A stretch of 64,000 bases of DNA from NCBI GenBank assembly GCA_944342025.1, contig CALVMD010000003.1, forward strand, positions 99,510-163,509, in the 5' to 3' direction. The DNA comes from an uncultured Clostridia bacterium. GTDB lineage: Bacteria > Bacillota > Clostridia > Christensenellales > Borkfalkiaceae. The translations under genes and the position numbers were made by a program. Within the stretch, counting starts at the first letter, position 1. Each line of letters opens with the position of its first letter. Under the pieces are notes generated by a model, which was not told where the DNA came from, did no database searches, and saw nothing but the letters and a program-made list of their open reading frames with translations. Of the stretch, positions 1 through 64,000 are shown in pieces.

Positions 1-1
1 C

Positions 2-1180
2 GTCTATGTCGTCATTGCGGTCGCCGTCAAGTTTGCGGGCGTTAAATGGATAGACAAACTTATGCCCGCCGCCGTTATCGGACCGACGGTCGCGCTCATC
101 GGGCTTTCGCTCGCAAGCAGCGCCGTGCAGAACGCGGTCGGCGTAGATCTGAGCGACGCGGGCACCTATGTCATGAACACGAATTCCGTCTTGTGCCTCA
201 TTTGCGCCCTGATTACGTTTGCGGTGACGGTCGTCTGTTCCGTGTACGGCAAAAAGATGCTCAAAATGATCCCGTTTATCATCGGTATCCTTTCCGGTTA
301 TGTGGTTGCGGCCATCTTTACGGGGTTCAGCTATCTTCCCGGTGCGGAAGAGATGCGCATCATCGATTTTACCGTTTTCCAATCGATGGAATGGGTCCCC
401 GATTTTACTTTTATCGAAGCGTTTGTCGATGCCGATTACGTTGCGGAAGGGAGCACCATCGGCGCTTATATCGGTACGATCGCCGTAGCATATATCCCGG
501 TCGCGTTCGTCGTATTTGCGGAGCATTTGGCGGATCATAAAAATATCTCTTCCATCATCGAAACGGATCTTCTGGCCGACCCCGGCCTTTCGCGCACGCT
601 CCTCGGCGACGGCGTCGGCTCTATGGTAGGTGCGATATTCGGCGGCTGCCCGAATACGACCTACGGCGAATCGGTCGGTTGTGTCGCCATTTCCGGCAAT
701 GCGTCCGTCAGGACGATCCTCCTCACGGCGGTGTTGGCGATGGTTTCGGCGTTCATTGCACCGTTTGTTACTTTCTTGTCCAGCATTCCTAATTGCGTAA
801 TGGGCGGCGTTTGCATCGCGCTGTACGGGTTTATCGCGGTGAGCGGATTGAAAATGGTGCAGAAAGTCGATCTGAACGACAACGGAAACCTGTTTACCGT
901 GTCCGCAGTGCTCGTGCCCGGTGTGGGCGGTCTGGCGCTCACGTTCGGCAAGATCACGATAACCGCTATTGCCTGTGCGCTCATTTTGGGCATCCTCACC
1001 AACGCCCTCGTCAATATAGGCAAGAAAAAGAAGGGCGTTGCGGACGGTGAAGCGATTTGCGAAAGTGCGCCCGATTCGGAAAGTGAAGAGCCGGTCCCAG
1101 TCGATCAGTCTGCGGCAGCCGAATCCGAAAAAATCTGTGCCGAAACACAAAATGCGCCGCAGGAGGAAAAAAACGAATGA
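2..1180 (+). CDS. uraA: Uracil/xanthine permease, 5' end missing
   Basis: Nucleobase:cation symporter-2 (NCS2) family permease that imports uracil across the cytoplasmic membrane. The frame is already open at the window edge, so the true start lies upstream and only about 392 residues are visible. Many hydrophobic segments alternate with short loops, with NCS2-like stretches such as [17 protein letters not shown] and [13 protein letters not shown], the latter the conserved NTTYGEN-type region. The C-terminus is a long acidic Glu/Ser tail after the last membrane segment. It overlaps the next gene, upp, by 4 nt (ATGA), so uptake and salvage of uracil are translationally coupled. Any PyrR-type attenuator would lie upstream of the window. 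Substrate is inferred from the family and the upp neighbour. Confidence 0.9.
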
Positions 1181-1815
1181 AAGCGTACAAAAATATTTTT
1201 ATATTCGATCATCCGCTCATCAAACATAAAATTTCTATTCTGCGCGATAAAAATACGGGCATGAAAGAATTCCGCGAACTTGTGGAGGAGATCACCCAGA
1301 TCATGACCTACGTCAGCATGGACGACGTGCAGCTGGTCCCCGTCGAAGTGGAGACGCCGCTCGAAAAGACGATCCAGTACCGCATCCCCGAGGAGAGTGT
1401 CGCGATCGTTCCCATCCTGCGCGCGGGGCTCGGTATGGTCAACGGGGTGCATAAGGTCTTTCCCACGGCGCGCGTCGGGCATATCGGCATGTATCGCAAC
1501 GAAGAGACGCTTGAGCCGCAGGAATATTACTGTAAGCTTCCCGACGGGATCGAGAACAAGACGGTTATCCTGGTCGATCCCATGCTGGCGACGGGCGGTT
1601 CCGCCTGTGACGCGCTTGCGGCGCTCAAAAAGCGCGGGTGCAAAAACATCAAGATGATGTCCATCATCGCCGCCCCCGAAGGGATCGAACGGGTGGCGAC
1701 GGAGCATCCCGACGTCCGCGTGTACGTTTCCACGCTGGACAGGGAACTCAATGAAAACGGCTACATCCTGCCCGGCCTGGGAGACGCGGGCGACAGGCTT
1801 TTCGGAACAAAATAA
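1177..1815 (+). CDS. upp: Uracil phosphoribosyltransferase
   Basis: Converts uracil and PRPP to UMP in pyrimidine salvage, in the cytosol. At 212 residues it has the normal family length. The PRPP-binding loop is at about residues 132-144 ([12 protein letters not shown]) and the uracil-binding loop at 195-207 ([13 protein letters not shown]). The ATG overlaps the stop of the permease gene by 4 nt and an AGGAGG-like ribosome site sits just upstream, so the start is secure. With uraA it forms an uptake-salvage pair. A hairpin follows the stop codon. Confidence 0.97.
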
Positions 1816-1828
1816 ATTTTTATCGTAA

Positions 1829-1861
1829 AAAACGCGCACCGATATTTTCGATGCGCGTTTT
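1829..1861 (+). terminator. Hairpin after upp
   Basis: Inverted repeat with arms AAAACGCGCA and TGCGCGTTTT around a short loop with further partial pairing, 14 nt after the upp stop. The T run is only four long, so it is a moderate intrinsic terminator for the uraA-upp transcript. Confidence 0.6.
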
Positions 1862-1895
1862 GCTTGCGCTTTGTCCTGCATATACATAATATCGT

Positions 1896-2942
1896 ATGTT
1901 GAGAATTTTGAAAAAGACAGGGCAGACTGTGCGCCTCACGGCGGTGCTGATCGGTACGGTCGTGGGGGCGGGGTTTGTTTCGGGGGCAGAGCTTGTCCGA
2001 TTTTTTCCTTCGCGCAATTTTGTGCCGTACGTTTTTTTTGCGGTTTTTTTAATGTTTTTCGGTTTTTCCCTTTTATTTTTCTGCGGGAGAAAATACGGTG
2101 GATATGAGGGAACGCTTTGCGCCGTTTTTAAAAAATTTGCGCCCGCCGTGCGCGTTGTTGTCCTTTTATCTTCACTCATGACGGCGGCAGGGATGCTTGC
2201 GGGGCTGGATTCGGTCATGCTGGAAGGGTTCGGCGTGCCGAAACGCCTGCCCGTCCTGTCTGTCTGCGTGCTCGTTTGCGTTTATTTTTTATCGTCGAAA
2301 GGGACGACGGCGATTGGCTGGATCAACCTTTGTCTTGTTCCTGCGATTCTCGCATTCATAGGTTCGCTCGCATTCGGGAATATTGAATTGAATTATGCCT
2401 TTACGCCGGCGGGAGACAGTTTTTCTTCTCTGTGCCTGATCATGTCGTATGTGGGCATGAATGTATTTCTTGCGGCGCCGATCGTATGCGATCTGGGCGC
2501 AAAGAACAAGAATTGTACAGGCGCGGCGGCAGCGGCGTCGGTCGCGATCGGGGCGGGGATCGTGATTATTTTAGCTAATATTTTTGCTTCGGGAGCAAAC
2601 GCAATCGGGGCAGATATGCCTTTGCTTGCAGTTATGGGCGCAGACAGTCTTGCGGGGAAAGTGTTTGCGGCGGTTTCCGCGTTCGGCATCGTTACAACGT
2701 TGTTTTCTTCCTGGTATCCGCTGCACGAGCGCGCAATGCGCAGCAGAAGACCGACGGCGGTGCGCGTTGCGCTGTGCGCGGCTGCGTTTATCCTGTCGAG
2801 GTTCGGGTTGAAAAATATAGTCGGGGCGGTCTATCCCGTTCTCGGCGGAGCGGGAATCGTTTTTTTGTGCGCGTGCGCCCTTGCCACTGTAAAATGGGGC
2901 AGGGGCGCACGGAAAAAAGCGCGGGTGAAAGTGCGGCTGTGA
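1896..2942 (+). CDS. YkvI-like integral membrane protein
   Basis: 348-residue hydrophobic protein with about ten predicted membrane segments. The N-terminal region (TVVGAGFVSGAELVRFF, about residues 22-38) resembles the opening helix of YkvI-type members of the amino-acid/polyamine/cation transporter fold, where a GxG break marks a substrate site. No catalytic motif is visible. The C-terminus is short and basic (KKARVKVRL). No good ribosome site precedes the ATG at 1896, so the exact start is uncertain; a TTG 4 nt further on is an alternative. It stands alone between the upp hairpin and a convergent ABC operon only 28 bp away. A transporter role is family-based inference; the substrate is unknown. 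Confidence 0.65.
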   Translation: MLRILKKTGQTVRLTAVLIGTVVGAGFVSGAELVRFFPSRNFVPYVFFAVFLMFFGFSLLFFCGRKYGGYEGTLCAVFKKFAPAVRVVVLLSSLMTAAGMLAGLDSVMLEGFGVPKRLPVLSVCVLVCVYFLSSKGTTAIGWINLCLVPAILAFIGSLAFGNIELNYAFTPAGDSFSSLCLIMSYVGMNVFLAAPIVCDLGAKNKNCTGAAAAASVAIGAGIVIILANIFASGANAIGADMPLLAVMGADSLAGKVFAAVSAFGIVTTLFSSWYPLHERAMRSRRPTAVRVALCAAAFILSRFGLKNIVGAVYPVLGGAGIVFLCACALATVKWGRGARKKARVKVRL

Positions 2943-2970
2943 TCGGATTTCCTTCGGGATCAGGCGGAGA

Positions 2971-3777
2971 TCATCTCGGATGTTTGATGACGATTTTTTC
3001 CGCCAGCACGACGAGAAAATACATGCCCGCCGCGAGGACGCACAAAATGAAAGTCGCAGCCATTACGAGATCCAGCCGGAAAACCTGGCCGCCGTATACG
3101 ATCAGGTAGCCGAGCCCCGCCTTGGATACGATGTATTCGCCCATGATCGAGCCGATCCATGCCATTCCCACGCAAATTTTCAGCATGCCGATGAATTCCG
3201 GCAGTGCGGAGGGGATGACGAGCTTCCGAAGGATCTGCGCCTTGCTGGCGCCCATCGAGCGGAGCAGTGTGATCTTGTTTTTGTCTGTCGCCATAAAGCC
3301 GCCCAGCATGTTCATGACGGCGACGATGATGCCGACGAGCACCGTCATGAATACGATCGCGGTCGAGCCGGTGCCGAACCAGATGATGATGACGGGGCCG
3401 AGCGCGATCTTCGGGAGACTGTTTAAAACGACGATATAGGGCTCTAAGATCTTGCGTGCGCGTTCGCTCCACCAGAGCGCGAGCGCGATGAGAGAGCCGA
3501 GGATGACGGCGATGGCAAACCCGACGAGCGTTTCCCACAGCGTCGTCCCGATATGATAAAACAGGGTCCCGTTTTCCCACAATTGCCCGATCATTTTGGC
3601 AATGCGCGAAGGGGAGCTGATAATGAACGGGTCGACGATCTCGAAAGCGGCGATCAGCTCCCATACTCCGAGTATGACGGCCAGAACGCCCGCGCGCGCC
3701 GCCCATACGATGATACTGTTCTTTTTTTCTTTTTTCAGATAGGCGAGATGTTCGCCCGAAAAGTTTTGCTTTTTCAT
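2971..3777 (-). CDS. ABC transporter permease, SsuC/TauC type
   Basis: Membrane subunit of an importer, 268 residues, with five or six hydrophobic segments and the cytoplasmic coupling loop of binding-protein-dependent permeases (ASKAQILRKLVIPSALPEFI, about residues 172-191), where the EAA-type motif contacts the ATPase. I start it at the ATG at 3777 because GGAAGGAGC precedes that codon and it overlaps the stop of the ATPase gene by 4 nt; an upstream in-frame GTG adds 11 residues without a ribosome site. It is the last gene of a three-gene minus-strand operon. Family members import sulfonates, nitrate, taurine or pyrimidine precursors; the substrate is not readable here. Confidence 0.88.
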   Translation of the reverse strand: MKKQNFSGEHLAYLKKEKKNSIIVWAARAGVLAVILGVWELIAAFEIVDPFIISSPSRIAKMIGQLWENGTLFYHIGTTLWETLVGFAIAVILGSLIALALWWSERARKILEPYIVVLNSLPKIALGPVIIIWFGTGSTAIVFMTVLVGIIVAVMNMLGGFMATDKNKITLLRSMGASKAQILRKLVIPSALPEFIGMLKICVGMAWIGSIMGEYIVSKAGLGYLIVYGGQVFRLDLVMAATFILCVLAAGMYFLVVLAEKIVIKHPR

Positions 3778-4544
3778 ATGTTCAGCTCCTTCCACAATTT
3801 CTCGAACCAAACGGAAAAAAGCGGATTTTCTCTTCTTTTGAGCGGGGTCAGGTCCTCGAATCCGATCTCGTGCATGGCGACGGCCGTCGCGGGGCGCTTG
3901 CTCAGGACAAGAATTCTGTCAGCGAGCGAGATCGCCTCTGAAATGTCGTGCGTGACAAGAAGCGCGGTCTTTTTTTCACCGCGGATGATGCCGTACACGT
4001 CGTTGCATACGGACAGGCGCGTCTGATAATCGAGCGCGGAGAACGGCTCGTCGAGAAGGAGGATCTCGGGATCGGGCGCCAGGGTGCGTATGAGTGCCGC
4101 GCGCTGGCGCATGCCGCCCGAAAGCTGGTCCGGGTAGTAGGACAGAAAATCGCCCAATCCGTATTTTTTGGCGAGCCCGAGCGCTTTTTCTCTGTTTTCG
4201 GCGGTGTTCTTTCGGGAGATCTCCAGGGGCAGGACAATATTTTTTTGGATGGTCCGCCAGGGGAAGAGTTCGTCTTTTTGAAGCATGTAGCCGAATTTTC
4301 CGGCACTTTCCGATGCAGACTTTCCGCGGACGGCGATGGTGCCGGACGAGGGGGCAAGCAGGCCCGCCGCAAGGGACAAAACGGTCGTTTTTCCGCAGCC
4401 GGAAGGGCCGATTACCGCCATGAATTCCCCTTCGCGGACGGTAAAACTGAGATCTTTGACGGCGAGCGTTTCGCCTTCTTTTGTATGGTAGGTCAGGCTC
4501 ACGCCGTCGAAAGCCAGGATGCGGCTGTCAGGTTTTTCGTTCAT
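3774..4544 (-). CDS. ABC transporter ATPase, SsuB/TauB type
   Basis: Cytoplasmic ATP-hydrolysing subunit, 256 residues. Walker A is at about 46-54 (GPSGCGKTT), the Q loop near FGYMLQKDELFPW, the signature LSGGMRQR at 141-148, Walker B ILLLDEP at 161-167 and the switch His in LLVTHD. The pattern MLQKDxLxPWRT is typical of nitrate/sulfonate/taurine importers. GGGAG lies 10 nt before the ATG. The gene is separated from the binding-protein gene by 71 bp that hold a perfect palindrome, and overlaps the permease gene by 4 nt. Confidence 0.93.
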   Translation of the reverse strand: MNEKPDSRILAFDGVSLTYHTKEGETLAVKDLSFTVREGEFMAVIGPSGCGKTTVLSLAAGLLAPSSGTIAVRGKSASESAGKFGYMLQKDELFPWRTIQKNIVLPLEISRKNTAENREKALGLAKKYGLGDFLSYYPDQLSGGMRQRAALIRTLAPDPEILLLDEPFSALDYQTRLSVCNDVYGIIRGEKKTALLVTHDISEAISLADRILVLSKRPATAVAMHEIGFEDLTPLKRRENPLFSVWFEKLWKELNI

Positions 4545-4560
4545 GGTAAAAATCTCCCGG

Positions 4561-4588
4561 GCGCATCGGCAAAATTTTGCCGATGCGC
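4561..4588 (-). promoter_or_regulatory. Perfect 28-bp palindrome inside the ABC operon
   Basis: A self-complementary sequence with arms GCGCATCGGCAAAA and TTTTGCCGATGCGC lies in the 71-bp gap between the binding-protein gene and the ATPase gene. In RNA it would form a strong stem ahead of the ATPase ribosome site. There is no T run, so it is more likely an mRNA-stabilising or partial-attenuation hairpin that keeps the binding protein in excess; this role is inference. Confidence 0.6.
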
Positions 4589-4615
4589 ACCGTTTTCAGA
4601 TATTGTAATAAAAAT

Positions 4616-5629
4616 TCAGGCGTAAAGCTCCGCGTATATTTTTTGAGAGAAGCTCGTGTTTACCAGGTCTTTGAAATCGACTCGTTTTTCAAGTTCTCCC
4701 GCGTTGTCGATGATGTCCTGCAAGCGGTTGAAGGCGTCTTGCGTCATCGTCATGTCTGTCTGCCACGCGTCGATGGATTTGTAGCTGTCGAGGGAGACTT
4801 TGACGGAGTTTTCCGACGTGCCGTCGAAATAGGGGGCGATCAGCTTTGCCGCCTCATCGCTCGGCGTTTCGTTTACGTATCGGATTCCCTTCATGACCGC
4901 GCGGAGAAATCCTTCGATCGTGTCTTGATTGTTTTCGATGTAATTTTCTCTCGCGATATAGCAGGTGTAGGGCACTTCGCCCGAAGCCTCGCCGACAGAT
5001 GCGACGACGTAGCCCTTGCCCTGCGCCTCGTATTCGGATGCGACGGGTTCGAACATCGTGCAGTAATCCGCCGTGCCCGATTCAAAGGCGGCTGTCATGT
5101 AATTGAAGTTGATGTCGTAGTTCATGGTCACGTTCTGGCCGTCGTACAGCCCGTTTTCGTTGAGTACGTATTCGAAGGTCATAGCGGGGACGCCGCCCTT
5201 ACGGCCTGCCAGAATCTCTTTGCCTTCCAAGCTGGTCGCCCAGTCGAAGGTGTCCGCTTCGTCTACGCGCGAGACGAGGAAAGAGCCGTCTCTCTTTGTC
5301 AGCTGGCCGAAAACGGTAGGCACGTTGTTGGAGCCGCCGATCAGTACGTACAGCGCCGCTTCGGGACCGCAGAAACCGATATCCGCGCTTCCCGAGAGTA
5401 CGGCAGCCATGACCGCGTCTGCGCCGCCGCCGTTGGTGAGCTCGATCTCGATGCCTTCTTCTTCGAAGTATCCGAGCGCTTCTGCCGCGTACATGGGCGC
5501 ATAAAAAACGGAATGCGTCACTTCGTTCACGCGGACGGTCTTCAAACCGTCCGCGTCATCGTCCGCGCATGCGGACAGAGGGATCAGGGAAAAGATGGCG
5601 CATAAGATCGCCGTCAGAATTTTTTTCAT
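4616..5629 (-). CDS. ABC transporter substrate-binding lipoprotein, SsuA/NMT1 type
   Basis: 337-residue solute-binding protein that would deliver the ligand to the importer encoded downstream. The N-terminus is a lipoprotein signal ending in LSAC (Cys about residue 21), followed by an acidic linker. The body shows the NMT1/SsuA pattern: VRVNEVTHSVFYAPMYAAEALGYFEEEGIEI near the start, then NGGGADAVMAAVLSGSADIGFCGPE, the usual gene-dosage style loop for this fold. It is the first gene of the operon and is divergent from valS. No riboswitch of a known class is recognisable in its 5' region, so the ligand (sulfonate, nitrate, HMP-like pyrimidine or other) stays open. Confidence 0.88.
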   Translation of the reverse strand: MKKILTAILCAIFSLIPLSACADDDADGLKTVRVNEVTHSVFYAPMYAAEALGYFEEEGIEIELTNGGGADAVMAAVLSGSADIGFCGPEAALYVLIGGSNNVPTVFGQLTKRDGSFLVSRVDEADTFDWATSLEGKEILAGRKGGVPAMTFEYVLNENGLYDGQNVTMNYDINFNYMTAAFESGTADYCTMFEPVASEYEAQGKGYVVASVGEASGEVPYTCYIARENYIENNQDTIEGFLRAVMKGIRYVNETPSDEAAKLIAPYFDGTSENSVKVSLDSYKSIDAWQTDMTMTQDAFNRLQDIIDNAGELEKRVDFKDLVNTSFSQKIYAELYA

Positions 5630-5743
5630 GTTTTTCTCCGTTTTGGAAAGGTATAATACTACATCGTATGCTGCAAAATGCGCGATTGTCCTTTGAAAGG
5701 CGCAAAATCGGGAAAGAGCGGAGTGGAAATCGCGCGTTCAAAC

Positions 5744-5772
5744 GCGCCGTTTTCGATTGACAAGAACGGCGC
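5744..5772. promoter_or_regulatory. Inverted repeat flanking the valS -35 box
   Basis: Arms GCGCCGTT (5744-5751) and AACGGCGC (5765-5772) are separated by 13 bp that contain the TTGACA of the valS promoter. The placement is that of an operator; which protein would bind is unknown. Confidence 0.4.
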
Positions 5773-5785
5773 GATTTACTATAAT
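5757..5785 (+). promoter_or_regulatory. Consensus sigma-A promoter of valS
   Basis: TTGACA at 5757-5762 and TATAAT at 5780-5785 with a 17-bp spacer: a perfect consensus. The predicted transcript starts near 5792 and has a leader of about 105 nt, too short for a T-box. Confidence 0.85.
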
Positions 5786-5897
5786 ATTTCGTATAATTAT
5801 AAAATAGGGAAAGTTGCGTAATCGCAGGCTGATTGGGCGCAGTCATGTGCGCAAAGTCAGTTTCCGCCTCGGCGATGGGCGGAGAGGAAGGTTTCAT

Positions 5898-8522
5898 ATG
5901 GAAATGCAAAAGACTTATAACCCGAAAGATTTTGAAGACAGACTTTACAAGGAGTGGACGGATAAAAATTATTTCCGCGCGGAGGCAGATCCTTCCAAAA
6001 TTCCGTTTACCATCGTCATACCGCCCCCCAACATCACGGGGCAGCTCCATCTCGGGCATGCGTTGGACAATACGATCATCGACGCGCTCATCCGTTTCAA
6101 GAGGATGCAGGGGTATTCCGCGCTGTATCTTCCCGGGTGCGACCACGCGTCCATCGCGACCGAGGTCAAGATCGTCGAGCAGATGAAAAAAGAAGGCCTC
6201 ACCAAGCAGGATATCGGCAGGGAAGAATTTTTGCGCCGTGCCTGGGACTGGAAGGAAAAATACGGCGGGCGCATCGTCGAGCAGCTCAAAAAGATGGGCG
6301 TTTCCGCAGACTGGTCCCGACTTGCGTTCACGATGGACGAGCGCTGTTCCAAAGCGGTCAGAGAGGTGTTCGTCAATCTTTATGAAAAGGGGCTGATCTA
6401 TCGCGGCGACCGAATCATCAACTGGTGTCCGAGTTGCAAGACGGCGCTTTCCGATGCAGAAGTGGAGTACAGTGAAGACGCGTCTTATTTCTGGCATCTC
6501 AGATATCCCGTAAAAGATAGTGACGAATTTATCGTCGTTGCGACGACTCGTCCCGAAACGATGCTCGGCGATACCGCCGTTGCGGTCAACCCGAAAGACA
6601 AGCGTTACGAACACATGGTGGGCAAGACGCTCGTTTTGCCCCTTGTCGGCAGGGAGATTCCCGTCGTTGCGGACGATTACGTCGACATGGAGTTTGGTTC
6701 CGGCGCCGTCAAAATCACGCCCGCGCACGATCCTAACGATTTCGAAGTGGGGCTCCGTCATGCGCTGGAAGTCATCCGCGTGATGAACGACGACGGCACG
6801 ATGAACGAAAATGCAGGGGCTGCCTATGAAGGGATGGATCGTTTTGCTGCGCGCGAAAAGATCGTGGAGGATCTGAAAGCCTGCGGTGCGCTTGTCAAGA
6901 TCGAGCCGCACGCGCACAATGTCGGGCATTGCTACCGCTGTCACAGCACGGTAGAGCCGATCGTCTCCAAGCAGTGGTTCGTCAAAATGGCGCCGCTTGC
7001 AAAGCCCGCGATCGACGCTGTTGTGCGCAACAAGATCCATTTCACGCCCGAACGCTTTTCCAAAGTTTATTATAACTGGATGGAAGGGATCAAAGACTGG
7101 TGTATTTCCCGCCAGCTTTGGTGGGGGCACCGCATCCCCGTCTGGTATTGCGAAGACTGCGGCGAGACGATCGCCTCCAAGGCCGATCCTGCCGAATGCC
7201 CGCATTGCCACGGTGCGCACCTCAAACAGGACGAGGATGTTTTGGACACTTGGTTCTCTTCCGCCCTTTGGCCTTTCTCCACGCTCGGTTATCCGGATAA
7301 GACGGAAGATCTCGATTATTTCTATCCGACGGACGTGCTTTCCTGCGGATATGACATCATCTTTTTCTGGGTCGCCAGGATGATCTTTTCGGGCATCGAA
7401 CATACGGGCAAAGTTCCGTTCCGCGACGTCCTTTTGCACGGCATCGTGCGCGATGAGCAGGGGAGAAAGATGTCCAAGTCGCTCGGCAACGGCATCGACC
7501 CTCTCGAAGTCATCGACGAATACGGTGCGGATTCGCTGCGTTTTGCGCTGATTTCGGGCGTTGCGCCCGGCAACGACAGCCGTTACAGCCGTTCTAAAGT
7601 CGAGGCGATGCGCAATTTCATGAACAAGATCTGGAATGCGTCGCGCTTTGTCATCATGAATGCCGAAGGCGAGATCGTTCCCGATATAAAGGATGTAAAA
7701 CTTTCTCCGGCGGACAAATGGATCGTGTCGCGTTTGGAGAGCTGCATCAAAGAAGTTACGCTGAACATGGGCAAATTCGAACTCGGTATCGCCGCAGGTG
7801 CGCTGTATGACTTTATGTGGAGCGATTTCTGCGACTGGTATATCGAGCTGAGCAAAGCGCCTTTGTACGGCGATTCGCCCGAGAAAAAGCGTACGGCGCT
7901 CGCCGTTTTGTGTTTCGTATTGGAAAACGCGCTCAAACTTCTGCATCCCTTTATCCCGTTTATCACCGAAGAGATCTATCAGAACTTGCCCAACACTTCC
8001 GGCAGCATCATGGTGTCTGATTTTCCCCGCTATAATTCGAAGCTCGCTTATAAAAAAGAAGCAAAGGCTTTCATAGGGATCATGGACATCATCAAGACGG
8101 TGCGCAATATGAAAACATCCGTCAATTGCCCTCCGTCCAAAAAAGTCAAACTGTTCATTGCGGCGCAAAATAAGAGATTGATCACTGCCAATTCCGGTGC
8201 GATCTCAAAACTTGCGGGCGTGAGCGGCATAGCATTCGTCGAGAGCGCTGCCGACGTCGGAGAAAAAGTACTGTCTCAGGTCACGGAAAGCTGTACTGTT
8301 TTCGTGCCGCTCGGCGAGCTGGTCGATCTTGCGAAAGAAAAGGAGAGATTGACTGCCGAACTCGAACGAGTGGAAGGGGAGATCCGTCGTGCAGACGGGA
8401 AATTGCAAAACCGCGGATTTATCGAAAAGGCGCCCAAAAACCTTGTTGAGGCAGAGCGCGCAAAGCGGGATAAATTTATCGAGATGAAACAAAAGATCGA
8501 GGCGCAGATCAAGGAACTCTGA
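5898..8522 (+). CDS. valS: Valyl-tRNA synthetase
   Basis: Class I aminoacyl-tRNA synthetase charging tRNA-Val, 874 residues. The HIGH motif appears as HLGH at 51-54 after PPPNITGQL, the CP1 editing domain carries TTRPETMLGDTAVAVNP, and KMSKS is at about 524-528. The C-terminal 60 residues form the coiled-coil arm (LAKEKERLTAELERVEGEI) typical of ValRS. I start at the ATG at 5898, preceded by GGAGAGGAAGG; the frame stays open upstream to a TTG at 5814 but that has no ribosome site. Transcribed from the consensus promoter at 5757 and closed by a strong terminator. A long open frame on the opposite strand is a shadow. Confidence 0.98.
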   Translation: MEMQKTYNPKDFEDRLYKEWTDKNYFRAEADPSKIPFTIVIPPPNITGQLHLGHALDNTIIDALIRFKRMQGYSALYLPGCDHASIATEVKIVEQMKKEGLTKQDIGREEFLRRAWDWKEKYGGRIVEQLKKMGVSADWSRLAFTMDERCSKAVREVFVNLYEKGLIYRGDRIINWCPSCKTALSDAEVEYSEDASYFWHLRYPVKDSDEFIVVATTRPETMLGDTAVAVNPKDKRYEHMVGKTLVLPLVGREIPVVADDYVDMEFGSGAVKITPAHDPNDFEVGLRHALEVIRVMNDDGTMNENAGAAYEGMDRFAAREKIVEDLKACGALVKIEPHAHNVGHCYRCHSTVEPIVSKQWFVKMAPLAKPAIDAVVRNKIHFTPERFSKVYYNWMEGIKDWCISRQLWWGHRIPVWYCEDCGETIASKADPAECPHCHGAHLKQDEDVLDTWFSSALWPFSTLGYPDKTEDLDYFYPTDVLSCGYDIIFFWVARMIFSGIEHTGKVPFRDVLLHGIVRDEQGRKMSKSLGNGIDPLEVIDEYGADSLRFALISGVAPGNDSRYSRSKVEAMRNFMNKIWNASRFVIMNAEGEIVPDIKDVKLSPADKWIVSRLESCIKEVTLNMGKFELGIAAGALYDFMWSDFCDWYIELSKAPLYGDSPEKKRTALAVLCFVLENALKLLHPFIPFITEEIYQNLPNTSGSIMVSDFPRYNSKLAYKKEAKAFIGIMDIIKTVRNMKTSVNCPPSKKVKLFIAAQNKRLITANSGAISKLAGVSGIAFVESAADVGEKVLSQVTESCTVFVPLGELVDLAKEKERLTAELERVEGEIRRADGKLQNRGFIEKAPKNLVEAERAKRDKFIEMKQKIEAQIKEL

Positions 8523-8526
8523 CAAC

Positions 8527-8555
8527 AAAAAGCGGGAGCGGCGCTCCCGCTTTTC
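8527..8555 (+). terminator. Terminator of valS
   Basis: AAAAGCGGGAGC, loop GGC, GCTCCCGCTTTT followed by CTTT, 5 nt after the stop. Both flanks carry the A and T runs, so it could act on either strand. Confidence 0.9.
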
Positions 8556-8572
8556 TTTCCCGCCGAGACATG

Positions 8573-8611
8573 CAAAAAAGAAGAACGGCGCATCTCGCGA
8601 CGCGCCGTTCT
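8573..8611 (-). terminator. Minus-strand terminator of the candidate small RNA
   Basis: Stem arms at 8582-8591 and 8602-8611, 10-nt loop, and an A run at 8574-8579 that reads as TTTTTT on the minus strand. A canonical intrinsic terminator. Confidence 0.8.
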
Positions 8612-8695
8612 CCTAAAACAAATGAGAAAAAATATGGGTAGTGAGTATGAGCTGTATGTAACAGAAAGGCGAGATGCAACAGTCCCGCACTTTCT
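8573..8695 (-). ncRNA. Candidate small RNA, about 120 nt
   Basis: The 315-bp gap between valS and trmL holds a complete minus-strand transcription unit with no convincing reading frame. A promoter (TTGACT, 17 bp, TATAAT) would start RNA near 8695. A perfect 10-bp stem (AGAACGGCGC/GCGCCGTTCT) followed by TCTTTTTT ends it near 8573. The 5' end can fold as AGAAAG-U-GCG paired with CGCCUUUCU. The loop of that hairpin contains GCATCTCGC, complementary over 9 nt to GCGAGATGC in the terminator loop, so a loop-loop contact is possible. It is not recognisable as 6S, SRP or RNase P RNA. An 84-codon open frame overlaps it but runs through the terminator and starts upstream of the promoter. Confidence 0.55.
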
Positions 8696-8701
8696 GAATT
8701 C

Positions 8702-8730
8702 ATTATATCCTTTTTCAGAAAATAAGTCAA
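8702..8730 (-). promoter_or_regulatory. Promoter of the candidate small RNA
   Basis: On the minus strand, TTGACT (8725-8730) and TATAAT (8702-8707) are separated by 17 bp. It points away from trmL. Confidence 0.7.
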
Positions 8731-8837
8731 GCGTCTGGTCAAAAAAGTTTCATGCTTTCGCAAAATCGTTTTCCGTTATTGCGAAGACGTATGCCTCATT
8801 TTGTTCTCAAACGACAATTTTTGCAGGAGTAAAATAA

Positions 8838-9323
8838 ATGTTTCATATTGTTTTGGTAGAGCCGGAGATCCCGCAGAATACGGGAAACATCGTGCGCACC
8901 TGTGCGGCGACGGGATGCAAACTGCATCTTATTCGTCCGCTCGGTTTTGAGGTCTCGGACAAATATCTGAAAAGGGCGGGGTTGGACTATTGGCACTTTG
9001 TAGATATATCTTATTACGATTCGATCGGCGATCTGTTTTCCGAATACCCCCGCGCAAAGTATCATTTTTTTACGACGAAAGCGCCGAGGGGATACGCGGA
9101 GGCGGAATATGAGGAAGGTGATTTTCTTGTTTTCGGCAAGGAGACGCAGGGGCTTCCCGAATCTCTTCTGAAAGAGCGTTACGGCGAATGCGTCCGCATT
9201 CCCATGATCGGGGAGATCCGTTCGCTGAATCTTTCCAATTCGGTGGCGATCGCCGTATACGAGGCGTGGAGACAGAATGGTTTTGCGGGCGGAAAAAGAG
9301 AGGGAAAACCTCGGACATTTTAA
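8838..9323 (+). CDS. trmL: tRNA (cytidine(34)-2'-O)-methyltransferase
   Basis: SPOUT-fold methyltransferase of 161 residues that 2'-O-methylates the wobble base of tRNA-Leu isoacceptors using S-adenosylmethionine. The N-terminal MFHIVLVEPEIPQNTGNIVRT is the conserved TrmL/YibK opening. The knot region appears as FGKETQGLP (about 103-111) and IPMIGEIRSLNLSNSVAIAVYE (118-139), which build the SAM pocket. AGGAG lies 10 nt before the ATG. It appears monocistronic, between the candidate small RNA and pgk. Confidence 0.95.
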   Translation: MFHIVLVEPEIPQNTGNIVRTCAATGCKLHLIRPLGFEVSDKYLKRAGLDYWHFVDISYYDSIGDLFSEYPRAKYHFFTTKAPRGYAEAEYEEGDFLVFGKETQGLPESLLKERYGECVRIPMIGEIRSLNLSNSVAIAVYEAWRQNGFAGGKREGKPRTF

Positions 9324-9367
9324 GCGTGATTCGCTGTTTTCATCTGCGGAAAAGGTGCGGTCAATCA

Positions 9368-9396
9368 TTGACAAAATCGGAAAAAAAGTATATCAT
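9368..9396 (+). promoter_or_regulatory. Promoter of pgk
   Basis: TTGACA (9368-9373), 17 bp, TATCAT (9391-9396), 39 bp before the start codon. Confidence 0.75.
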
Positions 9397-9434
9397 AATA
9401 ACAGGGTAAAAATTAAACCAAAGGAGATAAGGTT

Positions 9435-10754
9435 ATGAACAAAAAGTCTATTACCGATGTCGATGTAAAAGGCAAAAGAGTTCTCGTCCGCTGCGATTTC
9501 AACGTCCCGATGAAGGACGGCAAGATCACCGACGAAAACCGTATCATGGGGGCTTTGCCGACCATCAAATATCTGATGGAGCACGGCGCTAAGGTCGTTC
9601 TTTGCTCGCATATGGGCAAGCCGCACAATGTGTTCGACACAAAAGTCAAGCTCAATAAAAAGGAGAAAAAAGCCGTCGAGGCTCTTTCTGCCGATGAACA
9701 GACGAAGGCGACCGAAGAATATATCGAAAAGGCTAAGAAGAACGATCCCGTCAAACTGACGCTCAAACCGGTCGCGGACAGGCTCAACGAGCTGCTCGGC
9801 GGCAAAGTGACCTTTGCGAAAGACGTTACGGGACCCGAGGCCGAGGCAAAAGTCGCCGCCTGCAAAGAGGGCGAGTGTGTTCTTTTGGAGAACCTGCGCT
9901 TTTATGCCGGGGAAGAAGGAAAGGATCTCGATTTCTGCAAAAAGCTCGCTTCTTACTGCGACATCTATGTGAACGACGCATTCGGTACGGCGCACCGTTC
10001 GCACGCGTCTACGGCGGCGATCGTGGAATACGGATTGGTCAAAACGGCGGTCTGCGGATTCCTTATCCAAAAAGAACTGGAAGTTATGGCAGACAGTCTC
10101 GAACATCCCGTCCGCCCCTTCGTTGCGGTGCTTGGCGGCGCAAAGGTTGCGGACAAGCTCAACGTCATTTCCAATCTCTTGAATAAATGCGATACGCTCA
10201 TCATCGGCGGCGGCATGGCGTATACTTTCCTCAAAGCGGAAGGGTATGAGATCGGCAAATCGCTCGTCGATGACGAAAAACTCGGTTATTGCAAAGACAT
10301 GATGCAAAAAGCTAAGGATATGGGCAAGAAACTGCTTCTGCCGATCGATACGGTCATCGCGAAAGATTTCCCGAACCCGATCGATGCGCCCATCGATGTC
10401 AAGACGGTAAAGGTGGACGCGATCCCCGCAGACATGGAAGGCCTCGACATCGGAGAGGAGACGAGAAAATTATTTGCCGACGCGATCAAGGGCGCCAAGA
10501 CGGTCATCTGGAACGGACCGATGGGCGTGTTTGAAAACCCGATTCTGGCAAAGGGCACGATCGCGATCGCCGAGGCGATGGCAGAGGCGAAAGACGCTAC
10601 CACGATCATCGGCGGCGGCGACAGCGCGGCGGCGGTGCAGCAACTCGGATTTGCCGACAAAATGACCCATATTTCTACGGGCGGCGGCGCGTCTTTGGAG
10701 TTGTTCGAAGGAAAGGTCCTTCCCGGCATTGCCTGCCTCAACGACAAGGACTGA
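9435..10754 (+). CDS. pgk: Phosphoglycerate kinase with an internal insertion
   Basis: Glycolytic enzyme transferring phosphate from 1,3-bisphosphoglycerate to ADP. The N-terminal [23 protein letters not shown] and the ATP-site [11 protein letters not shown], with [13 protein letters not shown] near the end, identify it. At 439 residues it is about 40 longer than common bacterial PGKs. The extra is a Lys/Glu-rich helical insertion at about residues 67-107 ([20 protein letters not shown] onward) between SHMGKP and [10 protein letters not shown]. The usual SHLGRP motif reads SHMGKP here. AAGGAG precedes the ATG. tpiA follows after a 110-bp gap with a weak terminator, so partial read-through is plausible. 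Confidence 0.97.
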
Positions 10755-10777
10755 AAGTCATAATTTGATGAAGTATT

Positions 10778-10812
10778 CCGAAAGAGCGGAGCTTTGTGTT
10801 CCGCTCTTTCTG
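10778..10812 (+). terminator. Weak terminator between pgk and tpiA
   Basis: Arms AAAGAGCGGA (10781-10790) and TCCGCTCTTT (10800-10809). Only TTTCTG follows, so termination is probably partial. Confidence 0.6.
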
Positions 10813-10864
10813 TGAGTGCTTTAAGTGAACGATTATCCGGATTAAAGGACAAAAGGATCAGAAA

Positions 10865-11611
10865 ATGAGAAGACCGATCATTGCAGGTAATTGGAAAATG
10901 AATATGACGTCCGCGCAGGGCGTTCGGCTTGTTGAAGAACTCAAACCGCTCGTAGCGGACGCGGATTGCGACGTTGCGGTGTGTGTTCCGTTTACGGACA
11001 TTCCCGCTGTATCTGCGGCGCTCATGGGGAGCAATATCCGATTGGGCGCACAAAACGTGCATTTTGCCGAGAATGGGGCTTATACGGGAGAGATCTCTGC
11101 GCAGATGCTCAAAGAGTTCGGCGTGGAATACGTCATCGTGGGACACAGCGAGCGCCGTCGGATGTTCGACGATACGGATGAGGTTGTCAATATGCGCATG
11201 CATGCGGCGCTTGCGGCCGGAATGACTCCCATCGTTTGCCTGGGCGAAACGCTCGAGCAGCGCGAAGGCGGAGAGACGGAGAGATGCCTGTCTTATCAAG
11301 TAGAGCATAGCCTCAAAGGCTTGGACGATGTGTCCAAGATCGTGATTGCTTATGAACCGATTTGGGCGATCGGGACCGGGCGCACGGCTACGGCGCAGCA
11401 GGCAAACGATACGATTGCGTATATCCGCAAAAAGTGCGCAGAGGTATTCTGTCCAAAGTGTGCGGAAAAAGTCCGCATTCAGTATGGCGGCAGCATGAAC
11501 GCGGGTAATTGCAAGGAGCTGATGGCGATGCCGGAGATTGACGGGGGGTTGATCGGCGGTGCATCGCTGAAAGCTGCTGATTTCGCCGCGATCGTGAGAT
11601 ACAATAAATAA
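10865..11611 (+). CDS. tpiA: Triosephosphate isomerase
   Basis: Interconverts dihydroxyacetone phosphate and glyceraldehyde 3-phosphate. 248 residues, the standard size. Catalytic residues are visible: Asn/Lys in AGNWKMN (about 7-13), His94 in VGHSERR and Glu164 in AYEPIWAIGTG, with the flexible loop directly after it. The phosphate-binding GGS and GGASLK stretches close the barrel. Part of the interrupted glycolytic cluster pgk-tpiA-gpmI. A strong bidirectional terminator follows. Confidence 0.98.
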   Translation: MRRPIIAGNWKMNMTSAQGVRLVEELKPLVADADCDVAVCVPFTDIPAVSAALMGSNIRLGAQNVHFAENGAYTGEISAQMLKEFGVEYVIVGHSERRRMFDDTDEVVNMRMHAALAAGMTPIVCLGETLEQREGGETERCLSYQVEHSLKGLDDVSKIVIAYEPIWAIGTGRTATAQQANDTIAYIRKKCAEVFCPKCAEKVRIQYGGSMNAGNCKELMAMPEIDGGLIGGASLKAADFAAIVRYNK

Positions 11612-11630
11612 CGGCGTCGTTTATGCTAAA

Positions 11631-11666
11631 TTAAAAAAGAGACCGAAAATTCGGTCTCTTTTTTAA
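11631..11666. terminator. Strong bidirectional terminator after tpiA
   Basis: Stem TTAAAAAAGAGACCGAA with its complement and an AA loop; T run on both strands. It closes tpiA and would also stop transcripts arriving from the XRE gene. Confidence 0.92.
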
Positions 11667-11756
11667 TTTCAAATATATTTGATCGGCAAAAATATCAATA
11701 AAAAAAATAGTTTTCGTCGTTAATGATAAGGGTATGCCGAATTAAGGGGCGCGGGA

Positions 11757-11793
11757 CAGAAAACGGGGCGCACGCAGAAATTTTCGGTGCGCC
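11757..11793 (-). terminator. Terminator of the XRE regulator gene
   Basis: Arms GGCGCAC (11767-11773) and GTGCGCC (11787-11793) with extra inner pairing; on the minus strand it is followed by CCGTTTTCTG. Confidence 0.6.
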
Positions 11794-11821
11794 GCGTCTC
11801 TTGATGCAAAACCGGTAAAAA

Positions 11822-12145
11822 TTATTTGTTTTCTACGTAAGCGTGTACTGCTTTTACGAGGAATGTCTGTTCGGATTTGCTGAGTTTGCTGAAATCCACA
11901 TAGAAGTTTTGCAAGGTTTTATTATCCGTATAGACGTAATTGTTTTCGCTGTCGGATTTGCCGAGCAAATAATCGATGGATGCATTGAAAAGATTGGAGA
12001 TTTCGATGACCTGTTCAAAAGTAGGACGGGATCTGCCGATCTCCCAACTGCTCACCGTCGACTGCTTGACGCCGAGTTTTTCGGCGAGTTCGCACTGAGT
12101 GGTGCCGTTTTCTTTTCTGAGGGTTTTCAAAATTTTGGCAAACAT
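11822..12145 (-). CDS. XRE-family helix-turn-helix regulator
   Basis: 107-residue transcription factor. The N-terminal two thirds is a Cro/CI-type helix-turn-helix (TTQCELAEKLGVKQSTVSSWE, about residues 14-34, then RSRPTFEQVIEISNLFNASIDYLLG). The C-terminal 40 residues are short and polar, with no obvious sensor domain. I choose the ATG at 12145, with GAGAG about 10 nt upstream. An in-frame ATG at 12226 would add 27 residues but lacks a ribosome site. It lies against the direction of the glycolytic genes and has its own promoter and a leader of about 250 nt. Likely autoregulated; whether it controls gpmI is unknown. Confidence 0.85.
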   Translation of the reverse strand: MFAKILKTLRKENGTTQCELAEKLGVKQSTVSSWEIGRSRPTFEQVIEISNLFNASIDYLLGKSDSENNYVYTDNKTLQNFYVDFSKLSKSEQTFLVKAVHAYVENK

Positions 12146-12395
12146 AAAAGTACTCTCACGCGATACGTAAATTTTGAAGAATAACTCCAATATATCGGTG
12201 ACCATTTGCAGATTAGAAGGATGCATTCATTTTCGGCGCAGCTTCAAGCTAAGTAAAAAACTGCCGAATCGTTTTAATGGCCGACGATTGTAGCGGTTCA
12301 GCCATTCAAACGCATAGCGGCAGCTCAAAAGGCTGACCGAATGTTCTACCCAACATTCGAACGCGATGATCGTTAATTTTTCCCATATGTTTGTT
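12146..12395 (-). promoter_or_regulatory. Long structured leader of the XRE gene
   Basis: The promoter at 12402-12430 implies a 250-nt untranslated leader. It contains a perfect 8-bp hairpin (CGAATGTT/AACATTCG, 12348-12369) and a second stem (CGGTTCAGCC with GGCTGACCG, 12294-12349) whose arm touches the first, so the two may compete. No riboswitch class is recognised. The leader has no convincing coding frame; a 77-codon open frame across it begins upstream of the transcription start. Confidence 0.45.
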
Positions 12396-12401
12396 TCATA
12401 C

Positions 12402-12430
12402 ATCATAACACTTCGGATAACTTTTGTCAA
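12402..12430 (-). promoter_or_regulatory. Promoter of the XRE gene, with ATAAC repeats
   Basis: On the minus strand TTGACA (12425-12430), 17 bp, TATGAT (12402-12407). On the plus strand ATAAC occurs at 12405 and 12417, 12 bp apart, and again at 12473. These could be operator half-sites for the regulator itself; this is inference. Confidence 0.75.
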
Positions 12431-12537
12431 GCAATTTTTCAAATGTTTATTTTGGTGCATAAATGGGCTATGATAACGTTTTGCTATCCGAAAAACGTCA
12501 AAAATTATCAGGTCTGAAAAAAAAGGTATTTACCCGC

Positions 12538-12566
12538 TTGCAAATTGTTTTACAATCATATATAAT
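12538..12566 (+). promoter_or_regulatory. Promoter of gpmI
   Basis: TTGCAA (12538-12543), 17 bp, TATAAT (12561-12566), 34 bp before the gpmI start. It is divergent from the XRE promoter with about 110 bp between them. Confidence 0.8.
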
Positions 12567-12600
12567 ATTGCTTGGAAATGAAACAAAGAGGTGTACAGCG

Positions 12601-14139
12601 ATGAAAAAACCCTATGCAATCATTATCATGGACGGATATGGGATCAATCCGGATAAGAAAGGCAATGCGATCGAATTGGAAGGCAGTCCCAACGTCAAAA
12701 GATACGAAAAAGAATATCCATCTTCACAGCTTGGCGCCAGTGGAATGAGCGTAGGCCTTCCCGACGGTCAGATGGGAAATTCAGAAGTCGGGCATCTCAA
12801 TATGGGAGCGGGCCGCATCGTGTATCAGGAGCTTACAAAGATCACCAAAGAAATACAAGACGGAGAATTTTTTAAAAACGAGGCTCTTCTCGGCGCGATG
12901 GAGAATGCCAAAAAGAACGGCAAAAAGCTGCATATCTGGGGGCTTTGTTCGGACGGCGGTGTTCACAGCCATAATACCCATCTGTATGCGCTCTTAAAAA
13001 TGTGCAAAGACGAAGGTTTGTCCGACGCTTATGTGCATTGCTTTATGGACGGCAGAGACGTGTCTCCCACTTCGGGTGCAGGTTTTGTCCGCGCATTGCA
13101 GGAGGAGATGGCCGGGCTCGGTTTCGGCACTGTCGCTTCGGTCTGCGGGCGTTATTATGCAATGGATCGGGACAATCGTTGGGAGCGCGTCGTTAAGGCG
13201 TACGAAATGCTCACGCTAGGCAACGGTGTGCAGGCGGCGGACGCGGCTGAGGCGATCGAGGAATCGTATAAGAATGACGTGACGGACGAATTCATTCTTC
13301 CGACAAACGTCGTGAAAGACGGAAAGCCCGTGGCGCTCGTGGAAGAAGGGGACAGCGTTATTTTCTTCAATTTCCGTCCCGACCGCGCCAGGGAGATCAC
13401 CCGCGCTTTCACAGAACCCGAGTTTGACGGCTTTGAGCGGAAGACGGGTTACCTTGCGCCTTATTATGTATGCTTTACGCAATACGACGCGACTTTTTCG
13501 CATGTGCATGTCGCATTCAAGCCGCAGAGTCTGAAAAATACGCTCGGTGAATATCTTTCTTCCCTCGGCAAAAAGCAGCTGCGCATTGCCGAGACGGAAA
13601 AATATGCGCACGTCACCTTCTTTTTCAACGGCGGCGTAGAGGCGCCCAACCCGAACGAAGTGCGCGTGCTGATCCCTTCTCCGAAGGTCGCGACGTACGA
13701 TCTGAAACCGGAGATGAGCGCATACGAGGTGACGGATAAAGTGCTCGAACAGCTTTCGACGGGCGAATACGACGCGATGATCCTGAATTTTGCCAACTGC
13801 GACATGGTTGGACATACGGGCGTTTTAGAGGCGGCGGAAAAGGCCGTCGCCGCGGTGGACGAATGCGTGGACAAGGTATTAAAGAAGATCCTCGAAATGA
13901 GCGGCGGCGCCCTTTTGACGGCGGATCACGGCAATGCGGACAGGATGATCGCGGAAGACGGGTCTCCCTTCACCGCGCATACGACCAATCCCGTTCCCGT
14001 GGTGCTCGTTTGCGACGCACTCAAAAACGTTAAGCTGCGCGACGGCGGCGTGCTTGCCGATCTTGCGCCCACGCTTCTCGACATGATGGGGTTGCCCGTT
14101 CCCGCAGAGATGACGGGCAAGAGCCTGATCGTAAAGTAA
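12601..14139 (+). CDS. gpmI: 2,3-bisphosphoglycerate-independent phosphoglycerate mutase
   Basis: Manganese-dependent enzyme interconverting 3- and 2-phosphoglycerate, 512 residues. The metal-binding DGYG is at residues 11-14, and the phosphoserine nucleophile is Ser61 in GNSEVGHLNMGAGR. The phosphatase-like domain ends with LTADHGNADRM and FTAHTTNPVPVV. The frame stays open 46 codons upstream, but I start at ATG 12601 because the promoter and an AGAGGTG ribosome site lie immediately before it and the family begins exactly here. It continues the glycolytic cluster after the XRE insertion. No terminator follows, so some read-through into secG is likely. Confidence 0.97.
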   Translation: MKKPYAIIIMDGYGINPDKKGNAIELEGSPNVKRYEKEYPSSQLGASGMSVGLPDGQMGNSEVGHLNMGAGRIVYQELTKITKEIQDGEFFKNEALLGAMENAKKNGKKLHIWGLCSDGGVHSHNTHLYALLKMCKDEGLSDAYVHCFMDGRDVSPTSGAGFVRALQEEMAGLGFGTVASVCGRYYAMDRDNRWERVVKAYEMLTLGNGVQAADAAEAIEESYKNDVTDEFILPTNVVKDGKPVALVEEGDSVIFFNFRPDRAREITRAFTEPEFDGFERKTGYLAPYYVCFTQYDATFSHVHVAFKPQSLKNTLGEYLSSLGKKQLRIAETEKYAHVTFFFNGGVEAPNPNEVRVLIPSPKVATYDLKPEMSAYEVTDKVLEQLSTGEYDAMILNFANCDMVGHTGVLEAAEKAVAAVDECVDKVLKKILEMSGGALLTADHGNADRMIAEDGSPFTAHTTNPVPVVLVCDALKNVKLRDGGVLADLAPTLLDMMGLPVPAEMTGKSLIVK

Positions 14140-14185
14140 AATCGCGTAAAAGGCAAAAAATATACGGCTCGGCGCATAAAAACGG

Positions 14186-14214
14186 TTGAAATATTTTTTG
14201 CGATATGCTATACT
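14186..14214 (+). promoter_or_regulatory. Promoter of secG
   Basis: TTGAAA (14186-14191), 17 bp, TATACT (14209-14214), 38 bp before the start codon. Confidence 0.75.
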
Positions 14215-14252
14215 ATACAAGAATTTGTTAAAAATATTTTGGAGAAATACAA

Positions 14253-14564
14253 ATGCCCGACATGATGTCTTTTATGGCAAACTTATTGGCGCCGTTAGAC
14301 GATTATAATCCCTATGCGATAGCCAGATTCGTTCTTTTGCTCGTGATGCTGGTCGCGTCCGTTGTCGCGATCATCATTGTCCTCGTGCAGCCCGGCAACT
14401 CTACGGGTATCGACGCGTTGGGCGGTTCCAGCGAGACCTTTTTCGGCAAAAACAAAGGCAGGTCTTTGGAGAGCAAAATGAAGAGGTGGACGGTCATTTC
14501 CCTGATCGTTCTCGCGGTCCTCGCGATCGCATTTTATATCCTGCAGATCGGTGTAGGGGCTTGA
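14253..14564 (+). CDS. secG: Preprotein translocase subunit SecG
   Basis: Small membrane partner of the SecYE channel that helps SecA-driven export. 103 residues with two hydrophobic helices: about 27-47 (FVLLLVMLVASVVAIIIVLVQ) and 81-99 (TVISLIVLAVLAIAFYILQ). The conserved loop between them (QPGNSTGIDALGGSSETFFGKNKGRSLESKMKR) contains the SecG signature. The N-terminal 25 residues are a little longer than usual. GGAGAAA precedes the ATG. A terminator separates it from rnr, in the common secG-rnr-smpB order. Confidence 0.93.
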   Translation: MPDMMSFMANLLAPLDDYNPYAIARFVLLLVMLVASVVAIIIVLVQPGNSTGIDALGGSSETFFGKNKGRSLESKMKRWTVISLIVLAVLAIAFYILQIGVGA

Positions 14565-14587
14565 CCGGGGTTTCGGAAAGATCGTAT

Positions 14588-14627
14588 GAGACGGCAATTC
14601 GCAAGAATCGCCGTCTCTTTATTTTTG
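14588..14627 (+). terminator. Terminator between secG and rnr
   Basis: Stem GAGACGGC-A-ATTC, loop GCAA, GAAT-C-GCCGTCTC, followed by TTTATTTTTG. Strong, 23 bp after the secG stop. Confidence 0.88.
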
Positions 14628-14646
14628 TCTTGCAAGGAGAATGCTT

Positions 14647-16722
14647 ATGTCCGCATCTGAAGAGATACGAGAGAAGTTTGAAAACGGAGAATTTCAGTAT
14701 AAAAAAGAACGTGAGATCTGCCGCCTGCTCGGCATATCCGCAAAATCGGCGAGGGACGCCGTTTCCGAAATTCTGCGCGGTATGGAGCGCGAAGGGATAA
14801 TCGTTCGGGACGAGAGGGGGCGGTTTGTTTCTCCCGAAAAACTGGGGCTTATAAAGGGCGTTCTCAGCGGCAACGAGCGGGGATTTGCTTTCCTTGTCCG
14901 AGAAGACGGGGATCTCTTTATTCCGCATCGCGCGTTGCACGGGGCAATGCATAAAGATACCGTATTTGCGAAGATCGTCGGCGGCGAGCGGGGAGACGAG
15001 GCGGAAGTTTACAGCATCCTTTCCCGCGGGATCACCCGCCTGACGGGTACTTTTTATAAAGAAGAAAAAGGCGGATATGTAACCCCCGACGATAAAAAGT
15101 TTTTTGAAGACGTGCGCGTGCGGGGCGGAAAATTTCGCGCTTTTTCAGGCGAAAAAGTGGTTGTCAGGCTCACCGAGTGGCCGGAAGGCAGAAAGCCCGA
15201 AGGAGAGATCGAAGAAGTTTTGGGGCGCGGCGGCGATTTGTCCGTAGAGGAAGAGGCGCTTATCCGATCTGCGGGGCTTGCAGAGGAATTTCCGCAAAAA
15301 GCGCTTGCTGAGGCGCGGCGCGTTTCGGCGGAGCAGATGCCCCTTGCGGGCAGAAGAGATTTCAGGGATTTGCTGACCATTACCATCGACGGGGAAGATG
15401 CGCGCGATTTTGATGATGCGATCAGTATTTCCCGCGAGGGGGAAGAGTTTTGTCTCGGCGTGCATATCGCAGACGTGACGCACTATGTGCGGCGGGGCGG
15501 CGCGCTCGATAAAGAGGCGTATGCGCGCGGTACGAGCGTTTATTTCCCGGACCGCGTTCTGCCCATGTTGCCCGTAGAACTCTCTAACGGGGTCTGTTCG
15601 CTCAAAGAGGACGAGGACAGGCTGACCCTTTCCTGCATGATGCGTGTGGATAAAAAGGGCAGGGTAAAGGACCAGGAGATCGCAGAATCGGTCATCCGCT
15701 CCCGCAACCGGATGACCTATACCGACGTCGCAAAAATTTTGGACGGGGACACGTTATTGCGGGAACGGTATGCGCATCTTGTGCCTATGCTGGAAGATTG
15801 CAGGGCGCTTGCCGAAATCCTCATACAAAAACGCGAGGTGCGCGGCAGCGTCGATCTGGATGTGAAAGAGGCGAAGATCACGATCGAAAACGACGAAATC
15901 TCCGTTTCCGAATACGAGCGGACGATCGCGCATCGGCTGATCGAAGAGTTTATGATCCTCGCGAACGAGACGGTCGCGGGCGTGATGTCGGCGTACGAAA
16001 TGCCGTTTGTCTACCGCGTGCACGAAAGGCCTTCCGAAGAAAAGGCAACGGCATTCAAGGCGTATCTGACCGAACTCGGCATCAAGGCGGTTTTCCGTCC
16101 CGAAAACGTGCGGCCGGGCGAATACGGAAAAATTCTGGACGCGTTGGAAGCGAAACAGGATCCGATGCGGCACGTCGTCAACCGCGTCATGCTGCGTTCG
16201 ATGAGCAAGGCAAAATACAGCGCCGAAAATATCGGGCATTTCGGGCTTGCGTCCGAGTGTTACTGCCATTTTACTTCGCCGATACGCCGCTATCCCGACC
16301 TTCTCATCCACCGCATCATCAAACTCATGCTGGAAGGGCGCGCGGCAGAGGCGGAAAGTTTTGAAAACTTTGTAGCGTCGGCTTCGGTAAACTGTTCGGA
16401 AACGGAGCGCCGCGCAGACGATGCGGAGCGCTCCGTAGACGAATTGTATAAGGTTTGGTACATGCGCGGGCATATCGGAGAGACTTTCGAGGCGGTCGTT
16501 TCGGGTGTCACGGCTTTTGCGGTCTTTGCGGAACTTCCCAACACGGTGGAGGGGCGCATCCGCATAGAAAATCTTCCGCCCGACGATTATGCGTTCATAG
16601 AGCAGAAATATCTGCTCAAAGGGGAGCGCCGCTCCTTTAAGATCGGCGATAAAATCAAAATTACGGTTGCCGCGTGCGATATTGGCGCGAGAAAGTGCGA
16701 ATTTCTTTTGGCGGAAGAATAA
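14647..16722 (+). CDS. rnr: Ribonuclease R
   Basis: Processive 3'-5' exoribonuclease of the RNB family, 691 residues, which degrades structured RNA and works with SmpB-tmRNA on faulty messages. An N-terminal winged-helix (about 1-65) and cold-shock-like region (KGVLSGNERGFAFLVREDGDLFIP) precede the RNB core, whose magnesium-binding motif is DGEDARDFDDAISI, and LLIHRIIK marks the later core. A C-terminal S1 domain ends the protein without the long basic tail of E. coli RNase R. I start at ATG 14647, 7 nt after AAGGAG; the ATG at 14641 is too close to that site. smpB lies two genes downstream and ssrA 3 kb away on the other strand. Confidence 0.95.
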   Translation: MSASEEIREKFENGEFQYKKEREICRLLGISAKSARDAVSEILRGMEREGIIVRDERGRFVSPEKLGLIKGVLSGNERGFAFLVREDGDLFIPHRALHGAMHKDTVFAKIVGGERGDEAEVYSILSRGITRLTGTFYKEEKGGYVTPDDKKFFEDVRVRGGKFRAFSGEKVVVRLTEWPEGRKPEGEIEEVLGRGGDLSVEEEALIRSAGLAEEFPQKALAEARRVSAEQMPLAGRRDFRDLLTITIDGEDARDFDDAISISREGEEFCLGVHIADVTHYVRRGGALDKEAYARGTSVYFPDRVLPMLPVELSNGVCSLKEDEDRLTLSCMMRVDKKGRVKDQEIAESVIRSRNRMTYTDVAKILDGDTLLRERYAHLVPMLEDCRALAEILIQKREVRGSVDLDVKEAKITIENDEISVSEYERTIAHRLIEEFMILANETVAGVMSAYEMPFVYRVHERPSEEKATAFKAYLTELGIKAVFRPENVRPGEYGKILDALEAKQDPMRHVVNRVMLRSMSKAKYSAENIGHFGLASECYCHFTSPIRRYPDLLIHRIIKLMLEGRAAEAESFENFVASASVNCSETERRADDAERSVDELYKVWYMRGHIGETFEAVVSGVTAFAVFAELPNTVEGRIRIENLPPDDYAFIEQKYLLKGERRSFKIGDKIKITVAACDIGARKCEFLLAEE

Positions 16723-16756
16723 ATTCTTCGAAAAGCTATCCCTTTCCGCAAAAATG

Positions 16757-16765
16757 TGATATAAT
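16757..16765 (+). promoter_or_regulatory. Extended -10 promoter before the GNAT gene
   Basis: TGATATAAT is a TGn-extended -10 box ending at 16765, 28 bp before the start codon. The -35 region is poor. Confidence 0.5.
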
Positions 16766-16793
16766 ATAGAAAGCGCGGCGCAGGAGCAATTTT

Positions 16794-17297
16794 ATGCAGT
16801 TTGAATTGAGAGATTGGCAGCCGCAGTACGCGCAGTCGCTTGCGGAAAGCGCGAACGACGTGCGCATTTCACGCTGGCTGAGGGATGCATTCCCGTATCC
16901 TTACTCGCTTGCTGACGCTGAGAAATTTATTGACTTTGCACAAAAATCGGGAAAAAGTGAACTGCACTTCGCAATCGTTTCAGTAGACAAGGCGGTCGGC
17001 GGCGTTTCTTTGACGCGGCAGCCGGACGTATACTGCAAAAGTGCGGAACTCGGTTATTGGCTGGCTCCCGCTTATTGGGGCATGGGCATTATGACGGAAT
17101 CGGTGCGCCGTGTCTGCGCGCAAGGATTTGCCCGATGGGATGTCGTTCGCATATTCGCCGAGCCGTTTGTCGGCAATGCGGCTTCCCGCTGCGTGTTGGA
17201 AAAATGTGGTTTTGCGTTTGAAGGCGTCAAGAAAATGAGTGTATATAAGAACGGAGAGTATTCTGATAGTTGTATGTATGCGCTCATCAGGGAATAA
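16794..17297 (+). CDS. GNAT acetyltransferase, RimJ/RimL type
   Basis: 167-residue acetyltransferase using acetyl-CoA. The RimL-like layout is clear: N-terminal LRDWQPQYAQSLAESAND, the substrate strand AVGGVSLTRQPDVYCKSAELGYWLAPAYWGMGIMTESV (acetyl-CoA loop at about 95-103), and the C-terminal NAASRCVLEKCGFAFEGV strand-helix. Targets of this group range from ribosomal protein N-termini to small amines; nothing here fixes the substrate. It sits between rnr and smpB and is followed by smpB after 12 bp, so they are probably co-transcribed. CAGGAG lies 9 nt before the ATG. Confidence 0.88.
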   Translation: MQFELRDWQPQYAQSLAESANDVRISRWLRDAFPYPYSLADAEKFIDFAQKSGKSELHFAIVSVDKAVGGVSLTRQPDVYCKSAELGYWLAPAYWGMGIMTESVRRVCAQGFARWDVVRIFAEPFVGNAASRCVLEKCGFAFEGVKKMSVYKNGEYSDSCMYALIRE

Positions 17298-17309
17298 AAA
17301 AGGAATGAT

Positions 17310-17759
17310 ATGAAGATCATCGCGGTCAATAAATCCGCCTCCTTCGAATATTTCATCGAAGACAAATTTGAGGCGGGCATCGTGCTCGAAGGGAGCGAAG
17401 TCAAGTCGATACGCAAGAACAATTGCAGTCTTGCGGACAGCTTTTGTTTCGTCCGCAAGGGCGAAGTCACGCTTAAAAACATGCATATCGCCGTTTACGA
17501 CAAGAGCGGCGCCTTCAATACGCGCGATTCGCGCAGAGACAGGCGTCTTTTGCTCCATAAAGCGGAGATCGCGAAGATCGTCGGCAAAGTCAACGAAAAG
17601 GGGTACACGCTCGTTCCTCTGAAAATCTATTTCAAGGATTCGCTCGTAAAGGTCGAGGTGGCGCTGTGCAGGGGCAAACATACTTATGATAAAAAGCAGA
17701 GCCTGAAAGAAAAAGACTTAAAGCGCGATACCGATCGGCGGATCAAAGAGTACATCTGA
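17310..17759 (+). CDS. smpB: tmRNA-binding protein SmpB
   Basis: Partner of tmRNA in trans-translation; it places tmRNA in the A site of stalled ribosomes. 149 residues. Family signatures: EAGIVLEGSEVKSIR (about 21-35), the strand LKNMHIAVYDKSGAFNTRDSRRDRRLLLH, and the basic C-terminal tail KHTYDKKQSLKEKDLKRDTDRR which enters the decoding centre. The ATG has a GGAATG-type weak site and is 12 bp after the GNAT stop. Its RNA partner, ssrA, is encoded at 20686-21062 on the minus strand. Confidence 0.97.
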   Translation: MKIIAVNKSASFEYFIEDKFEAGIVLEGSEVKSIRKNNCSLADSFCFVRKGEVTLKNMHIAVYDKSGAFNTRDSRRDRRLLLHKAEIAKIVGKVNEKGYTLVPLKIYFKDSLVKVEVALCRGKHTYDKKQSLKEKDLKRDTDRRIKEYI

Positions 17760-17818
17760 TCGGAATTTTTGCCGTAACAGCGACAGAAAGAGAACAATTC
17801 ATAGGAGAACATAGTACT

Positions 17819-19090
17819 ATGTCATACAAAAAAGATACGATTTGCGTGCAGGGCGGCTATCGCCCCGCCACGGGTGAAAGCAGGATTCCGCCCATTTCGC
17901 AAAGCACCACTTATTTTTATGAAAAGACGCAGGATATGGCGGATCTTTTCGATCTGAGAGCGGACGGATATTTTTATACGCGCCTTGCCAATCCTACCGT
18001 CGCCGCGTTTGAAGGAAAGGTCGCGGCGTTGGAGGGCGGCGTCGCGGCGATCGGATGTGCGTCGGGCATGTCTGCCTCCACTTTGGCGGCTTTTACCGTA
18101 TGCGGCGCGGGAGATAATATCGTCTCGTCTTCGGCGATTTACGGCGGCACGTTCAACCTGTTTGCGGTGACGCTGCCGAAGCTCGGCATCGAAACGCGCT
18201 TTTTCGATCCCGACGCGCCCGCCGAAGAGATCGAAAAACTGATCGACGAAAAGACCAAGTTGATCTTTACCGAAACGGTCGCCAACCCTTCGATCAAGAT
18301 CCTCGATTTCGACAAGATCGCCGCCATTGCAAAAAAATACGGCGTTCTCTTTGCGGTGGACAATACGCTTGCCACGCCCATTTTGTGCCGTCCCTTTGAA
18401 TGGGGCGCAAACCTCGTCATTCATTCGTCGTCCAAGTATCTCGACGGGCACGCGGCGGCGCTCGGCGGCGTCATCGTGGATGGCGGCAATTTCAATTTCA
18501 AGGGCAACGAGCGGTACGCGTCTTTCAACGAACCGGACGAAAGCTATCACGGACTTGTCTATGCAGACCTTCCTTCCGCACAATTTGCGACCAAGTGCCG
18601 CGCACAGATGATGCGCGACATGGGGGCGATCATGAGCCCGCAGAACGCATTTTTGAGTTGGCTGGGCTGCGACACGCTCGCGCTCCGCATGGAGCGGCAC
18701 TCATCCAACGCGAAAAAGGTGGCGGCGTATCTTGCGTCGCACCCGAAGATCGATTGGGTGTGGCATGCGAGCCTTCCCGAAAACAAGTACCATAAGCTTG
18801 CGGAAAAGTATCTGCCCGACGGTCAGGGCGGCATGCTCAGTTTCGGGATCAAAGGGGACGTGAAACAGGCGGCAAAATTTATGGAGGCGCTTCAGCTCAT
18901 TACGCAGGAAACGCATGTCGCGGACGTGCGCAGCTGCGTGTTGCATCCCGCATCGACGACGCATCGTCAGCTTTCGAAAGAGGAATTGGAGCAGGCGGGC
19001 GTTCCTGAAAACCTCGTGCGGCTTTCCGTCGGCATTGAAAATCCCGACGATATTATCGCGGATCTCGAACAGGCGCTCAGGCATGTCTGA
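17819..19090 (+). CDS. metY: O-acetylhomoserine sulfhydrylase
   Basis: PLP enzyme of the Cys/Met metabolism family, 423 residues. It joins O-acetylhomoserine and sulfide to give homocysteine. The PLP lysine is Lys206 in SSSKYLDGHAA, with Asp181 of DNTLATP holding the pyridine nitrogen and Tyr/Arg of YFYTRLANPT at 51-60 from the neighbouring subunit. A length above 420 and the internal segment near GNERYASFNEPDESYHGLVY favour O-acetylhomoserine sulfhydrylase over cystathionine gamma-synthase (about 380). A methionine gamma-lyase is a weaker alternative. metA with an acetyl-CoA-type residue lies 0.5 kb downstream and supports this call. No SAM riboswitch is present in the 59-bp gap from smpB. 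Confidence 0.9.
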   Translation: MSYKKDTICVQGGYRPATGESRIPPISQSTTYFYEKTQDMADLFDLRADGYFYTRLANPTVAAFEGKVAALEGGVAAIGCASGMSASTLAAFTVCGAGDNIVSSSAIYGGTFNLFAVTLPKLGIETRFFDPDAPAEEIEKLIDEKTKLIFTETVANPSIKILDFDKIAAIAKKYGVLFAVDNTLATPILCRPFEWGANLVIHSSSKYLDGHAAALGGVIVDGGNFNFKGNERYASFNEPDESYHGLVYADLPSAQFATKCRAQMMRDMGAIMSPQNAFLSWLGCDTLALRMERHSSNAKKVAAYLASHPKIDWVWHASLPENKYHKLAEKYLPDGQGGMLSFGIKGDVKQAAKFMEALQLITQETHVADVRSCVLHPASTTHRQLSKEELEQAGVPENLVRLSVGIENPDDIIADLEQALRHV

Positions 19091-19121
19091 GCGCGGCGAT
19101 CGGATTAAAAAGGGCGCGGGT

Positions 19122-19538
19122 ATGAGGAGAAAATCAGCCGTTATTGTTGCGTGTTTCGTGGGGTTGCTTTGTCTGTTTGCTTTTGCCGGGTGTACGGAAC
19201 CGCTGACCGAAGTCGGAGAATGGAAACTTTGGTTTTTCGGCGACGGTAATAAAAATTATACGGTCGGTGACGAATATCTCGGCGGCGAAGTAACGGAAGA
19301 TCTGTATTCCTGCACTTTTGACGGCGTTCTGTATAAAGTCTATAAGAAGGGAACCCTCTTGAAAGAGGGGGAATATGCGGCCGAAAATTCGGGCGAAAAC
19401 TCCGTTCTGCTTGCGCTGAATGACGGCGGGACAATGCTTTATTGGAATTTGGGAACAGAAAAGCAACACAACGGGCAAGAGACGCTCCGCATTATCGGAG
19501 AAGTCGAAGGGAAAACAATTTGTTTTATTCCTGTATAG
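19122..19538 (+). CDS. Small lipoprotein of unknown function
   Basis: 138-residue predicted lipoprotein between metY and metA. The N-terminus MRRK, a hydrophobic core and FAGC (Cys about residue 23) form a signal-peptidase II site. The mature part is short, with alternating beta-type stretches (GVLYKVYKKGTLLKEGEYA, MLYWNLGTEKQ) and no known motif; it resembles the small single-domain lipocalin-like lipoproteins of Clostridia, but I do not recognise a family. I start at 19122 because the signal begins there; an in-frame ATG at 19086 overlapping the metY end would spoil it. Probably co-transcribed with the met genes; a metabolic role is not implied. Confidence 0.75.
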   Translation: MRRKSAVIVACFVGLLCLFAFAGCTEPLTEVGEWKLWFFGDGNKNYTVGDEYLGGEVTEDLYSCTFDGVLYKVYKKGTLLKEGEYAAENSGENSVLLALNDGGTMLYWNLGTEKQHNGQETLRIIGEVEGKTICFIPV

Positions 19539-19582
19539 AATAATGACAGTAAATGAATGATCGTCACAAAGGAGAGAAAGCT

Positions 19583-20491
19583 ATGCCTATCGTGATACCG
19601 CAGGATATACCTGCTTTTTCCGTTTTGAAAGAAGAAAACATTTTCGTCATGAACGACGAGCGCGCCTTTACGCAGGATATACGTCCGCTGGAGATCGCCA
19701 TCCTCAATCTCATGCCGACGAAAGTGGAAACGGAAACGCAGTTCATGCGCCTTCTCTCCAATTCGCCTCTGCAGGTCAACGTGACGCTCGTTTATACGGA
19801 AAGCTATAAAAGCAAAAACACGGCGGCAGCGCATCTGGACCGGTTTTATAAAAAGTTCGACGATATCAAGGACAAACACTTCGACGGCATGATCATTACG
19901 GGCGCGCCTGTGGAGACGATGCCGTTTGAAGAGGTTGCCTATTGGGAAGAGCTGAAAAAGATCTTCGATTTCGCGGATAAAAACGTGACCAGCACCATTT
20001 ATATCTGCTGGGGGGCGCAGGCGGCGCTGTACTATCATTACGGTATTGAAAAACACCTTTTGCCCGAAAAATTGTTCGGTGTTTTTACGCACCGCAAATA
20101 TATCGATCAGCATGACCCGCTTTTGAAGGGGATAGACGATATTTTTTATATTCCGCATTCCCGTCATACGACAGTCCATATGGAAGACGTCAAAAAAGTT
20201 GATGATCTTGTCGTTTTGTGCGAGGCAGAGGAAGAGGTCGGCCTTTCCGTTGCGAAATCGAAAGATAATAAAAAGATCTTTCTGATGGGGCACATGGAAT
20301 ATGACCGGTATACGCTGAAAGCGGAATATGAGCGCGATCTTGCCAAGGGGCTTCCCATCCGGTCGCCGTGCAATTATTTTGCGGACGGGCGGCACGACAA
20401 AGTGGACGTGAAATGGACGAGCGCGGCAAACCTTTTCTATACCAACTGGCTGAACTATTATGTGTATCAGGTCACGCCTTTCAAATTCTGA
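19583..20491 (+). CDS. metA: Homoserine O-acetyltransferase, MetA type
   Basis: Acylates homoserine at the start of the methionine branch. 302 residues, glutamine-amidotransferase-like fold. The nucleophile is Cys142 in [15 protein letters not shown] and the catalytic pair His237/Glu239 lies in MGHMEYD. Residue 111 is Glu ([10 protein letters not shown]). Work on MetA enzymes shows that Glu here selects acetyl-CoA and Gly selects succinyl-CoA, so the product should be O-acetylhomoserine, the substrate of MetY upstream. AGGAG 9 nt upstream supports the ATG at 19583; an upstream in-frame ATG has no site. A strong terminator follows. Confidence 0.95.
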
Positions 20492-20497
20492 ATACAG

Positions 20498-20526
20498 CAA
20501 AAGCGGGGCCGCGGTCCCGCTTTTTT
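20498..20526 (+). terminator. Terminator of metA
   Basis: AAAAGCGGG, short loop, CCCGCTTTTTT. Strong, 7 nt after the stop. Confidence 0.88.
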
Positions 20527-20570
20527 ATAAAGCTTTGAAGTTATAATAAAATTCACCCGCAATCGGGGTG

Positions 20571-20605
20571 GAAAGAGAGCGACGGTGTTTCCGTCGCTCT
20601 CTTTC
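20571..20605. terminator. 15-bp hairpin downstream of tmRNA
   Basis: Perfect stem GAAAGAGAGCGACGG / CCGTCGCTCTCTTTC with a 5-nt loop, between the convergent metA and ssrA units. It likely ends the tmRNA transcript; a second small stem and ATTTTATT follow on the minus strand. Confidence 0.7.
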
Positions 20606-20685
20606 TTTACTTGTAAGGCACAAAGCCCGCAACACCGCCCACGAAAATATATTCCGTCTTTGCGGTGTTCGGACTCTGTCGACAC

Positions 20686-21062
20686 TGGTGGAGTAGGCGA
20701 GAATTGAACTCGCGTCTTACCGGATTGCCAAAAGGCTTTCTACACGCTTATGCCGCAATCATCTTACGCTGCATCCTTTTGCGACCGAAAAAATGCAACG
20801 GCAGAAATCATAAATCGGCCGTTTTGCCGACTTCGCATCAAAACGGCAGTTCCCCGTCTGAAATGACGCCCGCAAACCTCCCGACGGGAAAGAGGCGCGG
20901 ACGAACCGCTTAAGGTTAATTAAGCAGCGTACGCGAGCTGAGTGTTCGCGTTGTAGTTTGCATTGTCTGCATTTAAATTTAAGCCGAATGTTTTATAGAG
21001 GCCACTCGTTCCTCTGCGTGCTTACCTTTCCGCGCACCGGCAATCGAACCCGGTGCTACCCC
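20686..21062 (-). ncRNA. ssrA: tmRNA
   Basis: Transfer-messenger RNA of about 377 nt that rescues stalled ribosomes with SmpB. The 5' end GGGGTAG pairs with CTACTCC near the 3' end (one G-U pair), followed by an encoded ACCA. The T arm reads GCGAGTTCAATTCTCGC at the 3' side, and GGGTTCGATTG near the 5' end is the usual D-arm-like segment. The resume codon is GCA at 20968-20970 and the tag is ADNANYNANTQLAYAA, closed by TAA at 20920-20922. The end AYAA differs from the common ALAA. On the same strand, tRNA-Ser lies 315 bp upstream, probably on one transcript. Open frames across this region are not genes. Confidence 0.96.
20923..20970 (-). other. tmRNA proteolysis-tag reading frame
   Basis: Sixteen codons from resume codon GCA to the final GCT, giving ADNANYNANTQLAYAA. 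The C-terminal AYAA would be the ClpXP recognition end. Confidence 0.88.
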
Positions 21063-21098
21063 ATGGAAAAGGGCTGCGTTTGCAGCGTCCTTATTTAT

Positions 21099-21376
21099 TG
21101 GCGGAAGGTGAGGGATACGGCCGAAACCCCGAAGGGGCCCCCTCGGCCGAGCTTCGCGGACAAAGTCCGCTCGCGCGAACGACGCTCGCCGGAGCTGCTC
21201 GCGTGGGGTTCAAATCCCTCTCTTTCAGTCTTTTTATTGGCGGAAGGTGAGGGATACGGCCGAAACCCCGAAGGGGCCCCCTCGGCCGGGCTTCGCGGGC
21301 AAAGCCCGCTCGCACGAACGACGCTCGCCGGAGCTGCTCGCGTGGGGTTCAAATCCCTCTCTTTCTGTCTTTTTAT
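21099..21376 (-). repeat. Two 139-bp tandem repeats derived from the tRNA-Ser 3' end
   Basis: Copies at 21099-21237 and 21238-21376 differ at 5 of 139 positions. Each begins with the same 18 bp that form the 3' end of the adjacent tRNA-Ser gene (21377-21394), so the tRNA supplies a third junction at the same 139-bp spacing. Inside are several hairpins: GGCCGA/TCGGCC around CCCCGAAGGGG, and GCGGAC-AAA-GTCCGC in copy 1, which is GCGGGC-AAA-GCCCGC in copy 2, a compensatory change. The far end contains GTGGGGTTCAAATCCCTC, a T-arm-like sequence in the opposite orientation to tRNA-Ser. They separate tRNA-Ser from tmRNA. Confidence 0.92.
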
Positions 21377-21464
21377 TGGCGGAAGGTGAGGGATTCGAAC
21401 CCCCGGACCCTTGCAGGTCTTCAGTTTTCAAGACTGACGCCATCGACCACTCTGCCAACCTTCC
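21377..21464 (-). tRNA. tRNA-Ser (anticodon UGA)
   Basis: 88 nt with encoded CCA. Acceptor GGAAGGT pairs with ACCTTCC before discriminator G. The anticodon stem TCAGT/ACTGA encloses CTTGAAA, giving anticodon TGA. A long variable arm (GACCTGCAAGGGTC) and T loop GGGGGTTCGAATCCCTC are typical of tRNA-Ser. Confidence 0.97.
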
Positions 21465-21489
21465 GTGTAACTGCCTTACAGCATATGAT

Positions 21490-21518
21490 ATTTTATCAAA
21501 AAATCGTGCGTTTGTCAA
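21490..21518 (-). promoter_or_regulatory. Promoter of the tRNA-Ser/tmRNA unit
   Basis: On the minus strand TTGACA (21513-21518), 17 bp, TAAAAT (21490-21495), about 19 bp before the predicted 5' leader of tRNA-Ser. No separate promoter is evident for tmRNA. Confidence 0.8.
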
Positions 21519-21556
21519 TCGTTTGGTTTTACCTCGTCACGGTGTCGGCGTTTTTC

Positions 21557-21585
21557 TTGACAAGACGGTCCGTTTTGGGTATACT
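21557..21585 (+). promoter_or_regulatory. Promoter of tyrA
   Basis: TTGACA (21557-21562), 17 bp, TATACT (21580-21585); divergent from the tRNA promoter, 48 bp before the start codon. Confidence 0.85.
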
Positions 21586-21632
21586 TTACAAAATCAGATG
21601 CCCGCCGGGCGCGGGCATAAGAGGAGAGTGCA

Positions 21633-22448
21633 ATGAAATTTCTCGTCGCAGGACTGGGTTTGATCGGCGGTTCCATGGCAAAGGCTTTAAAAAGGAGCGG
21701 CACCGTTGCGGACGGTTACGATCGCGAAGATGTTGTCCGCGCCGCCGTGCAGGCGGGGGCGATCGGGCAGGCGGCACGGGAATTTGCAGATTACGATGTC
21801 GTATTCGTTGCTCTGCCGCCCGATGCTGCGATGCGTTTTATCGGCGATAATCGGTTCAAAAAAGGTGCGATCGTCGCGGATATATGCGGCGTCAAAAGTG
21901 AGATCGAGCGGTTTGTGTACGGAAAGGAGCGCGATTTTTACTATGTCGGGTGCCATCCGATGGCGGGAAAAGAGGTATCGGGATTCGAAAATTCCTGCGA
22001 AGATCTCTTTGACGGTGCCAGCATGATCGTGACCGAAAATGACCGTACGGACCCTGCCGCCGTACGTATTCTTGAAACGATTTTCCGTTCGATGGGCTTT
22101 GGCAGGATCGTTCATTGCGCTGCGGAATATCACGACAAAAAAATCGCCTATACTTCGCAGCTTGCCCATATCGTCAGCAATGCATACGTCAAAAGCGGAA
22201 CGGCTGACGGATACGCGGGTTTTACGGGCGGCAGTTTTCAGGACATGACGCGCATTGCCGGGGTGGATGAAAAGGTGTGGACGAGACTGTATTTCCTGAA
22301 TAAAGAGAACATCCTTTCAGAATTGCGTACGCTTATCGTACATCTCGAGGAGTATGCCGATTGCCTGAACAAAGGGGAGGAGACCGATCTTTACAGGCTT
22401 CTGCGCGAGGGGAGAATGCGTAAGGAAGAGCTGGATCAGCAAAGATGA
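21633..22448 (+). CDS. tyrA: Prephenate dehydrogenase
   Basis: NAD-dependent oxidation and decarboxylation of prephenate to 4-hydroxyphenylpyruvate, the tyrosine branch. 271 residues. The Rossmann fingerprint is GLGLIGGSMA at about 7-16. The catalytic His lies in VGCHPMAGKEVSGFENS, and HDKKIAYTSQLAHIVSNAY is the helical-domain signature. No ACT regulatory domain is attached, so it may lack direct tyrosine feedback. GAGGAGAG precedes the ATG. It has its own promoter and terminator, apart from the aro cluster 5.5 kb downstream. Confidence 0.93.
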   Translation: MKFLVAGLGLIGGSMAKALKRSGTVADGYDREDVVRAAVQAGAIGQAAREFADYDVVFVALPPDAAMRFIGDNRFKKGAIVADICGVKSEIERFVYGKERDFYYVGCHPMAGKEVSGFENSCEDLFDGASMIVTENDRTDPAAVRILETIFRSMGFGRIVHCAAEYHDKKIAYTSQLAHIVSNAYVKSGTADGYAGFTGGSFQDMTRIAGVDEKVWTRLYFLNKENILSELRTLIVHLEEYADCLNKGEETDLYRLLREGRMRKEELDQQR

Positions 22449-22457
22449 GAACGACCG

Positions 22458-22494
22458 AAATGCCGCAATTTGTTTTACTTTTGCGGCATTTTGT
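22458..22494 (+). terminator. Terminator of tyrA
   Basis: AAATGCCGCAA, 12-nt loop, TTGCGGCATTTTG. It overlaps the promoter of the next operon. Confidence 0.85.
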
Positions 22495-22502
22495 GTTATA
22501 AT
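22474..22502 (+). promoter_or_regulatory. Promoter of the DUF1934-rho-aro run
   Basis: TTTACT, 17 bp, TATAAT ending near 22502. The -35 box lies in the loop of the tyrA terminator. Confidence 0.55.
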
Positions 22503-22549
22503 ACTCGTGTAAAATACGGCGCCTCGGGGCGCCGACAGCGTATTTTTTG

Positions 22550-22936
22550 ATGAAAAATTTCATAGTATTTTTGAGAACACGATCGGAAGGGCGGGAAGAG
22601 CGCTTCTGTGCGGAGGCGAAAAGATATACTGCGGACGGCGGGGCGGAGTTTTCTTTTGTGCGAGGGGAAGAGAGGTATTCGGTCCGTACGGGACTGCGCC
22701 CGCAGATCTCGGCGGACGGCGAGATCTCCTACCGTATTCCGATCGGACTTTCTGAAACCCTTTTAACAAATATTCGCACTCCTTTCGGAGAAATTCCCGT
22801 TGAAGTCAAAACAGAACGTTTCGTACAAAAAACGAACGGAGAAGCCGTTCTTTTAAGTGCGGATTATATTTTAAATTTTTCCGATTTTCGGCAAAAACAC
22901 AGTATTTTTTTCAAGGCGAAACCGAAAAGAACGTAA
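22550..22936 (+). CDS. DUF1934 family protein (YwiB-like)
   Basis: 128-residue soluble protein of the DUF1934 family, predicted to be a small calycin-like beta barrel. The alternating strands around EFSFVRGEERYSVRTGLRPQ and LSADYILNFSDFRQKHSIFFKAKP fit that family. Its function is unknown. No strong ribosome site is visible before the ATG at 22550, so the start is the least certain in this operon. It is the first gene of a run of closely spaced genes reaching to 33818. Confidence 0.6.
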   Translation: MKNFIVFLRTRSEGREERFCAEAKRYTADGGAEFSFVRGEERYSVRTGLRPQISADGEISYRIPIGLSETLLTNIRTPFGEIPVEVKTERFVQKTNGEAVLLSADYILNFSDFRQKHSIFFKAKPKRT

Positions 22937-22964
22937 TATGACGGCACGGCCGAGGAGGGGGTAT

Positions 22965-23606
22965 ATGAAAATCGAATATTTAGGGCATTCTTGTTTTTTT
23001 ATGACGTCGGGCAAATGCAGCTATCTGACCGATCCTTTTTCGGGGATCGGATACGAAATGTCTCCGGTTGCGGCAGATTATGTGACAATGAGCCACGATC
23101 ATTTCGATCATAATTATTTGAAGGGCGTCAGAGGGGCAAAAAAGGTATTTATTCGCGCGGGGGAATATAATGCCGGAGATGTTTTAATAAAAGGGATTCC
23201 GTGCTGGCATGACGATGTTTGTGGCGCCAAGCGCGGCGCGGATGTAGCCTTTACGTATGATTTCGGCGGGTTTACAGTCTGTCACATGGGCGATTTCGGC
23301 GAGAAATTCAGCGCTAAGCGTGCCGCGGATTTCGGCCGCCCGGACGTGCTTTTGATTCCGGTCGGCGGCACATATACCATCGATGCGAAAACGGCTGCCG
23401 AGTATGTGCGGACGATGAATCCCAAAGTTGCGATTCCCATGCATTACCGTACGGAGTCTTGCGTGCTCGATATATCGCCTCTTGAAGATTTTATTCGCGT
23501 TGTCGGCAGAGAAAATGTTTGCGGACCGGTGTCTTGTTTCGACAGCGAAAAAATTTCTCAATACGAGGGGAAAATATTGATCATGGAGGTTTTGACGCAT
23601 GAGTGA
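22965..23606 (+). CDS. Metallo-beta-lactamase-fold hydrolase, UlaG-like
   Basis: 213-residue metal-dependent hydrolase. The metal motif is SHDHFDHNYL (about 43-52), further ligands are CHMGDF and IPMHYRT, and the opening MKIEYLGHSCFF is the usual start of this small MBL subgroup. Substrates vary in the family (RNA, lactones, phosphoesters) and cannot be read here. AGGAGGGGG precedes the ATG at 22965; an upstream ATG in frame is weaker. It overlaps rho by 8 nt. Confidence 0.85.
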   Translation: MKIEYLGHSCFFMTSGKCSYLTDPFSGIGYEMSPVAADYVTMSHDHFDHNYLKGVRGAKKVFIRAGEYNAGDVLIKGIPCWHDDVCGAKRGADVAFTYDFGGFTVCHMGDFGEKFSAKRAADFGRPDVLLIPVGGTYTIDAKTAAEYVRTMNPKVAIPMHYRTESCVLDISPLEDFIRVVGRENVCGPVSCFDSEKISQYEGKILIMEVLTHE

Positions 23607-25071
23607 TATGATCGGGAAATATTCTTCCGTGATCCAATATTTGGACGGTATGAGTGTCTATGAAGTGCGGAATATCGCCCGTGAGCTCGGCGTGCGTTCA
23701 CCGACGACGGAAAAGAAAAGAGAATTGATCGAGGCGATCGTCGGGGTTGCCGCGGGGCTGATCGCGCCCGAACCAAAGATGACGAACAAGGGGGCTCCTA
23801 CAAAAGCGCCTAAAGTTTCGGAAGACGTTCTGCAAGAGATCAGGAGGCGGATCGCCGAAATCAAAAAGGGAGAGGAACCTTACCCTGTTCCCGATACCGA
23901 CGATCAGGGGTATTCGATCCGTTTCGGCGATGTTTCCGGCTGCGATACAGGGTACGAAGACATCTATCGAGGTATTCTCGAACTGCATCCGCAAGGCTAT
24001 GGATTTTTGCGCGCGGAGAACTGTGCTCCGGGCAAGAAAGACGTTTTCGTCGCGGGACCGATGATCAAAAAATACCGTCTCCGCGGCGGGGATTATGTAA
24101 GCGGATACGTGCGCCAGAATCGGGAGAACGGGTCTCCCGCGCTTGAGGAGATCGCGGCGGTCAACGGTCTAAGGCCGGGGGCGCTCATCGATCGCCCTGA
24201 CTTTGATGATATGACGCCGCGTCATCCGGACAAACAAATCGAACTCGGGAAAAACGGCAAGTTGTCTCTTCGCTGTATCGATTTGATGTGTCCGATCGGG
24301 AAAGGACAGAGGGGGTTGATCGTATCGCCGCCGAAAGCGGGCAAAACGACTTTACTTAAAGACATAGCCGGGGCGATTTCCAAAGATCATCGGAATATAT
24401 ATCTGATCATTCTTCTGATCGATGAACGTCCTGAAGAAGTGACGGATATACGCGAAAGCATTCGCGGCGCTGAAATCGTTTATTCTACGTTCGACGAATC
24501 CGCCGAACATCATGTCGGCGTTTCCAAACTTATTCTCGAACGCGCGAAGAGACTGGCGGAGACAGGGACAGATGTCGTGATCCTGCTCGATTCCATAACG
24601 AAACTCGTTCGTGCGTACAACAATACCGTCGCGCCTTCGGGCAAGATCTTATCCGGAGGTTTGGACCCTGCCGCGCTCATCGCGCCGAAAAAGTTTTTCG
24701 GTACGGCGAGGAATTTGGGAGAAGGAGGATCGCTTACGATTCTTGCAACGGCGTTGGTGGATACGGGCAGTCGGATGGATGATGTGATCTATGAAGAATT
24801 TAAGGGAACGGGAAACATGGAGATTCACTTGAACCGCGATCTTGCGGAAAGACGGGTGTTTCCCGCGATAGATGTTTACCGTTCGGGCACGAGAAAAGAA
24901 GAATTGCTCTTGGATGGCCCCATGCTTGAATGTTCAAGAACAGTGCGCCGCGCTTTCAGTAAAGAAAACGCTACAGAGGGTCTGTTTGAATGGATGGAAA
25001 AAACAAAAGACAACCAGGAACTCGCCGCAAAAACGGACGAGATTGCAAAAAAATACAGAACACAGAGGTGA
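23599..25071 (+). CDS. rho: Transcription termination factor Rho
   Basis: Hexameric RNA-dependent ATPase that ends transcription. 490 residues, longer than the 419 of E. coli because of a charged linker after the SAP-like N-terminal helix region (YEVRNIARELGVRSPTTEKKRELIEAIVG). The RNA-binding cold-shock domain follows (LELHPQGYGFLRAENC). Walker A is PKAGKTT at about 245-251, the Walker B region includes VVILLDSITKLVRAYN, and the R loop lies in GGLDPAALIAPKKFFG. Its ATG lies inside the MBL gene (8-nt overlap), so translation is coupled. Several operons here lack strong T-run terminators, which fits an active Rho. Confidence 0.97.
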   Translation: MSDMIGKYSSVIQYLDGMSVYEVRNIARELGVRSPTTEKKRELIEAIVGVAAGLIAPEPKMTNKGAPTKAPKVSEDVLQEIRRRIAEIKKGEEPYPVPDTDDQGYSIRFGDVSGCDTGYEDIYRGILELHPQGYGFLRAENCAPGKKDVFVAGPMIKKYRLRGGDYVSGYVRQNRENGSPALEEIAAVNGLRPGALIDRPDFDDMTPRHPDKQIELGKNGKLSLRCIDLMCPIGKGQRGLIVSPPKAGKTTLLKDIAGAISKDHRNIYLIILLIDERPEEVTDIRESIRGAEIVYSTFDESAEHHVGVSKLILERAKRLAETGTDVVILLDSITKLVRAYNNTVAPSGKILSGGLDPAALIAPKKFFGTARNLGEGGSLTILATALVDTGSRMDDVIYEEFKGTGNMEIHLNRDLAERRVFPAIDVYRSGTRKEELLLDGPMLECSRTVRRAFSKENATEGLFEWMEKTKDNQELAAKTDEIAKKYRTQR

Positions 25072-25076
25072 AAAAA

Positions 25077-26033
25077 ATGCCGCAATATTTTATCGGGATC
25101 GATTTTGGCGGAATGAGCGCGAAGGCAGGGCTTTTTGACGCAAAGGCAAAATTGATCGCAAAGGATACAGTGAAAACGTCTAAGGATGACAGTTATATCA
25201 CCACGGTAACTAAGATGGCGCAGCTCGTCAAAAAGATCTGTTCCGATAACGAAGTTTCGTTGAAAAACGTGGTGAGGATCGGGCTTGCATCCCCGGGTGT
25301 GATTGACGGAAAGGCGGGCGTCGTCGTCCGTTGGGGCAACTATAATTGGACGGACAGGCCGTTGGTAAAGGATCTGAGCGAAAAATTGGGATTGGAAGTC
25401 CGCATTGTGAACGATGCGAACGCCGCCGCCTACGGCGAATACGTTTTCGGTGCGGCAAAGTCATATAAAAACAACATTTTGCTTACTCTCGGAACAGGTA
25501 TCGGGATCGGCATCATTTTGGATGGCAAGTTGTTTGAAGGAACGAACGGTGCGGGTGCAGAAGCGGGACATATGGTCATTCAGGCGGGCGGAGTCCCTTG
25601 TAGCTGCGGAAGACGGGGATGCTTTGAACAATATGCGTCGGCAAGCGCTCTGATACGCGACACAAAACGTGCTATGTTCGAAAATAAAGAGAGCATGCTT
25701 TGGGATCTGACAGGCAGAGATCCTGAAAAAGTGGATGGAAAAACGGCATTCGACGCGGCAAAAGAGGGTGATGCTGCCGCTCAAACCGTGATAAAGAATT
25801 ATATCATGTATCTTGGCGAGGGGATCGTCAATCTCGTAAATATTTTCCGTCCGGAAGCCGTCATTTTGGGCGGCGGCGTTTGCAATCAGGGTGAATATCT
25901 GCTTGCTCCGTTGAGAAAATATATTGCCGAAAAAGTATATGTCCCGTGTGACAGAGTGCCGCTGACGCTCAATAGGGCGGCGCTCGGCAACGATGCGGGC
26001 ATTTACGGCGCATTGGCCTGTGCGATGGATTGA
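25077..26033 (+). CDS. ROK family glucokinase-like sugar kinase
   Basis: 318-residue kinase, probably glucose to glucose 6-phosphate. The ATP phosphate loop is IGIDFGGMSAKAGLFD at the N-terminus. The ROK zinc motif is GVPCSCGRRGCFEQYAS (about 176-192) with the catalytic Asp in VNDANAAAYGE near 108 and a Glu-His pair in EAGHMVI. There is no N-terminal helix-turn-helix, so it is a kinase and not a ROK repressor. GAGGTG precedes the ATG at 25077, 5 bp after the rho stop. Another hexose or N-acetyl sugar remains possible. Confidence 0.9.
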   Translation: MPQYFIGIDFGGMSAKAGLFDAKAKLIAKDTVKTSKDDSYITTVTKMAQLVKKICSDNEVSLKNVVRIGLASPGVIDGKAGVVVRWGNYNWTDRPLVKDLSEKLGLEVRIVNDANAAAYGEYVFGAAKSYKNNILLTLGTGIGIGIILDGKLFEGTNGAGAEAGHMVIQAGGVPCSCGRRGCFEQYASASALIRDTKRAMFENKESMLWDLTGRDPEKVDGKTAFDAAKEGDAAAQTVIKNYIMYLGEGIVNLVNIFRPEAVILGGGVCNQGEYLLAPLRKYIAEKVYVPCDRVPLTLNRAALGNDAGIYGALACAMD

Positions 26034-26035
26034 AG

Positions 26036-26779
26036 ATGTTCGGAACAAAAAAGAGAGTGGCTCTTGCGCTCGGCAGCGGCGGAGCCAAAGGGATGGCGCA
26101 CGTCGGTGCACTGAAAGCGCTCGAAGAGCGGGGATTTTCTTTCTGCGCCGTGGCAGGAACTTCGATCGGCAGTATCGTGGGAGCATTGTACGCAAAGGGA
26201 TATTCTGCTACGGATATAGGAGAACTGCTCAAAGCGATCGACATGAAAAGTCTGGCTTTTGCCGTGCTTGCGGCGGGGTCGGTCGCTCCTGTCAAGGATG
26301 CGCTCGATCGTATTTTGGATGAAAGCGATTTTTCGGAACTGGCGCTTCCGTTCGCAGCTGTCGCAACGGATGCGGAGAGCGGGGAAGAGGTCGTTTTGCG
26401 TTCGGGAAACGTAGCAGAGGCCGTTCTGGCGTCGTCTGCCATGCCTCCTTTTTTCAGGAATGTTGCGATCGGAGATAAAATGCTGATGGACGGAGCCTTT
26501 TCCAACGCGGTCCCCGGAGACGTTGCTCGAAAACTCGGTGCAGATTTTGTCATCGGTGTTTCCCTTTCACCCGCAGAGAGGTATGTGCGCGGCAGTGCGG
26601 CCGCAGAACCGCAGAGAGGGATTTCGAGTTGTGATATTTTATTGGAACCCGATCTGACCGCATATGCGCCGACAGATGTCACGGCGTCGGCGGCGATGTA
26701 TGAGATCGGTTATGAATGTGTTGCAGACCGTTTTAATGAAATTACGGCAGCAATGCGTGCGCATCATATTAAATTGTAA
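26036..26779 (+). CDS. Patatin-like phospholipase, RssA/YchK-like
   Basis: 247-residue lipid acyl hydrolase with a Ser-Asp dyad: the oxyanion loop is GSGGAKGMAHVG (13-24), the nucleophile Ser43 in GTSIG and the Asp152 in MDGAFSN. No membrane helix or signal peptide is seen, so it acts in the cytosol or at the inner membrane face. I use the ATG at 26036, 2 bp after the ROK kinase stop; a TTG at 26030 overlaps that stop. The physiological lipid is unknown. Confidence 0.88.
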   Translation: MFGTKKRVALALGSGGAKGMAHVGALKALEERGFSFCAVAGTSIGSIVGALYAKGYSATDIGELLKAIDMKSLAFAVLAAGSVAPVKDALDRILDESDFSELALPFAAVATDAESGEEVVLRSGNVAEAVLASSAMPPFFRNVAIGDKMLMDGAFSNAVPGDVARKLGADFVIGVSLSPAERYVRGSAAAEPQRGISSCDILLEPDLTAYAPTDVTASAAMYEIGYECVADRFNEITAAMRAHHIKL

Positions 26780-26782
26780 AAC

Positions 26783-27907
26783 ATGCCGATGCACAGGAAA
26801 AACGGAGATGCGGCCGCAAAGGCGCTTTCCGTAAAGAGAGAAAAGAAGAACGGGCACAGGAAAAAGATACGCATTGCGGCGATCAGTCTTGCCTGCGTTG
26901 CCGTTTTGGCGATCGTCCTCGCACTCATTCACATATACTATTGTCCGCTTGGGTATCTTTGGGTCAAGTTTTCCAATCCCGAGCTTGCGGAGCGGGAAGA
27001 GGGAGATCTGCGCGTACATTTTGTAGATGTGGGACAGGGCGACGGGATGATCGTCGAATTGCCTGACGGTGCGGTCATGCTGATCGACGGCGGGAACGAG
27101 AATTTTGATTCGCGCAGCGCACTGCTGCGCTATGCGAATGCGCTTGGCATTAAAAAATTCGATTATATTCTTCTGACGCACCCGGACAGCGATCATGCGG
27201 GCGGATTGGACGACGCGGTCCGCTGTTTCGGTGCGGAAAAGGCATTTATCCCTTATTCGACAAATTATGAATCCGATTCTTCGTTCGCTGATTTTTTGTC
27301 TGCATTGGAAGAAGAGGGGTGCGAAACAGCCGTATCGCACACTTATCTTTCCGTATTGCCGGAACAGAAAAAGTATTTTTATTACATGATGTTTCTTTCG
27401 CCTTTGCAGGCGGGCATAGAGGGGAGTTATTACGATATTGCCAACGCGGACGACGCGACCGATAGCGACGAAAACAATGCGTCAGCTGTTTTATGGCTGG
27501 AATATGCGGGGCGCAGTGTTTTATTTACGGGAGACATCGGGAAAGAGGCGGAAGAAAAACTTATCGATGATTATGCCGCGGTCGGAGAAGAATTGTTTAC
27601 GGTCAAAGCCGAAACGGCGTGGGGAGAATCCGTGACGCTTTCTCCCGTTCTCGACGAATTGGATTTTCTGAAAGTTGCGCATCATGGGTCATCGTCTTCT
27701 TCTTCGGAATCTTTCTTGTCTCTGGTTCAGCCCGAGGCGGCGTTTATCAGTGCGGGGGCAGACAATTCTTACGGACATCCTTCCGTGCAGACGCTGGAAA
27801 GGCTGCATGCGGCGGGTGCCGACATCTATCGGACGGATGAGTCGGGGAGTATCGTACTGACGATATCCCGTGACGGTACATATCAAATCGAAACGCTCGG
27901 CCGCTGA
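26783..27907 (+). CDS. Membrane-anchored ComEC-like metallo-beta-lactamase hydrolase
   Basis: 374 residues. A basic N-terminus (about 1-30) leads into one membrane helix (31-53), then an extracytoplasmic MBL domain of the ComEC C-terminal type: VDVGQGDGMIV (81-91), THPDSDHAGG (132-141), FTGDIG, and KVAHHGSSSS. In ComEC this domain is thought to degrade one DNA strand during uptake; stand-alone copies are common in Firmicutes, where a nuclease or phosphodiesterase role is suspected. An acidic insert (DIANADDATDSDENN) precedes the FTGDIG strand. It sits 3 bp after the patatin gene and 24 bp before aroC. Confidence 0.85.
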   Translation: MPMHRKNGDAAAKALSVKREKKNGHRKKIRIAAISLACVAVLAIVLALIHIYYCPLGYLWVKFSNPELAEREEGDLRVHFVDVGQGDGMIVELPDGAVMLIDGGNENFDSRSALLRYANALGIKKFDYILLTHPDSDHAGGLDDAVRCFGAEKAFIPYSTNYESDSSFADFLSALEEEGCETAVSHTYLSVLPEQKKYFYYMMFLSPLQAGIEGSYYDIANADDATDSDENNASAVLWLEYAGRSVLFTGDIGKEAEEKLIDDYAAVGEELFTVKAETAWGESVTLSPVLDELDFLKVAHHGSSSSSSESFLSLVQPEAAFISAGADNSYGHPSVQTLERLHAAGADIYRTDESGSIVLTISRDGTYQIETLGR

Positions 27908-27912
27908 GCGGC
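27898..27912 (+). promoter_or_regulatory. Small hairpin over the ComEC-like stop codon
   Basis: GGCCGC-TGA-GCGGCC places the stop codon in the loop of a perfect 6-bp stem, 20 bp before aroC. It could modulate coupling to aroC. Confidence 0.35.
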
Positions 27913-27931
27913 CCGGGTTCGGAGGAAAAAC

Positions 27932-29062
27932 ATGCTGAAACTGACAACGGCGGGAGAGTCGCACGGCAAAGCGCTGACGGCAATCATCGAAGGACTTCCG
28001 TCCAATCTGAAAATAGACGTCGAAGAAATAAACAGGTATCTCGCTTTGCGGCAAAGCGGTTACGGCAGAGGGGCGCGGCAAAAAATCGAGAGCGACAGGG
28101 CCGAAATCGTGTCCGGCGTCAGAGACAGGCTCACTTTAGGCAGTCCTGTATGCCTTGTCGTGGAAAATAAAGATTATAAAAACTGGGAGGAATACATGTC
28201 CCCCTACGGAGCGGATACCGCAAAGAGAAGGCTAACAAAGGTGCGTCCCGGGCACGCAGACCTCACGGGTCTTTTCAAATACGATCAGACGGATGCGCGC
28301 AATATATTGGAACGCGCCTCTGCCCGCGAAACGGCGGTGCGCGTTGCGGCAGGCACGGTCGCCAGGATGTTTCTCCGCGAATTGGGCGTGAAAGTCGCGG
28401 GTTATGTCAGGAGCGTGGAGCAGATCGCCGATGACAGGGCTTATACGTTTGAAGAGGTCGAAGCGGCGAAGAATTCCGAACTTTTTATGCTCGATCCGTC
28501 TTTATGCGAGATCGCGAAAAAGCGGATCGATGAGATCCGCGAGGCGAAGGATACCGCAGGCGGAATCATCGAGATCCGCGTGAAGGGGCTGAAACGCGGA
28601 TTCGGCAGCTGCATGACCTATGCGGACAAGCTGGATGCGCACCTGGCCGCCGCGGTCATGAGCGTACAGGCGATCAAGGGCGTAGAGATCGGATTGGGGT
28701 TTGAGGCGGCCAAGAGGCCGGGCAGCCGCGTACACGATGAAATTTTTTGCGAGAACGGCAATTTCGCCCGCAAAACGAACAATGCGGGAGGGATCGAGGG
28801 CGGCATGTCGAACGGAGAAGAGCTCGTGATTCGTGCGGCAATGAAACCCATTCCCACGCTCATGCGTGGGTTGGATACGGTCGATTTCGAAACGAAGGAA
28901 CCTTGCCGCGCGGCGACGGAGCGGAGCGATGTCTGCGCGATCTGCGCGTGCGACGTGATCCTCGAAAGCGTGATCTGTTTCGCGCTCGCGCAAAAAGTGC
29001 TGGAAAGATTGGGAGGCGACAACATGCGCGAGATCAGTGAGAGATACGGACATCTCGCGTAA
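27932..29062 (+). CDS. aroC: Chorismate synthase
   Basis: FMN-dependent enzyme that converts 5-enolpyruvylshikimate 3-phosphate to chorismate. 376 residues. The signatures TTAGESHGKALTAIIEGLPS (near 4-23), RPGHADLTGLFKYDQTDARNILERASARETA and the C-terminal GLDTVDFETKEPCRAATERSDVCA are characteristic. It needs reduced FMN, and no fused flavin reductase is present. Cyan GGAGGAAAAAC precedes the ATG. First of six contiguous shikimate genes; the order C-B-A-E-Q-K does not follow the pathway order. Confidence 0.97.
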   Translation: MLKLTTAGESHGKALTAIIEGLPSNLKIDVEEINRYLALRQSGYGRGARQKIESDRAEIVSGVRDRLTLGSPVCLVVENKDYKNWEEYMSPYGADTAKRRLTKVRPGHADLTGLFKYDQTDARNILERASARETAVRVAAGTVARMFLRELGVKVAGYVRSVEQIADDRAYTFEEVEAAKNSELFMLDPSLCEIAKKRIDEIREAKDTAGGIIEIRVKGLKRGFGSCMTYADKLDAHLAAAVMSVQAIKGVEIGLGFEAAKRPGSRVHDEIFCENGNFARKTNNAGGIEGGMSNGEELVIRAAMKPIPTLMRGLDTVDFETKEPCRAATERSDVCAICACDVILESVICFALAQKVLERLGGDNMREISERYGHLA

Positions 29063-29072
29063 AGGAGAAAGG

Positions 29073-30125
29073 ATGCAGACGATACAGGTGCATACAAAGT
29101 CACGCCCCGGCGCAGTGTTTTGCGGACAGGGGGCGGCGGAACAGGCCGAACTTTTGCGGGACAAAACGCTCTTTGTCCTAACCGATTCCAATGTTTACCG
29201 CCTTTACAAAGAATATATTGCGGAAAAATTTGCGGGAGCGGCCGTCTGCGTCGTTCCGGCGGGGGAGAGACACAAAAACAGGACGACTCTATTTAAGATC
29301 TTGGACGCTATGCTGGACGCAAAACTGAACCGAAACGCATGGCTCGTCGCCTTCGGCGGCGGCGTGATCGGAGACATGGGCGGGCTTGCAGCGTCTTTGT
29401 ATATGCGCGGCGTTCACGTCGTACAGGTGCCGACGACGCTTTTGGCGCAAGTCGATTCTTCCGTCGGCGGAAAAACGGCGATCGATTACCGCGGCGTAAA
29501 AAATGTGATCGGTGCGTTTTACCAGCCCGAATATGTGATCTGCGACCCTGTTTTTCTCCGTACCCTTCCGAAAAGGGAACTGAAATGCGGCTTGGGGGAA
29601 ATCATAAAAACGGGCGCGTTGGATGCGCAGATCTATGAAAAACTCTGCAACGGACAGAGACAGTTTTTTGATTTTTCGTTTTTGGAAGAGATCACGGCGG
29701 ACTGCGTCCGTTTTAAAGCGCACGTCGTGGAAGAAGACGAATGCGAGCGGAACGGCCTTCGCAAGTGCCTGAATATGGGACACACGACAGGGCATGCGCT
29801 GGAACTGTTTTACGGCAGGCGTTCGCACGGCGAGTATGTCCTGATCGGAATGGATTTTGAGAGTTATATTGCCGAGGAAGAAGGAATCTGTCCGCACGGT
29901 TATGCAAAGGAGCTGCGCGCTCTGATTTCCGCCGTTGCGGGAAAGATCCCGCATTTTGACGGGATCGGAGAGGCGGCCAAAGCGGCGCTTTACGATAAAA
30001 AGAATGAAAAAAGGGGCGAAATATCCATGATCGTGCCTGAGGCGAAGGGAAAATTTGCCGAACTGAAACTTCCCGCGCAGAAATATATCGATCTTTTGGA
30101 GCAGATCAACGGAGGGAGAGTATGA
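29073..30125 (+). CDS. aroB: 3-dehydroquinate synthase
   Basis: Cyclises DAHP to 3-dehydroquinate with NAD+ and a divalent metal. 350 residues. GGGVIGDMGGLAASLYMRGV (about 93-112) is the NAD-binding signature, and the metal ligands are expected in ECGLGEI-type KCGLGEIIKTG, NMGHTTGHALE and RSHGEYV. AAAGGAGAAAGG precedes the ATG at 29073; an in-frame start upstream would overlap aroC without a site. Stop and aroA start overlap by 4 nt. Confidence 0.96.
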   Translation: MQTIQVHTKSRPGAVFCGQGAAEQAELLRDKTLFVLTDSNVYRLYKEYIAEKFAGAAVCVVPAGERHKNRTTLFKILDAMLDAKLNRNAWLVAFGGGVIGDMGGLAASLYMRGVHVVQVPTTLLAQVDSSVGGKTAIDYRGVKNVIGAFYQPEYVICDPVFLRTLPKRELKCGLGEIIKTGALDAQIYEKLCNGQRQFFDFSFLEEITADCVRFKAHVVEEDECERNGLRKCLNMGHTTGHALELFYGRRSHGEYVLIGMDFESYIAEEEGICPHGYAKELRALISAVAGKIPHFDGIGEAAKAALYDKKNEKRGEISMIVPEAKGKFAELKLPAQKYIDLLEQINGGRV

Positions 30126-31360
30126 AGATACGCCCGAGGCGGCAGTACGATGCCGAAGTGACGGTGCCGGGAGATAAATCCATAACGCACCGCGCCGTCA
30201 TGTTCAACGCAATCGCGGAGGGAGAGGCGGTCGTTTCCAACGCTCTTCTGGGTGCCGATTGCCTTTCTACCGTGTCCTGTATGTGCGCGCTCGGGGCCGA
30301 GGCGGCCGTTGAAGGCGACGTCATTCGCGTAAAAGGTGCGCCGCTGCACGACGCGGCGTGCGATTGCGGCAACAGCGGCACAACGATGCGCCTTCTGATG
30401 GGGCTTGTCGCGGGGCAAAAGATCGGCGCCGTATTGACGGGCGACGCGTCTTTGTCGAAACGGCCGATGGGGCGGGTCGCAAAGCCGCTCAGGATCCTCG
30501 GCGCGGATATCGAAACGCAGGACGGCACCGCTCCTGTGACTGTGCGGGCGGCAAAGCTTGTCGGCAGAGAGGTGGATACCGCTTCGCCGAGCGCGCAGGT
30601 GAAGAGTGCGCTCTTGCTGGCGGGGCTGGGAGCAGACGGAGAAACGTTTGTCCATGAATCGGTCAAAACGCGCGATCACACGGAAAGGATGCTGGCGGCG
30701 ATGGGCGCGGACATACGGGTGATCGGAAACATGGTCCGCGTGAAAAAGAGCAGGCTGAAAAGCACGGATGTCGAAGTCCCCGGCGATATTTCCAGTGCGG
30801 CGTATTTTATGGCGCTCGGCGCATTGCTCGGAGAAACGCTCTGTAAAAATGTCGGCGTCAATCCGACGAGAACGGGTATCTTGCGGGCGTTTGATCAAAT
30901 GGGAGTCTGTTATTCTCTGGAAAACGAGCGTATCGTCTGCGGCGAACCCGTAGCGGATATCCGTGTCAGAAAGTCGCCGCTCAGGGCCATTCACCTGACA
31001 AAGGAGATCATGCCGTCTTTGATCGATGAATTGCCCGTGATCGCGGTGCTCTGTGCCTATGCGGAAGGCGAAAGCGTGATTTCCGGTGCGGAAGAGCTTA
31101 AGATCAAAGAGAGCGATCGTATCAAGACGACGGCGGAAATGATTTCCGGTTTGGGCGGTGATATTATTCCCAGACAAGACGGGTTTGTGATACGCGGAAG
31201 GAAGATTTTGCCCGGCGGAACTGCGAATTCTTATGCAGATCATCGCATAGCCATGAGCGCGGCTGTCGCGCTGGCTGCGAGCGAAAACGGGGGCGAGATC
31301 AAAAATGCCGGCTGCGTTGATATATCTTTTCCCGGATTTTTTCGCATGCTGGGTGAATAA
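30122..31360 (+). CDS. aroA: 3-phosphoshikimate 1-carboxyvinyltransferase (EPSP synthase)
   Basis: Adds enolpyruvate from PEP to shikimate 3-phosphate. 412 residues. GDKSITHRAVMFNAIAEGE (near 16-34) is the N-terminal active-site region, CGNSGTTMRLLMG (about 80-92) carries the PEP/glyphosate loop, and the C-terminal KESDRI and DGFVIRG motifs are present. The loop reads GNSGTTMR, where class I enzymes have GNAGTAMR; this is closer to class II type enzymes, which are often less glyphosate-sensitive, a family-based inference. ATG overlaps the aroB stop by 4 nt. Confidence 0.96.
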   Translation: MKIRPRRQYDAEVTVPGDKSITHRAVMFNAIAEGEAVVSNALLGADCLSTVSCMCALGAEAAVEGDVIRVKGAPLHDAACDCGNSGTTMRLLMGLVAGQKIGAVLTGDASLSKRPMGRVAKPLRILGADIETQDGTAPVTVRAAKLVGREVDTASPSAQVKSALLLAGLGADGETFVHESVKTRDHTERMLAAMGADIRVIGNMVRVKKSRLKSTDVEVPGDISSAAYFMALGALLGETLCKNVGVNPTRTGILRAFDQMGVCYSLENERIVCGEPVADIRVRKSPLRAIHLTKEIMPSLIDELPVIAVLCAYAEGESVISGAEELKIKESDRIKTTAEMISGLGGDIIPRQDGFVIRGRKILPGGTANSYADHRIAMSAAVALAASENGGEIKNAGCVDISFPGFFRMLGE

Positions 31361-31388
31361 CGATACATAAAAAAGAGAAGGAGGGGTT

Positions 31389-32186
31389 ATGCTGAAACTT
31401 GCGGTCATCGGGAAAGATGTTTCCAAATCGGACAGTGCAAAAATGCATACTTTCGACCTGAGAGGCCTTGGCAGCGATTGTTCGTATGAACTGATTTCTT
31501 GCCCGGAAAGAGATGATTTTGACGGATATGCAAAAAAGCTTCTTGCGGATTACGACGCTTTTAATGTCACAATCCCGTACAAATTGGATATTATTCCGTA
31601 TTTGAAAGGATTGAAAGGAGATGCAAAGGTTTTCGGCGCCGTCAATACGGTCAAAGACGGGATCGGTTACAATACGGACGGCATAGGATTTTCGCTGATG
31701 CTGAAAAACAGCGGCATCGACCCTGAGGGGAAGCGCGTTCTCGTTCTTGGCGCCGGCGGCGCGGGCAGGAGCGTTGTCAAAAAACTTTTGGACGCAGGGG
31801 CGGACGTGTATGTCTTTGACGTAAAAAGCGAAAACGCCGCGGCGGTCTGTGCGGAGTTTTCGGGCGCGAAAGCCGTTTCGGAAGTTGTGCCCGCTCCGTA
31901 TTTTATGATCGTGAACGTGACGGGCGTCGGGATGCACAAAACGGAAGGGCTGTCGCCTGTCGGCGCGGAGATCCTGCAACATTGCGAAGTCGCGGTCGAT
32001 CTGATCTATTATCCGCGCAAGAGCGAATTTTTGCGCATTGCGGAAAGTCTAGGCAAGCGGATTATAAACGGGGAAGGGATGCTGTATTATCAGGCATATT
32101 ATGCCGATTGCATTATCCTCGGCCGCGAACCGAAAGCATCGGAAGCAAAAGAACTTTTCGAAAAATACAGGGAGGAATACAGATGA
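31389..32186 (+). CDS. aroE: Shikimate dehydrogenase
   Basis: NADPH-dependent reduction of 3-dehydroshikimate, 265 residues. The substrate site appears as VSKSDSAKMHTFD (about 11-23), where SxSxxxH is the family pattern, with Lys in FNVTIPYKLDIIPYL and Asp in VNTVKDGIGYNTDGIGF. The Rossmann loop is VLGAGGAGRSV (121-131). aroQ starts inside the stop codon region (4-nt overlap). GGAGG precedes the ATG. Confidence 0.93.
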   Translation: MLKLAVIGKDVSKSDSAKMHTFDLRGLGSDCSYELISCPERDDFDGYAKKLLADYDAFNVTIPYKLDIIPYLKGLKGDAKVFGAVNTVKDGIGYNTDGIGFSLMLKNSGIDPEGKRVLVLGAGGAGRSVVKKLLDAGADVYVFDVKSENAAAVCAEFSGAKAVSEVVPAPYFMIVNVTGVGMHKTEGLSPVGAEILQHCEVAVDLIYYPRKSEFLRIAESLGKRIINGEGMLYYQAYYADCIILGREPKASEAKELFEKYREEYR

Positions 32187-32599
32187 AACTGCTTTTTCTC
32201 AACGGCGTCAACCTGAACATGACGGGAAGACGGGAAAAGTCTGTTTACGGTACGCAGACATTGGAAGACATCAACAACGAGATTGCGGCTTTCTGCAAAG
32301 AGCGCGGTGCGAAGTGCGAATTTTACCAATCCAATTTGGAGGGTGAACTTTGCACCAAGATCCAGGAGAGCGACGCCGACGGCATCATTCTCAATGCGGG
32401 CGCATTCACGCATTACAGTTACGCGCTGCGGGATGCGATTGCGTCCGTTCCGACGCCGGTCATCGAAGTGCATATGTCCAACGTGCATGCGCGTGAAGAG
32501 TTCAGGCACAAGTCTGTTATTTCCGAAGTATGCAGGGGCACGATCTCAGGGTTCGGGAAAAACAGCTATATCCTTGCGGCGGAGAGCTTTTTGCTATGA
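32183..32599 (+). CDS. aroQ: 3-dehydroquinate dehydratase, type II
   Basis: Dodecameric enzyme that dehydrates 3-dehydroquinate, 138 residues. Signatures: LFLNGVNLNMTGRREKSVYG with the catalytic Tyr, ILNAGAFTHYSYALRDAI with Asn and Ala-rich turn, and IEVHMSNVHAREEFRHKSV with the catalytic His. GGAGG lies 7 nt before ATG 32183. Coupled by 4-nt overlaps to aroE before and aroK after. Confidence 0.96.
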   Translation: MKLLFLNGVNLNMTGRREKSVYGTQTLEDINNEIAAFCKERGAKCEFYQSNLEGELCTKIQESDADGIILNAGAFTHYSYALRDAIASVPTPVIEVHMSNVHAREEFRHKSVISEVCRGTISGFGKNSYILAAESFLL

Positions 32600-33105
32600 A
32601 TATTATCCTTTGCGGCATGATGGGAGCAGGCAAGACGAGCGTCGGGATCAAGATTGCCGACCTTACAGGGATGCGCTGGTACGATACGGACGATCTGATC
32701 ACGGAAAAGTACGGAAAGATCTCTTCCATCTTTGAGTTTTACGGAGAGAGCCGGTTCCGCGAAATGGAAACGGAAATTGTAAAAAAGGTAGCGGATGAAG
32801 ACGGCGTTGTCATTTCTACGGGCGGCGGCTGTGTGCTGCGCCCCGAGAACAGCGCGGCGCTGAAAAAACACGGCAAGATCGTATTTTTGAAAGTAGACCT
32901 CGACGTTTTATTTGAGCGAACGGGACATACCGGAGACGATCGGCCGCTTTTGAAAAATACGACCTATGAAAAGATGCGCGAACTTCTCGATTACCGCACG
33001 CCGATCTATGAAAGTTGCGCCGATTACACGATCGATACAAACGGAAAGAATGTAGAAGAAGTCGCGCGCGAAGTCTGCGCCGTGTGCGGCGCACACATTG
33101 AATAA
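32596..33105 (+). CDS. aroK: Shikimate kinase
   Basis: Phosphorylates shikimate at the 3-hydroxyl with ATP. 169 residues, P-loop GMMGAGKTS (7-15), DTDDLI with the shikimate-binding Asp, and STGGGCVLR. The lid region reads ERTGHTGDDRPLL. ATG overlaps the aroQ stop by 4 nt; no independent ribosome site, so coupling is likely strong. Confidence 0.95.
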   Translation: MNIILCGMMGAGKTSVGIKIADLTGMRWYDTDDLITEKYGKISSIFEFYGESRFREMETEIVKKVADEDGVVISTGGGCVLRPENSAALKKHGKIVFLKVDLDVLFERTGHTGDDRPLLKNTTYEKMRELLDYRTPIYESCADYTIDTNGKNVEEVAREVCAVCGAHIE

Positions 33106-33818
33106 TGAGTGCAGTACTTGTGACGGGAGGTTCCCGCGGGATCGGCAGGGCGATCTGTCTTGCCTTTGCAAGGGGCGGCAGCGACGTCTATTTTTGCTAT
33201 TCGGCGGATGAATCGGGCGCCGAAGAGACGCTGAAGCTACTGCGCGATACGGGCGTGGGGGCGCAGGCGTTCCGATGCGACATTACAAAAGAAGATCAGG
33301 TCCTTGAAATGTTCGGGCAGACGATGGGGATAGACGTTCTCGTCAACAATGCGGGCATATCGCGGTTCGGGCTCATTCAGGACACTTCTTTGCAGGAATG
33401 GAACGACGTTTTTTGCGTCAATATGGTCGGCGCGTTTCTGTGTACCAGGGCAGCGATTCCTAAATTTGTCCGCCGCGGCGGCGGGTGCGTCATCAATATT
33501 TCGTCCATATGGGGTGAAACGGGCGCATCGTGCGAGGCGGCATATTCTGCCAGCAAAGCGGCTCTGATCGGTTTTACGAAGGCCGCGGCCAAGGAACTCG
33601 CCCCTTCCGGTATCCGCGTCAATTGTGTGGCTGCGGGGATGATCTCGACCCGAATGAACGGACATCTGAGCGAAGAAGAGCGGAAAAGTTTTGTATCGGC
33701 GCAGCCGATCGCGCGCGAGGGGACTGCGGAAGAAGTCGCTTCGGCGGTATACTTTCTTTCACTGCAGAAATATGTGACGGGCGAAGTACTGCGCGTAAAC
33801 GGCGGCGCTCTGATTTAA
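33105..33818 (+). CDS. Short-chain dehydrogenase/reductase, FabG-like
   Basis: 237-residue SDR oxidoreductase. The cofactor loop is TGGSRGIGRAI (7-17), NNAG lies near 80, the catalytic Ser is in NISSIWGETGASCEAAYSASKAAL with Tyr and Lys of YSASK, and the C-terminus YVTGEVLRVNGGALI is typical of 3-oxoacyl-ACP reductases. Its place as last gene of the shikimate operon (1-nt overlap with aroK) is not explained by fatty acid synthesis; no acyl-carrier genes are near. It could be FabG serving elsewhere, or an oxidoreductase for an aromatic precursor. Confidence 0.85.
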   Translation: MSAVLVTGGSRGIGRAICLAFARGGSDVYFCYSADESGAEETLKLLRDTGVGAQAFRCDITKEDQVLEMFGQTMGIDVLVNNAGISRFGLIQDTSLQEWNDVFCVNMVGAFLCTRAAIPKFVRRGGGCVINISSIWGETGASCEAAYSASKAALIGFTKAAAKELAPSGIRVNCVAAGMISTRMNGHLSEEERKSFVSAQPIAREGTAEEVASAVYFLSLQKYVTGEVLRVNGGALI

Positions 33819-33868
33819 ATCAGTTTGTATAAAAACGGGAAATATTCTTACAAAAACAGGGGAATACA

Positions 33869-34279
33869 ATGCAGCTTGTTGTCAAAGGATATTCGAAATA
33901 TAACGAAGAAGAAATTCTGAATTTATACAAAAGCGTCGGTTGGTTAAATTATACCTCAAATCCCGCGATGCTGAAAAATGCCTATAAAAATTCATTGAAA
34001 ATTTTGGGGGCATACGATGCCGATAAACTGGTCGGCATTATCCGTGTGGTGGGCGACGGATATTCGATAGTCTATATTCAGGATATGATTGTATTGCCGG
34101 AGTATCAACGGAAAGGGATCGGAACATTGTTGCTTGAAAAAATACTTTTTGAATACAAGAATGTTTATCAAAAAGTACTGATGACCGACAATACAGAAAA
34201 AACCATTCGGTTTTATAAATCTGCAGGGTTTATGGCGGATACCGATATAGATTCTGTGGCCTTTTTAAAAATTTATTGA
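33869..34279 (+). CDS. GNAT acetyltransferase in an AT-rich patch
   Basis: 136-residue acetyltransferase. The acetyl-CoA loop is VLPEYQRKGIGTLLLEKI (about 74-91), preceded by YIQDMIV, and the tail TDNTEKTIRFYKSAGF is standard. The opening EEILNLYKSVGWLNYTSNP resembles GNATs annotated as YjcF/EpsO-like small-molecule acetylators, but the substrate is unknown. The gene and its downstream gap are clearly more AT-rich than the aro and dgt operons on either side, which suggests separate origin. GGGGAA precedes the ATG. Confidence 0.85.
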   Translation: MQLVVKGYSKYNEEEILNLYKSVGWLNYTSNPAMLKNAYKNSLKILGAYDADKLVGIIRVVGDGYSIVYIQDMIVLPEYQRKGIGTLLLEKILFEYKNVYQKVLMTDNTEKTIRFYKSAGFMADTDIDSVAFLKIY

Positions 34280-34392
34280 AATCGCTCCGGTAAACGATTG
34301 TAAGGGATATAAGTCTGTTTTTGTCGGGGGAATCAATAAAAAATTAAAAAATTTGCGTTTAAAAAAAGGGTTTTTCGTTTTTTTGTCTAATT

Positions 34393-34398
34393 TATAAT
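34393..34398 (+). promoter_or_regulatory. -10 box of the dgt-dnaG-sigA operon
   Basis: TATAAT in a very AT-rich stretch, 77 bp before dgt; the -35 is poor (TTTTTC or GTTTTT). The region 34280-34392 shows nothing else. Confidence 0.5.
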
Positions 34399-34420
34399 AT
34401 AGCGGGATTTATATTCGGCA

Positions 34421-34447
34421 GCGGCAAAATCAGTCTTGCCGCGCTTT
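34421..34447 (+). promoter_or_regulatory. Hairpin in the dgt leader
   Basis: GCGGCAA, loop AATCAGTC, TTGCCGC, followed by GCTTTTTG. It could be a weak attenuator ahead of the dgt-dnaG-sigA operon. Confidence 0.4.
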
Positions 34448-34474
34448 TTGCCGTATAAACCGTGCAAGCGCGCT

Positions 34475-35509
34475 ATGAAAATTTCCGATTCCGTAAAACA
34501 GCGCACTTATGAAAGGGAACGGGCATATCTCTCTCCCTATGCGCAGCTTTCCGAAAATACCAAGGGCAGGGCACGGCAGGAAGAGCCGTGCAACATGCGG
34601 ACAGATTTTCAGAGAGACCGCGACCGTATTATTTACAGCAAAGCGTTTTTGCGGCTAAAAAACAAGACGCAGGTCTTTTTTTCGCCGGAAGGAGATCATT
34701 TCCGCACGAGGATGACGCATACGATCGATGTTTCGCAGATCGCGCGATCGATCGCGAGAAGTCTTGCGCTCAATGAAGATCTGGCGGAGGCGATCGCCCT
34801 CGGGCACGATCTCGGGCATACGCCCTTCGGGCACGCAGGCGAGCGCGTGCTGAACAGTCTGTCGCCTTTCGGGTTTGCGCACAACGAGCAATCTCTGCGC
34901 GTTGTAGATGTTCTGGAAAAGGACGGAAAGGGGCTGAACCTGACGTTTGAGGTGAGGGACGGCATCTTGAATCATAAAAAGAGCGGGCATCCCGCAACGC
35001 TGGAAGGGAAAGCGGTTTCCCTTGCAGACAGGATTGCTTACGTCAATCATGATATTGAAGATGCGATCCGCGCGGGGCTTTTGCGGGAAGAAGAATTGCC
35101 GCAGGAAGATGTTAAGGTTTTAGGTTCCTCTTCGCGCGACAGGATCAATACGATGATCACGTCGATCTATGAAAACAGTGTCGGAAAGAACGAAGTGAAG
35201 ATGGGCGCCCGTGAGGCAGACGCACTGGAAGATCTGCGCACGTTTATGTTCAAAGAGGTCTACATAACCGAACGGTCGCAAAAGGAAGAGGAACGGGCAA
35301 AGCGCATGCTTTCGGCCATGTTCGATTATTTCAGAAAGGATAAGGACAAGCTTCCGCCTTTTTATCTGAAACTTTCAGACAGTTACCCGCTCGAACAGGT
35401 GATTGCCGACTATCTTTCGTCCATGACGGATAAATACGCGGTCGCGGTGTTTAACGGCATCTTTATTCCGAAAAGCTGGGCACTTCGGGAAGAAGATATA
35501 GAATTATAG
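34475..35509 (+). CDS. dgt: dGTPase-like HD-domain triphosphohydrolase
   Basis: 344-residue HD enzyme expected to cleave dNTPs, classically dGTP, to deoxynucleoside and triphosphate. HD residues lie in RTRMTHTIDVSQIARSIAR and ALGHDLGHTPFGHAGE, and FRTDFQRDRDRIIYSKAFLRLKNKTQVF is the family N-terminal signature. It is of the short Gram-positive type. The frame extends 13 codons upstream but ATG 34475 matches the family start; the ribosome site is poor in both cases. First gene of the macromolecular-synthesis operon with dnaG and sigA. Confidence 0.9.
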   Translation: MKISDSVKQRTYERERAYLSPYAQLSENTKGRARQEEPCNMRTDFQRDRDRIIYSKAFLRLKNKTQVFFSPEGDHFRTRMTHTIDVSQIARSIARSLALNEDLAEAIALGHDLGHTPFGHAGERVLNSLSPFGFAHNEQSLRVVDVLEKDGKGLNLTFEVRDGILNHKKSGHPATLEGKAVSLADRIAYVNHDIEDAIRAGLLREEELPQEDVKVLGSSSRDRINTMITSIYENSVGKNEVKMGAREADALEDLRTFMFKEVYITERSQKEEERAKRMLSAMFDYFRKDKDKLPPFYLKLSDSYPLEQVIADYLSSMTDKYAVAVFNGIFIPKSWALREEDIEL

Positions 35510-35535
35510 CCGGGATTTTTCGGCAGGGAGGAAAA

Positions 35536-37314
35536 ATGGCAAAGGGGCTTGACGCCGAATTTTTGGCGCAATTAAAGAGTAAAACGGACATCGTAGAGGT
35601 GATCGGCTCCTATGTCACTCTGGAAAGGAAGGGGAGCAATTATTGGGCGTGCTGTCCGTTTCATCATGAAAAGACGCCTTCGTTTTCCGTCAATTCGCTC
35701 GATCAGTATTATCATTGCTTCGGCTGCGGTGCGAGCGGAGACGTCATTACTTTTATTCGCGAAATCGAATCGGTCGATTTTGTAGACGCGGTAAAAATCT
35801 TGGCGGAGCGTGCCAAAATTTCGATGCCGGATGTCAATTTCGATTCGGAAAAGACGCTCGAACAAAAGCGGAAGCGCGATCAGGTTCTAAAGATTCTCAA
35901 TGAGTGTGCGCATTTCTACTTGAAAAACCTGAATTCGGGGAAAGCAGATGCGCATATACAGTATATACTCGACAGAAAGTTGTCTTCTTCCACGGTGCGG
36001 AAATTCGGGTTGGGCGCTTCGCTCGATTTCAGATCTTTGCCTGAATTTTTGCTGGATAAAGGTTACCGCCGCGACGATATTTTAGACAGTGGAGCGGTGA
36101 CGGAGACGGATAAAAAGAAATTGATCGATTCGCAGGGCGGCAGGCTGATTTTTCCCATCATCAACGCGTTTGACGATGTGGTGGCGTTCGGCGGACGGGT
36201 ATTGGAAAAGACGGATTTTGCAAAATATAAAAATACGAAAGAGACGATTGTTTTTAATAAGAGCAAAAATCTTTACAACATCAATCTTGTAAAAAAACAG
36301 AAAAAGGCCGAAGGGCTCAAAAACATTGTCATGGTAGAGGGGTATATGGATACGATCTCTCTGTGGCAGGCGGGGTTTCATAATGTCGTGGCGAGCATGG
36401 GTACGTCTCTGACCAAGGAGCAGGCGCGACTGTCAAAAAGATACGCTGACGATGTGCTGATCAGTTATGACGGCGATTTTGCGGGGCAAAAGGGCGCGAT
36501 TCGCGGATTAGAGATCATGAAAGAGGAAGGCGTGAATGTGCGCGTGGTTCCTTTGCCCGAGGGGCTCGATCCGGATGACGTCGTAAAAAAATACGGCATG
36601 GAAGGATATCAGAGATGTTTGGACAGCGCGATGCCGTTGGTCGATTTCAAATTGAACGTGTTGGAGCATGGCTGCGATCTTTCCAGAACGGAGGAAAAGC
36701 GCGATTATATCCGAGAGGCTCTGAAAATTATTCGTGAAGAACCGAGCGAAAGCGTGCGCGAAGATCTTTTGAAAACGGTGCGCGATAAGACGGGCGTTAC
36801 GTTCGAATCGCTGAGACGGGATTTAGACAACGCACCGGCCCGTCCGGTCGTTCAACAAGAGATCAAGGAACCTGTCAGGAATGAAGACGGCGCGGACAGA
36901 AACAGCAAAGCGTGTCGGTTTATTTTGGCATCGGCGCTCTTTAACGCAAAATATGCGCGCAATTTTGATCTTGCAGGTGTCAAGTTTGACAATAATGTGC
37001 ATAATATCATCGCCGAATATATCATCGGAAGGCGAAACAGGGGAGAAAATGTCCGAGCCAGCGATCTTTTTGAGATCTTTGACGAAAACACCCCCGAACT
37101 TTCCGCCATTCTCGATCTGAGTTTGGGTGAAGGGTTCGACGGATCGGATGCGGAGAAATACTTCCGCGACTGCGTCAGAACTTTGGAAAGGCAGAAGATA
37201 GAGGACGAGCTCAGGCATCTGAGCGAAGTATGCGATGCGGAGACTGAATTGGATAAGAAAAAACAACTGTCCCGCAGGATCATGGAACTTACGGTCAAAT
37301 TGAAAAATTTTTAA
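35536..37314 (+). CDS. dnaG: DNA primase
   Basis: Makes RNA primers at replication forks. 592 residues. The CHC2 zinc finger uses Cys40, His43, Cys61 and Cys64. The Toprim core follows with [22 protein letters not shown] and [12 protein letters not shown], the last providing the metal-binding acidic residues. The C-terminal helicase-binding domain covers roughly 440-592 and is less conserved. AGGGAGG precedes the ATG. It lies 26 bp after dgt and 25 bp before sigA. Confidence 0.97.
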
Positions 37315-37339
37315 CATATGCGGAGGATTGACATTTTCA

Positions 37340-38395
37340 ATGAGCGTATCCGAACAGAAACTGAATGAAATACTCAAACAGATTATCGGAGAGTACAGGC
37401 AGAAGGGCAGCATTTCTACGGACGTACTCTGCGATATTCTGGAGAAAATCGACACGAACCCCGATCAGATCGATTATATTTATAAATCGATCGGAGAGGC
37501 GGGCATTCAGATCGTGGATGAAGACGAGCGCGATCGCGAGCTTTTTGAGCAGGCGCTCAAAGATATCGGGCTGGATGATCCCGTCAAGATGTATCTGAAA
37601 GATATCGGCAGGGTGCCGCTTTTGTCGGCCGACGAAGAGATCGATCTTGCCCGCCGCATGCAGGAGGGGGACGAGGCGGCCAAAAAGCGCCTTTCCGAGG
37701 CAAATCTCAGGCTCGTCGTGTCGATCGCAAAGCGCTATGTCGGGCGCGGGATGCTCTTTCTGGATCTGATTCAGGAAGGAAATCTCGGCCTGATGAAGGC
37801 GGTAGAAAAATTCGACTACCAGAAAGGGTTTAAATTTTCCACATATGCAACTTGGTGGATCCGTCAGGCCATCACGAGGGCAATCGCCGATCAGGCAAGG
37901 ACGATACGCATTCCCGTGCATATGGTCGAAACGATCAATCGCCTTACGCGCGCGTCCCGTATTTTGCTGCAACAGCTCGGTCGTGAGCCTACGCCCGCCG
38001 AGATCGCTGCAGAACTGAACATGCCGGAAGACCGCGTAAGGGAGATTCAAAAGATCGCACAGGATCCCGTATCGCTGGAAACTCCGATCGGCGAAGAGGA
38101 AGATTCGCACCTGGGTGATTTTATTGAAGACGACCGCGCGACTACGCCGAGCGATTCGGTTGCGTTTACCATGCTCAAAGAGCAACTGCTCGGCGTATTG
38201 GATACGCTCACGCCGCGCGAGGAAAAAGTTTTGCGCCTCAGGTACGGCATCGACGACGGCAAACCCCGTACGCTGGAAGAAGTGGGCAAGGAGTTTAACG
38301 TCACGCGTGAGCGCATCCGTCAGATCGAGGCGAAAGCGCTGCGCAAACTCCGCCATCCGAGCCGCAGCAAGAAATTAAAAGATTTTCTCGACTGA
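37340..38395 (+). CDS. sigA: Primary sigma factor SigA/RpoD
   Basis: Housekeeping sigma factor, 351 residues, the compact Gram-positive size with region 1.1 reduced. Region 1.2-2 runs from [21 protein letters not shown] through [14 protein letters not shown]; region 2.3-2.4 is [20 protein letters not shown] with the -10 reading residues; region 4.2 is [33 protein letters not shown] use ATG 37340 with GGAGG 12 nt upstream; a TTG at 37328 lies right on that site. The consensus promoters in this window match its expected specificity. Stop and trmK start share one base (TGATG). Confidence 0.97.
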
Positions 38396-39060
38396 TGAAA
38401 AAGAGTGCGCGGCTGAGCTTTATTTGCGGTGAATTGGACGAGTGTGAGCTCTTCGCCGATATTGGCTGTGACCACGGTTATTGCAGTGAATACATGCTGG
38501 ATCATCGGCTATGCCGTAAAGTGCAGTTTTCGGATATAAGCGCAAAGTGCCTGAAAAAGGCAGAAACACTGCTCGCCGCGTACATAAAAGAGGGCATTGC
38601 CTTCCCTGTCGTATGTGCGGGGCTGGAAAAGATCGACCCGAAGACCGATTTGGTACTGATTGCGGGAATGGGCGGAGAAGAGATCGTAAAAATTCTTTCT
38701 GAAGGTTTCTTGCCGCCGAAATTATTGTTGCAACCGATGAAAAATTCGGATAAAGTGCGTTCGTTTCTTCTGCAAAACGGATACGGGATGCAAAAGGATT
38801 ATACATTTTTTGCGGACGGAAAATTTTACGACCTGATCAAGGCGTCAAGAGCCGTAAAAGCGGAAGAATATACCCGCGACATGATTTGTTTCGGGCGCGA
38901 CAATCTGCTTTTCCCGGGAAAAGATTTTATCAGGAAACTGGAAAGGGATATGCGTGATCTGGAATCCTGGATGGCGGGCGCAAAAGACGGAAAAGAAAAT
39001 CTCGGCGCGCGCCTTGCAAAACTAAGGGAGATTTACAGTGAAACTTGCAGACGTTTATAA
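38395..39060 (+). CDS. trmK: tRNA (adenine(22)-N1)-methyltransferase
   Basis: 221-residue SAM-dependent enzyme modifying A22 of tRNA. The SAM loop is FADIGCDHGYCSEYML (about 20-35) and the catalytic loop IAGMGGEEIVKIL. C-terminal coiled region as in B. subtilis YqfN/TrmK. The sigA-trmK-Nif3 order is conserved in Firmicutes. Overlaps the next gene by 23 nt. Confidence 0.93.
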   Translation: MKKSARLSFICGELDECELFADIGCDHGYCSEYMLDHRLCRKVQFSDISAKCLKKAETLLAAYIKEGIAFPVVCAGLEKIDPKTDLVLIAGMGGEEIVKILSEGFLPPKLLLQPMKNSDKVRSFLLQNGYGMQKDYTFFADGKFYDLIKASRAVKAEEYTRDMICFGRDNLLFPGKDFIRKLERDMRDLESWMAGAKDGKENLGARLAKLREIYSETCRRL

Positions 39061-39817
39061 AGTAATCGACGGGCTGTATCCGAAGAGACTGAGCGACGAA
39101 TACGTTGAAAAATTTGGAGCCAGGGACAACAGCGGAATTCTGGTCGATACCGGCGATGAGATCGAAGGGGCCGTCTTTTCTCTCGATCTGTCGAAGGGTG
39201 CGATCGAAGAGGCAAAAAAAAGCGGCGCTAATCTCATCGTGACACATCATCCTGCTATTTTCTTTCCGATCAAAAATCTTTTAGCGGATACGCCGCTCGG
39301 AAAACGGCTGATCGAATGCGTGCGTTCGGGGATTTCCGTGATCTCTATGCACCTGAATATGGACTGCGCACCGAACGGCATCGATCATTTTCTTGCCGAG
39401 GGGATCTGCGGCAGCGTTTTGGAGACTTGCGAGAAAATCGACGGAGGCAGCTACGGGCGAGTCTGTTCGATCGTTCCCGTCCTTTTTTCAGAATTGAAAA
39501 AGAGGATCGGAAAAGAGTTTTGTACATCGCGCCTTCTTGCTTACGGTGAGGATGGCAGAATCGGAAAGGTTGCGTCTTTTTGCGGCGCGGGCGTTGACGA
39601 CAGCTCCGTTGCGCATGCGAAGGCGCTCGGAGCTGACGTGATCGTCTCTTCCGACGTGAAACATAACTATATCTGCGACATTTTGGAATCAGGAATGCGT
39701 TTGATCGTTCTGACCCATTATGCGAGCGAAAATTACGGATTTAAGAAAATTTATCAAGGTCTGAGCGATAAAATCGGGGTACCTTCTCGGTATCACGAAG
39801 ATACTTTTATGCTCTGA
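39038..39817 (+). CDS. Nif3-like dinuclear metal-centre protein
   Basis: 259-residue member of the NIF3/DUF34 family. Metal ligands are expected in LIVTHHPAIFFP, SMHLNMD and the C-terminal TH region (IVLTHYASENYGF). Members have been linked to GTP cyclohydrolase-like or metal-handling roles, but the function is unsettled. It is the short form without the PII-like insertion of many Gram-positive members. The start is a GTG at 39038 inside trmK with AAGGGAG before it. Confidence 0.9.
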   Translation: MKLADVYKVIDGLYPKRLSDEYVEKFGARDNSGILVDTGDEIEGAVFSLDLSKGAIEEAKKSGANLIVTHHPAIFFPIKNLLADTPLGKRLIECVRSGISVISMHLNMDCAPNGIDHFLAEGICGSVLETCEKIDGGSYGRVCSIVPVLFSELKKRIGKEFCTSRLLAYGEDGRIGKVASFCGAGVDDSSVAHAKALGADVIVSSDVKHNYICDILESGMRLIVLTHYASENYGFKKIYQGLSDKIGVPSRYHEDTFML

Positions 39818-39834
39818 CCGGGGAGGTAATATTT

Positions 39835-40536
39835 ATGATAGACGAACTCTTGAAATATCAGGATGCCGACGGAAAACTGCGGATTATCGAGCAGGAAATC
39901 GCGTCGACGGAAGAGAGGAAAAAGTATATCAGTGCGAGAAAATTTTTGGAGAAAGCGCCGGAAAAGCTGGAAGCATTGGACGTACGTGCCGCCGAGTTTA
40001 AATTGATTTTTGAAAGACTTGAAAAAAAGTATGCGGAGATCGCCGATACGATCAGAGATTACGAAAATCTCGATGAAATGATCGACGAACAGGGCGGTGA
40101 GATCGGATTTTATAAGAAAAATGCGTCAGCGATTGCCGAAAATCTTAAGAATTTGAAGTCAGAGATCAATAAGCTGGTACAGCAGATCGAAAAAACTTCT
40201 GCCGAATACGCGGCTGCAAAAAAACAGACGATCGCCATGCAGAAACAGTACAAAGAATACAAAGAAAAATATGCGGCGGTAAAAGAAGCGCGGGCGAAAG
40301 AGATCTCTGAAGCGGAGGCCGAACTCAAAAAGCTGGAAAAGGACGTGCCGCCCGATACTCTTGCAAAATATAAAGCGAAGCGAAAGGAGAAAGTTTATCC
40401 TGTTGTCGTGGAGGTCGCGGGAAACAGGTGCCCTCAATGCGGTATGGAGCTTTCTATAGCGGAAATTTCCAAACTTTCCGACGGAAATTTTATTGAGTGT
40501 GACAGCTGCCGCAGAATATTGTTCAAGAGAAAATAG
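39835..40536 (+). CDS. Coiled-coil protein with C-terminal zinc ribbon (HP0958/CdsZ-like)
   Basis: 233 residues. Residues 1-180 form a long coiled-coil hairpin rich in Lys and Glu (ISARKFLEKAPEKLEALDVRA and following heptads). The C-terminus holds a C4 zinc ribbon: CPQCG near 200 and CDSCR near 222. Family members bind nucleic acids or secretion partners; in Firmicutes the gene regularly follows the Nif3 family gene, as here (17 bp gap). GGGAGG precedes the ATG. Function unknown. Confidence 0.85.
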   Translation: MIDELLKYQDADGKLRIIEQEIASTEERKKYISARKFLEKAPEKLEALDVRAAEFKLIFERLEKKYAEIADTIRDYENLDEMIDEQGGEIGFYKKNASAIAENLKNLKSEINKLVQQIEKTSAEYAAAKKQTIAMQKQYKEYKEKYAAVKEARAKEISEAEAELKKLEKDVPPDTLAKYKAKRKEKVYPVVVEVAGNRCPQCGMELSIAEISKLSDGNFIECDSCRRILFKRK

Positions 40537-40552
40537 CACGGACATAAAAATC

Positions 40553-40606
40553 AGTCGGCCGTTTGTTTTCCGAGAAATCGTGAAAAGCCGGTCGGCTGTT
40601 TTTTTT
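40553..40606 (+). terminator. Terminator of the dgt-sigA operon
   Basis: AGTCGGCCG pairs with CGGTCGGCT (two G-U pairs) around a 27-nt loop and is followed by GTTTTTTTT. It lies just before the GH3 gene. Confidence 0.7.
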
Positions 40607-40617
40607 AAGGGGAGACT

Positions 40618-43029
40618 ATGGAGAGAAGTGAGGCAACAGCGTCCAAAAAGATAAAGCTCAGGGAAAAAGCAGAACTACTGTACGGGAAGGACTTTTGGTA
40701 TATAGGCAGAGATGCTTCGGAGCGGATCATGCTGGCTGACGGGCCGCATGGTTTGCGGGTACAAAAAGGCAAAACGGATATGGCGGGGCTGAACGACAGT
40801 TTGGCGGCAACGGTATATCCGGCGGCCTGTCTTTCGGCATGCTCATGGGATAAAGAGCTTTTGTTTCGCTTGGGCGAAATGATCGGCTTTGAGTGTATAG
40901 AACAGGGCGTTTCTTTGCTGTTGGGACCAGCCGTCAATCATAAAAGGGACCCGCGATGCGGTCGGAATTTTGAATATTTTTCGGAAGACCCTTTTTTAAC
41001 GGGAGAACTGGCTTCCGCCTATGTTGCGGGCGTACAGTTTACGGGAACGGGCGCGGTTTTAAAACACTTTGCAGGAAATTCTCAAGAATTGAGAAGGATG
41101 TATTCCGACAGCTTGATAGACGAGCGTGCTCTTCGTGAAATTTATCTCAGACAGTTTGAGATTGTTGTAAAAAAAGCAGACCCCGCCGCGATCATGACAG
41201 CGTATAATAAGCTGAACGGAATTTATTGTTCTCAAAACAAGAAGCTAATGACTGAGATCGCTCGTTCGGAATGGGGATTTAAAGGGATTTTTTTGACCGA
41301 CTGGGGTGCGATGCACGATCAGGCTGCCTCTTATAAAGCAGGGCTGGATATCGAGATGCCCGGTATTGTTTCAGGCGCAAGTGATTTGCAAGCCGCTGCA
41401 GAACGCGGGGAGATAGATGAGGAAGAGATTCAACTGCATGCGGAAAGAATTGACGCATTTTTGCTTCGGGCTAAAAAACGTATAAAGAAAGATAATTGCT
41501 TTGAAAGAACAAAAAGTTTTGATTTGGCGGAAGAGATCGCAGAAAAATCATCCGTATTGCTAAAAAACGACGGAATATTGCCGATGCCCGAAGATAAAAA
41601 TGAATGTATAGCCGTTATCGGCGCTTTTGCCAAAGAACCGCGCATACAGGGAGGCGGAAGCAGCAAAGTCAATTCTGCGGGAACAGATGATTTTTGTACC
41701 GTTTTGAAGGAAAACGGGATTGCGTTCGACTATGCGCCCGGCTACGTCCTGAATAAAGAGGAGCCGGAAGATGCGCTTATTGCCGAAGCAGTTGCAATTG
41801 CCGCGGTAAGGAAAAAGACGATCGTCTTTGTAGGGCTTAATGAAATCGATGAAAGTGAGGGATATGATCGGAAAACTCTTTTTATGCCTGCGGCGCACAA
41901 TAAACTGATAGAGAAGGTATCAGAGGTCAATGCAAACATAGTGGTCGTGCTTAGCACGGGGGCACCGGTAATATTGCCATGGCTTGGCAAAGTTAAAGCC
42001 GTTTTGTTGACTTATCTTGCCGGATGCAGAAGCGGAAGATCTTGTTTTTCACTTCTTTTCGGTAAAGTTTGTCCGAGCGGAAAACTTGCCGAAACGTGGC
42101 CGCTGAGTGAAAATGATTTGCCTGCCGCCTTTGATTTTGGGAAAAATGAGGAATATGCCGAATATAGAGAAGGTATTTTTACCGGATACCGGTGGTATGA
42201 TTCGGCGGAAAAAGAAGTTTTGTTTCCGTTTGGGTTCGGTTTGTCTTACACAAAATTTGATTACGGTATGCCTCGAATCGTGAAAGAGAGCGAGAATGAA
42301 GTGGAAGTCAAAATTTGTGTTAAAAATATAGGGACCTGCGACGGCTCCGAGACGATACAGCTGTATGTCTCCCAGACAGCGCCGACGATATTCAAAGCAC
42401 AGAAAGAATTAAAGTCATTCGAAAAAGTATTTCTGAAAATCGGAGAAGAGAGAGAAATCGATTTTATTTTGAGCCGGGATGCCTTTATTTATTTTGATTT
42501 GAAAACAAGCCAATGGCGGGTTGAAAGGGGTGAATATATTTTATCTTTTGCTTCTTCGTCCAGAGATATACGAGCTTCGGTTTGTGTTTGGAGATCGGGA
42601 GACGGGGCTGACGGACAAAATCTGCGCGAGATAGCGCCGTCTTATTATCATTTGAAAGAGATTCATGAATTTTCGAGGGATGAATTTTTTGCATTATCCG
42701 GATTAAGCGTTCCTGCGCCGCGCGTCAGAAATTATATTACGTTGGATTCGCCCCTCTGTGATTTACGTAACAGCAGATTGGGTAAATTGTTGTATTGGCT
42801 GATCTTGAAAATCGGAGGCAAAGGCAAAAATAACGGCGAAAGAAAGATGCGCCGTGCGGTAATCGCGGATATGCCGCTTCGTTGTTTATCTATGGGGGCG
42901 AATCTTACCCGCGAAAAAATGCAAGGAATCGCGGATTTGTGCAACGGACATTGGATCGCCGGATTGAAAAAGTTGGTAAAAAGAAAAAACTGTAAAAATC
43001 GGAGAAAGGGCGGCAATTTGTCGCGATAG
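40618..43029 (+). CDS. Glycoside hydrolase family 3 beta-glucosidase
   Basis: 803-residue cytoplasmic enzyme (no signal peptide) expected to release glucose or similar from oligosaccharides. The TIM-barrel domain has GPAVNHKRDPRCGRNFEYFSEDP, KHFAGNSQE and the nucleophile Asp228 in IFLTDWGAMHD. The alpha/beta sandwich domain follows with GGGSSKVNS and ESEGYDRKTLFMP, then a fibronectin-III-like domain (EVKICVKNIGTCDGSETIQLYV) and a C-terminal extension of about 150 residues ending in a basic tail. Codon use is more AT-rich than that of the dnaG operon. Preceded by a terminator, followed by two long hairpins. Linkage specificity is not readable. Confidence 0.92.
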   Translation: MERSEATASKKIKLREKAELLYGKDFWYIGRDASERIMLADGPHGLRVQKGKTDMAGLNDSLAATVYPAACLSACSWDKELLFRLGEMIGFECIEQGVSLLLGPAVNHKRDPRCGRNFEYFSEDPFLTGELASAYVAGVQFTGTGAVLKHFAGNSQELRRMYSDSLIDERALREIYLRQFEIVVKKADPAAIMTAYNKLNGIYCSQNKKLMTEIARSEWGFKGIFLTDWGAMHDQAASYKAGLDIEMPGIVSGASDLQAAAERGEIDEEEIQLHAERIDAFLLRAKKRIKKDNCFERTKSFDLAEEIAEKSSVLLKNDGILPMPEDKNECIAVIGAFAKEPRIQGGGSSKVNSAGTDDFCTVLKENGIAFDYAPGYVLNKEEPEDALIAEAVAIAAVRKKTIVFVGLNEIDESEGYDRKTLFMPAAHNKLIEKVSEVNANIVVVLSTGAPVILPWLGKVKAVLLTYLAGCRSGRSCFSLLFGKVCPSGKLAETWPLSENDLPAAFDFGKNEEYAEYREGIFTGYRWYDSAEKEVLFPFGFGLSYTKFDYGMPRIVKESENEVEVKICVKNIGTCDGSETIQLYVSQTAPTIFKAQKELKSFEKVFLKIGEEREIDFILSRDAFIYFDLKTSQWRVERGEYILSFASSSRDIRASVCVWRSGDGADGQNLREIAPSYYHLKEIHEFSRDEFFALSGLSVPAPRVRNYITLDSPLCDLRNSRLGKLLYWLILKIGGKGKNNGERKMRRAVIADMPLRCLSMGANLTREKMQGIADLCNGHWIAGLKKLVKRKNCKNRRKGGNLSR

Positions 43030-43054
43030 AAAGGGGATTGAAACGAAAGCGAAG

Positions 43055-43145
43055 ATGGATCGAAGGGGTCGTGCGCAAAAGCGCACGGCCCCTTCGATGA
43101 CAAAAGGATAAACTTGAGGCGCAAACAAATCGTTTGCGCCTCAAG
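43055..43145. other. Two long hairpins between convergent genes
   Basis: First stem at 43055-43100: 18 bp, arms ATCGAAGGGG and CCCCTTCGAT continued by CGTGCGC/GCGCACG around AAAA. Second at 43112-43145: 14 bp, CTTGAGGCGCAAAC / GTTTGCGCCTCAAG. Neither has a proper T run. They separate the convergent GH3 and lipoprotein genes and may block read-through from both sides. Confidence 0.75.
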
Positions 43146-43164
43146 GTCGCGATTCTAAAGACTT

Positions 43165-46100
43165 TTATTTTTGCGTATCGTCTTTTTCGTCTCCGTAAGG
43201 ATCTTCCTCATCAGGAGAGGTCTCGTCTTCGACTTTATAAATTTCTTCTTCGCTGATCTCATCTTCATCGGGCAGAACGTCGTCTGTTTTAGGTTCTTCA
43301 GATTCGTCTGCCGCTTCTTCGGAAAGTTTCAACTTTCTGATATAACGCGTACGCCTTGCGTCGTAAGCCGTTGAAGTGCGGATCTTGTTTTTGCGCATAT
43401 TGCCGAGCAGCTTTTTGAGCAACAGTGCAATAAGCGTTACAAACAATGCTGCAGCCAAGATGATCGAGGGGATCAAAAGCCAAAGATTGGTATCACTCGT
43501 ATTATCGGTCGAATCAGTCGTTTCATCGTCGGAATCGGAAGAACTCGTTGCAACTTCGATCTCGCTTGCTCCGTAATTGACGAAGGTGTTATATTCGGTA
43601 TATCCGCTGTCGTCAGCATTGAAACGCAGATACGCTATTTCGTCTGTGTAAGCGGTCTCGTCATAGTCGGCAAAAGGATCGGAGTCCCTTGTTTCAAATT
43701 CGTTAGATTCATCGTAAGGCGCATAGCTCAAATGATCGTAGAGGGAGTAATGATAATAGATAAGGGAAGTGCCCTCTGCGGTTTCATTGATAAATGCGCT
43801 CGGATCTTCACGATATGCTTCGAGGATCGCATCGGCGGTAGTATAGGTGGTGTTGTTCAGTTTGCCTGCTTCGCCGAGAGAGAGGAGACTTTCTTCGAGC
43901 ATATCAGTGAAAGTAGATTCGTCCAAATCGTCGTAGCTGACCTGATCAAAAATAACGTAACCTTCATCACCGCTGTCGAGCATTGCGACTTCGCCATCGC
44001 GAGAGCCCATCCAGACTTCCAGACGGTAATCTTTTGATTCGTTCCCGGTCGCAATAAAGAAGTTTACATAGATCCATTGATTAACGGTTTCTTCGCTCCC
44101 GTAAATAACTTGAGAGAGAACTTTTTCCGTGGGTTCTTGCAGAGTAGCCGCTTCAAGCCGGTCTGCATCGACGTTTGCGTCGCGGAAATCCGTTACCTGC
44201 GTGCTGTAAGTGTCGCTGTCTTCATCATAATAGCGATAAAAACTGTCATTGTGTTTGTAGTAGATGATGTTTCCGTCCGCATCGACCAAATTTCCGTCGG
44301 TATCCGTCTCATAATTTTGCAGATTTGCGTAGTAGGTACCGCTTTGGTGATGGGAAGTCGTAGACCAAAGACCATTGCTCTGCATATAGAAGAGAGTGTC
44401 CGTATCTTGGTCGAATGCATCGTCGTCAGGATCTACCGTCACGACGTTTCCGTCTTCGTCATACCGATAGGAGAAGCCGGATGCATATTTCAGTTCGTCA
44501 CGATACCGCACTTGTTCGTCTTCATCGGTCGAAGTATCGATCAGGTAGACATAAGCCACCGCGTTGGCGCTTAATTTCAGCCTGAGATTGACCTGACCGT
44601 AAGAGGAGGTGCCTATATTGGTGGTCCCTCCGACGAAGCCGTAGGAAATATCGGCGGCGTCTTCTACCGTTTTGACAATCAGGAGCGGCTGTGTGGAATC
44701 GGTTCCTACGATCGTATTCCACCAGTTATTCGCAGTGATCGAAGCCGTTATTGCATCGGTATAGCTGTTGACGACTGCTTTGATCGCATCGTTCTCAAAA
44801 TAATTAGCGGCATATTTTTTGTTCAGAAGGCCCGCATTTTCATATTCGTTTGTGCCGGTCGTAATATCTTCGCCGCCTACATAGCCGGAGTTGCCGTATA
44901 CCCCGGCGTAATTGCGCAGGTCGGCAAATCCGTTTTCGATCTCCGAACTGCCTTCGGTGCTTTCCGAATAAGCCGGATCGTCGAATACAACGGAGGAATC
45001 GGCGGCGCTGGGATCGGTTTCGAGCGCGGCTTCGACGGCATAGGTAGAGGTGCTGGCAGAGGCAAGCTCATACTCGGTGTCGTTCAGGTAAGCATATTCA
45101 AAACCTGTGAACGCCGCATATCCGTCCGCATATGCCGAGAAGGCGGTATTTACAATATCGGTAGGTCCGAAATTAAAGCGAAGGGAAAACGTAATGGACT
45201 CATCCGTATCGTTTGTCACAAAGAATGTGCAAAGCTGCCATCCGTCGAAAATGTCTTCGACAGTGCTGTTGTCGTCTTTTAAATCTACAGTGTCGAGGGT
45301 CGTTGTGTCCACAGCCCCGACAGAGGCCGTCGTATCGTAGTTGATCAGGCTGACCGTTGCGCCTGTGCCGCCGCCGATTTCAGACGTTTTGACCCAGAAA
45401 CGGATCATCATGCGGCTGTCGGCGTCTAAGGTAAACAGGGAAGGTGCGTTCGTATCTGCACCGGTCAGATTCTGCGTATAGGGCATGCCTTTTCCGCTGT
45501 ACAGCATCAGGATCTGAGCATTTTCTCCGAATAATTCCGAAAAGCGCTCGAAATCGGAAGATACGGCATCGGGATAATCGCTGCTGATCAGGTCGGCATA
45601 TGTTTTTACGCCGGATCTGGTTGCATCGTTGTCGTCTTTGAGCGCATTATAAGAAGAGGTGCCGAGATAGTGCTCCAATGTATAGCTGTTTCCGTCGGAA
45701 TCTTTTGCGTCGGCGACTGTTTCCGCCGGGGACAGAGTATTGCTGAGAGAAATATCCGCCGTGCCCGCTTCGATCGTATCAAGATCGAGCGCAAACGCTT
45801 TGTAAGACGAAGAGATGCTGTCGATGAAATGAGTATCGGCGGCTTTAGGCGCCGTGTCCAGGAAATAGCTGTCGTCCACGCCGGAGTCGGAGACCGCTGT
45901 TGCGTATTCTTCGGAAGTCATGACTTCATAAGAAAGGTCATCGAAGAAAGCATATCCCTGTACGTATTCGAAGTTATTGTCGCTCACCGCATTCGTCCGT
46001 CCGAGCCCGAGATATACGGTAAAAGTCGTCGTTGCATAAGAGGAGGCATTCAGATAAAGCGTATATTGCACCCAGCCGTTGTTTTCATTGTCGGGATTGA

Positions 46101-46887
46101 TTGCTTGCGTGTCGATATTGCCAATGATGATCGGGGCCTGCTCCGTTCCGCCGACGGTATTGGCAATTTCAATATACGCGCCTCTGTTGCCATTCACGGC
46201 CGTGTTCTCGTTATAGGTAAGACCGTAAGTTTTGGCCCATACAGAAACCGATACGGCAGTTCCGGCGCTGAGGGTTATGGCAGAAGAGGAATATCTTGCC
46301 GCCGTTCCGTAAAGATCGGAACGGTAATTGTGCAACATGAGCACATGCGTATCCGATTCTGATTCATCTGCATAATGTGTGCCGGGATTGACAGCGTTGA
46401 TGTCCTCTGCGGGAAGGTTCTCGTAAGTCAGATCTTCGCTTTCGTTATCCCAAGTCGCATTTGCGATGTCCCAACCGGGAACGTCGTAATCGCTGTCAAT
46501 GTCGGTATAATATTCTTCGGGAGGATCTTCCGTATTGTCTTCGTCCTGCTGTTTTTCATATTCAGTTCTGGCGTAAACAAATTTTTGAGCCCAGTCGACG
46601 GAAGTATCGACGATCCCCGATTTTGCAAGGGAAGTGCTGCCCTGTGTGGAGAGACTCCAACTGTCGGGAGTGGCGATCAGGTATGCGCCGCTGTTGTCAT
46701 CGAAAAATTCGAAATTGGCATTGGCGAATGTCTGCGTGTCCGTCTTGCTCGGCGTATCGGTCTCATCGTCGTCGTCCGTGCTGTTGTTGCAAGCAACAAA
46801 GATCATCGAACATGCGGCGATCAGCATCGCCAACGTCAAGATCCACGTTGTAATTCTCAGTTTGCCAAGTTGTCTGTTTTTTGCCAT
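43165..46887 (-). CDS. Giant acidic lipoprotein with three beta-sandwich-like units and a C-terminal membrane helix
   Basis: 1,240 residues, rich in Asp, Ser and Thr. The N-terminus is a signal with two possible lipobox Cys (IAAC, residue 26; FVAC, residue 33) followed by a DDDDETD linker. Three units share a pattern of a jelly-roll type: strand SVSVWAKT / MIRFWVKT / VNLRLKLS; GWVQYTLYL (271) / GWQLCTFFV (549) / QWIYVNFFI (937); and GYAFFDDLSYE (311) / GYAAFTGFEYA (589) / GYVIFDQVSYD (976). The third has an insert of about 140 residues with DEDGN-type repeats. A helix near 1134-1157 precedes an acidic cytoplasmic tail of about 83 residues. AAAGGTG precedes ATG 46887. Carbohydrate binding is a guess from fold style; function unknown. 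Confidence 0.85.
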   Translation of the reverse strand: MAKNRQLGKLRITTWILTLAMLIAACSMIFVACNNSTDDDDETDTPSKTDTQTFANANFEFFDDNSGAYLIATPDSWSLSTQGSTSLAKSGIVDTSVDWAQKFVYARTEYEKQQDEDNTEDPPEEYYTDIDSDYDVPGWDIANATWDNESEDLTYENLPAEDINAVNPGTHYADESESDTHVLMLHNYRSDLYGTAARYSSSAITLSAGTAVSVSVWAKTYGLTYNENTAVNGNRGAYIEIANTVGGTEQAPIIIGNIDTQAINPDNENNGWVQYTLYLNASSYATTTFTVYLGLGRTNAVSDNNFEYVQGYAFFDDLSYEVMTSEEYATAVSDSGVDDSYFLDTAPKAADTHFIDSISSSYKAFALDLDTIEAGTADISLSNTLSPAETVADAKDSDGNSYTLEHYLGTSSYNALKDDNDATRSGVKTYADLISSDYPDAVSSDFERFSELFGENAQILMLYSGKGMPYTQNLTGADTNAPSLFTLDADSRMMIRFWVKTSEIGGGTGATVSLINYDTTASVGAVDTTTLDTVDLKDDNSTVEDIFDGWQLCTFFVTNDTDESITFSLRFNFGPTDIVNTAFSAYADGYAAFTGFEYAYLNDTEYELASASTSTYAVEAALETDPSAADSSVVFDDPAYSESTEGSSEIENGFADLRNYAGVYGNSGYVGGEDITTGTNEYENAGLLNKKYAANYFENDAIKAVVNSYTDAITASITANNWWNTIVGTDSTQPLLIVKTVEDAADISYGFVGGTTNIGTSSYGQVNLRLKLSANAVAYVYLIDTSTDEDEQVRYRDELKYASGFSYRYDEDGNVVTVDPDDDAFDQDTDTLFYMQSNGLWSTTSHHQSGTYYANLQNYETDTDGNLVDADGNIIYYKHNDSFYRYYDEDSDTYSTQVTDFRDANVDADRLEAATLQEPTEKVLSQVIYGSEETVNQWIYVNFFIATGNESKDYRLEVWMGSRDGEVAMLDSGDEGYVIFDQVSYDDLDESTFTDMLEESLLSLGEAGKLNNTTYTTADAILEAYREDPSAFINETAEGTSLIYYHYSLYDHLSYAPYDESNEFETRDSDPFADYDETAYTDEIAYLRFNADDSGYTEYNTFVNYGASEIEVATSSSDSDDETTDSTDNTSDTNLWLLIPSIILAAALFVTLIALLLKKLLGNMRKNKIRTSTAYDARRTRYIRKLKLSEEAADESEEPKTDDVLPDEDEISEEEIYKVEDETSPDEEDPYGDEKDDTQK

Positions 46888-47086
46888 ATAGAACACCTTT
46901 ACAGTAATTTAAAGATTTTGACCGTACTCTTTTCCTTTGCGGTTAAACAAAAATCGTACTATCTTATTCTAATATAAAAGGCGACTAAAAGCAAGCGATA
47001 ACGATTAAAAAAAAGTGAAAATTGAATTAAATTTTCCGATTAAGACGCAAACTAAACAAGAAAATGCAAGAGGAGGAGGGGCAAAT

Positions 47087-47449
47087 ATGACGAAAGCGAA
47101 AGAATCTGCGCTGTTGGTCGCAGGGGGCTTGGCAACAGGGGCGGCAAACGGTTTTTTCGGGGGAGGGGGCGGTATGATCGTGGTGCCCTTTTTATCGGCA
47201 TTTGCTAAAAAAACGCCTTTGTGTGCGCATGCGACCGCAATTCTAATAATCTTACCCGTAAGTTTGGTTAGCGCGGTTTTGTATCTTGTCAACGGGTATT
47301 TCGATACAGAACTTTTTCTTTCCGTCTGCATGGGCGTAACGTTCGGCGGCGTTTTGGGGGCGCGTGCGCTGAATTTGATGAGCGGGGGAGCGGCAACGCT
47401 GCTTTTTGCCGCAGTTATGTTTTCGGCGGGTTTACGCATGCTCGTTTGA
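47087..47449 (+). CDS. Half-size TauE/SafE (TSUP) transporter, N-half
   Basis: 120-residue membrane protein with four hydrophobic segments. The opening VAGGLATGAANGFFGGGGGMIVVPFL is the TSUP family hallmark glycine loop, normally found once in each half of a full-length (250-260 residue) exporter. GGAGGAGGGG precedes ATG 47087. The partner half lies 21 bp downstream, so both are surely co-translated and probably form a heterodimer. Family substrates are sulfite, sulfonates or organic acids; unknown here. Confidence 0.85.
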   Translation: MTKAKESALLVAGGLATGAANGFFGGGGGMIVVPFLSAFAKKTPLCAHATAILIILPVSLVSAVLYLVNGYFDTELFLSVCMGVTFGGVLGARALNLMSGGAATLLFAAVMFSAGLRMLV

Positions 47450-47470
47450 CCGATTTAGGAGGAGAAGATA

Positions 47471-47860
47471 ATGCGTTTTATTGTTTACCTTGGGGCGGGT
47501 ATTGCCGGCGGTGTTCTGGGCGGAATGGGAATGGGAGGAGGTACCGTGCTGATCCCTATTTTGACGATCTTTTGCGGTGTGGAGCAACATCTCGCGCAGT
47601 CGGTCAATCTTTTATCCTTTTTGCCGATGGCGCTGTTGTCTCTCAAAGTGCATTTTGCGAATGGCTTGGTGGATACCAAGGGGATCGGCTGGATCATAGT
47701 TCCCGCCGCGCTTTTGTCTGCCGTAGGCGGTTTTTTTGTAAAAGAGCTTTCGGCAGAGGTTCTGCGAAGAGCTTTCGGGACGTTTCTCTGCATTTTATCT
47801 TTATGGCAGGCCTGTTCCGGCGTTGCGCAGATTAAAAACAGGAGAACGACGCCACATTAA
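47471..47860 (+). CDS. Half-size TauE/SafE (TSUP) transporter, C-half
   Basis: 129-residue membrane protein, four hydrophobic segments, with its own glycine loop (AGIAGGVLGGMGMGGGTVLIPIL, about 8-30). It ends where full-length TSUP proteins end, with a short basic tail. It is in a different frame from the first half with its own AGGAGGAG ribosome site and ATG, so this is a gene split and not a sequencing frameshift. No terminator follows; rnfC starts 162 bp on with its own promoter. Confidence 0.85.
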   Translation: MRFIVYLGAGIAGGVLGGMGMGGGTVLIPILTIFCGVEQHLAQSVNLLSFLPMALLSLKVHFANGLVDTKGIGWIIVPAALLSAVGGFFVKELSAEVLRRAFGTFLCILSLWQACSGVAQIKNRRTTPH

Positions 47861-47931
47861 ACGAACGCATCAAAAAAAACGGGCATAAGCAATACGAATC
47901 GGCTATATTTTTATTTTTGAAGAGGATATTC

Positions 47932-47960
47932 TTTACTTTTCGGGCAAAAGATGGTAAAAT
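47932..47960 (+). promoter_or_regulatory. Promoter of the rnf operon
   Basis: TTTACT (47932-47937), 17 bp, TAAAAT (47955-47960). A small palindrome ACGGTTATACCGT overlaps the expected start site (about 47964-47976) and could be an operator. Confidence 0.65.
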
Positions 47961-48022
47961 TTGTACGGTTATACCGTTGATTTTTATGCAAAGTATGCGT
48001 GTTTGCAAGGGAGGCATTTTAT

Positions 48023-49339
48023 TTGGGTACATTTGCGAGCGGAGTTCATCCAAAGGGAAACAAATCGATCGCCGAAGATAAGCCCATCGGGCGTGGCCCT
48101 GAGCCGAAAGAAGTCTATGTGCCGCTTTTACAGCACATAGGCAAACCTGCCGTCCCCGTTGTAGCGGAAGGACAGCGCGTTTTGTGCGGAGAGCTGATCG
48201 CTAAAGCCGCGGAAGGATTGTCGGTCAATGTCTATTCGCCCGTTTCTGGTACGGTAAAAGGCGTGGTCGGACACATCTCGCAGACGGGAAAAAAGACGGA
48301 TCATGTTTTGATCGAGAATGACTTTCTCAACGTTAGCACATATCTGGCTCCTTTGAAGGAAGAGACTCGTGAGACGATTTTGACACGCATAGCGGAGGCG
48401 GGAATCGTCGGCATGGGCGGAGCAACTTTTCCTACGGCGGCCAAGTTGCGGGCAGAAGGGAAAAAGGTGGATCTTCTGATCGTGAATGCTGCGGAGTGCG
48501 AGCCGTATATCACTTGCGATTACAGGATCATGCTCGAATATACGGAGCAATTGGCGGAAGGTATCCGCCTCTGTATGGTCGCGGCAGGTGCAGAGCGGGC
48601 GATCGTAGGGATCGAAAACAATAAAAAAGACGCTGCGGACAAGCTCATGCGGGCGGTTAATGGCGGCGTGAGCGTCAAGATTTTGAAAACGAAGTATCCG
48701 CAGGGCGCGGAAAAACAGCTCGTTTACAGCTGCTGCCGCCGCGTGATCCCCGAGAACAAGCTGCCTGCCGATGTAGGGGTTGTCGTCGTCAATGTGCATA
48801 CGGCGCTGGCGGTATATAAAGCCGTGCGCGAGAATACGCCTTGTTATGAGCGCGTGATGACGGTAAGCGGCAAGCGAGTCGAAAAACCGTGCAACATTTG
48901 GGTAAAGAACGGTACGCCTTATCGGGACATCGCGCAGTTTTGCGGCGGCGATGAGAATTGCGAGCGTATCGTTGCGGGCGGCCCTATGATGGGCGACGCA
49001 GTTTTTTCTCTGAAAGTCTGCGCGGGAAAAGGATCTTCGGCTCTTTTATTTTTAGATGAAGGCGAGTGCGACGAAAGGCGGTCGGAAGCGTGCATCGGAT
49101 GCGGAAGATGTGTACAGGCCTGTCCGATGGGGCTTTCTCCCGTATTCATTGAAAGAGCTCTGTTCGATAAAAATTATAAAGAGGCGCAGGATTTCGGTGC
49201 GGATTACTGCATCGGATGCGGTTGCTGTTCCTATGTTTGCCCGTCTCACCGTTTCCTTGTGCAGAGTGTGAAACTGGCAAAAAAGATTCTGCGCGAACGG
49301 CGCGAAAAAGAAAAGGCGGGTGAGAAGGCAAATGGCTGA
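48023..49339 (+). CDS. rnfC: Rnf complex subunit RnfC
   Basis: Peripheral subunit that exchanges electrons with NAD(H) in the ferredoxin:NAD+ oxidoreductase, which pumps Na+ or H+. 438 residues. GMGGATFPTAAKL (about 131-143) is the glycine-rich nucleotide/FMN loop shared with NuoF. Two 4Fe-4S motifs lie near the C-terminus: CIGCGRCVQACP (from Cys357) and CIGCGCCSYVCP (from Cys396). I start at a TTG at 48023, 8 nt after GGGAGG, because the conserved GTFASGVHPKGNKS begins there; the frame extends 8 codons upstream to an ATG with no site. Overlaps rnfD by 8 nt. Confidence 0.95.
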   Translation: MGTFASGVHPKGNKSIAEDKPIGRGPEPKEVYVPLLQHIGKPAVPVVAEGQRVLCGELIAKAAEGLSVNVYSPVSGTVKGVVGHISQTGKKTDHVLIENDFLNVSTYLAPLKEETRETILTRIAEAGIVGMGGATFPTAAKLRAEGKKVDLLIVNAAECEPYITCDYRIMLEYTEQLAEGIRLCMVAAGAERAIVGIENNKKDAADKLMRAVNGGVSVKILKTKYPQGAEKQLVYSCCRRVIPENKLPADVGVVVVNVHTALAVYKAVRENTPCYERVMTVSGKRVEKPCNIWVKNGTPYRDIAQFCGGDENCERIVAGGPMMGDAVFSLKVCAGKGSSALLFLDEGECDERRSEACIGCGRCVQACPMGLSPVFIERALFDKNYKEAQDFGADYCIGCGCCSYVCPSHRFLVQSVKLAKKILRERREKEKAGEKANG

Positions 49340-51854
49340 GATAACCAATTATAAAGTAGCTTCTTCTCCGCACGTGGCTGACGGGGCGTCTGTGCGCCGT
49401 ATCATGCTCGATGTTCTGATTGCGCTCTTGCCCTGCGTCGTGTGCGGCGTATTGTTTTTCGGACTTTATTCGCTCATGCTCATCGTCATTTGCGTGGCGG
49501 CTTGCTTTGCGAGCGAGCAGGTTTATAATCTGATTCGCAAAAAGCCGATCACGACCGATCTTTCTGCCGTGGTTACGGGTGTTATCCTCGGGCTTAATTT
49601 GCCGCCGCGTGCGCCGTGGTATATTCCGATCATCGGCGGCTTGTTTGCGATCGTTATCGTAAAGATGCTGTTCGGCGGCCTCGGGAAAAACTTTGCCAAC
49701 CCTGCGGCAGCCGCGCGTGTTTTTTTGCTCCTTGCATACAGCGGCGTCATGACGTCTTTTATCGGGGCGGATATTTCTGGCAATATTTTGTCCGCGGACG
49801 GTTCTACGGGCGCAACGTATCTGGGCGGCGGCGTAGATGCTCTCGCCGATTCGTTCCTCGGAGTGGAAGGATATTGGGGCTATGTCTTGCAACTGTTTTT
49901 GGGCAGTGTCGGCGGCAGTATCGGCGAAACAAGTGCGTTCGCGGTTTTGATTGGCGGCGGATATTTGATCGTGCGCCGAGTGATCGACTGGCGCATTCCG
50001 TTCGTGTATCTTTTGACGTCGGCTGCGATGGTCCTTCTTTGTTACGGCAGTGCGCAGGAGATTTTATTGCAGTTGTTTTCGGGCGGACTGATGTTCGGCG
50101 CTTTTTTCATGGCGACCGATTACGCGACTTCGCCCAAATGGAGATATAACCGCGTTTTATTCGCTTTCGGCCTCGGCGTCGTCACTGTTCTGATACGCAG
50201 GTTCGGGTCTTATCCGGAAGGCGTGTCGCTGGCGATTCTGTTTATGAATCTTCTTGTCCCCGCGATGGATAAATTCCTCATTCCGGTCCGTTTCGGACAA
50301 ACGACAAGGAGCGGGAAACCGAAACCGCAGGTCATGAAATGGGGGATGCGCGGATTGTGCATCTTTCTTGCGGCGGCACTCGCCGTTGCGGCGCCTATAA
50401 CCGCTGTTGCCGAATACAGGCGGCCGCGCGAGATCTCTTTACCCGGTTCATATGCTTACGTGAAGGAGGCGTCGATCGACCGTTCGGGGAATTATTACTT
50501 TGACGTGCAGGGGTCCGCTTATCTTGCCGATTTCGATTATACACAGCCTCTCGAATATAAAGTGCGGATCGATGCCGACGGCATCGTGTCCGAAATAGAG
50601 CCGATCACGCAAAGTACGATGGGTTATACGGCGGAACTTTCCCTGTTTGTAGGGAAAGGTTATGCCGAGATCTCCGCACTGACCGATCTTTCCGCCGATT
50701 CTGATACGAGCGCAACGTATACGAATACTGCGCTCAGAAATATGATCGAGGAATGCTATCGTGCGGTCGATTTGTATGAAAACAAGATCTCCGTTTCGGA
50801 CGCTTTTCCTTCTATTGCGGCGGCGTCGGAGTCTAAACTTTTGGGCGGCAGATCGTTCGTCGTTGAGGGGGTGGCAAAGATTCCTTTCGGCGAAAGTTCA
50901 TATGAACAGTCGCTCTGCTATTATGTCAATATCAAAGAAGGAGCGGTGAACGCGATAGAGCCTGTTACGCAGAGTACGATGGGGTATGTTGCGGAGCTGT
51001 CCCTGTTTATCGGAAAAACGTATGAGCAGATCAAAAATCTGACCGATCTTTCGTCTGATTCGGATCTGAGTGCGACGTATACCAATACGCAGCTGAAAAA
51101 CATGCTGCTCGAATGTTTCCTTGCCGACGATATGCTTGGCGGTGAAATGGCTGTTTCAAACGGATATTCTTACATCTCGGCGGCGACAAATTCTGCCATG
51201 TTCGGAGGAAATTCGTTTATCGTTACAGGGACGGCTCATATCGAAGAGTATGATTACGATCAGGCGCTTTGTTACTATATCAACATTGAGAACGGTATTG
51301 TGAGCGCGATCGAGCCGATCACGCAGAGTACGATGGGGTTTGTTGCCGAAGTTTCTTTGTTTGTCGGGAAGACGTATGCGGAAATCGCTGCATTGACCGA
51401 GCCGGATATCGATGCGGAAACGAACGCGACCTATACGAATCTGCAGGTAAAAAATATGGTGCTCGAATGTTTCCTCGCAGATGACCTTATGAACGGGGCG
51501 ACAGAACTGCCGGACGGAACAGAATACGTAACGGCATCGGCAAATTCAGCGCTTATGGGCGGCAAATCGTTCCTTGCCGAGGGAATTGCCGATCTGTACG
51601 AATATGATTACCGTCAGACCCTTTGTTTTTACATCAACATTGAGAACGGCGTCGTGAGCGAAATCGTTCCGATCAGGCAAAGTACGATGGGGTATTCGGC
51701 AGAACTTTCCCTGTTTTTGGGAAAGACCGAAGAAGAGATCTCAGCCCTGACAGATTTGTCGGCGGATTCGGAGACGAGCGCGACGCGCACGAATACCGCT
51801 CTCAAAAATATGATTCTCGAATGTTTCTCTCTTGCGGGAGGTGATGCGCAATGA
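49332..51854 (+). CDS. rnfD: RnfD with four tandem FMN-bind-like domains
   Basis: 840 residues, about 2.5 times normal RnfD. Residues 1-335 are a standard membrane subunit with the flavin motif D-GS-TGAT at 156-162 (expected covalent FMN on Thr162). An extra membrane helix (341-360) follows, then four repeats: 373-483, 484-602, 603-721 and 722-840. Each has GxVxxIxPxxQSTMGY, LFxGKT, and D-xx-[T/L]-[S/N]-A-T near its end, similar to the FMN-binding domain of RnfG. The Gly of [S/T]GAT is Ser, Ser, Asn and Ser; the Thr (462, 582, 700, 818) is kept. Start ATG 49332 lies in the rnfC end; the stop overlaps rnfG by 4 nt. No frameshift: the fusion is one open frame. Confidence 0.93.
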   Translation: MAEITNYKVASSPHVADGASVRRIMLDVLIALLPCVVCGVLFFGLYSLMLIVICVAACFASEQVYNLIRKKPITTDLSAVVTGVILGLNLPPRAPWYIPIIGGLFAIVIVKMLFGGLGKNFANPAAAARVFLLLAYSGVMTSFIGADISGNILSADGSTGATYLGGGVDALADSFLGVEGYWGYVLQLFLGSVGGSIGETSAFAVLIGGGYLIVRRVIDWRIPFVYLLTSAAMVLLCYGSAQEILLQLFSGGLMFGAFFMATDYATSPKWRYNRVLFAFGLGVVTVLIRRFGSYPEGVSLAILFMNLLVPAMDKFLIPVRFGQTTRSGKPKPQVMKWGMRGLCIFLAAALAVAAPITAVAEYRRPREISLPGSYAYVKEASIDRSGNYYFDVQGSAYLADFDYTQPLEYKVRIDADGIVSEIEPITQSTMGYTAELSLFVGKGYAEISALTDLSADSDTSATYTNTALRNMIEECYRAVDLYENKISVSDAFPSIAAASESKLLGGRSFVVEGVAKIPFGESSYEQSLCYYVNIKEGAVNAIEPVTQSTMGYVAELSLFIGKTYEQIKNLTDLSSDSDLSATYTNTQLKNMLLECFLADDMLGGEMAVSNGYSYISAATNSAMFGGNSFIVTGTAHIEEYDYDQALCYYINIENGIVSAIEPITQSTMGFVAEVSLFVGKTYAEIAALTEPDIDAETNATYTNLQVKNMVLECFLADDLMNGATELPDGTEYVTASANSALMGGKSFLAEGIADLYEYDYRQTLCFYINIENGVVSEIVPIRQSTMGYSAELSLFLGKTEEEISALTDLSADSETSATRTNTALKNMILECFSLAGGDAQ
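50448..51851 (+). repeat. Four in-frame tandem repeats in rnfD
   Basis: Coding repeats of about 354-360 bp (50448-50780, 50781-51137, 51138-51494, 51495-51851). Shared blocks at protein level are QSTMGYxAELSLFxGKT, ALTDLSxDS and YTNTxLKNMxLECF. Nucleotide identity is only partial, so the expansion is not recent. Confidence 0.92.
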
Positions 51855-52396
51855 CGGCTAAAGTCAAATCGATGATACAGGGCATTGCGGTCCTTGCATG
51901 TATTGCTCTCGTATGCGGGCTGCTGCTCGGTGCGGTGCATTATCTGACATATGTCGACCCTCTGCAATTGACCTTTGACCGTTTTGCGGAAGATACGGGC
52001 GCAGCTTTCAGCGAAATGACGGACGAAGACGGAGAGAACTTTGATAACGGCAGAATCGTTTATTATGCGCTATCCGATGACGGATCCTATCATGCGTTCC
52101 TCGCTTCGGGCAGCGGCGGCTGGGGCGGCGACATTCAGATGTATGTCTATTTGCAGGGAAGCACGATTTCTAAGGTCGTTTTAGGAGACAATGCCGAGAC
52201 GCTTTGGGATACTTTCGAGCCTGACTTTTTTGATCAGTTTGTCGGGCTGGATGTCTCTTCTGTCGACTCTTTCGCGTCTTCGGACGTGGTGACCGGAGCG
52301 ACGGCGAGCAGAACGATCCGAGCGGTGGCAGGGGCGATCGATTCCGTCGTGCGCTATTACAATGCAAATATTGCAGGAGGAGAGGATCGTGGATAA
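51851..52396 (+). CDS. rnfG: Rnf complex subunit RnfG
   Basis: 181 residues: one N-terminal membrane helix (about 10-32), then an extracytoplasmic FMN-binding domain. The attachment motif is intact, D145-VV-T148-G-A-T151, so ApbE-type flavin transferase should link FMN to Thr151. The protein is short and its N-terminal half of the domain diverges from typical RnfG (lacks a clear ETPGLG). Its motif frames the comparison with the four RnfD repeats just upstream. Overlaps rnfD and rnfE. Confidence 0.9.
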   Translation: MTAKVKSMIQGIAVLACIALVCGLLLGAVHYLTYVDPLQLTFDRFAEDTGAAFSEMTDEDGENFDNGRIVYYALSDDGSYHAFLASGSGGWGGDIQMYVYLQGSTISKVVLGDNAETLWDTFEPDFFDQFVGLDVSSVDSFASSDVVTGATASRTIRAVAGAIDSVVRYYNANIAGGEDRG

Positions 52397-53066
52397 GAGA
52401 AAGATCAAAGAGACTGTGATCGGCGGGCTCATCAAAAACAATCCGACGTTTGTCCTTGTGTTGGGGACATGTCCTACGATCGCCATGACGACTTCTTTGG
52501 CGCAGGCGTTTGCTATGGGGATCGCAACGACGTTCGTGCTCATTTTCTCAAACCTGTTTATCAGTTTGCTGCGCAACCTGATACCGGATAAAGTGCGCAT
52601 TCCGTGCTATATCGTTATCATTTCTACGTTCGTCACGATTGTCGATATGGTCATGCAGCGGTATATGCCCGACCTATACAGCACGATGCGCGCGTTTATT
52701 GCGCTCATCGTCGTCAACTGCATCATTTTGGCGCGCGCCGAAAGTTACGCTTCCTGCAATAAACCGCTTTACAGTATGCTCGACGGCGTTTCGATCGGTC
52801 TCGGGTTTACGGGGGCACTTTGCCTGATCGGCATCGTCCGCGAGTTTTTGGCGGGCGGCGCCTTCGCCGGGATTTCTATTCCCGGCTATCCGGCGATGTC
52901 GGGAGTCGGGGCGAGCGCGTTCGGGTTTATCGTGTTCGGTTGCTTGATGGCGCTTTTCAACTTTGTGATTCAAAAGATCAATGAACGCAAAGACAAAATG
53001 AAAGCGGCTGTTCTTCCTCTGTCGGAGGGGAAGGTAGAGCCGCTTAAGGAGGTGGCGGAAAAATGA
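52389..53066 (+). CDS. rnfE: Rnf complex subunit RnfE
   Basis: 225-residue membrane subunit with about six helices. KNNPTFVLVLGTCPTIAMTTS near the N-terminus, with a Cys that in Rnf/Nqr binds an iron centre between RnfA and RnfE, and EFLAGGAFAG are characteristic. The C-terminal 35 residues are charged. The start is a GTG at 52389 inside the rnfG end with GGAGGAGAGG before it. Confidence 0.94.
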   Translation: MDKRKIKETVIGGLIKNNPTFVLVLGTCPTIAMTTSLAQAFAMGIATTFVLIFSNLFISLLRNLIPDKVRIPCYIVIISTFVTIVDMVMQRYMPDLYSTMRAFIALIVVNCIILARAESYASCNKPLYSMLDGVSIGLGFTGALCLIGIVREFLAGGAFAGISIPGYPAMSGVGASAFGFIVFGCLMALFNFVIQKINERKDKMKAAVLPLSEGKVEPLKEVAEK

Positions 53067-53647
53067 CAGCGTCTTTGATTTCCGTCATGTTTGCGGCGGT
53101 CATATCCAACAACATCGTTCTTTCGCAGTATCAGGGGATTTGTCCGTTCCTCGGCGTTTCCAAAAAAATATCCAGTTCGGCGGGTATGGGCTTTGCCGTG
53201 ATATTCGTCATGGCGATTTCCTCAGTATTTACATGGCTGGTCTATAATTACATTCTGTTGCCGCTTGAGATCGATTATCTGTATACAATGGCTTTTATAC
53301 TCGTCATTGCCAGCCTTGTGCAGGTCACGGAAATGGTGGTCAAACGCTATTCTCCTACGCTGTACAGCGCATTGGGCGTTTATTTGCCTCTCATTACGAC
53401 CAATTGCGCAATCCTCGGAACGGCTAACAGCGCCGTCGTTTATAATTCTTATAATTTTGTATATACGTTCGCCGTATCTGTTGCAACCGGCGTGGGATTT
53501 CTCTTTGCGATTCTTCTCCTTGCGTGCGTTCGCCTGAAAACAGACAGGGCGGATATTCCGAAGTGTTTCAAAGGATTTCCGATTACGCTCGTAACGGCCG
53601 CGATCATGGCGTTGGCGTTTGCGGGATTTTCCGGGATTTTGGCGTAA
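53063..53647 (+). CDS. rnfA: Rnf complex subunit RnfA
   Basis: 194-residue membrane subunit, six helices, homologous to RnfE. NNIVLSQYQGICPFLGVSKK at about 14-33 carries the Cys of the shared iron centre, and TNCAILGTANSAV the second half of the pseudo-symmetric motif. GGAGG precedes the ATG; 4-nt overlap with rnfE. Confidence 0.95.
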   Translation: MTASLISVMFAAVISNNIVLSQYQGICPFLGVSKKISSSAGMGFAVIFVMAISSVFTWLVYNYILLPLEIDYLYTMAFILVIASLVQVTEMVVKRYSPTLYSALGVYLPLITTNCAILGTANSAVVYNSYNFVYTFAVSVATGVGFLFAILLLACVRLKTDRADIPKCFKGFPITLVTAAIMALAFAGFSGILA

Positions 53648-53657
53648 GGAGGCAGGC

Positions 53658-54452
53658 ATGGAGATATTCATTCAGATATTGATCGCGGGAGGCATCATGC
53701 TTGCCGTTGCGCTTGTATTCGGAGTGATCCTTGTTATATGTTCCAATGTGTTTGCCGTCCGGAAAGACGAGAGAATCGAGCAGGTGGAAAACCTGCTCGC
53801 AAAATCCAATTGCGGCGGCTGCGGAAGGGCCGGCTGTGCTCAGTTTGCCGAGGCACTTATCAAAGGCGAGGCAAAACTTTCCGATTGCAAAGCGACTCCT
53901 GCTGCGAACAAAGAGCAGATCGCCAAAATTATCGGGGGCGGAGAAGTCGGTGAAGATACCGTAGCGGTGGTGCATTGTAACGGCGGCAACGCCTGCTATG
54001 ACAAATACGATTATCAGGGATACGGCAACTGCGCTTCATGCGAACTGATCGCAGGGGGCGTCAAGGCGTGTCCGGTCGGGTGCATCGGCAAAAAGACCTG
54101 CGTTGATGTTTGTCCGCATTTTGCCATCGAAGTGGGCGACGGAGGATATGCGGTTGTCAACAAGGAAAAATGTATTTCTTGCGGCGTATGTATAGATAAT
54201 TGCCCCAAGCATATTATCGGGCGAATCCCGAAAAAAGCGGCCGTGTATATCGCCTGTTCCAATCACGGCAAGGGGAAAGATGTTATGGAGCTGTGCAAAA
54301 ATGGTTGCATCGGCTGCGGAATCTGTGCAAAAAACTGTCCGTCGGGGGCGATCGTCATGAAAGACGGTTTGCCGGAGATCGATTATACAAAGTGTGTCGG
54401 ATGTAAAATTTGCGTGAGCAAATGTCCTCGTCATTGTATTAAGGAGCATTGA
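53658..54452 (+). CDS. rnfB: Rnf complex subunit RnfB
   Basis: Ferredoxin-facing electron entry subunit, 264 residues. One N-terminal helix (about 7-29), an Fe-S domain with Cys52, Cys55, Cys60 and Cys77 (CGGCGRAGC), and several CxxCxxCxxxC clusters in the C-terminal part (CISCGVCIDNCP, CIGCGICAKNCP, CVGCKICVSKCP). TAAGGAGGC lies before ATG 53658. Last gene of the rnf operon; no ApbE flavin transferase is encoded in this window. Confidence 0.95.
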   Translation: MEIFIQILIAGGIMLAVALVFGVILVICSNVFAVRKDERIEQVENLLAKSNCGGCGRAGCAQFAEALIKGEAKLSDCKATPAANKEQIAKIIGGGEVGEDTVAVVHCNGGNACYDKYDYQGYGNCASCELIAGGVKACPVGCIGKKTCVDVCPHFAIEVGDGGYAVVNKEKCISCGVCIDNCPKHIIGRIPKKAAVYIACSNHGKGKDVMELCKNGCIGCGICAKNCPSGAIVMKDGLPEIDYTKCVGCKICVSKCPRHCIKEH

Positions 54453-54454
54453 GC

Positions 54455-55105
54455 GTGAAATACAAATATATACTTTTCGATTTTGACGGAACGCTGTTCG
54501 ACACGAGCGAGGGGATCATCAAAGGCGTTCGCCATACGCTTGAACAGAACGGATATTCCGTCGGGGAAGACAAAGAACTTTACAAATTTATCGGTCCGCC
54601 CATTGTACAGGCATTTAAAGAGTTTTACGGTATGACCGAAAAACAAGCGCTGGCGGCGAAAGATCTTTACAGAAAATATTACCGCGAAGAGGGTCTGTTT
54701 CTTTGTAAACCGATCGACGGGGCGAAAGAATGCCTGGGGCGGCTTTTACAGGCAGGGTGTACGCTTGCCGTCGCAACGTCGAAACCGGAAATGTTTGCGC
54801 GGGCGATTTTGGAAAAGTTCGGGTTTTCGGAATATTTTTCCCTGATCGTCGGTGCGGATCCGGAGGAGACGCGCCTGGAAAAGAGCGAGATCATTTCTTT
54901 TGTTCTCCATGAATTGCAGCCCGGCAATCTGGCTGACGTTATCATGGTAGGTGACAGAAAGTACGACGTGATCGGCGCGAAGAAAGCGGGTCTTGCGTGC
55001 ATCGGGCTTGACAGCGGTTTTTCCGATCCGGGAGAATTGGAAAATGCGGGCGCGGCGGCCGTCGTTCACAATTATCGTGAGTTGTCGGCAATATTGTTGG
55101 GATAG
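54455..55105 (+). CDS. HAD phosphatase, phosphoglycolate phosphatase type
   Basis: 216-residue HAD hydrolase of the Gph/PpaX group. Motif I DFDGTLFDT has the nucleophile Asp9 and acid Asp11; motif II is AVATSK; motif IV is VMVGDRKYDVIGAKKAG. The cap is helical. GTG 54455 has AAGGAG 8 nt before it; a TTG two codons earlier overlaps the rnfB stop. Substrate could be phosphoglycolate or pyrophosphate; it is 2 bp from rnfB and ends in a strong terminator. Confidence 0.85.
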   Translation: MKYKYILFDFDGTLFDTSEGIIKGVRHTLEQNGYSVGEDKELYKFIGPPIVQAFKEFYGMTEKQALAAKDLYRKYYREEGLFLCKPIDGAKECLGRLLQAGCTLAVATSKPEMFARAILEKFGFSEYFSLIVGADPEETRLEKSEIISFVLHELQPGNLADVIMVGDRKYDVIGAKKAGLACIGLDSGFSDPGELENAGAAAVVHNYRELSAILLG

Positions 55106-55140
55106 CGGAAAGCGGATAAAGCCGTTTATTGAATGATAGG

Positions 55141-55190
55141 GGAAAATAAGAGGTTTGTGCATGTTGTATACTCTTATTTTCCTTTTTTTT
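55141..55190 (+). terminator. Terminator of the rnf-HAD operon
   Basis: Stem GGAAAATAAGAG / CTCTTATTTTCC, 18-nt loop, then eight T. Strong. Confidence 0.93.
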
Positions 55191-55334
55191 AGTTTTATTC
55201 TGATGTATGTTTTCAAAAAATTGTCAATAATTATCAAAAATATCGTTATTCATAATTGATCAGGGAAATTTGTGTTGTTTTTGAAAAAAAATGCACAAAT
55301 TTAGCAAAAGGGACTGTACAAAAGTTCGATTCAA

Positions 55335-55343
55335 TGTTATAAT
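55335..55343 (+). promoter_or_regulatory. Extended -10 promoter of ppx
   Basis: TGTTATAAT (TGn-TATAAT) ends at 55343, with TGTACA 17 bp before. The AT-rich stretch 55191-55320 otherwise shows no gene or clear structure. Confidence 0.6.
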
Positions 55344-55424
55344 ATTTTCGATTAAGTATTTATAATAGGGAAGGGGTTTTCCTTAGAAAATGGTGAGTTC
55401 TATTATCGGCAGAGAGGTAAGTCA

Positions 55425-56939
55425 GTGGAAAAAATCGGTATTATTGATTTAGGATCAAATTCGGCACGATTGGTCATCGTTGAGCTTTTCGGAGAAGGCC
55501 ATTTTATGGTTGTCGATGAATTGAAAGAAAGTGTGCGTTTGGGACAAGACATGGAGCGGGACGGATTTCTAAAACCGCAAAGGGTCGCTGAAACGATCAA
55601 GACGCTCAAGATGTTTAAAAAACTTTGTGACGCCAGTAAGGTGGACCGTATCATCGCGGTTGCGACGGCGGCAGTTCGCCGTGCAAAAAATCAGCGCAGT
55701 TTTCTCGACGAGATCCAAGCGACGTGCGGTATTAAGGTCAAGGTGCTCAGCGAGGAAGAAGAGGCAACGCTTGTCTATCGAGGCGTGATCAATTCCATGG
55801 ACGTTCCCAAGGGGATCATTCTTGAAATCGGCGGCGGCAGCACAAAGATCATCTATTATAACCGCAGAAATATGCTCAATTATGCGAGTTTGCCGTTCGG
55901 GGCGGTGACGTTGACCGACTTGTTTAAGGATGATGGGTTAACGCCTGAACGGCAGGCGGAAAAAATCGAAGAATTTTTTTCTGAGCAATTGACGCATATC
56001 GAATGGTTGTCTGAAGTGGAACCGGATGTTCAGATGATCGGAGTGGGCGGTTCATTCCGAAATATCTTTAAGATCAGCAAGTTGGTTCGCAAGTATCCGT
56101 TAGATACTGTGCACAATTATAACTTGCCTGTTGAGGATTTTGAGTCGATCTATGACATGATCAAGGTCCTTGACCTCGACAAGAAGAAAAAGATCAAAGG
56201 GATTTCTTCCGGGCGGGCGGATATACTTCCTGCCGCGCTCGCAGTGGTCAAATCGTTTGTGCAGTATATGCATTTTGAAAATTTTACGATTGGCGGCTCG
56301 GGGCTCAGAGAGGGGCTCATGTTCAACCAAGCGCTCCCCATTACGCTTGAAAAGCCTATTTCGGATATACTCAGTTACAGTTTGAATTGTTTGGTTGAGT
56401 ATTATCAGTGTGATAAAAAACATGTGGAGCATGTCGTAAATCTTTCTGTACAGCTTTTTAAACAGCTGCGCGTACTGCATAAATTCCCCCGCCAATATTT
56501 GAAAATTCTCAAAGTTGCGGCGACTTTACACGATTGCGGGACAAGGGTCAAGTTCTATAATCATCAAAAGCACAGCTGTTATATGATCCTGAACTCCACT
56601 CTGTACGGAATTTCGCACCGTGAGATCGTTTTGGCGGCTTTTGTGGCCGGCTGTCATAAAAAAGAGGATATTAACACGGCCGATTGGGCAAAATATAAAG
56701 ACATTGTGCAAGAAGATGATTTCGATGCGGTTAAGAAACTTGGCGTTATGTTGCGTATAGCGGAGAGTTTGGACAGAAGCAGCTCCGGAACTGTCAAGGG
56801 GATCAATTGCGATGTCCTCGGCGATTCCGTCATCATGAAGACGGAAGTTGACGGGGATGCGTCTTTGGAAATCCGCGATGCGATGTCTGCAAACGCAGAA
56901 TTCAGAAAGTCTTTCCGTAAAAATTTGGAAATACTGTAA
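55425..56939 (+). CDS. ppx: Ppx/GppA exopolyphosphatase
   Basis: 504 residues. The actin-like ASKHA domains contain IIDLGSNSARLVIVE (about 5-19), EIGGGSTKIIYY (138-149) and IGVGGSFRNI, followed by a C-terminal HD-like helical domain (AATLHDCGTRVKFYNHQKHSCYMI). The family cleaves polyphosphate or pppGpp; the C-terminal HD residues favour the long Ppx form. The start is GTG 55425 with GAGAGG 7 nt upstream. A stem of 15 bp without a T run follows. Confidence 0.9.
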   Translation: MEKIGIIDLGSNSARLVIVELFGEGHFMVVDELKESVRLGQDMERDGFLKPQRVAETIKTLKMFKKLCDASKVDRIIAVATAAVRRAKNQRSFLDEIQATCGIKVKVLSEEEEATLVYRGVINSMDVPKGIILEIGGGSTKIIYYNRRNMLNYASLPFGAVTLTDLFKDDGLTPERQAEKIEEFFSEQLTHIEWLSEVEPDVQMIGVGGSFRNIFKISKLVRKYPLDTVHNYNLPVEDFESIYDMIKVLDLDKKKKIKGISSGRADILPAALAVVKSFVQYMHFENFTIGGSGLREGLMFNQALPITLEKPISDILSYSLNCLVEYYQCDKKHVEHVVNLSVQLFKQLRVLHKFPRQYLKILKVAATLHDCGTRVKFYNHQKHSCYMILNSTLYGISHREIVLAAFVAGCHKKEDINTADWAKYKDIVQEDDFDAVKKLGVMLRIAESLDRSSSGTVKGINCDVLGDSVIMKTEVDGDASLEIRDAMSANAEFRKSFRKNLEIL

Positions 56940-56945
56940 AGTATC

Positions 56946-56979
56946 ACGATTGCCGCAAAAAATATTTTGCGGCAATCGT
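56946..56979 (+). terminator. Hairpin between ppx and maf
   Basis: Perfect 15-bp stem ACGATTGCCGCAAAA / TTTTGCGGCAATCGT with loop AATA. It has only TGTG after it, so it may be a stability or Rho-assisted element. Confidence 0.6.
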
Positions 56980-56996
56980 TGTGTTAACAGAACTTT

Positions 56997-57557
56997 ATGA
57001 GATTTATTCTTGCAAGCGCCTCTCCGAGAAGAAAAGAAATTTTGGCGCGAATTTTATCTGACTTCGAAGTGATACCCTCAGAAGAGGATGAAGCGATCCC
57101 CCCGGACGTTTCTACGCAAAAAGCAGTCGAGCTGCTTGCGATTAAAAAAGCGGAGAGCGTTGCGGCTCGGAATCCAGATGCTTGTGTTTTAGGGGCGGAC
57201 ACCGTCGTTTCATTTGAGGGGAAAAAGCTTGGAAAACCAAAAGATCCCGATGATGCCGTGCGTACTTTGACGATGCTCAGCGGAAGGTTGCATGATGTTT
57301 TTACAGGATGGTGCATTGTTAACGGGGCGAATCGAATCAGCGGGACTGAGCGTTCATCGGTGCGTTTTCGCTGTTTGGATGAAGAGTTTATTCACTGCTA
57401 TGTCGCAAGCGGGAGCCCTATGGACAAGGCGGGCAGTTACGGCATTCAGGACGACCCGCGGTTGGTTGCGGAATATTCGGGAAGCTTTACCAACATCATG
57501 GGGCTTCCGGAAGAAAAAATAAGAGAAATATTAAAAGAAATCAGGATAATCAAATGA
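56997..57557 (+). CDS. maf: Maf nucleotide pyrophosphatase
   Basis: 186-residue house-cleaning enzyme that hydrolyses non-canonical or UTP/dTTP nucleotides; in Firmicutes linked to septum control. ILASASPRRKEILARIL (about 4-20) is the signature, GADTVVSFEGKKLGKPKD and SGSPMDKAGSYGIQD complete the active site. Overlaps the MreB-like gene by 4 nt; maf next to mreB is a common order. Confidence 0.94.
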   Translation: MRFILASASPRRKEILARILSDFEVIPSEEDEAIPPDVSTQKAVELLAIKKAESVAARNPDACVLGADTVVSFEGKKLGKPKDPDDAVRTLTMLSGRLHDVFTGWCIVNGANRISGTERSSVRFRCLDEEFIHCYVASGSPMDKAGSYGIQDDPRLVAEYSGSFTNIMGLPEEKIREILKEIRIIK

Positions 57558-58552
57558 TAAAATTAGCGATCGATCTCGGGTCATCCGTGACAAAGATATT
57601 TCGTATCGGCAGCGGCATTGTGTTGGCTGAGCCTTCTTGCGTTGCTGTTTCTTCAGGAACGAACGTCGTTAAAGCGATCGGAGAGGAGGCAAAGTTGTTG
57701 ATCGGCAAAACGGCAGAATATACTACGATCGTTTCGCCTGTATTTGAGTCGGACATCGTGAATGAAAACATGGCAGCCGTTATGCTCGCATATTTTTTGC
57801 AGAAAATCGAAATCGGGCCGTCGCAGGCAAAAAAAACAGAGGTGGTGTTTTCGGTTCCTTGCGGTGCGTCAGAAGAGCTTTTAGATAAATATTATCGGCT
57901 GTCCGACGCATGCAAATTCGGGAGTGTTCGTTTTGCCGAGGTTCCGTTTTTATCGGCGTTTGGACAAAACCTGACCCTCAGCGAAACGAATCCGGTTTTT
58001 GTGATCGATATTGGGGGAGGTTGTACAAACATTGCGGCCTTTTCTTTGGACGGTATCATAGCGGGGGTTTCTTTGAATATCGGGGGAGGCAATATCGACA
58101 GTCATATTATTGACAAAATTGCCGAATCATTCAATTTAAAAATCGGCCTGCAAACGAGCGAAAAGATCAAAAACACGATCGGCAGCTTATATAAAAATGA
58201 CAATGACGGTATGGTTGTGAACGGCCGGGACATTACGTCGGGTCGTCCGCGTTCGGTGGCCGTTTCTTCCCCGGACGTATACGAATGCATGAAGATTTTT
58301 GCGGATAAAATTGCAGAATATTCCGGCATGGTGCTCGCTAAACTTCCCGCAGAGGTTTCCGCTTCGGTCGGTCACGGCGGTATTTATCTTTCGGGCGGCA
58401 TGGCGAAACTGATGGGGTTGGACGATTATCTTTCAGAAAAATTGCAAATGGATGTTTATGTGTCAGATGAACCGCAAATGGCTGTCATATTAGGGGGCGG
58501 TGCCGCCATAGGCAATGAAGATATATTGGAAACGATCCGCGTCGATTATTGA
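57554..58552 (+). CDS. mreB: MreB-like actin homologue
   Basis: 332-residue actin-like ATPase, likely guiding lateral cell-wall synthesis at the membrane. Phosphate 1 loop IDLGSSVTKIFRIGSGIVLAEPS, phosphate 2 FVIDIGGGCTNIAAFS, the helix TSEKIKNTIGSL and the adenosine loop YLSGGMAKLMGLDDYL match MreB. It is divergent in the linker (VPCGASEELLDKYYRLSD) compared with classical MreB, and no mreC or mreD follows, so it may be a paralogue. No membrane-insertion helix is obvious at the N-terminus. Confidence 0.82.
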   Translation: MIKLAIDLGSSVTKIFRIGSGIVLAEPSCVAVSSGTNVVKAIGEEAKLLIGKTAEYTTIVSPVFESDIVNENMAAVMLAYFLQKIEIGPSQAKKTEVVFSVPCGASEELLDKYYRLSDACKFGSVRFAEVPFLSAFGQNLTLSETNPVFVIDIGGGCTNIAAFSLDGIIAGVSLNIGGGNIDSHIIDKIAESFNLKIGLQTSEKIKNTIGSLYKNDNDGMVVNGRDITSGRPRSVAVSSPDVYECMKIFADKIAEYSGMVLAKLPAEVSASVGHGGIYLSGGMAKLMGLDDYLSEKLQMDVYVSDEPQMAVILGGGAAIGNEDILETIRVDY

Positions 58553-58564
58553 ATATATAATGAA

Positions 58565-58591
58565 GCAGCCGCGCTGAATAAGCGCGGCTGC
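58565..58591. terminator. Terminator between convergent mreB-like and ligase genes
   Basis: GCAGCCGCGCT / AGCGCGGCTGC with a 5-nt loop GAATA; weak T runs on both sides. Confidence 0.75.
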
Positions 58592-58619
58592 ATTCGTTAT
58601 ATTACCGATCGTTAATTTT

Positions 58620-60278
58620 TCAGTTCATGTCATTTTCACGTATCTCGATGCGCCGAATCTTTCCGCTGATTGTTTTGGGAAGTTCTTTTACAAATTCCAC
58701 GATGCGAGGATATTTATAGGGCGCCGTCGTTTTTTTGACATGGTTTTGCAACTCTTTTACGAGCGTTTCGCTCGCTTCATAGCCTTTTGCCAGTACGACC
58801 GTGGCTTTGACGATTTGTCCGCGAAGCTCGTCCGGAACGGCGGTAATTGCGCATTCTAAAACGGCCGGATGTTCCATCAAGGCGCTTTCGACTTCAAAAG
58901 GTCCGATTCGATAGCCTGAACTTTTAATAATATCGTCTTTTCTGCCGACGAACCAGTAATAGCCGTCGCTGTCGCAAAAGGCGAGATCGCCGAGATGATA
59001 GTAACCGTCGTATTTTACCGTTTTCGTTAAATCCGGATCATGATAATAACCGGAAAAAAGTCCTTCTTGCGGATCTCTCAGCCGAATGCAGATTTCTCCC
59101 GTTTCGCCTTGTTCTACAGGTTTATCTTCATTGTTCAGTAGTTGTACGTAATACAGAGGGGAAGGCCTTCCCATAGAACCCGGCCTTATTTCCATAAACT
59201 GAGAAAAAGTGCCGCATACGACTGTTGTTTCGGTCTGCCCGAAACCTTCATAGATCGCATGGCCCGTTTTCATCATGATCTGCCGATAAATTTCGGGGTT
59301 GAGGGCTTCGCCCGCCGTCATCATATATTTTATGCTGGAAAGATCGTATTTAGACAGATCGGCTTTTATCATGAAGCGATAAACGGTAGGAGGGGCGCAG
59401 AAGGTCGTGATTTTATATTTTGACACGTGGTTCAACAAATCTTCCGGATTGAATTTACCGTGGAAATCATAAACAAAAATTGCCGAACCGCACAGCCATT
59501 GACCGAATAATTTTCCCCAACTGGCCTTTGCCCATCCTGTTTCGGCGAGTGTAAAATGCAGCCCGTCGTCCATGCAATTCAACCAAAATCTAGCAGTCAC
59601 GATATGGCCGAGAGTATAGCGTTGGCTCAGAGCCACCATCTTCGGCATTCCTGTGGTGCCCGAGGTGAAATAAACAAGTATGGTGTCTTCGGCTTTCCGC
59701 TCCGTACGGTAAGAAGAGCAAAGTGTTGCGCTTTGTTTGTTGATTTCTGCATCAAGATCAAGAAACCCGTCGCGTTTTCCTACGCAAGCGGTATATTTCA
59801 CGCATGGAACTTTTTGAGCGGCTTTCAAGATGTTGTCGCACAATTCATCTTCGTTGACGGAAACGACCATTTTAATGTTTGCTTTTTCCATCCGGTAGAC
59901 TAGGTCTTTTTCCATCAACATATGCGTTGCGGGGATGGCTACGGCTCCGATTTTTGAGAGCGCCATCAAAGTGGTCCAATATTCGTGGCGCCGCTGTAAG
60001 ATCACGAGTACCGTATCCCCTTTGCCGATTCCGAGAGAGAGAAAAAAGTTTGCCGTCTTGTCCGAGATGAGTTTAATGTCGCCGAAAGTAAATGTGCGTT
60101 CGTTTTCGTTATCATCGCACCATACGAGTGCGCGCTTATCCGGTTCTAGACGGGCATATTCGTCAACGACATCATATGCATAGTTGAAGTCGGCAGGAAC
60201 TTTGAGCTTAAAGTTGTTATAGAAATCGTTATAATCCTTGAAATGTAAGGAATTGGTAAAGCGCTCCAAAAGATTCAT
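58620..60278 (-). CDS. Acyl-CoA synthetase, medium-chain type
   Basis: 552-residue AMP-forming ligase. ATP/AMP motif YFTSGTTGMPKM (about 206-217), A5 GFGQTETTV, the hinge DGYYWFVGRKDDIIKSSGYRIGPFEVES, and the catalytic C-terminal Lys in PKTISGKIRR. The N-terminal F-KVPADFNYAYDVVD pattern is that of medium-chain acyl-CoA synthetases acting on fatty or aromatic acids rather than acetate. Transcribed alone on the minus strand from an extended -10 region near 60335; convergent with the MreB-like gene. Confidence 0.9.
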   Translation of the reverse strand: MNLLERFTNSLHFKDYNDFYNNFKLKVPADFNYAYDVVDEYARLEPDKRALVWCDDNENERTFTFGDIKLISDKTANFFLSLGIGKGDTVLVILQRRHEYWTTLMALSKIGAVAIPATHMLMEKDLVYRMEKANIKMVVSVNEDELCDNILKAAQKVPCVKYTACVGKRDGFLDLDAEINKQSATLCSSYRTERKAEDTILVYFTSGTTGMPKMVALSQRYTLGHIVTARFWLNCMDDGLHFTLAETGWAKASWGKLFGQWLCGSAIFVYDFHGKFNPEDLLNHVSKYKITTFCAPPTVYRFMIKADLSKYDLSSIKYMMTAGEALNPEIYRQIMMKTGHAIYEGFGQTETTVVCGTFSQFMEIRPGSMGRPSPLYYVQLLNNEDKPVEQGETGEICIRLRDPQEGLFSGYYHDPDLTKTVKYDGYYHLGDLAFCDSDGYYWFVGRKDDIIKSSGYRIGPFEVESALMEHPAVLECAITAVPDELRGQIVKATVVLAKGYEASETLVKELQNHVKKTTAPYKYPRIVEFVKELPKTISGKIRRIEIRENDMN

Positions 60279-60391
60279 AGGTAAAAGGCCTCCGTGCCTT
60301 GCATAAATATACTATATCTTTTATATTATATCATACTTTTCTCAAATAATAAAGTGTATTTTGAAAATTCCTTTGAAATTTGTATGTTTAT

Positions 60392-60420
60392 TTGCAAAAT
60401 CCGCAAGATAATGGTATAAT
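60392..60420 (+). promoter_or_regulatory. Promoter of the wHTH-membrane pair
   Basis: TTGCAA (60392-60397), 17 bp, TATAAT (60415-60420), 48 bp before the first start codon. Confidence 0.8.
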
Positions 60421-60468
60421 ATAGGCATAATATGGCAAATAAAGCCGACGGGCAAGGAGTTTAGGAAT

Positions 60469-60837
60469 ATGCTCGACAAGCTGACGGCCGCCGTTCTTGA
60501 AATTGTCAACGAAGAGACGGACGGTTCTTATAAAGTGGTGGACGCAGACGAACTGCTGTCGCGCTTGCCCGCCAGGTTTCGTGCAGACGCGGCGGGGCTT
60601 TCCAATGCACTTTCTTTTTTGTGCGCGAGAGGGTACATCGATATTCGTTATTCCGATAAAGGCACTTATTGCCTTTGCTCGTTGCCGAAGGGCAGGTCTT
60701 ATGCCGAAAGCAATGCATCTGAGGCGAAACAGACAAAGGCAAAACACAGTATTGCGGCGTTGTTTTTTGGAGCGTTTGCCGGAGGTGCGGTCGGTGCGAT
60801 TGTTGCAGGCTTGATCGCAGCGTTTTTGCTTTGCTGA
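60469..60837 (+). CDS. Small winged-helix-like protein with C-terminal membrane helix (1)
   Basis: 122 residues. The first 75 look like a winged helix (VLEIVNEETDGSYKVVDADELLSRL ... LSNALSFLCARGYIDIRYSDKGTYCLCSLPKG). A charged linker leads to a glycine/alanine-rich hydrophobic segment (94-121), so the protein is tail-anchored with its N-domain in the cytosol. AAGGAG precedes the ATG. It shares its architecture with the next gene. No family recognised. Confidence 0.8.
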   Translation: MLDKLTAAVLEIVNEETDGSYKVVDADELLSRLPARFRADAAGLSNALSFLCARGYIDIRYSDKGTYCLCSLPKGRSYAESNASEAKQTKAKHSIAALFFGAFAGGAVGAIVAGLIAAFLLC

Positions 60838-60864
60838 CAATGAGCGGAAAAGGAACAGAAGGAA

Positions 60865-61224
60865 ATGTTAAACAAGCAGGAAAACGAAGTGATGAAGGCA
60901 GTATATGACATGTGCGACGGCAAGGGAAGCTGTCTTGTGAGTCCGTTAGAGATCATGAGTATACTGCCGGAAAAAAAAGGTTATACGCCCGAAAAAATTG
61001 ACGCGATTCTCCGTACGCTGGAACTGGACGATTATTTCGATCTTATAGAATCGGAACGGAAAGGCGAAAAAATGTACGTCATTACGCTGCATGCGAACGG
61101 AGAAGCTTACGATAGGACGCGGCTGCAAGTCAGGCGCGGCATCGCGTTTAAGATAGGATTGTCCGTTGCAGGCGCGGTCGTCACTTTTGTTGTCGGATTG
61201 ATTCTGAAAAGTATTTTTTCTTAA
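60865..61224 (+). CDS. Small winged-helix-like protein with C-terminal membrane helix (2)
   Basis: 119 residues with the same layout as its neighbour: a helical N-domain (ENEVMKAVYDMCDGKGSCLVSPLEIMSILPEKKGYTPEKIDAILRTLELDDYFDLIESERKG), a beta hairpin MYVITLHANGEAY, a basic linker, and a C-terminal membrane segment (96-118). AGAAGGAA precedes the ATG. The pair is probably co-transcribed and paralogous. A role as membrane-bound regulator is inference. Confidence 0.8.
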   Translation: MLNKQENEVMKAVYDMCDGKGSCLVSPLEIMSILPEKKGYTPEKIDAILRTLELDDYFDLIESERKGEKMYVITLHANGEAYDRTRLQVRRGIAFKIGLSVAGAVVTFVVGLILKSIFS

Positions 61225-61345
61225 GATGCAATGATCTCATTGCATTTGAAAAGTCAAGCATTTTTATAGAATTTTTTTAGAATTTCAAAAAAAATTTTTA
61301 ATCGGTTTCAAGCACGGAACAGAAAGACGCGAAACCGACACACGA

Positions 61346-61377
61346 AAAGGGATATTCCGCGCGCGGAATATCCCTTT
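61346..61377. repeat. 32-bp perfect palindrome
   Basis: Arms AAAGGGATATTCCGCG and CGCGGAATATCCCTTT with no loop. Lies between the tail-anchored protein and the IS30 gene. It could act as a bidirectional terminator. Confidence 0.85.
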
Positions 61378-61419
61378 ATCCCTTTTCCATTGTATGGCAA
61401 AACAACCGTCTTGCGGCGG

Positions 61420-61443
61420 TTTTTGAAAGTGCACTTTCAAAAA
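61420..61443. repeat. 24-bp perfect palindrome beside the transposase stop
   Basis: Arms TTTTTGAAAGTG and CACTTTCAAAAA, 6 bp beyond the transposase stop codon. On the minus strand it may end the transposase transcript. IS30 elements also prefer palindromic targets, so it could be a target-site remnant. Confidence 0.8.
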
Positions 61444-61448
61444 ATATA

Positions 61449-62501
61449 TCAGAGAGCGGCAACCGCAGAGGCGAACGCCTCGGCAGAGGTTGAAAAGCCG
61501 AATATCTCGCGCGGGTATGCGTTCACCCATGCCGCGATCTCGCGCACCCGCTTGTCGGTGACTTTAGAAAAGTCCGTGCCTTTGGGGAGTTGCCGCCGAA
61601 TGTCGCGGTTGATACGTTCATTCGAGCCGCGCTCGCATGAGGTGTACGGGTGGCAATAATAGACCGCCGTTCGCGTGCCGCCATAAACCGATTTTTCAAG
61701 CCCCGCAAAGTCGGCAAATTCCGAACCGTTGTCAACCGTAATACTTTTGAACAACGTGCGGAATTTTTTACCGCACCGCCTTTCAAGTTTATCAAGGCAT
61801 TGCACGACCGTTGCCGCCTTGCGGTTTGGCATTTTCATGATGATTTCATAGCGCGTTAATCGCTCGGTCAACACCAAAAGCACGTTTCGGGTATTTTGTT
61901 TCCCGACAACGCAATCCATTTCCCAATGCCCGAACTCATCGCGCAAGAGAACGTCAGCGGGACGGCGTTCAATGCTTGTGCCTTTCGGCGGGCGTTTGGC
62001 TACCGTCTTGCGGTAATGTTTTTTGCGTTGACCGAAAGGCAAATGCTCCGAACCGATACCCATAAAAAGCCCCTGCGCAATATAGCGGTACATGGTCGTT
62101 TTGCTTATAACCGTCCGAAATGGACGATTGCGCTTTATTTCCCCGCAAACAGCGGCGGGGGATAACTTGTCATCACGCACCCGCTTTTCGACATAGCGCA
62201 CAAAATCGTAATCGTTGCCAAGTTTCAGCGGTGCGCCGTGGGCGGTCATGTTCAAGCGGTATTTTTCCTCCGCAATGTTCGGGCTGTACCCCGTCGCGGG
62301 CTTATAATGCCGCTCGCCCCAATAGTCTGTATAACTGTACCGTTTATAGGTGTATTCGCCACGCTTTAATTCGTTGTAAACCGTAGCAAGACAAACGCCC
62401 AACTGCGCGGCAATCTCGCGCTTATGCACGCCCGCTTTAATAAGTGCCTCTAATTGCAACCGTTGCGTATATGTAAAGTTTTTCGTTCCTTTCCGTTTCA
62501 T
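61449..62501 (-). CDS. IS30 family transposase
   Basis: 350-residue DDE transposase. The N-terminus is an IS30 helix-turn-helix (YTQRLQLEALIKAGVHKREIAAQLGVCLATVYNELKRG). The catalytic triad is expected at Asp196 (HWEMDCVVG), Asp257 (ITVDNGSEF) and Glu295 (GSNERINRD). HPYTSCERGSNE is the typical YSSWQRGTNE-type block. The frame is intact, so the copy may be active. Terminal inverted repeats were not found by eye. Ribosome site weak (AAGGAA 12 nt before the ATG). Confidence 0.95.
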   Translation of the reverse strand: MKRKGTKNFTYTQRLQLEALIKAGVHKREIAAQLGVCLATVYNELKRGEYTYKRYSYTDYWGERHYKPATGYSPNIAEEKYRLNMTAHGAPLKLGNDYDFVRYVEKRVRDDKLSPAAVCGEIKRNRPFRTVISKTTMYRYIAQGLFMGIGSEHLPFGQRKKHYRKTVAKRPPKGTSIERRPADVLLRDEFGHWEMDCVVGKQNTRNVLLVLTERLTRYEIIMKMPNRKAATVVQCLDKLERRCGKKFRTLFKSITVDNGSEFADFAGLEKSVYGGTRTAVYYCHPYTSCERGSNERINRDIRRQLPKGTDFSKVTDKRVREIAAWVNAYPREIFGFSTSAEAFASAVAAL

Positions 62502-62588
62502 CTTCCGTTACCGTTCCTTTTATCCGTCTATTATACCGTAAAATTGCCGTCATGAACTACCAAAATACCCCCGAATTGTCGGGAGAGA

Positions 62589-62658
62589 GCATTGCGCGAC
62601 ACCGTGACTAAAACGAGCCGCCGCGCTCCGCGCGGCGGGTCACGGTGTCGCGCAATGC
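62589..62658. repeat. 70-nt double palindrome, candidate replication origin
   Basis: Outer arms of 20 bp (GCATTGCGCGACACCGTGAC at 62589-62608; complement at 62639-62658) match perfectly. The middle holds a second hairpin with 9-bp arms CCGCCGCGC / GCGCGGCGG (62618-62638). It lies between the IS30 and Rep genes. Such structures serve as single- or double-strand origins in rolling-circle replicons; this role is inferred. Confidence 0.75.
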
Positions 62659-62678
62659 CGCCCGTCAGAGCCGCTTTT

Positions 62679-62695
62679 GCCGTCCAACGGACGGC
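62679..62695 (-). terminator. Hairpin beyond the Rep gene
   Basis: GCCGTCC-AAC-GGACGGC; on the minus strand it is followed by AAAAGC only, on the plus strand by GGTTTTGC. 157 bp beyond the Rep stop. The rest of 62696-62852 shows nothing I can name. Confidence 0.45.
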
Positions 62696-62852
62696 GGTTT
62701 TGCGCTAAACCGCTTGCAAAACCCGCCGTCTTTCGTTGTTACGGGGCTTTCAAAGCTGTCTTGCGGCGCGGATTTTCTGTTTCTCTGTACGCCAAAAAAC
62801 GCCGTATGCAAGCATAGGCGCAAGGCTACCGAATATCACGTTTACAGACCTT

Positions 62853-63833
62853 TTACGCCGCCGAGGGCGGGTTGCAAATAAGGTCAATCATGCTCATCTG
62901 TTTGGGCTTGTAGTGCATTATATCGCGCTCCCAATTCACGATATTATCGAACAAGAGGCACGTTTCGCACCCGTAATGCAGAAATTCCGTTATAATGTCC
63001 GTTGCCGTCAGTTTCTTGCATATTGCCGTCGTAATGCCGCGACTGTAAACTATCCGTTCGCCTTGCTTTTCCATGTACTTCAAAATGTATTCGACTGTGC
63101 CGCCGTGATGAATTGCCGCGTCGCCTATCTCCGTAAAATCATTCACGCCGAACGCCGCCGCAAAAAAACTGTTTTCGCGGCGCGTGCGCATTCTGCCCTC
63201 TTGCGGGCTGTAACTTTGCTTTTCCTCAATCATACCGAGCATTTGCCCGTCGGGGATATAGGCGAGCATATGAAAGTGCAAACGCTCCTTTTCGGGCGAA
63301 TATTCGAACACGCCCATATACCGCCACCCGCGCCGCGTATGCAAGTTGGAAAGACACTTGCGCAATTTTTTGCGGAATGTTTCGGGCGTGTGTTTTGCCC
63401 CGTCGTATGTAAACGTAACAAAGTAGTTCCATTTGTTCAGATACGCTTTGCGGCGGAAACGCTTTTTGCGGTTGTAAAGATTGCGCCGCTTACGCTTGAT
63501 ATGGTCGGCAATGTAATCGTCAAGCGTGGGATTGCTCGAATACAGCTTTTCCATTCCCGCCGTGATAAAATCCGTCAACGCCTTTCCGCGCTTTGTATCT
63601 TTCAGCCCCTTGCGGACTGCCGCCGCATACAGGCTATCGAAACAAATGTCTATGTCCTCGCGGGTTTTGCCTTTGCCGACGTGCTTGCTTTGTTTGGGGA
63701 AAACGCGCGTTGCGAGGAAATGCCCGCCGTCGTGCGTGATTTTATACCACCCCTCGGCGGGCTTTTCCTCGTCGAAGAAAGGGAACGGACAGCCCGCCCA
63801 ATCGTCTAACGGCGTAATTGTCGCAGTATTCAT
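62853..63833 (-). CDS. HUH-type rolling-circle replication protein
   Basis: 326 residues. The relaxase-like core shows motif 1 FVTFTYD (138-144), the HUH pair HFH at 186-188 (ERLHFHMLAYIPDG), and Tyr249/Tyr253 in EYILKYMEK as candidate nicking residues. A very basic stretch (KRKRRNLYNRKKRFRRKAY, about 113-131) precedes it. This layout matches replication initiators of rolling-circle plasmids and filamentous or micro-phage-like elements (G2P-like). GGAGGTG precedes the ATG, which overlaps the stop of an upstream open frame by 4 nt. Confidence 0.85.
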   Translation of the reverse strand: MNTATITPLDDWAGCPFPFFDEEKPAEGWYKITHDGGHFLATRVFPKQSKHVGKGKTREDIDICFDSLYAAAVRKGLKDTKRGKALTDFITAGMEKLYSSNPTLDDYIADHIKRKRRNLYNRKKRFRRKAYLNKWNYFVTFTYDGAKHTPETFRKKLRKCLSNLHTRRGWRYMGVFEYSPEKERLHFHMLAYIPDGQMLGMIEEKQSYSPQEGRMRTRRENSFFAAAFGVNDFTEIGDAAIHHGGTVEYILKYMEKQGERIVYSRGITTAICKKLTATDIITEFLHYGCETCLLFDNIVNWERDIMHYKPKQMSMIDLICNPPSAA

Positions 63834-64000
63834 TTTTCAACACCTCCGAAGTCGTTTGCTTGCGTGCCGTCAAGCACCTTTCGCGGCATAAACCGCAATG
63901 CCGGGCGATCGCTTTGCGACGCGCTGGCATTGCTATTTATTCCACGGTGTACTTGACCGCCCGCATTTTGCACCGTCCTTTCGCCTTGCCGAAAGCAACT
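63830..64000 (-). CDS. Possible 3' end of a gene upstream of Rep (partial)
   Basis: A frame open from the window edge runs 56 codons and stops in an ATGA overlap with the Rep start, which suggests coupling. Two other frames are also open for the first 20 residues from the edge and stop near 63940, one ending MRAVKYTVE, so the coding frame cannot be chosen here. No family recognised. Confidence 0.3.
   Translation of the reverse strand, partial: SCFRQGERTVQNAGGQVHRGINSNASASQSDRPALRFMPRKVLDGTQANDFGGVEK

Follow-up and report, generated by a model that had tools for sequence, protein, structure and literature searches.

The window analysed here, a stretch of 64,000 nucleotides from a genome of Candidatus Borkfalkia, a genus of gut Clostridia, contains an rnfCDGEAB operon in which a single open reading frame continues past the conserved end of RnfD into an added membrane helix and four tandem domains, referred to below as beads (Table 1). 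The core of this protein matches PF03116 with an E-value of 1e-104, and the protein scores 275.7 bits against TIGR01946 (cut-off 207); these full-length matches inside an rnfCDGEAB operon identify it as RnfD. The rnfD stop and the start of rnfG overlap by four bases. A GTG at position 49320 appears in the mechanical ORF list as an alternative rnfD start, giving 844 aa.

Table 1. The rnf genes of the window and the parts of the bead-tailed RnfD
Feature	Position in window	Strand	Remarks
rnfC	47999..49339	+	
rnfD with putative flavin-bead tail (RnfD core, added helix, four beads)	49332..51854	+	ATG start, 840 aa
RnfD core, residues 1-322	49332..50297	+	PF03116 at residues 9-322
FMN attachment motif of RnfD itself, DGSTGAT (residues 156-162, Thr162)	49797..49817	+	
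Added membrane helix, residues 333-363, following the conserved end of RnfD	50328..50420	+	predicted to export the tail to the outside
Bead 1, residues 372-486	50445..50789	+	DSDTSAT at 50697-50717, Thr462
Bead 2, residues 490-606	50799..51149	+	DSDLSAT at 51057-51077, Thr582
Bead 3, residues 610-724	51159..51503	+	DAETNAT at 51411-51431, Thr700
Bead 4, residues 728-838	51513..51845	+	DSETSAT at 51765-51785, Thr818
rnfG, 181 aa, one FMN_bind domain	51851..52396	+	DVVTGAT
rnfE, Rnf-Nqr membrane subunit	52362..53066	+	E versus A assigned from gene order
rnfA	53063..53647	+	named by position and sequence
rnfB, poly-ferredoxin subunit	53619..54452	+	

Solved RnfD and NqrB structures (7zc6, 9eri, 8ahx, 7xk3) share the RnfD core and its ten helices with the window protein and hold a covalent FMN near the outer face, but the RnfD chains of the solved Rnf complexes, at 310-366 aa, lack the added helix and the beads. 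RnfD, with its ten helices, ends in the cytoplasm, and one more helix would carry the beads outside, close to RnfG and to the FMN of RnfD itself. Positive-inside charge in 33 of 33 genus RnfDs tested, together with the added helix, supports this predicted location outside the cell membrane.

The beads are repeats beyond chance: the four in the window score 129-149 bits against a repeat profile that includes them, and 73 distinct beads occur in 37 genomes. Within the window tail, the putative attachment threonines lie 120, 118 and 118 residues apart. The Pfam FMN_bind model (PF04205) gives 25.4 bits on the whole 840-aa protein (cut-off 22). Scanned singly, beads 1 and 3 reach 15.8 and 14.5 bits, both under that cut-off, and no FMN_bind match was found for beads 2 and 4; a PF04205 search of the same genome listed RnfG as the sole protein, without the bead-tailed RnfD. 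Because the single-bead Pfam scores are low, the case for the fold was built on the repeat profile, a structure model and profile-profile comparison. A search of solved structures with the bead alignment profile produced two matches, neither of them a useful homologue: one was a CAP repeat, the other a short hypothetical protein. In Foldseek, a structure model of a single bead (pLDDT 89.3, pTM 0.84) had RnfG of C. tetanomorphum as its first match (7zc6_G, probability 0.99, TMq 0.52), with that of A. woodii in fourth place (9eri_G, probability 0.98, TMq 0.60); the E-values were weak, at 0.05 and 0.13, and no match reached 0.001. Each of the four beads in the full-length model is predicted to have its attachment Thr at or close to the N-terminal end of the long C-terminal helix, as in RnfG of 7zc6. 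These models support assignment of the beads to the FMN_bind/RnfG fold. The preliminary description had read one frame as RnfD with its own TGAT, an extra helix and four repeats of about 118 residues, all of which is confirmed; its placement of the repeats outside the membrane agrees with the predicted topology, and the fold check that it proposed returned RnfG as the closest solved structure.

All 37 Candidatus Borkfalkia genomes in which RnfD was found carry a bead tail, of one to five beads (one in 12 genomes), and the RnfD tree implies at least 16 changes in the number of beads. RnfG of the genus is a single domain in 37 of 37 genomes examined (stop-to-stop frames of 180-292 aa), without the beads that mark a multi-flavinylated RnfG. 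No bead-tailed RnfD was found outside the genus in the order and class samples, and a scan of genome contigs with a single protein as query found no relatives. Two weak matches from outside the genus were set aside on reading of the sequence, L092 being MutL-like and L093 an ordinary FMN_bind membrane protein. Related beads do sit on RnfG in four sister genera, up to six on one protein, with a motif that is mostly [T/S]GA[T/S]. Two further genomes of the phylum sample, G985 and G658, encode single RnfD-RnfG fusions, which resemble the window protein in joining an RnfD core to an added membrane helix and an outside FMN_bind-type domain, but have a lone RnfG-like domain (motif DAVTGAT or DALSGAT) and no repeats. 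Apparent RnfC-RnfD fusions in G001, G016 and G022 (frames of 909-1085 aa) were rejected, as the part ahead of RnfD is basic and of low complexity, unlike RnfC.

Multiple flavin domains on Rnf have been known since 2021, on RnfG. Meheust et al. 2021 (PMC8238504) describes multi-flavinylated RnfG in RNF clusters, including Christensenellales where it occurs with a multi-haem domain, and proposes that electrons could reach outside acceptors by a second route. Like the window protein, such proteins place several FMN_bind-fold domains on one of the outer subunits of Rnf; here, by contrast, RnfD bears the beads, which follow an added helix, RnfG is plain and most beads are without the motif Gly.

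Conservation of the attachment motif was counted over the 73 beads of the 37 genomes. Of the pair expected of an ApbE substrate, the Asp at -6 is kept in 73/73 beads and the acceptor Thr in 72/73, the lone Thr loss falling in bead 3 of genome G002; with the Ala between them, they form the most conserved columns. The Gly position holds Ser in 56 beads, Gly in 16 and Asn in one, and the published ApbE motif D-x-x-[S/T]-G-A-[S/T] is absent from 57 of the 73, including all four in the window. Codons for Asp and Thr are mixed synonymous ones, and the Ser is encoded by AGY in 27 beads and TCN in 29. On the bead tree the Gly position changes at least four times while Asp and Thr remain constant, and Gly and Ser beads are found side by side in one protein. 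Switching at this position with Asp and Thr steady, along with both Ser codon classes, thus makes the motif look maintained rather than decayed, as argued earlier from the conservation of the block. The initial report of a lost Gly and a retained Thr therefore stands for the window beads but not genus-wide; the homologue check proposed with it shows Asp and Thr retained almost without exception.

The same position varies at neighbouring flavin sites, with Gly, Ser and Asn in 31, 5 and 1 RnfGs of the genus (Thr in 37/37) and Gly, Ala and Ser in 14, 16 and 5 at RnfD's own site (Thr in 35/35). Covalent FMN has been modelled on RnfD of A. woodii at T156 in DTVTTAT (9eri) and of C. tetanomorphum at T153 in DGVTTAT (7zc6), although both motifs fail the published pattern and, like the non-Gly beads, lack the Gly. 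The C. tetanomorphum precedent rests on a 4.27 Å map, because a gel test showed flavin on RnfG and none on RnfD. A single Gly-to-Ala change in another target lowered flavinylation to about 50%. Since RnfG and RnfD of the genus vary at this position and DxxTTAT carries FMN elsewhere, the absent Gly would by analogy argue little against flavin; the Ser/Asn variant motif first noted is real, but less exotic than it seemed.

A scaffold that kept the FMN_bind fold and lost its flavin with the Gly-to-Ser change, spacing or shielding the pump surface, would fit the prevalence of the non-consensus motif and the one missing Thr. We consider it quite unlikely: Thr, Asp and the intervening Ala are the top three conserved columns, Gly and Ser beads share one protein and interconvert, RnfG, which requires its FMN, has the same Ser/Asn variants in 6 of 37 cases, and solved RnfD bears covalent FMN at TTAT. 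The beads also have a near-invariant Cys 13 residues past the attachment Thr (71/73), and sister RnfG beads have one at +6 in 29 of 51 (pattern-scored, a few mis-scored). That this Cys is the active group, through thiol redox or cross-linking and with flavin present or absent, seems highly improbable, for without flavin the conservation of Asp and Thr is left unexplained; a disulfide within a bead is impossible because each has one conserved Cys.

The same genome encodes an ApbE (G000:C14:6593-7453), and ApbE was found in 38 of 40 genus genomes. Its active-site motif is altered in 29 of 30 genus ApbEs examined, and all 30 retain the Ser and His that, judged from alignment and spacing, correspond to the known catalytic pair. 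Co-evolution of ApbE with the bead motif is suggestive only, because the sister genome G455 pairs an RnfD carrying DGMTSAT with an unchanged TSGD ApbE and the five TSSD ApbEs do not count as independent cases, since the four whose RnfD could be placed form one clade. NqrC Lys207 is required for flavin transfer; the conserved bead Lys in F-x-G-K (67 K and 4 R among 74 rows) was dropped as its equivalent, because it is spaced differently and no Lys occurs there in the window RnfG, and no clear bead counterpart was found.

Tandem flavin domains are known from SaFMN3 and CbFMN4, presented as beads-on-a-string multi-FMN proteins in Tong et al. 2023 (PMC10339131), according to which SaFMN3 is fully flavinylated by mass, and single domains of both proteins are fully flavinylated. 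Like the window tail they are small FMN_bind-fold domains in tandem, but they are secreted or anchored, carry DxxxGAT and belong to no ion pump. Huang et al. 2024 (PMC11334425) reports two-subunit Nqr/Rnf-like complexes in which electrons are proposed to flow one way, outward, by way of an NqrB/RnfD-like subunit and a protein resembling NqrC/RnfG, akin to our reading of the window. The C-terminal domain of that RnfD-like subunit is described as cytosolic and NAD-binding, whereas the window tail consists of flavin-type beads predicted outside.

With fold and position predicted, and genus-wide conservation, varying bead number and ApbE presence established by computation, we infer covalent FMN on the beads and a branching of electron flow. 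The tail probably consists of covalent-FMN domains tethered to RnfD and able to draw electrons from the outer flavins of Rnf. In almost all beads, ApbE would attach FMN to the Thr that ends D-x-x-x-[S/G/N]-A-T. The beads may exchange electrons, taking or giving, with the outer flavins that RnfG and RnfD carry, and this side branch of the normal ferredoxin-to-NAD+ path would serve storage or an outside acceptor. Of the two options initially raised, a multi-flavin chain is favoured over a flavin-less scaffold, but "wire" was too strong a word, because the three FMNs of the chain in PMC10339131 reportedly share one redox potential, its linkers are flexible and directionality within it is argued against. 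These properties would also suit flavinylated beads with a local role, as an electron store or a docking aid keeping RnfG, which has to swing a long way between RnfAE and RnfD, near RnfD. Single-bead tails are short for a wire, and the repeated changes in bead number imply that tail length is not critical; for docking, however, up to five beads on RnfD and six on a sister RnfG look excessive, and we regard a purely local role as unlikely.

Beyond the tethered flavin domains favoured above, we tentatively propose a fuller picture, which is possible: an Rnf with a flavin chain built into RnfD, flavinylated at Ser/Asn motifs by the altered ApbE of the genus, through which ferredoxin electrons exit at the outer face, and a bead type that moved between subunits, being on RnfG in sister genera and on RnfD here. 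If the beads are flavinylated, searches restricted to [S/T]GA[S/T] miss flavinylation sites, and would drop the four window beads, 21 of 35 genus RnfD sites and at least 6 of 37 genus RnfGs. The genus and its relatives offer a natural series: tails range from one to five beads, related genera differ in which subunit bears the beads, and one clade has a relaxed ApbE motif. The bead tail bears on whether Rnf, a main energy-conserving pump of anaerobes, can also send electrons outside.

The rnfD gene in the window encodes an RnfD core (PF03116 at residues 9-322, E 1e-104; TIGR01946 above its cut-off) with a tail of FMN_bind-like repeats, here called beads. Each bead has an attachment motif whose last Thr would accept FMN from ApbE, the enzyme that attaches this flavin covalently. 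Translation places the four attachment Thr residues at 462, 582, 700 and 818, exactly where the preliminary description of an RnfD fused to four RnfG-like flavin domains had put them, within the motifs DSDTSAT, DSDLSAT, DAETNAT and DSETSAT, in that order. The rnfD stop and rnfG start overlap by four bases.

Coordinates of the rnf genes, their surroundings and two bead-related frames from other genomes
Feature	Sequence	Coordinates (strand)	Remarks
rnfCDGEAB operon	window	47999-54452	five of six proteins family-scanned; rnfA named by position
rnfD	window	49332-51854	840 aa: RnfD core, extra hydrophobic helix, four repeats of ~118 residues
RnfD's own FMN motif	window	49797-49817	
RnfG	window	51851-52396	divergent: TIGR01947 17.6 bits (cut-off 102); attachment motif intact
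Putative lipoprotein	window	43165-46896 (-)	upstream of the rnf operon, opposite strand; large (1243 aa), Asp/Thr-rich, C-terminal hydrophobic stretch
RnfG with six beads	G553, locus L187	3755-7174 (-)	1139 aa
Frame with RnfC-like end	G218, locus L176	195-2600 (+)	801 aa

An AlphaFold model of a single bead, based on 56 aligned beads, reached a mean pLDDT of 89.3 and a pTM of 0.84. When compared with the PDB using Foldseek, its top match was Clostridium tetanomorphum RnfG (7zc6_G; probability 0.99, TMq 0.52, E-value 0.053), with Acetobacterium woodii RnfG (9eri_G; probability 0.98, TMq 0.60, E-value 0.13) at rank 4, and no PDB match reached an E-value of 0.001. Pfam FMN_bind scored the whole protein above its cut-off (25.4 bits) and individual beads below it. 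The full-length model (mean pLDDT 77.8, pTM 0.59, with part of the RnfD core below 50) assigned the added helix to residues 333-363 and built every bead from four strands plus one long helix that has the Thr at its start or close to it. Since published passages on solved Rnf structures give RnfD ten membrane helices, one further helix would place the beads outside the membrane. Net charge before the added helix exceeded that after it in all 33 genus RnfDs tested (means +3.9 versus -0.4).

PF03116 is present in 37 of the 40 genomes of the genus, Candidatus Borkfalkia (g1), and all 37 have beads, 34 by one search that covered 37 genus genomes and three by a later one. Twelve genomes have one bead, 17 two, three three, three four and one five, while G025 has a single bead divided between two contigs. 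The bead-carrying gene is not intact in the assemblies of G018, G025 and G034; the last, whose core is cut by the end of contig C83 and whose beads start at base 9 of C161, is counted among the two-bead genomes and so has at least two. In G018 (locus L029), a single short contig carries RnfD divided between two frames, either through misassembly or because the gene is broken. The RnfD tree, with 12 of its 41 inner branches open, implies no fewer than 16 changes in bead number. Single-bead RnfD frames measure at least 480 aa, the cut G025 excepted. PF03116 occurs in 61 of 121 family genomes, and the listed RnfD frames of the 48 outside the genus span 150-435 aa, the exception being the tail-less 498-aa frame of G450. 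The bead profile detected no RnfD beads outside the genus in a sample of 396 order genomes, matching two genus members, one ordinary FMN_bind protein and one sequence by chance; among 391 class genomes sampled it matched only the window's own genome.

Alignment yielded 74 bead rows, counted as 73 distinct beads because the two partial rows of G025 overlap. The motif Asp is kept in 73/73 and the Thr in 72/73, the exception being bead 3 of G002, and Cys stands at +13 in 71/73. In RnfG beads of the sister genera, a Cys is instead frequent at +6. At the Gly position, directly before Ala-Thr, Ser occurs in 56 beads, Gly in 16 and Asn in one, with at least four changes on a bead tree of few columns and many open forks. 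Two-bead proteins have Ser in bead 1 (17/17) and mostly Gly in bead 2 (12/17). Several synonymous codons are used for Thr and for Asp, and Ser is encoded by AGY in 27 rows and TCN in 29. Motif conservation and codon mix together present a picture of amino-acid selection, not decay.

Passages of a 2025 ApbE review include Gly in the consensus, and cite ~50% flavinylation after a Gly-to-Ala change and little effect of Asp-to-Ala in one target. Genus RnfG keeps the Thr in 37/37, with Ser at the Gly position in five and Asn in one. The RnfD's own site, counted in 35 proteins excluding G018 (unreadable) and G034, keeps Asp and Thr throughout, with Gly in 14, Ala in 16 and Ser in five. In the PDB alignment, with positions counted from printed numbering, the motif of C. 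tetanomorphum RnfD is DGVTTAT, with Thr153 as its last residue, and that of A. woodii RnfD is DTVTTAT, which closes with Thr156; passages of the respective structure papers state covalent FMN at both residues, whereas a C. tetanomorphum gel described in such a passage detected covalent flavin in RnfG, not in RnfD. In view of these variants and the review's figures, the changed motif is not limited to the beads, and the sites probably tolerate it. RnfD's own motif reads TAPT or SAPT in 15/35, with Pro after the Gly position and Asp and Thr kept.

The window's genome encodes one ApbE, which aligns with solved ApbEs across the catalytic core, and 38/40 genus genomes have the enzyme. We examined 30 of these 38, together with 25 sister ApbEs, the best-scoring among 51 sister genomes that gave a match. 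At the TSGD motif, 24 genus enzymes have TSAD, five TSSD and one TSGD, whereas sisters have the Gly in 25/25; the Ala position of AKGYA is Met in 30/30 versus Ala in 21/25 sisters, and the loop that is G-x-S-S in sisters is mostly M-S-N in the genus. All 30 keep the TSGD-motif Ser and a His 16 residues downstream, which we take for the literature's catalytic pair. Since a single lineage is involved, the shifted active-site motifs and the relaxed target Gly, both genus-wide, are only correlated, and one sister genome (G455) combines an RnfD TSAT with an unchanged TSGD ApbE.

Related beads occur in sister genera g26, g28, g30 and g145, on RnfG and not on RnfD. The RnfG-bead profile matched 32 of 201 family genomes sampled (4 of 18 genera), none of them from g1. 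We fetched 31 loci, 29 for a profile match and two for RnfD; G349 and G450 had already been examined. Beads scored above 40 bits in 32 frames, 28 of which (28 loci) contain an RnfG core by profile, with one to six beads. Judged by eye, 43 of 52 full beads carry [T/S]GA[T/S] as their motif (three ambiguous; automated pattern counts mis-score a few), five NGS[S/T], two NAT, one DAT and one CAT; all five NGSS/NGST beads belong to the six-bead RnfG of G553. In profile-profile comparison, RnfD beads matched RnfG beads at 96% (E 1.9e-9), the genus RnfG core at 86% and the sister RnfG core, from few sequences, at 12%; RnfG beads matched the genus RnfG core at 93%. In a smaller comparison the figure was 84%. 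In G537 (L185), G545 (L186) and G557 (L188), the RnfG core match falls into two segments, and beads lie between and behind them, as if inserted within RnfG. Positions 567-663 of the G218 frame score 57 bits against the bead profile and lack an intact attachment motif, raising the question of a bead-like insert in RnfC. Among the matches listed for a phylum sample of 398 genomes, three long RnfD frames were opened and two proved to be RnfD-RnfG single fusions (G985, L202; G658, L203); the arrangement of RnfD, helix and FMN_bind has therefore arisen elsewhere too. The RnfD of G1325 (L204) has a repetitive Ser/Gly/Thr-rich insert of several near-identical units soon after its DGLSTAT motif.

Beads on Rnf as such are already published; new here are the other subunit, RnfD, the relaxed motif and the lineage-wide series. 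In the open-access literature searched we found no report of beads on RnfD, and the passages found name RnfG only. Published passages describe the Rnf electron path as running from RnfA/E to the RnfG FMN, on through RnfD's FMN and riboflavin, and from there to RnfC. Tethered to RnfD, the beads would be positioned where the outer flavins lie exposed and, if flavinylated, could swap electrons with RnfG or RnfD, for storage or onward transfer. In the passages found, Meheust et al. (PMC8238504) propose a second electron path for multi-flavinylated RnfG, and Tong et al. (PMC10339131) report that three FMNs share one potential (-184 mV), that the linkers are flexible and that the protein reacts with O2, and argue against directionality in a multi-FMN chain. 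For these reasons we rank a strict outward wire, one option in the preliminary description, below beads that branch electrons from Rnf. Starting from anatomy, predicted fold, conservation and the presence of ApbE, and inferring FMN attachment, electron exchange and an acceptor, we lean towards the view that the RnfD tails of this genus are covalent flavin beads that would branch electrons from Rnf.
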